Shown: positions 1 through 35,634 of the stretch, piece by piece
How positions within the stretch are numbered: the stretch's first letter is position 1
How the letters are laid out: each line of letters begins with the position of its first letter
Source: Campylobacterales bacterium
GTDB lineage: Bacteria > Campylobacterota > Campylobacteria > Campylobacterales > JAOZPA01
DNA length: 35,634 nt
Direction of reading: 5' to 3'
NCBI GenBank assembly: GCA_029932985.1
Contig: JAOZPA010000003.1
Location: 1 to 35,634 of the forward strand
Made by a program: the position numbers and the translations under genes
Notes under the pieces: generated by a model
Seen by the model: only the letters and a program-made list of their open reading frames with translations
What the model was told of the DNA's origin: nothing
Databases searched by the model: none

Positions 1-558
1 GAATATGATTTAAAATTATCGGAAGATGATATGATTTTTTTGGAAAAATTGCTAGAGAAAGAGAAAGTTTATCTTGATATTTACAAAGAGGAAAATTTAA
101 AGATGAAATTTATTTCACAAATTTTAAATAGGGTTGATTTTGTTATTAATGATGAGATAAGAGATTTTTATGATGAAAAACTTTTATATGAAACAGATAA
201 ATTTATTTTGAATGGTGAGACAGATTTTATGGTGGCTAAAGGTTTGGAAGAATCTGAAAAACCCTATTTTTTTATCCAAGAGTTTAAACAAAATGAGGAA
301 TATGGAAATCCACGACCACAACTTTTGGCTGAACTTATCTCTGCAATTGAGTTAAATGGTTGGAAAACTATAAAAGGAGCTTATATTATTGGAGTTAATT
401 GGAATTTCGTAATTTTAGAGAAATTAGGAGAAAAAAAATATCAATATTTTATAAGTGAAAAGTTTAATAGCTCTAAAATAGATGAGTTAAAAGCGATTTA
501 CAAAAATCTACTTTTCATAAAAGCGGAAGTAATTAAAATGGTTGATACAGGGATTTAA
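1..558 (+). CDS. PD-(D/E)XK nuclease-like protein, 5'-truncated by the window edge (copy A)
   Basis: The ORF is open from base 1 (EYDLKLSEDDMIFLEKLL...). It is strongly similar to the ORF at 1161-1922. The TDF...FFIQEFK core resembles a D-(E)xK nuclease signature. Confidence 0.6.
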   Translation, partial: EYDLKLSEDDMIFLEKLLEKEKVYLDIYKEENLKMKFISQILNRVDFVINDEIRDFYDEKLLYETDKFILNGETDFMVAKGLEESEKPYFFIQEFKQNEEYGNPRPQLLAELISAIELNGWKTIKGAYIIGVNWNFVILEKLGEKKYQYFISEKFNSSKIDELKAIYKNLLFIKAEVIKMVDTGI

Positions 559-597
559 ATCCCCAAACGAAAATAAACCATCGGTGAGGGGACTGAA
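548..597. repeat. 50-bp repeat, copy 1 (cagggatttaaatccccaaacgaaaataaaccatcggtgaggggactgaa)
   Basis: 47/50 identical by eye to 1912-1961. It contains the palindrome GGGATTTAAATCCC, which spans the stop codon of the upstream CDS. Confidence 0.85.
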
Positions 598-631
598 AAC
601 TTTTCTAATTTAGATAAAGAAGGAATATATT

Positions 632-1171
632 ATGTTAGCTAGAAAATATGAGGAGTTTTACACAGCTGAAGATTATCAAAAGTGGAAGGGAGATTGGGAA
701 TTAATTTATGGTTCTATTTACCCTATCATCTCTTATTCTATTCTTACACATCAAATTATTAATGGTAAAATATTAAAACAATTGAGTAAAAAATTAGATA
801 ATTGTTCTAGTTGCCAACCTTCTTTTTCAATAGATTGGGAAATTTATAATGATACCGTTGTTAGACCAGATACGATTGTGATTTGTTATGAGCCAGATGA
901 AAAGTTGACGAAAAAACCTGAAATTATTTTTGAGATAGCTTCACCTTCGACGATTAAACGAGATGAGACTGTTAAATTTGATATTTATCAAAATGAGGGT
1001 GTGAAATATTATATTATTGTGTATCCTAAAAAACAGATTGCAAAAGTTTATAAATTGCAAAATGGGCGGTATGTGAAAGAGAATGATTTTAGTAATGAAA
1101 ATTATAATTTTGAGATGGGTGAGTGTAATATAGATTTTAATTTTTCAAAAATTTGGCGATTTGCTTTATAA
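632..1171 (+). CDS. Uma2 family (DUF820) PD-(D/E)XK-type protein
   Basis: Residues VRPDTIVICYEP...PEIIFEIASPST match the Uma2 PD...E(I/V)xSPST signature. AAGGA ribosome-binding site upstream. Confidence 0.8.
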   Translation: MLARKYEEFYTAEDYQKWKGDWELIYGSIYPIISYSILTHQIINGKILKQLSKKLDNCSSCQPSFSIDWEIYNDTVVRPDTIVICYEPDEKLTKKPEIIFEIASPSTIKRDETVKFDIYQNEGVKYYIIVYPKKQIAKVYKLQNGRYVKENDFSNENYNFEMGECNIDFNFSKIWRFAL

Positions 1172-1922
1172 GAAGGAGAACAAAATAGCTGATTTAGATA
1201 AAATAACTTATGAAGATTTTTTAAAGTTACAAAAAATATTTAAGGACAATAAAAAATCTAAAAATGGAAAAGATAGTTATCCTTATAGTGAGATGACAGA
1301 TACAAAACTGGAAAAATTAGTAGATATTGAGCAAAAAATCAATCATTCAAAATTTGACAAGTGGTTTAATAACTCTATAATTTTAGATGAAAAAATCAGT
1401 ATTTTTTTAGATGAACTTTTAAAAAAAGAGGGTGATTATATAGATATTTATGATGAGGAAGATTTGAAGATGAAATTTCTAAGTCCGATTTTTGTAGATA
1501 TTAATTTTAAAAATGAGAATTTTAGAGATTTTTATGACCATAAATTAACTTATGAAGCAGATAAATTTATATTTAATGGCAAAACTGATTTTGTAATTTC
1601 CACAGGATTAAGACGACCTAAAAAACCATATTTTTTTATTCAAGAGTTTAAAAGACGAGAAAAAGATGGATTCCCAAGACCACAACTAATAGCCGAACTT
1701 ATAAGTGCAGTTGAGCTTAATAGTTGGAAAAATATTAAGGGAGCTTATTTAGTTGGAGAGATTTGGAATTTTGTAATTCTGGAAAAATTGGGAAAAGATA
1801 AATATCAATATTATATTAGCAAAAATTTTGATAGTAGTGATATAGTTGGATTAAAAAATATCTATAAAAATCTTCTATTTATCAAAGATGAGGTGATTAA
1901 AATGGTTGATGCAGGGATTTAA
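1161..1922 (+). CDS. PD-(D/E)XK nuclease-like protein (copy B)
   Basis: Full-length paralog of copy A (FYDHKLTYEADKFIFNGKTDFV...PYFFIQEFKRRE...PRPQLIAELISAVELN). The track start is TTG at 1161; a better Shine-Dalgarno match points to an ATA at 1185. Confidence 0.65.
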   Translation: MLYKKENKIADLDKITYEDFLKLQKIFKDNKKSKNGKDSYPYSEMTDTKLEKLVDIEQKINHSKFDKWFNNSIILDEKISIFLDELLKKEGDYIDIYDEEDLKMKFLSPIFVDINFKNENFRDFYDHKLTYEADKFIFNGKTDFVISTGLRRPKKPYFFIQEFKRREKDGFPRPQLIAELISAVELNSWKNIKGAYLVGEIWNFVILEKLGKDKYQYYISKNFDSSDIVGLKNIYKNLLFIKDEVIKMVDAGI

Positions 1923-1961
1923 GTCCCCAAACGGAAATAAACCATCGGTGAGGGGGCTGAA
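1912..1961. repeat. 50-bp repeat, copy 2
   Basis: cagggatttaagtccccaaacggaaataaaccatcggtgagggggctgaa, with 3 mismatches to 548-597. It spans the stop codon of copy B. Confidence 0.85.
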
Positions 1962-1981
1962 GTCTCAATGAAAGGGGGATT

Positions 1982-2725
1982 ATGATTATGAATTTTTATA
2001 GTGTGATTATAGGTAGTGAGCTTTTAAATGGTCGGCGACGGGATTCTCATTTTGATTTTTTGAATAAAGAGTTAATAAAGCGAGGATGGGAGCAAAAGGG
2101 AAGTTTTGTTATTAAAGATGATTTTAAGTTGATTGAAGATATTTTTAATTTGATTAAAAGTGATGAAAAAAGTGTAATGTTTAGTTTTGGTGGGATTGGC
2201 TCGACTCCTGATGATATTACTCGGGCGGTGAGTGCTGAAGTATTTGGCGATGGGAAATTACATATTCACGATGAAGTTTTTAAGATTATAATTGATAAAT
2301 TTGGCGATGAGGCGTATCCTCATAGAATTAAGATGAGTGAGTTGCCAAAAGATGCGGACCTTTTGAAAAATGTGGTAAATAATATTCCTGGATTTCAGAT
2401 GAAAAATCGGTTTTTTTTCACCCCAGGATTTCCGTCGATGGCTCAATCTATGGTGGTGGAGGCTTTGGATAATTTTTATCCACAACACAAAGCAAAATTC
2501 CGTGAGGGGTTTTTAGCCCAAAGTAGCGAGAATGAGTTTATTAATTTGATGAATGAAGTTCCGCCGTCGATAGAGCTTTCGAGTTTGCCGTCGATGGTTG
2601 GAGAGAAGCGAGAGGTTGAGATTTCACTGCTTGGAGAGAGTAAAGATGAGGTTTTAAAAGAGTTAAATAGATTCATAAATTATATGAATGAGAAGAAAAT
2701 AAATTTTACAAATAAAGGAAAATAA
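1982..2725 (+). CDS. Molybdopterin-binding / CinA N-terminal-like (MoCF domain) protein
   Basis: Residues IIGSELLNGRRRDSHFDFLNKEL...MFSFGGIGSTPDDITRAV match the MoCF_biosynth / CinA pattern. Confidence 0.85.
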   Translation: MIMNFYSVIIGSELLNGRRRDSHFDFLNKELIKRGWEQKGSFVIKDDFKLIEDIFNLIKSDEKSVMFSFGGIGSTPDDITRAVSAEVFGDGKLHIHDEVFKIIIDKFGDEAYPHRIKMSELPKDADLLKNVVNNIPGFQMKNRFFFTPGFPSMAQSMVVEALDNFYPQHKAKFREGFLAQSSENEFINLMNEVPPSIELSSLPSMVGEKREVEISLLGESKDEVLKELNRFINYMNEKKINFTNKGK

Positions 2726-3243
2726 TGGATATTACAAAAATCAAAGTTGGGGATAACCCAGAGAAAATAAATGCAATCATAGAGATACCTTACGGTTCAA
2801 ATATAAAATATGAGATAGATAAAGATAGCGGTGCGGTCGTGGTTGATAGATTTTTATACTCAGCGATGTTTTACCCAGCAAATTATGGTTTTGTGCCAAA
2901 TACATTATCAAATGATGGCGACCCAGCGGATGTTTTAGTATTAAATGAAGAGCCATTACAAGCAGGTTGTGTGATTAGTTGCCGATTAATCGGTGTTTTG
3001 ATGATGAGCGATGAAGCGGGAATTGATGAGAAACTGTTAGCAGTTCCAACCTCAAAACTTTCACCAAAATATGATGAGATAAAATCTTATGAAGATTTAC
3101 CGAAAGCAACTCTAGCAAAAATTAAAAATTTCTTTGAAACATACAAAATGCTAGAACCAAATAAATGGGTAAAAGTTCAAGATTTTAAAGGCAAAGAGGA
3201 AGCAACGGAAATTTTGCAAAAAGCAATTAACGACTATAAATAA
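2725..3243 (+). CDS. ppa: Inorganic pyrophosphatase
   Basis: Residues IPYGSNIKYEIDKDSGAVVVDRFLYSAMFYPANYGFVPNTLSNDGDPADVLVL are the family I PPase signature. Confidence 0.97.
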   Translation: MDITKIKVGDNPEKINAIIEIPYGSNIKYEIDKDSGAVVVDRFLYSAMFYPANYGFVPNTLSNDGDPADVLVLNEEPLQAGCVISCRLIGVLMMSDEAGIDEKLLAVPTSKLSPKYDEIKSYEDLPKATLAKIKNFFETYKMLEPNKWVKVQDFKGKEEATEILQKAINDYK

Positions 3244-3261
3244 TCTTTTGGATTATTGTTT

Positions 3262-3285
3262 GGCAAAGAATTTATCTACTTTGCC
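3262..3285. terminator. Intergenic hairpin GGCAAAG...CTTTGCC
   Basis: Perfect 7-bp inverted repeat between the convergent genes ppa and GGDEF/EAL. Confidence 0.4.
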
Positions 3286-3318
3286 CTATTGGTAGGAGTC
3301 TAAAATCTCCTACTAGGG
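3284..3318. terminator. Intergenic long hairpin CCCTATTGGTAGGAG-TCTAAAAT-CTCCTACTAGGG, likely bidirectional terminator or repeat
   Basis: Near-perfect inverted repeat in the convergent intergenic region. Confidence 0.55.
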
Positions 3319-3325
3319 TTAAAAA

Positions 3326-4921
3326 TTAAATTCTTCGTTGGGGGAGGGAGATGAAGCAACCTAGTGCAAAATCTATACCCAACTCTTTAACTTTATTGAA
3401 TATCGATACATTATCTATACATTCTGCAATAGTTTTTACATTTGCATTTTTGCAGTAGGCGATAATCTCTTTGATAACCTCCTCTTTGTCTTTTCGGGTG
3501 TCAATATCTTGGATTAACTCTTTGCTGATTTTTAAATAATTTAAATTCAGGTCTCCTAGTTTTTCATATCTACTGTAATTATGACCTAAATCTTCGATTG
3601 CTACTTCGCAACCAAAAGCTTTAAATCCTCGCAAGATTTTATCGATATTATAGTAGTTTTGGAACTTATCAACTTTGATTACTTCAATGATAATTTTATG
3701 TCCAATTTTATATTTTTCGATTGTGCTTAATAGTGAATCTGCAAGTTGTGGGTTTAGCAAATCCTCTTTATAGAAATTTATAACAAATTTAAAATCTTTA
3801 TTTTTGTAATAATATAGGGCAGTTGTGAACATTTTGTAGATTAAGCGAGTGTAGAGATTTGCTTTTCGGGCAACTTCCAAAAAGTCATCAGCCACATAGA
3901 TATTGCCATCTTTATCTTCGATTCTTATCAAAGTTTCATATCCATCTATTTTATTTGATTTGAGATTTAAGATGGGTTGATAGTAGGGTGTAACGAGGTC
4001 GTTATCTATTGCATAGATGATAATGGATTTCATTTTTGCCTCTTCACTACTATTTACGGAAAATTCGGGGTTGAAGAGATAGTATGGGGTGGAGTGTTTT
4101 TTTGCATAGATGACAGCACTATCAGCATCTTGGAAAAGTTTTTTATTTCCTTGGGCAGAACCAATAGTGATTTTGGGGTCGATGATATTATTTTTTACTT
4201 TAAATTTCTGTTTTTCTAAAAATTTTGAAACTCGTTTAAAATATTCTGCCAAATCCCACCTTGTGACATGCACTGTTACTAGCATTGCAAACTCATTTGC
4301 ATAGGAGTGGTATATTACTGTATTTTTAGTGGGTCTTTTGTCGTAAAGAAGTTGTGCTAAATCTTTGATGACAATATCCCCAACATCATATCCAAACTCT
4401 AAATTTATCTCTCGTAGATTGTCGAGATTGAATAAAACAAGGGTAAATTCCCGTTTTTTACTAATATTTGCTAAATCAGAAAAAAGTTTTTCACGATTGA
4501 AAAATCCTGTTTTTATATCAATATGTTTATTTCTATCAATCTCCTCTTTGACATTTTTTGGATTTGTGATATTTGTGAGAATTACCAAAATCCTCTCCAG
4601 TGAAGCATCTGTGATTTCGGGCATCACCACGGCATAAAAATTAAATATAGTTTTATCGATTCTCAGCTCAATCTTGCCCTTAAACTCAAATCTATTATTG
4701 ATTGCACTTTTTAGTGCATTATTATTTTTTCTAAACTCATTTGTGTCTGATAAAAAAGAGAGAAAATTCCTATTTTCAAAATTTAAAATTGAACGATTAA
4801 CCAAAAATAAAAAATTATCATTTGCATCTTTTATATTTCCATACGAATCCAACTCAAGAACACCAAAACCATAATTTAATACTTTCTTATAAAAAAAAAG
4901 TTTATTTCTAATATCAGCCAT
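3326..4921 (-). CDS. PAS-GGDEF-EAL domain protein with a degenerate GGDEF site
   Basis: Residues [15 protein letters not shown]...[32 protein letters not shown]...YANEFAML (GGDEF fold, motif lost), then GYETLIRIE...VINF...EDLG...LKIS...IAECID (EAL). The MADIRNK start is preferred; the track ORF extends to 4963. Confidence 0.85.
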
Positions 4922-6062
4922 CATCTCCCCTTTTATGATAAAAATCTTTTTTAAACTCCTCAAATCTATCCAACATAATCGCCCCTCTCATCTCTCTCAT
5001 TAAATTCAAATAATAGTGAAGATTATGCAAAGTTGCAAGTCTAAAATAACTAAGCTCTTTAGCCCTATAAAGATGATTGAGATAACCTCGTGAATAATTT
5101 TTGCAAGTTAAACATTCACACTCCTTATCTATCGGCTCAGGGCTTGACTTAAATCTCGCCGCCTTAATATTAATTTTGCCAAAGGAGGTAAAAAGAGTCC
5201 CATTTCTAGCATTTCGACTGGGCATCACACAATCAAACATATCCACTCCACGAGCCACATTTTCCACCAAATTCTCAGGAGTTCCAACCCCCATCAAATA
5301 TCGAGGCTTATCTTTTGGCATAAACTCCTTGACATACTCGACCGTATCATACATATCCTCTTTGTCCTCCCCCACCGAGAGTCCCCCAATCGCATATCCA
5401 TCGAATTTCTGATTTTTATACTCAAGCCCCACCAACTGCTCTACGGAAAGTTTTCTAAACTCTCTGTCTGTTCCACCTTGGATAATTGCAAAAATATTTT
5501 GATTAGTTCCGATGCCATTTTCTTTGGAATTTATGTGGTGAATTAAAGATTCTTTTGCCCATTTTGTAGTACGATTAATGGAGGTTGTTAGCCTCTCTTT
5601 GGTCGCTGGAAGTGCGATTAAATCATCGAGAATCATCATAATATCGCTTCCTAAATCATACTGAATATCCAGAACTTTTTGAGGGGTAAAGAGATGTTTT
5701 GAGCCATCAATATGACTTTTGAACTCAATCCCCTCATCGCTATTTTTTGTATTTGAGTTTAGCGAAAAAGCTTGAAAACCCCCACTATCGGTGAGAAAAC
5801 TTAGGTCAAAACCTGTGAATTTATGAAGTCCACCAAGAGTTTTAATAATTTTAGAGGAGGGTCGAAGATAGAGATGATAAGTGTTGCCTAGTATAATTTT
5901 GGCATCAAGAGTGTTCATCAAATCAAAACTATCCAAACTTTTGACACTAGCGGAAGTTCCCACGGGCATAAAAACGGGAGTCTGGATGGTGCTATGGGTG
6001 GTTTGCAAAACTCCAGCTCTAGCAGAACCAGATGTTTTTTTAACTTGAAATTTCATGTGCAT
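4914..6062 (-). CDS. tgt: Queuine tRNA-ribosyltransferase
   Basis: Residues [14 protein letters not shown]...[12 protein letters not shown]...[12 protein letters not shown]...[10 protein letters not shown]...[13 protein letters not shown]...CECLTC. Confidence 0.97.
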
Positions 6063-6118
6063 ACTTTCTATGAATTTTCTTTTATTTTACCTAAAAACCT
6101 TTTAAAGTTTGTTACAAT

Positions 6119-6499
6119 TTAGAAAAAATTTAGGAATTTGTAGCCGATGGATGCAAAAATTATTGTTAAAATGACATTTAGTAAAATATTTAAAACTCCC
6201 ATAAGGTAGTTTCCACCCTCAAGAAGTAGAAAAGTTTCAAAAGCAAAAGTGGAATATGTGGTGAAAGCACCCATAAATCCTGTGGTGAGTAATGATTTGA
6301 AATGTACGGGGATTGAGATTTGTGTGAAGATGAAAAATAGCATTCCTAAAAAAAAGCTACCAATGATATTGACCCCTAATGTGCCAAAAGGGAGGTAATT
6401 ATGGGGGAGATGGTGGTTTATTACACCGACCATATAAGCTCTAGCGACTGCTCCCATAAATCCACCGCTACCGATTGCTAGAAGGGTTGTTAAGCTCAC
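6119..6499 (-). CDS. crcB: Fluoride exporter CrcB/Fluc
   Basis: Residues GSGGFMGAVARAYM...PFGTLGVNIIGSFFLGML...TTGFMGAFTTYSTFAFET. Confidence 0.95.
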   Translation of the reverse strand: MSLTTLLAIGSGGFMGAVARAYMVGVINHHLPHNYLPFGTLGVNIIGSFFLGMLFFIFTQISIPVHFKSLLTTGFMGAFTTYSTFAFETFLLLEGGNYLMGVLNILLNVILTIIFASIGYKFLNFF

Positions 6500-7166
6500 T
6501 TTCCAAAACCTTTTTCATATTTTCTCTCATCTCTTCATACCAATTTTCCTCTTTTTTATCTATTAAATCGAGATAGATAATTTTGATTGTGCCAAAAGAG
6601 GAGAGGATTTTTTTTGAATCTAAAATATTATTTGAATTGATTATAATAATTGGTTGAATTTTCAGATTTAATTTTTGACAAATGAGCTTTGAACCATCTT
6701 TAAAAGGGAGAAGTTTTGTGCCATCCCCTCTCGTTCCCTCTGGAAACATCGCTATTGTTCGTTTGTTTTTGAGTCTATCTTTGATGTCCTTAAAGAGAGA
6801 GATTAAAGAGCGTTTGCTTTGCCTATCAACCTCTATCATTTTAGGAAGTTTTAGGATATTGCCAAAAAATGGAATTTGACCAATCTCTTTTTTGGCGACC
6901 CATGAGAGATTTTGTGGGTAATGCTCCTCTAAAACTACAATATCTAAAGGGCTTTGGTGATTTAAAAGTAAAATGTCTGCTTCTAAGTTTGGTTCACCTA
7001 TAATCTGTGTTTTGTATCCAATTAAAAACTTTTGGCTTTTTGCCCATATTTTTCTAATTTTCCAATTAAATTTTTTAAAAAAATACATCAAAATTATGAT
7101 AACTGCAACGGTAAAAGCAAACTGGAATATAACCCAGAAAGCTTTAATCTTCAATAATATCTTCAT
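6468..7166 (-). CDS. plsC: 1-acyl-sn-glycerol-3-phosphate acyltransferase
   Basis: NHQSPLD (HX4D) and FPEGTRGDG acyltransferase motifs with an N-terminal membrane segment. Confidence 0.92.
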   Translation of the reverse strand: MKILLKIKAFWVIFQFAFTVAVIIILMYFFKKFNWKIRKIWAKSQKFLIGYKTQIIGEPNLEADILLLNHQSPLDIVVLEEHYPQNLSWVAKKEIGQIPFFGNILKLPKMIEVDRQSKRSLISLFKDIKDRLKNKRTIAMFPEGTRGDGTKLLPFKDGSKLICQKLNLKIQPIIIINSNNILDSKKILSSFGTIKIIYLDLIDKKEENWYEEMRENMKKVLESELNNPSSNR

Positions 7167-8205
7167 TTTTTATCCATCCTACAGAATCATTTGGGAGTAA
7201 GATTTTAATCAAATCCTCTCTTTTGTTTAATATTTGAACCTCTTGTGTTGAGGGAGCGATATAGAAAATTGTGGAATTTTTGGTTGGCAAAATACTTACC
7301 TTTGTATCTTTTGCAATGGTCACTTTAATAATTGGATTTTGATAATATAGTGCATATATCCCAATAATGGTGGCGATGACTGTAAAAATAATACTTCGAC
7401 GAAATATTGCAATTAGTAAAAATAATACAGCGATTAATACGAGGGCGATAGTTTTGTATATTGTAAATCGATTTTTATTTGGATTTAACTCTATCTGAGT
7501 GACAACTTCATCATTTGAAAGCTCTATTGGGATTGTGAAATTTATAAATTTATTGTGGGTTAAATTAAAATAGTTAAATTTAAAACTTTTTACTTTTCTA
7601 TCAATTATTAAATAGTAGTAGATTTTGGTTTCGGGGAGATTAAGCTCTTTTGAATTTATCCCATCTTGTCTTACAAATGAGAGTTTAAAATCCTCTAAAT
7701 TTGAATTTAATGCTTCAATTCTTAAAACAACTATATTATGTTGAGAATCAAAATTTGTGCTTTTATATTTTGAGATTATTAAATTTTTAGCTAATACACC
7801 ACTAAAACTTTTATTAGGATTTAATTTTTTAGTTTTAACTGGAAATGGATATAATGCCTCTGAAACTCTTCTTGTTTTTCCTGCATTATATTTTATTTTT
7901 ATAACTGGCAACTTAAATTTATGGTCAGTAATTTTATAAAAAAACCGATTGGAGTAAGTGTTTTCCTCATCTAATTTCCATCTAGCACCCTTGTTTAAAA
8001 TTTTAATATTATTGGATTTTAAGAATTTTGTTTGAATATTTGTTAAATTATCTAAGGTGATAATAACTTTTAGATTTACCTCAAAAACTTCACCTATAAA
8101 AACTTTTTTTGGAGTTTGAGTATATGAAAGGTAGGAAGATTTTGAAAAAAGATTTGTTGAAAACAAACCAAGAATCAAAATTAGAAGAAAAACTGCTCTA
8201 AGCAC
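7144..8205 (-). CDS. Secreted/membrane protein with C-terminal SH3-like domain, conserved hypothetical
   Basis: N-terminal signal peptide, two transmembrane segments (TIALVLIAVLFLLIAIF, IIFTVIATIIGIYAL), and an SH3b-like tail (VSILPTKNSTIFYIA...VQILNKREDLIKILLPNDSVGWIKNEDI). Confidence 0.6.
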   Translation of the reverse strand: MLRAVFLLILILGLFSTNLFSKSSYLSYTQTPKKVFIGEVFEVNLKVIITLDNLTNIQTKFLKSNNIKILNKGARWKLDEENTYSNRFFYKITDHKFKLPVIKIKYNAGKTRRVSEALYPFPVKTKKLNPNKSFSGVLAKNLIISKYKSTNFDSQHNIVVLRIEALNSNLEDFKLSFVRQDGINSKELNLPETKIYYYLIIDRKVKSFKFNYFNLTHNKFINFTIPIELSNDEVVTQIELNPNKNRFTIYKTIALVLIAVLFLLIAIFRRSIIFTVIATIIGIYALYYQNPIIKVTIAKDTKVSILPTKNSTIFYIAPSTQEVQILNKREDLIKILLPNDSVGWIKNEDIIED

Positions 8206-8887
8206 TTTTAGAAAAACCCTCTATCATCGCTTTTCCATCACTGCTTCCCAAAATATCTTCAATCGCCCGTTCAGGATGAGGCATTAAACCAAATACATTT
8301 TTATTTACATTGCAAATCCCAGCAATCGCATTAACTGAACCATTTGGATTTAAATTTTTTCCATTTTTATCACAATATGTTAGTAAAATTTGCTCATTTT
8401 CAATCAATTTTTGTAAATTTTCAGAATCAAGATAGTAATTTCCCTCACCATGGGCTATTGGAATATTTATAATATCATCTTTTTCTAACTTATTTAAAAA
8501 AGAGTTATCATTATTTACCACTTTTAAATGGTGATATTTAGAGACAAAATGTACATTTTGATTTTTTTTCATTGCTCCAGGAAGTAGATTTGTCTCAAGC
8601 AAAATTTGAAAACCATTGCAGATTCCCAGCACATTTCCACCACTATTTGCATAATCAATCACACTTTTCATAATTGGAGAAAATTTTGAAATTGCTCCAC
8701 TTCGCAAATAATCGCCATAACTAAATCCACCTGGTAGAACTACTAAATCAAATTTTACCAACTCCTCTTTTTGATGCCAAATCAGCTGAACATCAGCTCC
8801 AATTTTTTCAAATGCATATTTTGTATCATATTCACAATTTGTTCCCGGAAATACTATAACAGCAACTTTTAAACTTTTATTTTTCAA
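8198..8887 (-). CDS. purQ: Phosphoribosylformylglycinamidine synthase subunit PurQ
   Basis: Residues VIVFPGTNCEYDT...LPGGFSYGDYLRSGAISKFSPIM...GICNGFQIL...LMPHPERA. Confidence 0.97.
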   Translation of the reverse strand: MKNKSLKVAVIVFPGTNCEYDTKYAFEKIGADVQLIWHQKEELVKFDLVVLPGGFSYGDYLRSGAISKFSPIMKSVIDYANSGGNVLGICNGFQILLETNLLPGAMKKNQNVHFVSKYHHLKVVNNDNSFLNKLEKDDIINIPIAHGEGNYYLDSENLQKLIENEQILLTYCDKNGKNLNPNGSVNAIAGICNVNKNVFGLMPHPERAIEDILGSSDGKAMIEGFSKSA

Positions 8888-8982
8888 CTTTTTCCTCTTT
8901 TAAATATTTTATCTATCGCTAATTTGACCTATTGTTGGGCAATAATACCCTATCATTTTTTTTTATTTGATAAAAATTGAAT

Positions 8983-9222
8983 CTACACAATCTCTATTGA
9001 ATAATCTTCGATTACCGTATTTGCCAAAAGTTCTTCACACATTTTAATAGCTTTTTGTTTTGCTTTGTCTTTATCATCTTCATCTATCTCTAAAATTATC
9101 TGTTTTCCAACTCGAACATCACTCACTTCATCAAAATGCAAAGAACTCAAAGCGTGGTGAACTGCTTTTCCTTGAGGGTCTAAAACACCATTTTTTAGCT
9201 GAATATTTACTATGATTTTCAC
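8983..9222 (-). CDS. purS: Phosphoribosylformylglycinamidine synthase subunit PurS
   Basis: Residues VNIQLKNGVLDPQGKAVHHALSSLHFDEVSDVRVGKQIIL. Confidence 0.95.
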   Translation of the reverse strand: MKIIVNIQLKNGVLDPQGKAVHHALSSLHFDEVSDVRVGKQIILEIDEDDKDKAKQKAIKMCEELLANTVIEDYSIEIV

Positions 9223-9938
9223 TATTTTTTCTCCAAAATTCTATTTAATACCTCTTGATAAGCTACTTTTAAGCCTCCAAGACCTTGACGAAATCTATCT
9301 TTATCTAATTTTTCGCCACTTTCAATATCCCAAAATCTACAATTATCGGGACTAATTTCATCAATCAAAATTATATTTCCATCTTTATCTTTTCCAAATT
9401 CCAGCTTGAAATCCACAAGATTAAGACCTTTTGCCTCAAAATATGGTCTCAAAATATCATTTATCTCTCTACCCATTCGTCTAAGTTTATCTAACTCATC
9501 TTGATATTTTACCAAGCCTAAAATTAGACAATGTTGGTCATTTAATTTCGGGTCGCCTAAATCGTCATCTTTGTAATCAAATTCCACTAAAGTAAAAGGC
9601 AAAACCGTACCATCTTTAATTCCCAAATTTCTAGTTAAACTTCCTGTCGCCACATTTCGCACAATTACCTCTATCAAAATCACATCAGTTTTTTTATGCA
9701 ACATATTATTAGCATCAAGCATCTTTACAAAATGGGTAGCGATACCATTTGCCTCTAAAAGTTTAAATAGTTCTGTTGAAATTTTATTATTTAATGCACC
9801 CTTTCCACTTTCGCTTGATTTTTTTTCACCATTAAAAGCGGTCAAATCATCTTTAAATTCAGAAATTAGCAAATTTTCATCATCGCAATGATAAAGTCTT
9901 TTTGCTTTTCCCTCATATAGAAGTTCTCTTTTTTCCAT
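9222..9938 (-). CDS. purC: Phosphoribosylaminoimidazole-succinocarboxamide synthase
   Basis: Residues [11 protein letters not shown]...[13 protein letters not shown]...[12 protein letters not shown]...LVDFKLEFG...[12 protein letters not shown]. Confidence 0.97.
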
Positions 9939-9980
9939 CTATTTAATTTTTCCTTATCTATAATTAAAATTTATTAATTT

Positions 9981-9999
9981 GGTGCGAAAAAATCGCACC
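9981..9999. repeat. Perfect hairpin GGTGCGA-AAAAA-TCGCACC
   Basis: Identical 19-mer recurs at 20917-20935. Located between ctpA and purC, which are both on the minus strand. Confidence 0.8.
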
Positions 10000-10010
10000 C
10001 TATGAATAAT

Positions 10011-11333
10011 TTATTTTTTAGTTTTTAATTGCAAAACTTTCAAAATATCCAATGCACTTTTTAACTGCATATCTTCAGAGATGACTTTTAGAGTAATATC
10101 TTTTTTCTTATTTGTCTCCTCCTCGTCTATCTCCTCCTCTTTATTGACATCTAGCTTCTCATCAACTTTTTTTAGCTCACTTTTCAAATGTCGTTTCAAA
10201 TCACTCTCTTTGATTCTAAAATCATCTTTGCTTTTTGGCAATGCACAAGCACAAACTTTTATATCAGGAGTTACACCTTTTGCTTGAATTGTCCTACCAC
10301 TTGGCAAATAGTATCTAGCGATTGTAAGACGGATAGCCTCTTCATCGCTCACAGGAATAATGCTTTGAACACTACCTTTTCCAAAAGTTTTCTCACCGAC
10401 AATGATTGCTCGTTTTTTATCTTGCAATGCCCCAGCTACAATTTCACTAGCACTGGCACTTCCGCCATTTACCAAAACGACCAATGGAACTTTGATAGTC
10501 TTAGGTGATTTTGCTTTGTAATTTCTAGAATCTTTTTTGTCTCTACCCTTTTGAGAAACAATTACACCCTTGCTTATGAAAATATTACTAAGTCCAACAG
10601 CTTGATTTAAAAGCCCACCAGGATTATTTCGTAAATCTAAAATAATACCCTTTAGATTTTTTTTCTTTTTTATCGCAGCTTTTACATCGTTAGTCACTTT
10701 TCGGTCAAATGAAGTAACTCTGATATATAAAGTTGAGTTGTGGTCTTCAAAATTTTTGCTATATACTGAATCAATTTGGATTATATCTCTAATGATTTTA
10801 ATCTTCACTGGCTTACTCTCGCCCTCTCGCACAACCGTAAGCTCAATTGGGGTTTGTGGCTTACCTCTCATCAACTTAACAGCTTCATCAAGTTTCATAT
10901 CAAGAGTCGTTTTATCATCAATTTTAACAATAATATCTTTAGATTTCATTCCAGCCTTGTCCGCAGGAGTTCCCTCAATGGGAGCAATAACGGTAATTGC
11001 ACCATCTCTAATTCCCACCGTGATTCCAAGCCCACCAAACTCACCCTCAGTTTTAACTCGCATATCTTTAAGCTCATCAGCAAACATATACGATGAATGA
11101 GCATCGAGATTTTGAACTAAACCACTAATCGCCTTATCCACAATCTCATCAAACTTCAACTCATCCACATATTGATTTTCCACAACACCGATAACTTTTG
11201 TAAATTTAATCAGCGAATCAAATCTAAATATATCTTTTGTCTTATTATCCTTAGCAAAACTTTCACTAATAAATAGACTCAAACTCAAAAACGAAACAAC
11301 AAAACCAAATAGGAAAAATTTTTTAACTCTCAT
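10011..11333 (-). CDS. ctpA: C-terminal processing (carboxy-terminal) protease, S41 family with PDZ
   Basis: Residues FGGLGITVGIRDGAITVIAPIEGTPADKAGMKSKDIIVKID (PDZ), LDLRNNPGGLLNQAVGLSN, VLVNGGSASASEIVAGALQD, GEKTFGKGSVQ. Confidence 0.96.
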   Translation of the reverse strand: MRVKKFFLFGFVVSFLSLSLFISESFAKDNKTKDIFRFDSLIKFTKVIGVVENQYVDELKFDEIVDKAISGLVQNLDAHSSYMFADELKDMRVKTEGEFGGLGITVGIRDGAITVIAPIEGTPADKAGMKSKDIIVKIDDKTTLDMKLDEAVKLMRGKPQTPIELTVVREGESKPVKIKIIRDIIQIDSVYSKNFEDHNSTLYIRVTSFDRKVTNDVKAAIKKKKNLKGIILDLRNNPGGLLNQAVGLSNIFISKGVIVSQKGRDKKDSRNYKAKSPKTIKVPLVVLVNGGSASASEIVAGALQDKKRAIIVGEKTFGKGSVQSIIPVSDEEAIRLTIARYYLPSGRTIQAKGVTPDIKVCACALPKSKDDFRIKESDLKRHLKSELKKVDEKLDVNKEEEIDEEETNKKKDITLKVISEDMQLKSALDILKVLQLKTKK

Positions 11334-11348
11334 TTAACACCTTGTAAA

Positions 11349-11367
11349 ATTATAATTTGAAATTATA
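11349..11367 (-). promoter_or_regulatory. Candidate ctpA -10 region (minus-strand TATAAT boxes)
   Basis: ATTATA at 11349-11354 and 11362-11367 (TATAAT on the minus strand), about 20-30 bp upstream of the ctpA ATG. Confidence 0.4.
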
Positions 11368-11376
11368 GTAAATTTT

Positions 11377-11402
11377 GGCTAAAAATCAAGTAAAGTTTAG
11401 CC
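11377..11402 (-). terminator. Inverted repeat GGCTAAA...TTTAGCC downstream of ychF
   Basis: Perfect 7-bp arms 12 nt apart. There is no clear T-tract. Confidence 0.35.
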
Positions 11403-11499
11403 ACGACACCTCAACTACCAAAAGTAAATATGACTTAGTTACATAAAGTGCCTTATTACGCTGTATGAATAGCATATCAAATTTTGTTTTTAAAAAAAA

Positions 11500-12600
11500 T
11501 TAAACATTAAATCTAAAATGCATTACATCGCCATCTCGGACTTCATACTCCTTGCCCTCAAGTCGCATTTTCCCTGCCTCTTTTGAGCCTTGGTCACCTT
11601 TATAGGTCACAAAATCTTCATAACCTATAACTTCTGCTCGGATAAAACCTTTTTCAAAATCGTTGTGGATTACCGATGCCGATTTGGGGGCTAACCAACC
11701 TTTATGAATCGTCCATGCCCGAACCTCCATAACTCCAGCGGTGAAGTAACTTATGAGACCCAATTTCGCAAATGCAGTTTTGATGATTTTCTCAAGCCCA
11801 GATTCCGTAACTCCCAAATCATCCATAAACTCTTGTGTCTCCTCCTCATCTAAACCTATAAGCTCCTCCTCAATTTTGGCACAAAGCTTAATCACATCCG
11901 CCCCAACCTCATCCGCATGAGTTTTTAGAAGTTCAACATAATTATTATCCTCTTCTAAAGTATCTTCATCAACATTTGCCCCATAGATAATCTCTTTTTT
12001 TGATAAAAATCGAAGTTCATTATCTAAAGCGATAAAATTTTCATCATCTTTTTTGGGAAATGTACTAACTGGCTGAATATCGTCAAGATGGGCTTTTAAC
12101 TCTTTAGCTAATTCCAAAGTTGGTCGTGCTTTTTTATCCAATTTTGCTTGTCGAGTCAGCCTATCAATTTTTTTATCTAACTGCTCAATATCAGCAAAAA
12201 TCAGCTCACCCTCAATGATTTCAATATCACGAAGTGGGTCGATGCTCCCCTCGGTATGAACAATATCTTCATTATCAAAACATCTCACAATATGCAAAAT
12301 TATTTCGCACTCACGGATATTTGAGAGAAATTTGTTTCCAAGCCCCTCACCTTTACTCGCACCCTTGACCAATCCTGCAATATCCACAAAATCGATAGTT
12401 GAATGTTGAATCTTTTTTGGATTTACAATCTTTGCTAACTCTCCTAATCTCTCATCTGGTACAGGTACAATCGCCTTGTTTGGCTCAATCGTGCAAAATG
12501 GATAATTTGCACTCTCCGCATTTTGTGCTTTTGTTAAAGCATTAAAAGTTGTTGATTTTCCCACATTTGGTAATCCTACCAATCCGACACTTAGTCCCAT
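11500..12600 (-). CDS. ychF: Redox-regulated ATPase/GTPase YchF
   Basis: Residues VGLVGLPNVGKSTTFNALT...NYPFCTIEPN...IDFVDIAGLVKGASKGEGLGNKFL...C-terminal TGS domain. Confidence 0.97.
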   Translation of the reverse strand: MGLSVGLVGLPNVGKSTTFNALTKAQNAESANYPFCTIEPNKAIVPVPDERLGELAKIVNPKKIQHSTIDFVDIAGLVKGASKGEGLGNKFLSNIRECEIILHIVRCFDNEDIVHTEGSIDPLRDIEIIEGELIFADIEQLDKKIDRLTRQAKLDKKARPTLELAKELKAHLDDIQPVSTFPKKDDENFIALDNELRFLSKKEIIYGANVDEDTLEEDNNYVELLKTHADEVGADVIKLCAKIEEELIGLDEEETQEFMDDLGVTESGLEKIIKTAFAKLGLISYFTAGVMEVRAWTIHKGWLAPKSASVIHNDFEKGFIRAEVIGYEDFVTYKGDQGSKEAGKMRLEGKEYEVRDGDVMHFRFNV

Positions 12601-12608
12601 TTTTTTCC

Positions 12609-13289
12609 TTATTTTTTATATTTAAATGCTTTTTTCAAAATATTGCACTTAATTTCTGTTATTAACATTTCAACTTTTTCTGAACTATTATCTATTTGCT
12701 CTTTTAAATTTTTAGTTGCATTAGAGTATCTTTTTTCACCATGAGCTATCGCATTTCTATCATTTAAAAGTTTTTCTATAAATTTTTTTTCTATATTGTC
12801 AATAGATTCTATATCAAATTTATTTAAAAGATTTTGCAATATTTCTAAACTTAAATTTGATTTTGTATTTATAACTTCATTTGAATCTATTTCCATTATT
12901 TCTTTATTAAAATACAATTTTTTAAAATTATCTATCCCTTTCAATCTCTTTTCTGCACTATTTTGTGTAAAAATTTTAATAGTAGGGTAAAAAAGAAGGT
13001 CTAAAATTTTTTCATCATAATTGTTTATATTTAAATATTCATCTTTTAATAATTTATTTAAAAATTTTATATAACTTGTTAATTGTGATTTTACACTACC
13101 TTCCCAATGGGCATAAATTAATGCTATAAAGCCCCTAACCAAAAAACTAAATTCTTGATTAGATTTAAATTTAGAATCAAGTTCATTTCTTAAATTTGCT
13201 AACTCCTTTTTTCGCCAAGATAAATCTTTATTTAAGCTGTCTTCTAGGTTTTCTATTGCCTTATCGAACATTAAAATATTGTGGAGCAT
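12609..13289 (-). CDS. MAE_28990/MAE_18760-like HEPN domain protein (predicted RNase effector)
   Basis: Residues RKKELANLRNEL...RGFIALIYAHWEGSVK...NLSLEILQNLLNKF...LLNDRNAIAHGE. The Rx4H (RNAIAH) HEPN catalytic motif is intact. The probable start is the internal Met at 13271. Confidence 0.8.
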   Translation of the reverse strand: MLHNILMFDKAIENLEDSLNKDLSWRKKELANLRNELDSKFKSNQEFSFLVRGFIALIYAHWEGSVKSQLTSYIKFLNKLLKDEYLNINNYDEKILDLLFYPTIKIFTQNSAEKRLKGIDNFKKLYFNKEIMEIDSNEVINTKSNLSLEILQNLLNKFDIESIDNIEKKFIEKLLNDRNAIAHGEKRYSNATKNLKEQIDNSSEKVEMLITEIKCNILKKAFKYKK

Positions 13290-14373
13290 TTTTTAAAAAG
13301 TTATCTATTCTATTTTTTACTTTAGAACCTTGTTTTGAAGATTCAATAAACCATTGTTCGTTTTCTATCTTATCTATCTTTTCTTTAATCAAATTTGTAT
13401 TATTTTCTAGTTTGTCTAAATATGGGAAAAGTCCAATAATTAATGCTTCAAATTTTGAAATTTTAAAACTTCCTAAAAATCCTTTTCTATTAATTCTTCT
13501 AAAAACTTTAAAATCAAAATTTTTATTTAAAAAATTGAAAAATGTATTAAAATTATTTTCTAATTTTCCAATATCATTAATATTTAAATCATCTCTTATA
13601 TATCCATCAAGAAACTCTTTTACAGATAAGTTGTAACTAGATATTTTTCTAGGAATTTCTATATAAGCAAAAAATTTTACGATAAGTTCTTCATCATAAG
13701 CTTCGTTTTTTTGCTTTTCTGATAATTGTATTATATTCATAAAATTTTCATTTTTGGCCAATCTTTTAATAAACTTAATAGCCTCAGGTTTTTCAATCAG
13801 AAAAATAGCATTTCTAATCTCTTGATTTGCAAGAGGCGAACCACTAGAATTTAATCTATCAAATAACTCATATTTTGTGGATTTATCACTATCTCTTTTA
13901 ATTACTTGTATATAAAGAGGTGTTCTTTTAAAAATTAATTTTGTTTCAAAATCAAAAAATTTTTTTGAATTTTTTTGATTTTGATTATCTTCAAAACTTT
14001 CATAAGTAATATTTTTTAAACTCGGTAAAAATTTTGTACCTACTAATTCTAATCGAGGGTAGGAATTTTTATGCTCATCAAGTAAAATTCCTACAAACTC
14101 TAAAATTGTAAATATTCTTTGTAATCCATCAATTATTTCCCATCTTCCATCCTCCATTTGTTGAACAAAAATAGATGGTATTGGTATTCCTATTAAAATG
14201 GATTCTATAAAACTAGATTTTTGCTCTTTTTCCCATCGAAAAAGTTTTTGAAATTCTGGCTGAATTACAATCTCTTTTTCTCTGTACATACTGATAATTT
14301 CACTTATCGACATTTTCATCGCTGTCGTGTGAACTTTTTTGGCATTATCTCTAATCTCTTCAGTTAAACTCAT
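13261..14373 (-). CDS. DUF262 (GmrSD N-terminal/ParB-like) domain protein
   Basis: Residues QPEFQKLFRWEKEQKSSFIESILIGIPIPSIFVQQMEDGRWEIIDGLQRIFTILEF...FDRLNSSGSPLANQEIRNAIF. Confidence 0.88.
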   Translation of the reverse strand: MSLTEEIRDNAKKVHTTAMKMSISEIISMYREKEIVIQPEFQKLFRWEKEQKSSFIESILIGIPIPSIFVQQMEDGRWEIIDGLQRIFTILEFVGILLDEHKNSYPRLELVGTKFLPSLKNITYESFEDNQNQKNSKKFFDFETKLIFKRTPLYIQVIKRDSDKSTKYELFDRLNSSGSPLANQEIRNAIFLIEKPEAIKFIKRLAKNENFMNIIQLSEKQKNEAYDEELIVKFFAYIEIPRKISSYNLSVKEFLDGYIRDDLNINDIGKLENNFNTFFNFLNKNFDFKVFRRINRKGFLGSFKISKFEALIIGLFPYLDKLENNTNLIKEKIDKIENEQWFIESSKQGSKVKNRIDNFLKNAPQYFNVR

Positions 14374-14392
14374 TTTTTATCCAATCCTATTT

Positions 14393-15790
14393 TTATATCA
14401 TCTTTTTTGCAAATTCAATTATACTTTTGACACTTGCTCCCGTCGCTCCGATTTGATTATATCCCCATTCGCTCTCTTGATAAGCGGGACCTGCAATATC
14501 CAAATGCAACCATTTGTCTTTATTTTCTTTTTTGATAAATCTATCCAAAAACATTCCAGCCGTTATCGCTCCACCATATCTACTTTTGCCAATATTACAA
14601 ACATCCGCAATATCACTATCTATATGTTTTTTCAAAAAATTATTAAATGGCAAACTTGATGAAAGCTCTCCACATCGATTTGCTGTAAGTACCATCGAGT
14701 GTTTTAATCTTGAGCTATTGCCCATCACACCAAATGTATATTCACCCAAAGCCACCACACAAGCTCCCGTCAAAGTTGCTATATCTATCAAAACATCAGG
14801 CTTTAAATCTTGAGCATAACACAAACAATCAGCCAAAACCAATCGCCCCTCAGCATCAGTATTTCGTACCTCAATCGTTGTTCCATTTTTGGCAACCAAA
14901 ACATCATCAGGCTTAAAAGAGTTTCCAGCCACCATATTTTCAGCAGCCCCTATAATTGAGTGAACCTCAATAGGTAACTTCAGTTTTGCAATCGCTTTTA
15001 TAATTGCCAAAACCGCAACTCCACCACTTTTATCAAGCTTCATCGTCACCATAGAATCGCTAGGTTTTAGGCTAAGTCCTCCACTATCATAGGTCAAACC
15101 TTTTCCAACAAGTACCAATTTTTTGGTTGCATTTTTTGGTTTATAGGTCAAATGAATAAGTCGTGGTTGATTCACACTAGCTCGTCCAACTGCATAAAAA
15201 GCATTCATCCCCTCATTTTGTAAATATTTCTCATCATAAACTTCACAAGTCGTATCTACCAACCCCTTAGCCTCTTTTTCTGCAATCTCAGCCAAAGTTT
15301 GAGGATTAATATCTTGTGGAATTGAATTTACAATATCTTTCGCAAAATTTACCGCACTTGAAATAATCACCGCTTCCTCTAATACATTAGAGGCTTTTTT
15401 TGATTTTGTCGAGATTATAACCTCTTTAATTTTAAGTTTTGATTTTGTGCTTTTATATTTATCAAACTCATAAATCCCAAATTTCAGCCCCTCCGCCATC
15501 GCTCCTAAATGCTCCTCATTTTCACACTCTATCTTCACACTTTTATAGCCGATTTGTTTAACTTTTTTTATCGCAATCGCCGTAGCAATCCGCACTTCAT
15601 TTGCACTTTTTTCATCAACCCCAACATAGATTTTATTTAGATGTGGCAAAAATGCAATCTCTTCACTTCCCCCATCAAAATTCAAAAGTTTTAAATCTCT
15701 TTTATCTTTTTTACTTACATTATCAGTTATAATAATTTCACAATCGGCATTAATATTTTTTATATTTTCACAACTATTTTTAATTTTCAA
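14393..15790 (-). CDS. pepA: Leucyl aminopeptidase (M17)
   Basis: Residues LVGKGLTYDSGGLSLKPSDSMVTMKLDKSGG...NTDAEGRLVLADCLCYA...DIATLTGACVVALG. Confidence 0.96.
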   Translation of the reverse strand: MKIKNSCENIKNINADCEIIITDNVSKKDKRDLKLLNFDGGSEEIAFLPHLNKIYVGVDEKSANEVRIATAIAIKKVKQIGYKSVKIECENEEHLGAMAEGLKFGIYEFDKYKSTKSKLKIKEVIISTKSKKASNVLEEAVIISSAVNFAKDIVNSIPQDINPQTLAEIAEKEAKGLVDTTCEVYDEKYLQNEGMNAFYAVGRASVNQPRLIHLTYKPKNATKKLVLVGKGLTYDSGGLSLKPSDSMVTMKLDKSGGVAVLAIIKAIAKLKLPIEVHSIIGAAENMVAGNSFKPDDVLVAKNGTTIEVRNTDAEGRLVLADCLCYAQDLKPDVLIDIATLTGACVVALGEYTFGVMGNSSRLKHSMVLTANRCGELSSSLPFNNFLKKHIDSDIADVCNIGKSRYGGAITAGMFLDRFIKKENKDKWLHLDIAGPAYQESEWGYNQIGATGASVKSIIEFAKKMI

Positions 15791-15873
15791 ATTAGCTCCT
15801 TAAATTTTCCACAATATATTAAATTATGGCTTAAAATAAGCTTTTATCTCCTCTATATGGTAGCTGTTTGGGG

Positions 15874-16512
15874 CTAAAAACATAATATAAATTCCACCGC
15901 TTCCAATGAATCGTTTGTGATAATTTCAGCACATTTTTTTAATTGCTCTTCACTTCCATAGCCACATCTGAGAGCCACACTTTTGACATTGGCATTTTTG
16001 GCGGAGTCTATATCAAGGCAGGTGTCCCCTATCATCCACGAATCCTTGGCTTTTGAACCCAATTTTTCCAATGCTTTTAAGATTGGTTCTTGGTGGGGTT
16101 TTGGGTTTTGCACATCTTCTCTACCTATTAAAATTTCAAAATATTTCATAAGTCCTAAGTGTTCAAGTAGCTCTTTTGAGTATCTGGCGGTTTTGGTGGT
16201 CACGATTCCCAAGGTCGCATAAGAGTGTGCTTTTAGAATTGCTTCTTTGGCATTTGGTAAAAGGGTGGTTTTTTGTTTTGAAATTTTTCGGTAGTGAAAT
16301 TTATAGGCATTCACAAAATCCCAAACCAAACTCTCCTGCACCCCTAAATCTCGAAACATCACATCCAATGGATAGCCTATGAGTTTTATAATTTGCTCCT
16401 CTTTAGCAGGAGTGGTATTTAATGTTTTATAAGCCTGTGCAAAACTCTCCAAAATCGCTTCAGTCGAGTCGATGAGTGTGCCGTCTAAATCAAATAATAT
16501 AGTTATTTTCAC
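15874..16512 (-). CDS. HAD-family hydrolase (phosphoglycolate phosphatase-like)
   Basis: Residues ILFDLDGTLIDSTEAILESF...LGIVTTKTARYS...WMIGDTCLDIDSAKNANVKSVALRCGYGS. Confidence 0.9.
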   Translation of the reverse strand: MKITILFDLDGTLIDSTEAILESFAQAYKTLNTTPAKEEQIIKLIGYPLDVMFRDLGVQESLVWDFVNAYKFHYRKISKQKTTLLPNAKEAILKAHSYATLGIVTTKTARYSKELLEHLGLMKYFEILIGREDVQNPKPHQEPILKALEKLGSKAKDSWMIGDTCLDIDSAKNANVKSVALRCGYGSEEQLKKCAEIITNDSLEAVEFILCF

Positions 16513-16563
16513 TTTTGTCCTTTAAAAAATTTTATTATAGCAATTTTTAAATAAATATTAGGG

Positions 16564-16569
16564 TATAAT
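16564..16569 (+). promoter_or_regulatory. Candidate -10 box upstream of lgt (ggTATAATt)
   Basis: TATAAT 28 nt before the ATG; matches an extended -10 without an obvious -35. Confidence 0.5.
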
Positions 16570-16596
16570 TGCCAAAAAATTTTAAAGTGAGAAAAA

Positions 16597-17427
16597 ATGA
16601 GTTGGTGGAACGATATTTATAGTAATTTTGACCCCGTGGCGGTGAATATTTTTGGATTTAATCTACATTGGTATGGAATTATGTATGTCTTAGCTTTGCT
16701 TACGGCACTGTTTATTGCAAGTTGGATAGTCAAAAAAGACAATCTCCCAATCAGTAAAGATATGCTGGATAACTATTTTATTTGGGTTGAAGTTGGGGTG
16801 ATTTTGGGGGCGAGAATCGGTTATATTATCTTCTACGATTCACACACAACCTACTACCTCACCCATCCGTGGCAAATGTTTAACCCATTTATGAACGGAG
16901 AATTTGTGGGAATTCGAGGAATGAGTTATCACGGAGCATTAATCGGATTTGTGATTGCAAACTTTATTTTTGCAAAACGACACAAAATTAACCAATTTTT
17001 TCTATTAGATTTAGCAGCGGTGGCAGTTCCAGCAGGATATGTATTTGGCAGAATCGGAAATTTTTTAAACCAAGAACTCATCGGTGAGAAAACCACACTA
17101 TCCATCGGAATCTATGTTGATGGCATTTTACGACACCCATCTCAACTCTACGAAGCATTTTTGGAGGGCATCGTGGTATTTGTCATCATCTATCTTTACC
17201 GAACCAAAAAACGATTTGACGGCGAACTTATCGTAATGTATGGCTTTTTATATGGGCTAATGAGATTCATCGCAGAGTTTTGGCGACAACCCGACTTTCA
17301 CATAGGATATGTCTGTTGCGATTGGATGAGTATGGGACATTTTATGTCAATCATCTTAATGAGTGGAAGTATCGCTTTATATATTTACCTCACCCAATTT
17401 CAAAAAAAGACTCTCACAAAAGCTTAG
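16597..17427 (+). CDS. lgt: Prolipoprotein diacylglyceryl transferase
   Basis: Residues WYGIMYVLAL...GARIGYIIFYD...GIRGMSYHGALIGF...GRIGNFLNQELIGEKT...RHPSQLYEAFLEG. Confidence 0.97.
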   Translation: MSWWNDIYSNFDPVAVNIFGFNLHWYGIMYVLALLTALFIASWIVKKDNLPISKDMLDNYFIWVEVGVILGARIGYIIFYDSHTTYYLTHPWQMFNPFMNGEFVGIRGMSYHGALIGFVIANFIFAKRHKINQFFLLDLAAVAVPAGYVFGRIGNFLNQELIGEKTTLSIGIYVDGILRHPSQLYEAFLEGIVVFVIIYLYRTKKRFDGELIVMYGFLYGLMRFIAEFWRQPDFHIGYVCCDWMSMGHFMSIILMSGSIALYIYLTQFQKKTLTKA

Positions 17428-17440
17428 TGTTGGGCAATGC

Positions 17441-17497
17441 ACCCCTATCAATTAAGAAAATTTGATAGGGTATTGGTTTTGGGGACTAAAATCCCCA
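17441..17497. terminator. Double hairpin between convergent genes: CCCTATCAA...TTGATAGGG, then GGGGACTAAAATCCCC
   Basis: Two inverted repeats in a convergent intergenic region. Confidence 0.6.
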
Positions 17498-17499
17498 GA

Positions 17500-18303
17500 T
17501 TAGGATGTTTTGGAGGAGATTATAAGCTCTTTCAACTCTTTCATATCATTTTGTAATTTTTGAACTTCAGCCAATAGATGATTTTCATTATCCTCAATTT
17601 TTTCTATAATATGCTCCTCCTCTTTTTCATTTATCTCATTCATAGCATCCACGACGATAGCGATTATCAAGTTTATCATAATGAAAGTTACTAAAAAAAT
17701 AAATGGTACAAAAAATGCCCACGAGTAGGGATAAACCTCCATAATCGGTCTCACGATTCCCATCGACCATGATTCAAGGGTCATAATTTGAAAAAGGGTG
17801 TAAAAAGAATCGCCTAAAGTGCCAAACCATTGTGGAAAATCTTTGGCAAAAAGTTGGTTTGCCATAATAGAAAAGATATAGAAAAATAGGGTCATAAGCC
17901 CCGCAATCGATGCAATTCCAGGGATAATATTGACTAGGGCAGTGATGATTTTTTTCATTTGTGGCACAACAGTCATCAATCTAAATAATCTTAAAACTCG
18001 TAGGATTCTGAAAATTTCAAAGCCACCACTTGTAGGAATTAGGGAGAGCATCACGATGATAAAATCAAATATACTCCACATATCGGTGAAAAATGATTTT
18101 TTATAAACATAAATTCTCATAATTATCTCAATAGTGAAGATGGTGATAACGATGGTGTTAAATATTTCAAAAAAGCTATGATATTTTTCTGCCAAGACAG
18201 CGGAGGTTTCAAAGCCCATAGTGATTCCATTTAGCAAAATTAATGCGATGATGAAATTTTGAAATCTATTGTCTTCTACAATTTTTTTAACTTTTTGATA
18301 CAT
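17500..18303 (-). CDS. Voltage-gated sodium channel, NavAb/NaChBac type
   Basis: S4 segment [25 protein letters not shown], selectivity filter [25 protein letters not shown], and a C-terminal coiled coil. Start taken at MYQKVKK with an AAGGG ribosome-binding site; the track ORF extends to 18324 with GTG. Confidence 0.93.
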
Positions 18304-18320
18304 TTTTACCCTTTTTAAAA

Positions 18321-18566
18321 TCACAGTTCACTTTTTAATTTAATAATTCTCTTCTCTAACCTTTTAATCTCTTTTGCTTTATATCTTTTTCGTGTTTGTT
18401 TTCGACACTCTGTCAAATCCTCATAACTTTTTGTTTTTTTGACACAATTCAATTTTGCCTCTAACTCTGCAACCATATCTGCTTTTTTAACCTCAAACGA
18501 GTTTGATTTTTCTACTGCATTTAGCGATAAAGCCAAAAAGAAAACCATCAATAACATCTTTTTCAT
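18321..18566 (-). CDS. Small secreted protein (81 aa), signal peptide, two Cys
   Basis: [17 protein letters not shown] signal peptide, then a charged helical region with LNCVKK...LTECRKQ. Confidence 0.6.
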
Positions 18567-18569
18567 AAT

Positions 18570-19817
18570 CTATCCTTTTAGTAAATTTACAAATTCTTTA
18601 AACTTTTCCCCTCTATCCTTATAGGATTTGAATTGGTCAAAACTAGCGGCGGAAGGAGAGAGTAGGGCAACGGATTTTTTATCTAGTTTTTTGTCTATTT
18701 CTATCACTGCTTTTTCCAAGGTTTGGCAATGGAAATTTGTTTTATCAATTTTTTTAGATAATTCAAGTAATTTTTCACTATTTCTACCTATGCAAAATAT
18801 CTCTACATCATAATTTTTTAGATTTTCAAAAAGTGGGCTTAAATCCACACCTTTATCGTCTCCACCCAAAATCAGATAAATTTTTTTATCCTCATACCTT
18901 TTAACCGCCTCGATGGTGGCATCTAAATTTGTGGCTTTTGAATCATCAACCCAAATTCGCTTTTTAGCATCTTTAAACTCCTCAATTTTATGAGAATCTA
19001 TCTTGAAAGAGTTTATTTTTTTATAATTTACTTTGTCAAACAAAATTTTACCAACGGCTAATGCCAAAAGTCCATCTAATAAAAATGGCTCTTTTAAATT
19101 GATTTTTTTTATATCAATCTCAAAATATTTAGCCAAATCTTCACTATTTTCATAAATTATCTTGAAAGCAGATGTTTTAATATTTTCATATTTTTTTGGT
19201 AAAATTGCTATTTGCCCCTCACTCATTTTTTTAAGAGGTTTGAGTTTTGCCTTTTCATAAGATTCAAAATCTCCGTGCCAACTTAGATGGTCAGGTTTAA
19301 TTGGCAATAAAATATAGATATTTGGTTTTGCAATTTTGGTGTAATGGAGTGTAAATGAGCTAGTTTCCAAAATCCAAATTTTTGCCTTTGGATTTAGTGA
19401 AGCTACGGGAATTCCAATATTTCCACCCATCACTGCTGATTTTTTTTTGAGCAGATGGTAAAGCATCTGTGTTGTGGTGGTTTTGCCATTTGTGCCACTA
19501 ATCCAGATTGAATATGGCATAATAGAGCTAAAAAGGTCATAATCACTTATCAAATTTTTAGCTTTTTTTACTAATTTATGAGTGGGAGGAATCCCCGGTG
19601 TGACCACCTCTAGCCTACTTTTTTTTGAGCTAAATTTTTTTGGAGGTAATAATAAATTACCATCTTTATCTCTACTCTTTTTTATAAATTTATCATCAAA
19701 AAATTTACAATTTTTAAATTTTTTACTAATCGCTCTAGTGGTGAGTGAGTAGCCAAATAAACTCAATGGAAATTCAGCGGTGAGGGGACTTAAAGCCAAT
19801 TTATCAATTTTTTTCAT
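18570..19817 (-). CDS. murD: UDP-N-acetylmuramoylalanine--D-glutamate ligase, with unusual N-terminus
   Basis: Residues LSLFGYSLTTRAI...VTPGIPPTHKLVKKA...IWISGTNGKTTTTQMLYHLL...NIGIPVASL...KPDHLSWHGDFESYEKAK...WVDDSKATNLDATIEAV...LILGGDDKG. Confidence 0.95.
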   Translation of the reverse strand: MKKIDKLALSPLTAEFPLSLFGYSLTTRAISKKFKNCKFFDDKFIKKSRDKDGNLLLPPKKFSSKKSRLEVVTPGIPPTHKLVKKAKNLISDYDLFSSIMPYSIWISGTNGKTTTTQMLYHLLKKKSAVMGGNIGIPVASLNPKAKIWILETSSFTLHYTKIAKPNIYILLPIKPDHLSWHGDFESYEKAKLKPLKKMSEGQIAILPKKYENIKTSAFKIIYENSEDLAKYFEIDIKKINLKEPFLLDGLLALAVGKILFDKVNYKKINSFKIDSHKIEEFKDAKKRIWVDDSKATNLDATIEAVKRYEDKKIYLILGGDDKGVDLSPLFENLKNYDVEIFCIGRNSEKLLELSKKIDKTNFHCQTLEKAVIEIDKKLDKKSVALLSPSAASFDQFKSYKDRGEKFKEFVNLLKG

Positions 19818-20881
19818 TATCTAATCTTTAGGGTAATTAGGGCTATGAGGTTAAAAATCAAAGCTATCATCCAAAATCGTACAATTATTTTATTTTCAGC
19901 CCAGCCTTTTATCTCGAAATGGTGGTGGATGGGAGCCATGTGGAAGATTCGTTTTTTTCGGGCTTTGTAACTGCCAACTTGTAAAATAACGGAGACTGCT
20001 TCGAGGGCAAAAACGAATCCGACGAAAAAAAGTAGCAGTTCATTTTTGGAGATAATCGCCATATAGGAGATGAAAGCCCCTAAAGTTAGGCTACCGCTAT
20101 CGCCCATAAATATCTCTGCTGGGTGGCAGTTGTACCATAAAAATCCGAGTAATGCCCCAATCATCGCTGATGCCATAACTGCAATTTCGCCAACTCCGCC
20201 GATGGAGGGTAGGAGTAGATATTTGCTCAAGACTGCATGACCACTGACATATACGAAAATTCCTAGAGTACCGATGGCAAGTGCGGAGGGGACGGTGGCT
20301 AAACCATCGAGTCCGTCAGTTAGGTTGACAGCATTGCTTGTTGCGATGAAAACCAACATCCAAAATGGGATTATGAGTAGATTTGCATCAAAGAGTGGGT
20401 GTTTATAGAGGGGGACAAAGATTTCACTATTTGTGTTTGTGAAAAAATAGATAGTTGTGGCGACGAGAAAAGAGGCGATAACTTGTAGTAAAAATTTTTG
20501 TTTAGCACTTAGTCCAGCTTCATTACTCTTGCCGATGATTTTAGATAGGTCATCTTTCATCCCGATAAATCCAAATAAAACAATGGTTAAAAGTCCCAAA
20601 ATTATGTAGATATTGTTTAATTTTGCACTGATTAATGTGGCAACGACCGCTGAGAATAAAAACACAACTCCGCCCATTGTGGGAATTGATGATTTTTTTT
20701 GGTGACTTTTGGGGGCTAATGAGTAGATTGGTTGTTTTGCATTTTTTGCAATTGCCCATTTGATAAAAATTGGCATAATAAATAGTGTTAAGATGAATGC
20801 AATAAAAAATGAAACACCACTTCGGACAGTGATATATTGCAAAATATGTATATTGAAAATTGAATAGAGAGTGTAGAGCAT
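19817..20881 (-). CDS. mraY: Phospho-N-acetylmuramoyl-pentapeptide-transferase
   Basis: Residues [17 protein letters not shown]...[12 protein letters not shown]...[14 protein letters not shown]...[16 protein letters not shown]...[14 protein letters not shown]. Confidence 0.97.
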
Positions 20882-20916
20882 ATAGTTTCCTAATTTGGGA
20901 AATATTTTGAGGTAGT

Positions 20917-20935
20917 GGTGCGAAAAAATCGCACC
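20917..20935. repeat. Perfect hairpin GGTGCGAAAAAATCGCACC (second copy)
   Basis: Same 19-mer as 9981-9999. Located between rpsR and mraY. Confidence 0.8.
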
Positions 20936-20952
20936 AAATTTATCTTTTTAGA

Positions 20953-21213
20953 TTAAAATCTTTGATATGGAGTATCTGATACTTTTTTTGTATCTACAAC
21001 ATACGGAATAAATGCAGCGTGTCTTGATTTTTTGATAGCTGCGGTTGCCATATCTTGATGTCTTTTGCAGTTTCCAGTTAATCTTCGTGGCATAATTTTG
21101 TATCTCTCTGAGAGTGAATGTTTAAGAGCTTTTACATCTTTGTAATCTATAACATCAACTTTTGACTCACAATATCTACAATATTTTTTTGTATATTTTC
21201 TTCTTTTGATCAT
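20953..21213 (-). CDS. rpsR: 30S ribosomal protein S18
   Basis: Residues [15 protein letters not shown]...[31 protein letters not shown]. Confidence 0.97.
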
Positions 21214-21224
21214 TTTTTATTCTC

Positions 21225-21842
21225 CTAAAATGGCATTTTTGCTTCATCTATATCAATATCTTTCACAGGTGTTTGGACATTATTATAGTTTTCGCTTGGT
21301 TTGTTTTGACTAGCTTGATTATTCGTTGATTGGTTATCTTGATAATAGTTTGCACTTTTACTTTGATTTGAGTATGAATTTTGATTCTGGTTTGAACTAT
21401 TCTGATTTGAATTGTTTTGATTCTGATTTGAACTATTTTGATTATTCTGATAACTGTTATTATTGTAGCTATTATTGCCACCGCTATTAGAGTTATTTCC
21501 TTGTGAATTATCATCTCGTTTTGAATCTAGCATTTGAATATTTGAAACAGTAACACTATGCTTACTTCGATTTTGTCCATTTTGGTCTTGCCATTTATCC
21601 TGTTTTAATTCACCTTCAATTAACAATTTAGAACCTTTTCGCAAATATTGATTTACAACCTCCGCCGTCCGTCCCCAAAATGTCACATCTATAAAACAAG
21701 TATCATCTCGCATTTCACCAGAAGCTGTCTTAAACTTTTTATTAACCGCAATCGCACTACTTGCAACCGCCGTTCCAGTTTGAAGATACCGAATCTCTAT
21801 GTCTCTCACTAAATTTCCAACCATAATCACTTTATTAAACAT
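21225..21842 (-). CDS. ssb: Single-stranded DNA-binding protein with long Asn/Gln/Ser linker
   Basis: Residues MFNKVIMVGNLVRDIEIRYLQTGTAVASSAIAVNKKF...FIDVTFWGRTAEVVNQYLRKGSKLLIEGEL; C-terminal tip DEAKMPF. Confidence 0.97.
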   Translation of the reverse strand: MFNKVIMVGNLVRDIEIRYLQTGTAVASSAIAVNKKFKTASGEMRDDTCFIDVTFWGRTAEVVNQYLRKGSKLLIEGELKQDKWQDQNGQNRSKHSVTVSNIQMLDSKRDDNSQGNNSNSGGNNSYNNNSYQNNQNSSNQNQNNSNQNSSNQNQNSYSNQSKSANYYQDNQSTNNQASQNKPSENYNNVQTPVKDIDIDEAKMPF

Positions 21843-21845
21843 AGC

Positions 21846-22259
21846 TTATTCTTTAACCTCTTCTTTTGCTTCAACCGCAACCTCAGTAGCTACAGGTTCA
21901 GCTTCCACTTTTGCCTCTATAACTGGAGCTTTAATAGGTTTTGTGATTCTATTCCACTCTGTTACCTCTTTTTTGCTATCATATTTAACTGTCAAAAATC
22001 TAAGCAAATCTTCATTTAGCCGTGCAATTCTCTCTATCTCTTTAATCGAAGTAGGAGGAGCTTTGAAATAACTTACAGTATAGTATCCTCTTTTATTCTT
22101 CTCAATCTCATAAGCCAAACTCTTTATGCCCAACTCATCAACTTTCGCAATCTCACCACCATTTTTGGTAATCGTCGCATTTATCAACTCAACTTTAGCC
22201 TTAATCTCTTCTTCATTGAGAGTAGCCTTTAAGATGAATAAAAATTCATAATGTCTCAC
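21846..22259 (-). CDS. rpsF: 30S ribosomal protein S6
   Basis: Residues MRHYEFLFILKATLNEEEIK...LGIKSLAYEIEKNKRGYYTVSYF...LRFLTVKYD; acidic, Ala/Glu-rich C-terminal tail. Confidence 0.95.
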   Translation of the reverse strand: MRHYEFLFILKATLNEEEIKAKVELINATITKNGGEIAKVDELGIKSLAYEIEKNKRGYYTVSYFKAPPTSIKEIERIARLNEDLLRFLTVKYDSKKEVTEWNRITKPIKAPVIEAKVEAEPVATEVAVEAKEEVKE

Positions 22260-22345
22260 TATGTTCTCCTTTTGGTTTGTATCCCTTAATCTCTATATTA
22301 AATTTAATATAATTTTAAGAGCAAGGTAATAAGCCTCGCATTCTA

Positions 22346-23320
22346 CTATAAAAAAGTTTGAAGTTTTATTAAACTATGCAAAAGATATGCACTTTTGTTT
22401 AAAGTTGTTGAACTTTTTAGCTTAAGTTCGCAAGACAAAAGATATTCAAGAATTTGTTGATATTGATTCTCATTTAATCGCCCCGATTCACTCGCCCTAC
22501 TTTGTGCAATCTGTGGAGGCAAATTATACCCCAAAATCGCCGTTGAATTAAACTGTCCATGAGTTTTCATATAAGCATAAAACATAAAAAGAGTCACCAC
22601 ATAATTTTCAATTCCATTTATAATTTTTACTTCATCATAAAGTTCCAAAATATTAGGCAACCGCACCTTAATATCCTGCTTTTTCAAAATTAAACGAATA
22701 AAATCCTCAAGCCCTAGCTCTCCGTCCCCGCACGAAAATTTGTTTATCTGCTGATATGTTATTGGTTCATTCAAAATTGACAATTTTTCAAGCTCATTGA
22801 CCGCCATTGATAAATCTTGATTAGAACTCATAAAAAGATGCTCCATTGCATAATTATCTATCTTTACACCCAGTTTTCTAGCTTCTGCCCCAATATAATT
22901 ACAAGCTTCATAGATTTTGGGTTTAAAAAATCTCACAAAATCACTATTTAACTTTTTTGAAAAACTTTTTTGCATATCTCTAGCTTTGGTAGTCTCTCCA
23001 GAAAACTGCAAGAAAAAATAACTATTTTGGGCATTATTTGCTACACCTATCAACTTTTTCAACTGCGGTGAGGGGATTTTCTGCTGATATTTAACAATCA
23101 ACACATTTATTTCACCAAACAACGACCCCTGCGAAATATGAGTCAAAGCACTTTCATAATTGAATTCATCAAAATAAAAAGATAATTTGTCACTTTGACC
23201 AATCAAATTTAATATCTGCTTTAGATAAAAATCACTCTGATAATCACACTCACCATAAAATAAAAACGACTTTGGGATTTTGTTTTGCGAAAGCATATTT
23301 TTTAATTCATTTTTATACAT
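22346..23320 (-). CDS. holA: DNA polymerase III subunit delta
   Basis: Position upstream of rpsF-ssb-rpsR, and HolA-like pattern (SFLFYGECDYQSDFYLKQIL...VLIVKYQQKIPSPQLKKLIG...AMEHLFMSSNQDLSMAVNELEKLS). Confidence 0.8.
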   Translation of the reverse strand: MYKNELKNMLSQNKIPKSFLFYGECDYQSDFYLKQILNLIGQSDKLSFYFDEFNYESALTHISQGSLFGEINVLIVKYQQKIPSPQLKKLIGVANNAQNSYFFLQFSGETTKARDMQKSFSKKLNSDFVRFFKPKIYEACNYIGAEARKLGVKIDNYAMEHLFMSSNQDLSMAVNELEKLSILNEPITYQQINKFSCGDGELGLEDFIRLILKKQDIKVRLPNILELYDEVKIINGIENYVVTLFMFYAYMKTHGQFNSTAILGYNLPPQIAQSRASESGRLNENQYQQILEYLLSCELKLKSSTTLNKSAYLLHSLIKLQTFL

Positions 23321-24273
23321 TTGTCTCCTCTATACCAAAAATAGTGTTTGAAATTAAAAGTTTTTAATTTTCTTTGATAATAAATAATATCTATATTTTT
23401 ATCATTATATACATCATTTAAAAATTGATAAATTTCATATTCATATAGGTCTATATATTCTTTAATATCTTTTAATATCAATATTTTTTTTATTTTTAAT
23501 ATAATTTCATCAGATTCCATATATATAGCTAATTCATAAATATTTAAAATATCTATAATTCTCCAACTAGAAATTAGTGATTGGTATTTGTTCAAGTTAT
23601 CTATAAAGAATTCTTTTTGATGATTTAATAGATTACATTCTAATAGTGTTGTAATTTTTAATACTTCAAAATTATGTAATTTTTTTGCGAATAAGCATAA
23701 TTCATTTAACCATTTTGGATTATTAAGGTAATCTTTTGATTCTCTAATTGAGATAAGCTCATATAAAGTTATCGTTTCATATAGTTCATTATTTTCATTA
23801 AAAAAATATTTTTTATATTGTATTAAATTGTAACTTTCTTGATAAAATTCAGAGGTATATATTTTTTTAATTAAATAAAACCAGAATAGAGAATTATTAG
23901 TCCTAATATTTTTTTGAATATTCTCAATAACTATCCTATCTATATTATTATTTGTAGATATTTCCATCCATTCATAAAAATAATTCATATAGTTTTCTAA
24001 AAGTATCTCTTTATTAGAATATAAATTAAAAAAATAATTATATTTTTCCTCTATAATCTTAGTTAAATGAATAATATTAACCTTTTTACTTCTCATTAAA
24101 TTTAAAATTTTTATTTTTTCCTCTTTTTTTATTGGAGAAAAAGCTAAATTATTTATAATTTCATTATCATAATTCTTTAATTTAAATAGATTCTTTTGAC
24201 TTTTTGTTAATGGAAAGTCATAACTAATATTTTTTATATCAAATAAAGAATCAAGAAAATATTTATAATTCAT
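23302..24273 (-). CDS. Hypothetical helical protein (323 aa), cassette gene 4
   Basis: Long AT-rich ORF that starts inside the end of the ATPase gene and ends inside holA. Predicted all-helical from its I/L/K/N/E pattern; no family recognised. Confidence 0.7.
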   Translation of the reverse strand: MNYKYFLDSLFDIKNISYDFPLTKSQKNLFKLKNYDNEIINNLAFSPIKKEEKIKILNLMRSKKVNIIHLTKIIEEKYNYFFNLYSNKEILLENYMNYFYEWMEISTNNNIDRIVIENIQKNIRTNNSLFWFYLIKKIYTSEFYQESYNLIQYKKYFFNENNELYETITLYELISIRESKDYLNNPKWLNELCLFAKKLHNFEVLKITTLLECNLLNHQKEFFIDNLNKYQSLISSWRIIDILNIYELAIYMESDEIILKIKKILILKDIKEYIDLYEYEIYQFLNDVYNDKNIDIIYYQRKLKTFNFKHYFWYRGDKCIKMN

Positions 24274-25147
24274 CTAATTTAATACTTTTATCACTTAACT
24301 CATTATCAATATTATTTGCAATATCTTTAATACTTTGTTTATATAAATTATCATCTTTTAATATATCCCAAGCATTTCTATCATTAAAAACAATTTCCTC
24401 TTCATAAGGTATTTCCATTGTTCCTAACCAATAAAATATATTTTTTAACTCCACATTATCTTCTAAATCTGCTTTTGCTTTTATACCTTTTAATTTATCG
24501 CTGGAAATATTTGGCTTAGGTGATAAAACTCGTAAAATTTTATGTTTTTGTATTTTACTTTTTGGTAATATTTTTAATATTTCATTAGTGCCAGATATAT
24601 TTTGATTATTATATGAAGATATTATAACTTTAAAATCTACATCTTTAGAAAAAAGTATATCACTTACTTCTGTAATACCTGTTCTTGCATCAAAAAATAT
24701 ATAATCATAATAAGCAGTTTTTGATATATCCTCTTTTATAACATTAAATATATTATCTGCCACAGTTGATAAGCTATCAGTTTCAATACTTGAAGAGTGC
24801 TTGATACTATATAAAAATTGTGATAAATCAGTCAGTAAATTATGATATGGTATAATATTTTGCATATCATAAGCAGGTATCAAAGTAAGATTTTCAGCTA
24901 TTTGTTTTACTAAAATATCTTTCTTTTCATTTTCTTTAAATAAATCTACTAAATATTTTAAAAAATACTCTTTATTTTCATCTTGTTTCATTTTATCAGA
25001 AAGATAACTAAGTCCTGGTGCATAAATATCAAAATCAACTATTGCAATTTTTTTATTTTTCTCTTTAGATAAATATTTTGCTATATTTAACAAAGATTGA
25101 GTTCTGCCAACTCCACCTTTAAAACTATAAAATAATACTGTTTTCAT
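24263..25147 (-). CDS. KGGVGR-motif variant ParA/MinD-like ATPase, cassette gene 3
   Basis: Deviant Walker A FYSFKGGVGRTQSLLNIAKYL, IAIVDFDIYAPGLSYL (Walker A'), and YDYIFFDARTGITEVSD (Walker B region typical of this group). Confidence 0.9.
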   Translation of the reverse strand: MKTVLFYSFKGGVGRTQSLLNIAKYLSKEKNKKIAIVDFDIYAPGLSYLSDKMKQDENKEYFLKYLVDLFKENEKKDILVKQIAENLTLIPAYDMQNIIPYHNLLTDLSQFLYSIKHSSSIETDSLSTVADNIFNVIKEDISKTAYYDYIFFDARTGITEVSDILFSKDVDFKVIISSYNNQNISGTNEILKILPKSKIQKHKILRVLSPKPNISSDKLKGIKAKADLEDNVELKNIFYWLGTMEIPYEEEIVFNDRNAWDILKDDNLYKQSIKDIANNIDNELSDKSIKLDEL

Positions 25148-25356
25148 ATTTTGCTTTCCTTAGTAAAATAACTCGGTAATTTTTTAATAATTGGTTTAAT
25201 ATTAAATTTAATCGAATCCATAGAAAAACCATAAACAATATCTTCAAAATCATAATAACGAGAAAAATCTCTTTTATTATTAAGCTCTTCACTTAATTTA
25301 TCTATTTTTTCTAAAATAGTTTCATCTAAATTATCTAAAAATTTTTTAACTTTCAT
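25144..25356 (-). CDS. Small protein (70 aa), cassette gene 2
   Basis: ORF with overlapping stop/start on both sides, consistent with translational coupling; no family recognised. Confidence 0.6.
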   Translation of the reverse strand: MKVKKFLDNLDETILEKIDKLSEELNNKRDFSRYYDFEDIVYGFSMDSIKFNIKPIIKKLPSYFTKESKI

Positions 25357-25849
25357 TCTCTACCTTTATATGAGATATTACATCTTTGTGTTTTATGCAC
25401 AACTGTATATCACCATAAGAGAAGATTGTTTTATTCCTTTGATTTAAAGGGTCTTGTATATGTATTTTTGTCATTCTATTTTTTAAATCCATTATTGTTA
25501 CAAGTTTTATATCTACTTTTAATTCATATATTAAAAAATCTATAAATTCTCCAAAATATATCTGTTTTGGTTTAAAATATTTTAAATATAATTTTAATAT
25601 ATCTAGTTCACTATTCCAATTTTGAGAAGTAAAATTAAGCATCTCATATTGATTACACTCTAACTTAACTTCAATTACTTTTTCACTAGAATTCCAAACT
25701 TTTGCCCTATTGTAACTATCTCTCCAAACATAAAAACCTCGACCTAAAAATACATCATCACTTCGTCGTCTAAAATCGATACCATTATTTAATATTTGAT
25801 TTGCACCAATTTCACTAGTTCCATGATAACCTATTGCAAAATATTTCAT
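25346..25849 (-). CDS. Predicted ADP-ribosyltransferase-fold (PARP/DUF3990-like) protein, cassette gene 1
   Basis: Residues GYHGTSEIGANQILNNGIDFRRRSDDVFLGRGFYVWRDSYNRAKVW resemble the H (HGT) and Y (GFYV) motifs of H-Y-[EDQ] ART enzymes. Confidence 0.65.
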   Translation of the reverse strand: MKYFAIGYHGTSEIGANQILNNGIDFRRRSDDVFLGRGFYVWRDSYNRAKVWNSSEKVIEVKLECNQYEMLNFTSQNWNSELDILKLYLKYFKPKQIYFGEFIDFLIYELKVDIKLVTIMDLKNRMTKIHIQDPLNQRNKTIFSYGDIQLCIKHKDVISHIKVENES

Positions 25850-25850
25850 A

Positions 25851-27152
25851 TTAAATTTTAGAATTATCTTTCAAAATTTTAGCTACAATCACTCTATCAT
25901 CAAAGGGGATTTTTTGACCATTTATCTCTTGATGCTCCTCATCGCCTTTGCCCAAAATCAAAATTGTATCATTTTCATCCGATTCCTCAATCGCTTTTGC
26001 AATCGCTTCTTTTCTATCGGTGATTGGAAAAATATTATCTTTTCTTATCATTCCACTCAAAATATCTTTGATAATCTCCTCAGGCTCTTCGCTCCGTGGA
26101 TTATCCGTAGTCACATAAATTTTTTTGGCATATCGTTGAGCTACAATTCCCATTTGTGGTCTTTTCTGCCTATCTCTATCACCACCAGCTCCAAAAACTA
26201 CAACAATATTTGGATTTTGGATAGATTTCAAAACATTATCCATCCCATCAGGTGTATGAGCAAAATCAACTATCACCAACGGCTTGTCATTCACCCTTTG
26301 CATTCTGCCACTCACCCCTGCAAAATATTGACTCTCCTCGCAAATTTGCTCAAGCGAATAATCAGTTATCAACTTCACACTAGCGATTGAAGCGGTCAAA
26401 TTATAGATATTAAAAACTCCCACCATATCGCTACTCACTACTTGAGCATCTTGAAAATGTTGAATCACAAAATTTAGCCCATCATTTAATGAATAAGCAT
26501 TTACCTTAAAACTCGCAGATTCCTCCAGTGAATATGTATAACAATTTCGGATTTTAAAATCTATCTTACCACCATCTTTATTTATGAGTTTCAACCCCTC
26601 ATTATTAAAAAAACTACTCTTGACTTTTTTGTATTCGAGCATAGTTTTATGATAATCTAAATGGTCTTGAGAGATATTTGTAAAAACTCGAAGTGCAAAC
26701 TCCAGCCCCTCAATCCGTTTTTGAGCCAAAGCATGAGAGCTAACCTCCATCACAAAATATTTGCAATCCTCTTTTTTTGCCCTAATCAAATGAGAAATTG
26801 TTTGCAAAATTGATGGAGTGGTGAGAGATTTATCCTCTACCCTTTCATCATTTACGAAAAATCCTCTAGTCCCCTGCATCGCCACTTTTTCACCTAAATC
26901 CAAAAGAATCGAATAAATCCCAGCGGCGGTGGTGGTTTTGCCATTTGTGCCAGTGACACCTACAATTTTGATATTTAAATTTAAGCTTTTATAAAAATCA
27001 CTCACATCTATAAAGTCAACTTTTTTTTCTAATCTATTAAAAAATTTTTCATTTTGATAAGTTTTACAAAAAATAGTTTGCTCATCTAGCTCATCTGTAT
27101 TGTCGGTGAGATATTCATAACCCTCACCGCTATATTTAATCTTCAACATCAT
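25851..27152 (-). CDS. murE: UDP-N-acetylmuramoyl-tripeptide synthetase
   Basis: Residues IVGVTGTNGKTTTAAGIYSIL...LTTPSILQTI...FVMEVSSHALAQKRIEGLEF...FTNISQDHLDYH...DFAHTPDGMDNVL...VFGAGGDRDRQKRPQMG...TDNPRSEEPEEII. Confidence 0.97.
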   Translation of the reverse strand: MMLKIKYSGEGYEYLTDNTDELDEQTIFCKTYQNEKFFNRLEKKVDFIDVSDFYKSLNLNIKIVGVTGTNGKTTTAAGIYSILLDLGEKVAMQGTRGFFVNDERVEDKSLTTPSILQTISHLIRAKKEDCKYFVMEVSSHALAQKRIEGLEFALRVFTNISQDHLDYHKTMLEYKKVKSSFFNNEGLKLINKDGGKIDFKIRNCYTYSLEESASFKVNAYSLNDGLNFVIQHFQDAQVVSSDMVGVFNIYNLTASIASVKLITDYSLEQICEESQYFAGVSGRMQRVNDKPLVIVDFAHTPDGMDNVLKSIQNPNIVVVFGAGGDRDRQKRPQMGIVAQRYAKKIYVTTDNPRSEEPEEIIKDILSGMIRKDNIFPITDRKEAIAKAIEESDENDTILILGKGDEEHQEINGQKIPFDDRVIVAKILKDNSKI

Positions 27153-27720
27153 CCTTTTGAAATTTTAAAAGTAAAGTATGCAACTCTTCTATGTCTAAAA
27201 ATAGATGTGAAGCATGTTCAATATAATCATAGGCGACCTCATAAAAATTATTTTCTATAAGTTTTAAGATAAAATCAAATAGGTCTAATTTATCATTTAT
27301 CACAATTTTTGTGCTAAACATCAAATCCTCAAAAGCACTTTTGAAATCGCCTCTGGTCTCTATGTGAATTAGAAAATCTTGATATGAAATACCATAAGCC
27401 TCATCTATCATAGTTTTTAGATTTTGATTAAAAACTGCACCATGCCCCTCAAAACTCTCCTCGTGAGAATCAATTATTTCACCAATTTTATCTTCGGCAG
27501 TTTTAGAGTTTAACTTTTTTTCTATCTCATAAAAATCAAACAAAGCGATAGCTTCATCCTCTTGCTCATCCGCCATATCACATAAAATTGCACCAATCTT
27601 TGCTTCTTTATCGTGAGGTGATTCTTTGAGGGCAAAAGAATAGTTTAGCATTGAAAATTTATAATCTCTTTGTAGAAATTTATCTTTAGCAATTTTTTTA
27701 AATTTTTCTATATTGCCCAC
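27136..27720 (-). CDS. TPR-like conserved hypothetical protein
   Basis: Residues FLQRDYKFSMLNYSFALKESPHDKEAKIGAILCDMA resemble a TPR-type helix pair; located between nfu and murE. Confidence 0.6.
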   Translation of the reverse strand: MGNIEKFKKIAKDKFLQRDYKFSMLNYSFALKESPHDKEAKIGAILCDMADEQEDEAIALFDFYEIEKKLNSKTAEDKIGEIIDSHEESFEGHGAVFNQNLKTMIDEAYGISYQDFLIHIETRGDFKSAFEDLMFSTKIVINDKLDLFDFILKLIENNFYEVAYDYIEHASHLFLDIEELHTLLLKFQKDDVED

Positions 27721-27728
27721 TCTAACTC

Positions 27729-28004
27729 CTAGATAGTATCAAGTATATGTTCCATCCCCGGGGCGATATTTACAACCACAATTTCAGGATGAATATCAAC
27801 TCTCAACTGCTTCTCAATTCCATATTTCAAAGTTTGTCCACTCGCACTACATCCCACACAAGCTCCACCTAATTGCACATAAACTTTGCCATCTTTAATT
27901 TTCAATAGTGTAATTCCACCACCATCAAGTGCCAACATAGGCGCAACTTTTTCCAACGATTTTTCTACTACGGGTACTAACTCTTCATCACTAAAAGGTA
28001 TCAT
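27729..28004 (-). CDS. NifU C-terminal-like Fe-S scaffold protein (Nfu)
   Basis: Residues VEKSLEKVAPMLALDGGGITLLKIKDGKVYVQLGGACVGCSASGQTLKYGIEKQL (CxxC). Confidence 0.93.
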   Translation of the reverse strand: MIPFSDEELVPVVEKSLEKVAPMLALDGGGITLLKIKDGKVYVQLGGACVGCSASGQTLKYGIEKQLRVDIHPEIVVVNIAPGMEHILDTI

Positions 28005-28092
28005 TTTAATCCTTAATTTTTTAATTTCTTTAAAATCTAATTTAATAAAGGTGATTATATATTATATTAGTTGAAAATAAAATATATTTTAG

Positions 28093-28098
28093 TATAAT
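28093..28098 (+). promoter_or_regulatory. Candidate -10 box (agTATAATt) upstream of the DUF3137 gene
   Basis: TATAAT about 32 nt before the ATG at 28130. Confidence 0.5.
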
Positions 28099-28129
28099 TA
28101 TTGTAAGATTTTGCAAAAAAGGGGTAATA

Positions 28130-29101
28130 ATGAAAGATTTATCGCAAGTTAAGGATTTTTACTACAAAGATATATATTCAAAAGTTTTAGATTTGGAATT
28201 AGAGAGGCTAGAGTTGGTTGGTAAATTACAAATTATGATGGGAATTTCAGCCATAATTTTTCTCATAATGTTTATTTTATTTTACATCTATTTTATAGAT
28301 GATTTTTTTCCAGATATTATTCTGACCATCTTTGCCCCCTTTTTTCTCTCCATCGCAATCTATGCAATCGGGCAATATTTTTTAACTAAGAACTATGTAA
28401 GCGGATTTAAAAATGAGGTTTTAAAAGAGATTATCCAGTTTATCGAACCTAATTTGAACTTCGATAAAGATAGATATATCTCCCGTAATGATTTTAATAC
28501 TAGCAATATTTTTAATCAACAATACCATAAATATAATGGCAATGACTTAGTATATGGGACTATTGATAAAACCAAATTTTTATTTTCTGACCTCCATATT
28601 GAGTACAAAACTAAAAATGGTGAAGATACCAATTGGCACACCCTTTTTCAAGGAATTTTTTTTATTGCAGATTTCAATAAAGAGTTTATAGGAAATGTGG
28701 TTGTATTGCCAGATTATATGACTCCAACTTTTGGTCTCATAGCAAACTTTTTTCAAAATATGAAAGGCAATTTGATAAAACTAGATAATCCCGAATTTGA
28801 GAAAAAATTTGTGGTTTATGGCGACGACCAAATAACCGCTCGATATATTTTGACACACTCTATGATGGATAGGATTTTGAAACTCAAAGAAAAAGTTGGC
28901 AAAAGAGTAGATATTCATCTATCTTTTATGGGTGATAAAATCTATATCGCAATTGATTACCGTGAAGACCAGTTTGAGCCAAATCCATTTAAATCACTAA
29001 AAGATTTTACTCCAATTGAAAATTATGTGCAAACTTTGAGACTTATTATTAATTTGGTTGAGGATTTTAAACTAAATGATAGATTATGGAGCAAGGATTA
29101 A
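28130..29101 (+). CDS. DUF3137 domain-containing membrane protein
   Basis: Two transmembrane segments, then the YNGNDLVYGTIDKTKFLFSDLHIEYKTK...WHTLFQGIFFIADFNKEFIGNVVVLPD...FVVYGDDQITARYILT...YIAIDYREDQFEPNPF pattern. Confidence 0.85.
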   Translation: MKDLSQVKDFYYKDIYSKVLDLELERLELVGKLQIMMGISAIIFLIMFILFYIYFIDDFFPDIILTIFAPFFLSIAIYAIGQYFLTKNYVSGFKNEVLKEIIQFIEPNLNFDKDRYISRNDFNTSNIFNQQYHKYNGNDLVYGTIDKTKFLFSDLHIEYKTKNGEDTNWHTLFQGIFFIADFNKEFIGNVVVLPDYMTPTFGLIANFFQNMKGNLIKLDNPEFEKKFVVYGDDQITARYILTHSMMDRILKLKEKVGKRVDIHLSFMGDKIYIAIDYREDQFEPNPFKSLKDFTPIENYVQTLRLIINLVEDFKLNDRLWSKD

Positions 29102-29126
29102 AAGGTAAAAATTCTCACCTTTTTTA

Positions 29127-29163
29127 AATTTCCGTTAGGGGACTAAATCCCCAAACGGAAATT
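29127..29163. terminator. Long palindrome AATTTCCGTTAGGGGACTAAATCCCCAAACGGAAATT
   Basis: Nearly perfect inverted repeat between convergent genes. Its right half shares the 15-mer TCCCCAAACGGAAAT with the repeat at 1912-1961. Confidence 0.7.
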
Positions 29164-29485
29164 ATTTATTTGTAATTGGACTTGTTTCTAACTTAATTTT
29201 GTTGTCTAATTTTTTAGCCACAGCTTCTTTGAGATTTTTACCTGTTTTAAACTTGACATTGATAGTTTCAGGAACATCTACAACCCTATTTGTTTGTGGA
29301 ACTTTTGTTTTTCTGGCTGCTCTGATAATAGTAGAAAAAGCCCCAAAACCAATAAAACTAACACTCTCTCCATTGACTAAAGTTTTTGTAATTAATGCCA
29401 GTGAAGCTTCAATCACTGCTGTTGTATCTTTTCTCGACAATCCCGCATCTTCCGCCACCCTTTGAATAAATTCAGCTTTTTTCAT
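29162..29485 (-). CDS. hup: HU family DNA-binding protein
   Basis: Residues MKKAEFIQRVAEDAGLSRKDTTAVIEASLALI...VSFIGFGAFS...NRVVDVPETINVKFKTGKNLKEAV. Start at the GAGGGAG ribosome-binding site; the track ORF extends to 29545. Confidence 0.96.
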   Translation of the reverse strand: MKKAEFIQRVAEDAGLSRKDTTAVIEASLALITKTLVNGESVSFIGFGAFSTIIRAARKTKVPQTNRVVDVPETINVKFKTGKNLKEAVAKKLDNKIKLETSPITNK

Positions 29486-29587
29486 TTTTTCTCCCTCAGA
29501 ACTTAATGTTTTAAACATTTTACACTCTTTTTTTTTAAAAATCAATATCTAATTACTAAAGTTTGGCAAAAAGTCTATTTTTTTTGT

Positions 29588-29593
29588 TATAAT
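29588..29593 (+). promoter_or_regulatory. Candidate ftsK -10 box (gtTATAATtg)
   Basis: TATAAT 26 nt upstream of the proposed ATT start. Confidence 0.5.
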
Positions 29594-29618
29594 TGCAATA
29601 AAAAGTAAAGGATTTACC

Positions 29619-31817
29619 ATTTTAAAGAGAAAAGATTTTATTGTTATCCTATTTTACACCATTCTTTTTTTTCTAATAATCGCTACATATTTTCCAAATA
29701 AATCAATTGTTGGCAAATTTGGAATGATAACAGGAGAGCTAAATAGAGAATTTTTTGGCTACATCTGCTTTGTTTATCTTTTCTTTTTCATCAAACCCAT
29801 AGTTTCAATTTACAATAGAGATATAAGTTTTGGGCTTGTTATCGAAAAAACTATCTCATTAATTGTCTTGATATATTCACTCACTTTGCTTCAAGGCTTG
29901 ATGGTTACGAGTAAAATGGCAGGGCTGATTGGACAAAAAAGTGTAGAGTTTTCAAGCTCTTATATCGGTAGCTTTGGGGTTTTTATATTGGCAATTACCG
30001 CTTTTGTCCTCTCTGCTATCATTTTATTAAATTATAACTATAATAAAATAAACTATCAAATTCAAAAGATAAAAAATTCAGAAAATAGATTTAAAACTCT
30101 ATTTAAGGAGTTCAAATATACATTTTTCAAAGAGGATATGAAGTTTCAAGAAAAATTTAAACAAAACTACTCAACTCAAACCAAAAATGAAACTCCAGAT
30201 TTTGATAAACTTTTTGTAGAGCAAAAGATTGAGGAGCAATCTAAAAAAACTCTATTTGATGATAATCCATTTGCCGATGAGGTGCATAATTTTGATGAAG
30301 TAATATCTGAAGACCCTACACGTAGCCAATATCAAGATAAAAAAATCAACACTATTAGTAAAGTTGTAGAGGAGAATGAATCTCTGCTTAGTAAAATCAA
30401 AAGGGTAAAAAAGGAGATGTTTGCTGATTATAAAGCTCCAAAAACCTCTATGCTCACCCCCTCTCCTGAGCAGATTACTCTAGTTGATGAGCTAGAGATA
30501 GATGGTAAAATAAATGATTTATTGGATAAATTGCAAAAGTTTAAGATTGATGGTGATGTGATAAAAACCTATTCTGGACCTATCGTTACCACTTTTGAGT
30601 TCAAACCAGCCCCCCACATTAAGGTTTCAAAAATTTTAAATCTTCAAGATGATTTAGCGATGACTTTAAGGGCAAAAACTATCAGAATTCAAGCCCCCGT
30701 CCCGGGGAAAGATGTGGTGGGAATTGAGATACCAAACTCAAAAATTGATACTATATACCTTCGTGATATTTTGGAATCTGATATTTTTCAAAACTCCTCA
30801 AATATGACAATTGCTTTAGGTAAAGATATTGTGGGAAATCCATTTATTACAGATTTGACTCAACTTCCACATCTGCTCATTGCGGGGACTACGGGAAGTG
30901 GCAAAAGTGTAGGGATAAACTCTATGATACTTTCACTTCTATTTAAAAATTCGCCCAGAACTCTAAAACTTTTGATGATTGACCCCAAAATGTTGGAGTT
31001 TTCTATCTATAATGAGATTCCCCATCTGCTAACTCCTGTCATCACCGAATCCAAACAAGCTATCATCGCTTTGTCAAATATGGTGAGTGAGATGGAGAGA
31101 AGATATAAGTTGATGAGTGAATCTAAAACCAAAAATATCGAAAGTTTTAATACAAAAGCTAGAAAAGAGAAAAATGATATACTTCCATATATCGTGGTGA
31201 TTATTGATGAGCTGGGAGATTTGATGATGACCGCTGGAAAAGATGTGGAGTTTTATATAGCTAGATTGGCTCAGATGGCGAGGGCTAGTGGGATTCATCT
31301 CATCGTTGCCACTCAGCGACCCTCCGTTGATGTTGTGACTGGGCTGATAAAAGCGAACCTGCCTAGTCGAATAAGTTATAGAGTTGGGCAAAAAATTGAT
31401 TCTAAAGTTATCCTTGATGCACTTGGGGCTGAGTCACTTTTGGGTAGAGGCGATATGCTTTTCACTCCTCCAGGGATGAGCAAAATTGTGCGACTTCATG
31501 CCCCCTATGCGAGTGAAGAGGAGATTGAAAGGATAGTTGAATATCTGAAATCCAATAGCAAACCACAATATGACACGAGCTTTTTGGTAGATGAGGAGAT
31601 GATGGCGGATAGTAATCCATTGGTAAATAGTGTTGATTTTGATGAGTTGTATGAGGATGCTAAAAAAATTGTGATAAGTGAGCAAAAAACATCTACAAGT
31701 TATATTCAGCGAAGATTAAAGATAGGTTATAACCGAGCAGCTAGAATTATTGAGCAGTTGGAAAATATGGGGGTTCTCTCAGCCCCCGACCACAAAGGAC
31801 AAAGAGCAATTTTATAA
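29619..31817 (+). CDS. ftsK: DNA translocase FtsK, with proposed non-canonical AUU start (track ORF begins at 29724)
   Basis: Residues PVPGKDVVGIEIPN...LPHLLIAGTTGSGKSVGINSMILSLLFKNSP...LMIDPKMLEFSIYNEIPHLL...VIIDELGDLMM...HLIVATQRPSVDVVTGLIKANLPSRI and a C-terminal gamma domain. The frame continues upstream as ILKRKDFIVILFYTILFFLIIATYFPNKSIVGKFGM. Confidence 0.93.
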   Translation: MLKRKDFIVILFYTILFFLIIATYFPNKSIVGKFGMITGELNREFFGYICFVYLFFFIKPIVSIYNRDISFGLVIEKTISLIVLIYSLTLLQGLMVTSKMAGLIGQKSVEFSSSYIGSFGVFILAITAFVLSAIILLNYNYNKINYQIQKIKNSENRFKTLFKEFKYTFFKEDMKFQEKFKQNYSTQTKNETPDFDKLFVEQKIEEQSKKTLFDDNPFADEVHNFDEVISEDPTRSQYQDKKINTISKVVEENESLLSKIKRVKKEMFADYKAPKTSMLTPSPEQITLVDELEIDGKINDLLDKLQKFKIDGDVIKTYSGPIVTTFEFKPAPHIKVSKILNLQDDLAMTLRAKTIRIQAPVPGKDVVGIEIPNSKIDTIYLRDILESDIFQNSSNMTIALGKDIVGNPFITDLTQLPHLLIAGTTGSGKSVGINSMILSLLFKNSPRTLKLLMIDPKMLEFSIYNEIPHLLTPVITESKQAIIALSNMVSEMERRYKLMSESKTKNIESFNTKARKEKNDILPYIVVIIDELGDLMMTAGKDVEFYIARLAQMARASGIHLIVATQRPSVDVVTGLIKANLPSRISYRVGQKIDSKVILDALGAESLLGRGDMLFTPPGMSKIVRLHAPYASEEEIERIVEYLKSNSKPQYDTSFLVDEEMMADSNPLVNSVDFDELYEDAKKIVISEQKTSTSYIQRRLKIGYNRAARIIEQLENMGVLSAPDHKGQRAIL

Positions 31818-31836
31818 AATTTAAGTTTTATTTTTG

Positions 31837-31842
31837 TATAAT
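31837..31842 (+). promoter_or_regulatory. Candidate -10 box (tgTATAATtc) upstream of the MqnA/MqnD-family gene
   Basis: TATAAT 24 nt before the TTG start. Confidence 0.5.
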
Positions 31843-31865
31843 TCTTAAAACCTTAAAGGAAAAAT

Positions 31866-32696
31866 TTGAAAAAAATTACTGTGGCTCATTCACCAGATGC
31901 CGATGATATTTTTATGTATTATGCCATAAAATTTGGTTGGGTTGGCAATGAATTTAAGTTTGAAAATTTAGCACTAGATATAGAAACACTAAATCAAGAA
32001 GCCCTAAAAAATAGTTATGAGGTGAGTGCAATTAGTTTTGGAGCTTATCCACATATCAAAGATGAGTATGCACTTTTGAGGTGTGCGGTGAGTTTTGGTG
32101 AGGGTTATGGACCTAAGCTCATCAAGCAAAAAGGCAAGATTTTAAAGCGAAATTTTAGGGTGGCTTTAAGTGGTAAATTCACCACAAATGCTCTACTTTT
32201 CAAGATTTATTACCCCGATGCGAGGATTGTTTATAAAAACTTTTTGGATATTGAACAAGCGGTGATAGATGGCGATGTCGATGCAGGGGTCTTGATTCAC
32301 GAGTCGATTTTGACTTATGATGATTCGCTAGAGGTTGAAAAGGAGCTTTGGGATATTTGGCAAGAGTTAAGTGGAGGGGATTTGCCATTGCCATTAGGTG
32401 GTATGGCGATTCGGCGGTCGATGGAGATAAATCAAGCGGAAAAGATTGAAAATATTTTAATCAAAGCGGTGGATATTGCAAATAGATACAAAACTTTGCT
32501 TTCAAGGATGTTGTTTGAGCGAAATTTGATTCGTGTCGATGAGGAAAAACTTGAAAAATATTTGGATTTATATGCAAATGACAACTCAATTACACTAAGC
32601 GAGATTCAGCTAAAAGCGATAGATAAACTTTTTGAGTTGGGATATACCCACGGATTTTATGAGGAACAGTTGAAAAGTAAAGACTTATTAATTTAA
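31866..32696 (+). CDS. MqnA/MqnD family (futalosine menaquinone pathway) protein, MqnD-like
   Basis: Residues ITVAHSPDADDIFMYYAIKFGWV...ALDIETLNQEAL...EVSAISFGAYPHI...YALLRCAVSFGEGYGPKLI...LPLPLGGMAIRRSM. TTG start. Confidence 0.88.
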   Translation: MKKITVAHSPDADDIFMYYAIKFGWVGNEFKFENLALDIETLNQEALKNSYEVSAISFGAYPHIKDEYALLRCAVSFGEGYGPKLIKQKGKILKRNFRVALSGKFTTNALLFKIYYPDARIVYKNFLDIEQAVIDGDVDAGVLIHESILTYDDSLEVEKELWDIWQELSGGDLPLPLGGMAIRRSMEINQAEKIENILIKAVDIANRYKTLLSRMLFERNLIRVDEEKLEKYLDLYANDNSITLSEIQLKAIDKLFELGYTHGFYEEQLKSKDLLI

Positions 32697-32723
32697 ATAA
32701 AACTTTCTTCAACAAAATTTATG

Positions 32724-32729
32724 TATAAT
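32724..32729 (+). promoter_or_regulatory. Candidate -10 box (atgTATAATc) upstream of the RimK-like gene
   Basis: TATAAT about 28 nt before the ATG. Confidence 0.5.
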
Positions 32730-32756
32730 CTAAAAAAAAATTTAAAAGGTTAAGTT

Positions 32757-33671
32757 ATGGCAAAATATAAAGTAGGAATGTGGTTGTATAGTAACGGTGG
32801 CGGAGTTGAAATTCAAAAAAAGCTCATCAAGAAACTAAAAAAACGAGATATTAAAGTTATTCGGGATTTAAATCTTCGTCAAGGTGTGGTTTCTGGCAAA
32901 AATATTATTTGTAATGGGCAAGTGATGGAGGATTTAGACCTATTTTTTTCATACAATGCAGGTGAGCAAACGAAATATCAAGTTTATATCTATCAAGCAT
33001 TAGATAAAGTTATACCAATTATAAATAATTATGATGCTTTTACGATGAGTGAAGATAAGTTTCAAACCTCATATATTTTAAGTCAGCACGGTATAAAAAC
33101 TGCTGGATATAAATTGTGCCATCGTGATGACCCACATATTTTGGAAGAAACTTTTAAAGAGTGGAATAAAAAGATGGTCTATAAACCAACTGATGGCTGG
33201 GGTGGAGTGGGACTTGCTAAAATCGAGGATGATTCCGCTTTTGATATGCTCAAATCTTTCTCAAATCAGGGTAGAGATAGACATATTTTTGTGGAGCAGT
33301 TTATAAAATATGATAATACTGATTATCGGGTAGATATTGTGGATGGGAAATTTATCGCTTGTTATGGGCGGAAAGCACCAAAAAATGATTGGAAAACTAA
33401 CATTACAAGTGGCGGTACGATTATGCTACGAAAAGAGATTAATGAAAATAGCGAAGTGGTCAAAATCGCCCAAAAAGCTACAAAGGCAGTTGGGCTAGAG
33501 ATTGCTGGAGTAGATTTGATTTATGACAAAAAAAATAAGCAATTCGTGGTTTTAGAGGTAAATGGAATCCCCGCTTTTGCCACCCCTCAACAGGAAAAAA
33601 TGGGTCTAAATTTTAATGATAAAAAAATTGATGCCATCGTCGAGATGATAGCTAGAAAAGTTAAAAAATAG
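32757..33671 (+). CDS. RimK-family ATP-grasp ligase
   Basis: Residues MSEDKFQTSYILSQHGIKTAGYKL...MVYKPTDGWGGVGLAKIED...IFVEQFIKYDNTDYRVDIVDGKFIACYGRKAP...IAGVDLIYDKKNKQFVVLEVNGIPAF. Confidence 0.88.
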   Translation: MAKYKVGMWLYSNGGGVEIQKKLIKKLKKRDIKVIRDLNLRQGVVSGKNIICNGQVMEDLDLFFSYNAGEQTKYQVYIYQALDKVIPIINNYDAFTMSEDKFQTSYILSQHGIKTAGYKLCHRDDPHILEETFKEWNKKMVYKPTDGWGGVGLAKIEDDSAFDMLKSFSNQGRDRHIFVEQFIKYDNTDYRVDIVDGKFIACYGRKAPKNDWKTNITSGGTIMLRKEINENSEVVKIAQKATKAVGLEIAGVDLIYDKKNKQFVVLEVNGIPAFATPQQEKMGLNFNDKKIDAIVEMIARKVKK

Positions 33672-33773
33672 TAATACTATTTGGCAACGCATCCAAATGA
33701 AAATAATTTATTGCTATTAAAGTTAAAAAAGAGTATAGTTAAAGTCTTAATTTGCTAACAAAGGAGTGAAGTT

Positions 33774-35174
33774 TTGAAACAAATAAATTTAAATAATCTT
33801 TTTTCAAAAAAAGAGCGAAATTTTTCAGATGATGAAATTTTTGATATTGCAGTTGTTGGAGCTGGAGTTGTGGGTTGTGCAATTTTCAAAGAATTTTGTC
33901 AAAATGGGGCTAAAACCGTTTTGGTTGAAAAGGCAAATGACATACTTGATGGGGCCAGTAAAGGTAATAGTTCCATACTTCATACAGGTTTTGATGCTCC
34001 ACCTGAGAGTTTAGAGCTTGAGTGTGTCAAAAATGGTCACGAAGAGTACCTAAAACTTAAAGATAAATTGAAACTTCCCTACCTTAATACGGAAGCATTA
34101 GTTGTGGCTTGGAGTGATGAGCAGTTAGGAAAACTTGATGCAATTCTCAAAAAAGGTTTTAGCAATGGTGTGTCTGAGCTAGAGATAATTTCAGGTTCGG
34201 CGGTGCTTAAGAGAGAGCAAAATCTTTCAAAAAATGCTAAGGGTGCGATTGTCGTAAAGGGTGAATCTTTAATAGACCTTTGGACTGCTCCGTTGGCTTA
34301 TGTGAAATTGGGTGTTGAAAATGGTGGAAAATTGGCATTTTCGCATGAAGTTCAAGGTGGAAATTTCAATGGTGATTATTGGGAGCTTGAGACATCTAAC
34401 AAAACTATAAAAGCAAAAACTGTCATAAATGCAGCTGGATTATTTGGGGATATAGTGGAGCAGATAAAGGGTGATGTGGATTTTAAAATCATACCGAGAA
34501 AGGGTCAATTTATAATTTTTGACCAGAGTGCTTATAATCTCATAAACTCTATAATCTTGCCAGTTCCTACAAAAATTACAAAGGGTGTAGTGGTCACAAA
34601 AACTCCATTTGGAAATATTTTGGTAGGGCCAACTGCTGAAGACCAAGAGAGTAGAATAGAGAGTATTACAAAAAGTGAAACTCTAAAAATGCTCCAAAAT
34701 AAAGCCTTTGAAATTTTACCAGCTCTTAAAAATCATAAAATCATAGCAACTTTTGCAGGGCTTCGTCCAGCGAGTGACAAAGCTCATTATCGGGTGAAGA
34801 TAAATGAGGAGAAAAACTGGATAACCGCAGGTGGAATTCGCTCAACAGGACTCACATCGGCTTTGGGACTGGCTCAACATATATTTAAATTAAACGATAC
34901 CAAATATGATAAAAAAGAGCAAGATTCAAAACTAAAAATAACAAACATCACAGAGTTTGCACCACGAGATTATCAGAGTTCTGGATATGAAAAAATCGTG
35001 TGTCATTGTGAGCATGTTACAAAGCGAGAGATTGAAAATGCTTTAACAGATGAGGTTGGGGCTGGAAATTTGGATGGTCTCAAAAGACGAACTCGTGCAA
35101 CTATGGGGCGGTGTCAAGGATTTAATTGTCTATCTGCGATTGCAGAAATTTGTGAAAATGTGAAGAGTAAATAA
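33774..35174 (+). CDS. NAD(P)/FAD-dependent oxidoreductase, GlpA/LhgO-like, with C-terminal BFD-type [2Fe-2S] domain
   Basis: Residues FDIAVVGAGVVGCAIFKEFCQNGAKTVLVEKANDILDGASKGNSSILHTGFDA...ITAGGIRSTGLTSALGLA...CHCEHVTKREIENAL...RCQGFNC. TTG start after AAGGAG. Confidence 0.9.
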   Translation: MKQINLNNLFSKKERNFSDDEIFDIAVVGAGVVGCAIFKEFCQNGAKTVLVEKANDILDGASKGNSSILHTGFDAPPESLELECVKNGHEEYLKLKDKLKLPYLNTEALVVAWSDEQLGKLDAILKKGFSNGVSELEIISGSAVLKREQNLSKNAKGAIVVKGESLIDLWTAPLAYVKLGVENGGKLAFSHEVQGGNFNGDYWELETSNKTIKAKTVINAAGLFGDIVEQIKGDVDFKIIPRKGQFIIFDQSAYNLINSIILPVPTKITKGVVVTKTPFGNILVGPTAEDQESRIESITKSETLKMLQNKAFEILPALKNHKIIATFAGLRPASDKAHYRVKINEEKNWITAGGIRSTGLTSALGLAQHIFKLNDTKYDKKEQDSKLKITNITEFAPRDYQSSGYEKIVCHCEHVTKREIENALTDEVGAGNLDGLKRRTRATMGRCQGFNCLSAIAEICENVKSK

Positions 35175-35634
35175 TGAAAAATGAAATTGCAATTATCGGG
35201 TCAGGGCCTTCAGGTTTGTCTTGTGCTATCGAGCTAAAAAAATTGGGACATAAAAACATTGTTGTATATGAGCGAGAGGATGAAGCTGGTGGAGCTCCAC
35301 GACATTGCGGTCATTTGGGTTTTGGTATCTTTGAATTTTATAGAGTTTTGACAGGCCCTTCATATTCCAAAAAACTTGTGGATTTGGCTTTGAAAGAGGA
35401 TATTGAGATAAAATTAAACTACACTCTTATCGATATTGAGGAGGATAATTTGATATTTTCGACCCCAGATGGTATCAAAAAATCTACTCCACAAAAAACA
35501 ATCTTTGCGATGGGGGCTAGAGAAACTCCACGAGCTTCAAGGCTCACAACGGGAAGTAGAAGTCCAAATATCATCACAGCGGGGGCTTTACAAAGATTTA
35601 TATATCTGCAAAAGCGAGTACCCTTCAAAAATGC
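35174..35634 (+). CDS. FAD-dependent NAD(P)/oxidoreductase, 3'-truncated by the window end
   Basis: Frame from the ATG at 35174: MKNEIAIIGSGPSGLSCAIELKKLGHKNIVVYEREDEAGGAPRHCGH..., a Rossmann GxGxxG nucleotide-binding motif. Overlaps the upstream stop codon. The ORF track did not list it because it is open to the edge. Confidence 0.9.
   Translation, partial: MKNEIAIIGSGPSGLSCAIELKKLGHKNIVVYEREDEAGGAPRHCGHLGFGIFEFYRVLTGPSYSKKLVDLALKEDIEIKLNYTLIDIEEDNLIFSTPDGIKKSTPQKTIFAMGARETPRASRLTTGSRSPNIITAGALQRFIYLQKRVPFKN

What the first reader, a model, noticed from the sequence alone, without database searches (positions are those of the whole stretch)
23302..25849. Four-gene ART + KGGVGR-ATPase cassette: candidate undescribed defence/toxin system
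Four consecutive minus-strand genes overlap end to end: predicted ADP-ribosyltransferase-fold protein (25346-25849), 70-aa protein (25144-25356), KGGVGR-motif ParA/MinD-like ATPase (24263-25147) and a 323-aa helical orphan (23302-24273). All are markedly more AT-rich than their neighbours and sit between murE and holA. A variant P-loop ATPase with a putative NAD-dependent effector and two small or orphan partners resembles a sensor-switch-effector architecture. I do not recognise this combination as a named system. Inference: the ATPase gates an ADP-ribosylating effector, with the helical protein as sensor or scaffold and the 70-aa protein as adaptor or inhibitor.
Basis: partly seen in the sequence, partly recalled or inferred. 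Interest (0 to 1): 0.9.

Follow-up and report, generated by a model that had tools for sequence, protein, structure and literature searches.

The report
ART toxin cassette with KGGVGR ATPase
Four overlapping genes, an ADP-ribosylating toxin-like enzyme, a tiny partner, a variant ParA-type ATPase and a helical protein, travel together as a compact cassette found in two different gene neighbourhoods; it looks like a new combination of known bacterial self-sacrifice (probably anti-virus) parts, but this has not been tested at the bench.

Summary
Four minus-strand genes at 25849-23302 overlap end to end and are far AT-richer (17-25% GC) than murE and holA around them. Decisive new evidence: a second copy, with the same four genes in the same order and two identical overlaps (11 and 4 nt), lies on a contig binned as 'Gracilibacteria' (L063), followed there by an O-antigen-polymerase-like gene, not holA. 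Identities are 66% (ART), 52% (70 aa), 67% (ATPase) and 38% (helical); all four genes look constrained, so this is one inherited unit. The ART is related to CmdT, the mRNA-modifying effector of CmdTAC: PADLOC PD-T4-9_A, E=3.5e-8, with invariant H9-Y40-Q149. The ATPase belongs to NCBIfam AAA_KGGVGR, whose other members sit beside HEPN (PADLOC PDC-M28) or MqsA-like partners. About 100 relatives had no ART neighbour, and no other copy was found in about 400 Campylobacterota genomes or IMG/VR. Best reading: a rare toxin-antitoxin-like, probably anti-phage, cassette in which ATPase and helical protein gate an NAD-using ART. The ART fold was not confirmed (AlphaFold failed on a thin alignment); sensing, target and phage defence are inference.

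The parts
25346..25849 (-). ART effector candidate, 167 aa, CmdT-like, diphtheria-toxin/PARP type H9-Y40-Q149
   Evidence: PADLOC PD-T4-9_A E=3.5e-8; profile-profile match to plasmid-type ARTs, 96.9% over residues 3-113; H9, Y40, Q149 invariant across window, L063, L047, L048; 66% identical in L063
25144..25356 (-). 70-aa protein, antitoxin or adaptor candidate, overlaps ART by 11 nt and ATPase by 4 nt
   Evidence: 52% identical protein in the same position in L063; no family hit above any cut-off
24263..25147 (-). KGGVGR-motif (ParA/MinD-type) ATPase, 294 aa, stand-alone
   Evidence: NCBIfam NF047398 AAA_KGGVGR 114.9 bits, cut-off 90; PADLOC PDC-M28B E=3e-14; 67% identical in L063; ART-linked pair is its own deep branch, 100/100 support
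23302..24273 (-). 323-aa all-helical protein, fastest evolving of the four; sensor or scaffold candidate
   Evidence: 38% identical in L063; AlphaFold2 all-helix, pLDDT 62, about 80-90 over residues 200-270; weak alpha-solenoid/TPR-like Foldseek list, none with E below 0.2; no sequence family
25851..27152 (-). murE, host gene immediately upstream (1-nt gap), boundary of the cassette
   Evidence: 45-59% identical relatives in Campylobacterales
22346..23320 (-). holA, host gene immediately downstream, its start overlapped 19 nt by the cassette's last gene
   Evidence: relatives in Campylobacterales

Best explanation
This is a compact, mobile, four-gene toxin-type immune (abortive-infection) cassette. 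The first gene makes an NAD-using, CmdT-like ADP-ribosyltransferase effector. The 70-aa protein, encoded next to it as CmdA is next to CmdT, binds it as antitoxin or folding partner. The KGGVGR ATPase, of a family that elsewhere stands beside HEPN and MqsA-like partners, acts with the fast-evolving helical protein (probable sensor or scaffold) as the switch that keeps the ART off until infection or another disturbance. When released, the ART shuts down the cell, plausibly by modifying RNA as CmdT does. Shown: the gene unit and its recurrence, the ART family relationship, the ATPase family. Inferred: antitoxin role, gating, sensing, target, anti-phage purpose.
For: Same four genes, order and two identical overlaps (11 and 4 nt) in L063, in a different neighbourhood. 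All four genes are constrained, dN/dS (NG86) about 0.16, 0.27, 0.28 and 0.41, with dS near saturation. Markedly lower GC than its surroundings and absence from about 400 Campylobacterota genomes suggest horizontal arrival. ART relative of CmdT, whose triad is H-Y-[E,D,Q] with catalytic Y41 in a T-A-C system (PMC11618068); here H9-Y40-Q149. Other relatives of this ART are the second gene of short-protein + ART pairs, common on plasmids, a toxin-antitoxin-like layout. The ATPase family sits in two-gene modules with HEPN or MqsA/HTH partners, the HEPN form matching PADLOC's candidate system PDC-M28, and often carries TPR-like repeats. The helical gene diverges fastest, as sensors often do.
Against: No phage, prophage or dense defence-island context at this site; it sits inside a housekeeping operon. 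Only two copies are known. The AlphaFold model of the ART is unusable, so its fold rests on sequence. The 70-aa protein resembles no known antitoxin and lacks the LAA degron reported for CmdA. The helical protein has no detectable sequence relation to the C-terminal parts of fused KGGVGR ATPases. Nothing computed here links ATPase to ART beyond co-inheritance.
Confidence: 0.5

Rival explanations
1. It is a toxin-antitoxin or addiction module whose main role is to keep the element that carries it (selfish stabilisation, stress response), with the ATPase as a stability or regulation factor, and not a dedicated anti-phage system.
For: ART + short-protein pairs are frequent on plasmids (ART in 66 records, 35 predicted conjugative; pair layout); a ParA-like ATPase is a typical plasmid gene; rare and patchy distribution.
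Against: Neither copy has a replication, partition or transfer gene beside it, and the window copy is inside a chromosomal housekeeping operon; the KGGVGR variant forms its own family apart from partition ParA. TA and defence roles are not exclusive, as CmdTAC shows.
Confidence: 0.27
2. Two independent modules that happen to be adjacent: an ART + 70-aa toxin-antitoxin pair and an ATPase + helical pair.
For: Each half occurs without the other elsewhere: ARTs without the ATPase and KGGVGR ATPases without ART (about 100 loci).
Against: In both known copies all four are present with the same order and the same first two junctions (11- and 4-nt overlaps), at 38-67% identity and in different neighbourhoods; the ART-linked ATPases form one separate deep branch.
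Confidence: 0.13
3. A housekeeping or envelope-related gene set: the ART acts as a regulator of cell-wall or DNA-replication genes next to it.
For: It sits between murE and holA, co-directional and with almost no gap, so is probably co-transcribed; the other copy is next to an O-antigen-polymerase-like gene.
Against: Absent from related Campylobacterales, although all those examined have murE and holA; strongly different base composition; the two neighbourhoods differ.
Confidence: 0.04
4. The first gene is not an active ADP-ribosyltransferase but a decayed or non-catalytic ART-fold adaptor.
For: It is about 30 residues shorter than the plasmid-type relatives (167 vs about 200), and the profile match covers only residues 3-113.
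Against: H9, Y40 and Q149 and the surrounding motifs are invariant in both copies and in relatives, and dN/dS of the ART is the lowest of the four.
Confidence: 0.06

Closest known systems
CmdTAC (PD-T4-9), mRNA ADP-ribosyltransferase defence system of E. coli
   Same: Related ART effector (PADLOC PD-T4-9_A E=3.5e-8), same H-Y-[EDQ] triad type and Tyr position (Y40 here, Y41 in CmdT; PMC11618068), small protein encoded next to the ART.
   Different: No SecB-like chaperone; the 70-aa protein has no detectable CmdA match in PADLOC and no LAA degron; two extra genes (KGGVGR ATPase, helical protein) take the chaperone's place.
PADLOC candidate PDC-M28 (HEPN-type partner + KGGVGR ATPase)
   Same: ATPase of the same family (PDC-M28B E=3e-14); two-part logic of a small partner plus ATPase.
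   Different: No HEPN gene here; the ATPase is stand-alone (294 aa) and on a different, deep branch from the HEPN-linked clade, which is one group at 100/99.
Short-protein + about 200-aa ART pairs on plasmids and in Campylobacterota (hypothetical proteins, L032-L035, L214, L215, L217)
   Same: ART homologue, with a small gene beside it.
   Different: The small gene lies upstream and is unrelated in sequence; no ATPase or helical gene.
MqsA-like (HTH) + KGGVGR ATPase-TPR two-gene modules
   Same: ATPase family; a helical/TPR region belongs to the module (fused there, a separate gene here).
   Different: HTH/MqsA partner instead of ART + 70 aa; the helical protein here shows no sequence relation to those C-termini.

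Membership tests
CmdTAC | CmdT-type ADP-ribosyltransferase with H-Y-[E,D,Q] residues | tested here: met
   PD-T4-9_A E=3.5e-8, 5e-8 for the plasmid-type relative; H9-Y40-Q149 invariant; activity not tested
CmdTAC | CmdA antitoxin with unstructured C-terminal tail and LAA degron | tested here: not met
   70-aa protein has no PADLOC hit at E up to 1; C-termini KESKI and KGLK; LAA feature from PMC11618068
CmdTAC | SecB-like chaperone CmdC | tested here: not met
   None of the four proteins matches SecB in Pfam, NCBIfam or PADLOC
AAA_KGGVGR (NCBIfam NF047398) | Score above the curated cut-off over the ATPase domain | tested here: met
   114.9 vs 90 bits, residues 1-192
PDC-M28 (PADLOC candidate) | PDC-M28B-type ATPase | tested here: met
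   E=3e-14 over residues 2-197, but only part of the 438-position model
PDC-M28 (PADLOC candidate) | PDC-M28A HEPN-type partner gene | tested here: not met
   No PDC-M28A hit among the four proteins; the HEPN-like partner of another locus of this genome does hit weakly, E=0.008
Toxin-antitoxin system (functional class) | Toxic ART neutralised by the adjacent small protein | not testable with these tools
   Only gene arrangement is available
Anti-phage defence system (functional class) | Protection against phage | not testable with these tools
   No experiment possible
ParA/ParB partition system | Canonical KGGVGK[ST] ParA with ParB and parS repeats | tested here: not met
   P-loop Lys replaced by Arg (KGGVGRT); no ParB-like protein; no direct-repeat array in 22800-26400

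The most novel reading that the evidence does not exclude
An undescribed class of anti-phage system in which a KGGVGR ATPase with a separate helical sensor directly gates a CmdT-like RNA-modifying ADP-ribosyltransferase through a 70-aa antitoxin, showing that KGGVGR ATPases are interchangeable switches for different killing enzymes (HEPN in one branch, ART in another).
Probability: 0.3. Interest if true: 0.75.

Novelty: new variant of a known kind. Interest (0 to 1): 0.58.

Why it matters
If true, it would connect two poorly understood sets of parts: CmdT-like ARTs, of which one is known to abort phage infection by tagging mRNA, and the widespread but, as far as the papers searched here show, unstudied KGGVGR ATPases that stand beside HEPN and MqsA-like genes. 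It gives a small, clonable four-gene set with two natural versions for testing how a ParA-like ATPase could hold a toxin in check.

Tried and rejected
Single-protein scan of genome contigs with the ATPase found nothing, owing to poor seed choice; a profile of the ATPase family then found L063. Searches of phages and plasmids with the ART, and of plasmids with the helical protein, gave no match. Viral contigs searched with ART, ATPase, helical and 70-aa queries gave no copy of the cassette. Patescibacteria (241 genomes) gave none beyond the L063 contig's own genome. AlphaFold2 of the ART with four sequences failed (pLDDT 37) and was not used. AlphaFold2 of the helical protein is moderate (pLDDT 62), with no significant structural match. 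The idea that the helical gene is the split-off C-terminal part of the usual about 600-aa ATPase (294 + 323 = 617) is attractive, but profile comparison shows no homology. A plasmid partition system was rejected (no ParB, no repeats). Empty-site analysis was not possible: murE and holA lie apart in the related genomes examined, so their adjacency here is itself a rearrangement. A weak match of the helical profile in three genomes of one genus (E about 6e-4, positions 14-78) was not followed. Literature searches for KGGVGR, PDC-M28 and ParA-like ATPase with ART returned nothing.

Full report
OBSERVATION. The four minus-strand genes are present as described: 167 aa (25346-25849), 70 aa (25144-25356), 294 aa (24263-25147) and 323 aa (23302-24273). 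They overlap by 11, 4 and 11 nt. The first starts 1 nt after the end of murE, and the last overlaps the start of holA by 19 nt, so the cassette is embedded in a co-directional operon without an intergenic gap for its own promoter at either edge. Ribosome-binding-like sequence precedes the 70-aa, ATPase and holA starts. GC is 0.17-0.25 against 0.26-0.39 for the other genes of the window except one pair noted below. Random sequence of the same first-order (dinucleotide) statistics gave a longest ORF of 124 aa in 300 trials, so the three long frames are real; the 70-aa frame is supported by conservation instead.

SECOND COPY. A family-profile scan of 85,462 species genomes found one near relative of the ATPase, 66% identical over nearly its full length. 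Its 4.2-kb contig (L063, JALUWO010000028.1) carries the same four genes in the same order: ART (5' end just cut), 70 aa, ATPase, helical protein, with overlaps of 11, 4 and 4 nt. Identities to the window proteins are 66, 52, 67 and 38%. What follows is an O-antigen-polymerase-like gene (my reading of the sequence), not holA. The same set in two different gene neighbourhoods, with the first two junctions conserved to the base, makes a chance neighbourhood very unlikely. NG86 dN/dS is about 0.16, 0.27, 0.28 and 0.41; dS is near saturation, so these are rough, but all point to constraint.

WHERE L063 COMES FROM. The MAG is labelled Gracilibacteria. Its own mraY has 24 in-frame TGA codons, as expected of that group's recoding, while the cassette contig uses TGA as a stop in three genes and has none inside. 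The MAG is 2.7 Mb, whereas nearly all the listed genomes of its phylum are 0.5-1.1 Mb. The contig is therefore probably misbinned from another bacterium, and no claim about Gracilibacteria should be made.

THE ART. Pfam gives only a sub-threshold exotoxin-A catalytic match. PADLOC gives PD-T4-9_A (CmdT) at E=3.5e-8. Profile-profile comparison with about 200-aa ARTs of Campylobacterota and viral contigs gives 96.9% probability over residues 3-113, and those ARTs themselves match PD-T4-9_A (E=5e-8) and, weakly, PARP. G7, H9, G10, L35-G36-x-G38-x-Y40-x-W42, and I148-Q149 are invariant across window, L063, L047 and L048. CmdT has an H-Y-[E,D,Q] triad with catalytic Y41 (PMC11618068). AlphaFold2 could not confirm the fold (pLDDT 37). 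The about 200-aa relatives occur as the second gene of short-protein + ART pairs in at least three of the Campylobacterota loci, and are on 66 plasmid records (layout looked at in four), a toxin-antitoxin-like arrangement; their short protein is upstream and has no visible similarity to the 70-aa protein here.

THE ATPASE. It passes the NCBIfam AAA_KGGVGR cut-off and matches PADLOC PDC-M28B. In about 100 relatives the ATPase domain is mostly fused to a long C-terminal region, in some clearly TPR-like, and has one of several partner genes upstream: HEPN-like (23 loci), MqsA/HTH-like (21 loci), an unnamed about 210-aa family (8 loci) and smaller groups. The HEPN-like partner is what PADLOC calls PDC-M28A (weak hit). 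None of these loci has an ART nearby. A maximum-likelihood tree puts the window and L063 ATPases together on their own long branch (100/100), outside the single HEPN-linked group (100/99); because of that long branch, its exact position within the rest is not reliable.

THE HELICAL PROTEIN. No family match. AlphaFold2 from two sequences gives an all-helical model, pLDDT 62 overall and about 80-90 over residues 200-270. Foldseek lists alpha-solenoid and TPR proteins but nothing significant. It is the fastest-evolving of the four. The summed length of ATPase and helical gene (617 aa) resembles the fused relatives, but profile comparison shows no homology to their C-termini, so a split-gene origin is only a suggestion.

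DISTRIBUTION. No further copy was found in 398 Campylobacterota genomes with the ART, ATPase or helical profiles, in 241 genomes of the L063 MAG's phylum, or in IMG/VR.

MECHANISM. The most economical reading is a toxin-type cassette: ART effector, adjacent 70-aa antitoxin or folding partner, and an ATPase plus helical protein as the sensing switch, in place of the SecB chaperone of CmdTAC. Shown: unit, recurrence, constraint, family membership of ART and ATPase. Inferred: antitoxin role, gating, sensing, RNA as target, phage defence. It is not a CmdTAC (no CmdC, no CmdA-like degron) and not PDC-M28 (no HEPN). It counts as a new variant that recombines known kinds of parts.

Noticed in passing
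window 12609-14373: A second AT-rich (22-24% GC) two-gene module: a GmrSD_N/DUF262 protein (PADLOC NsnA E=3e-56, PD-T4-2_A E=1e-38) overlapping a RiboL-PSP/MAE_28990 HEPN protein (Pfam E=2e-22); looks like another defence module in the same window.
   Followed up: partly
L044 (G000:C12) 2811-7501: The same genome has a HEPN-like + KGGVGR-ATPase (954 aa, second P-loop in the C-terminal part) pair followed by a DUF262-like gene, downstream of an apt-like and a DnaK-like gene.
   Followed up: partly
L045 (G000:C26) 2623-5139: A third ATPase of this family in the genome, with KGGMGR instead of KGGVGR, 838 aa, no obvious partner gene.
   Followed up: no
window 22346-27152: murE and holA lie far apart or on different contigs in the related Campylobacterales genomes examined; their near-adjacency here is a genome-specific rearrangement.
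   Followed up: partly
L063: A cassette contig binned as Gracilibacteria uses TGA as stop while the MAG's mraY has 24 in-frame TGA; probable misbinning in a 2.7-Mb MAG.
   Followed up: yes
window 31-1922: Two similar genes (175 and 253 aa, shared YFFIQEFK motif, restriction-endonuclease-like look) flank a Uma2/DUF820-like gene (179 aa).
   Followed up: no
plasmid records, e.g. L214, L215, L217: About 57-60-aa protein + about 200-aa CmdT-like ART pairs are found on plasmids (ART in 66 records) and annotated only as hypothetical proteins; likely an undescribed toxin-antitoxin family.
   Followed up: partly
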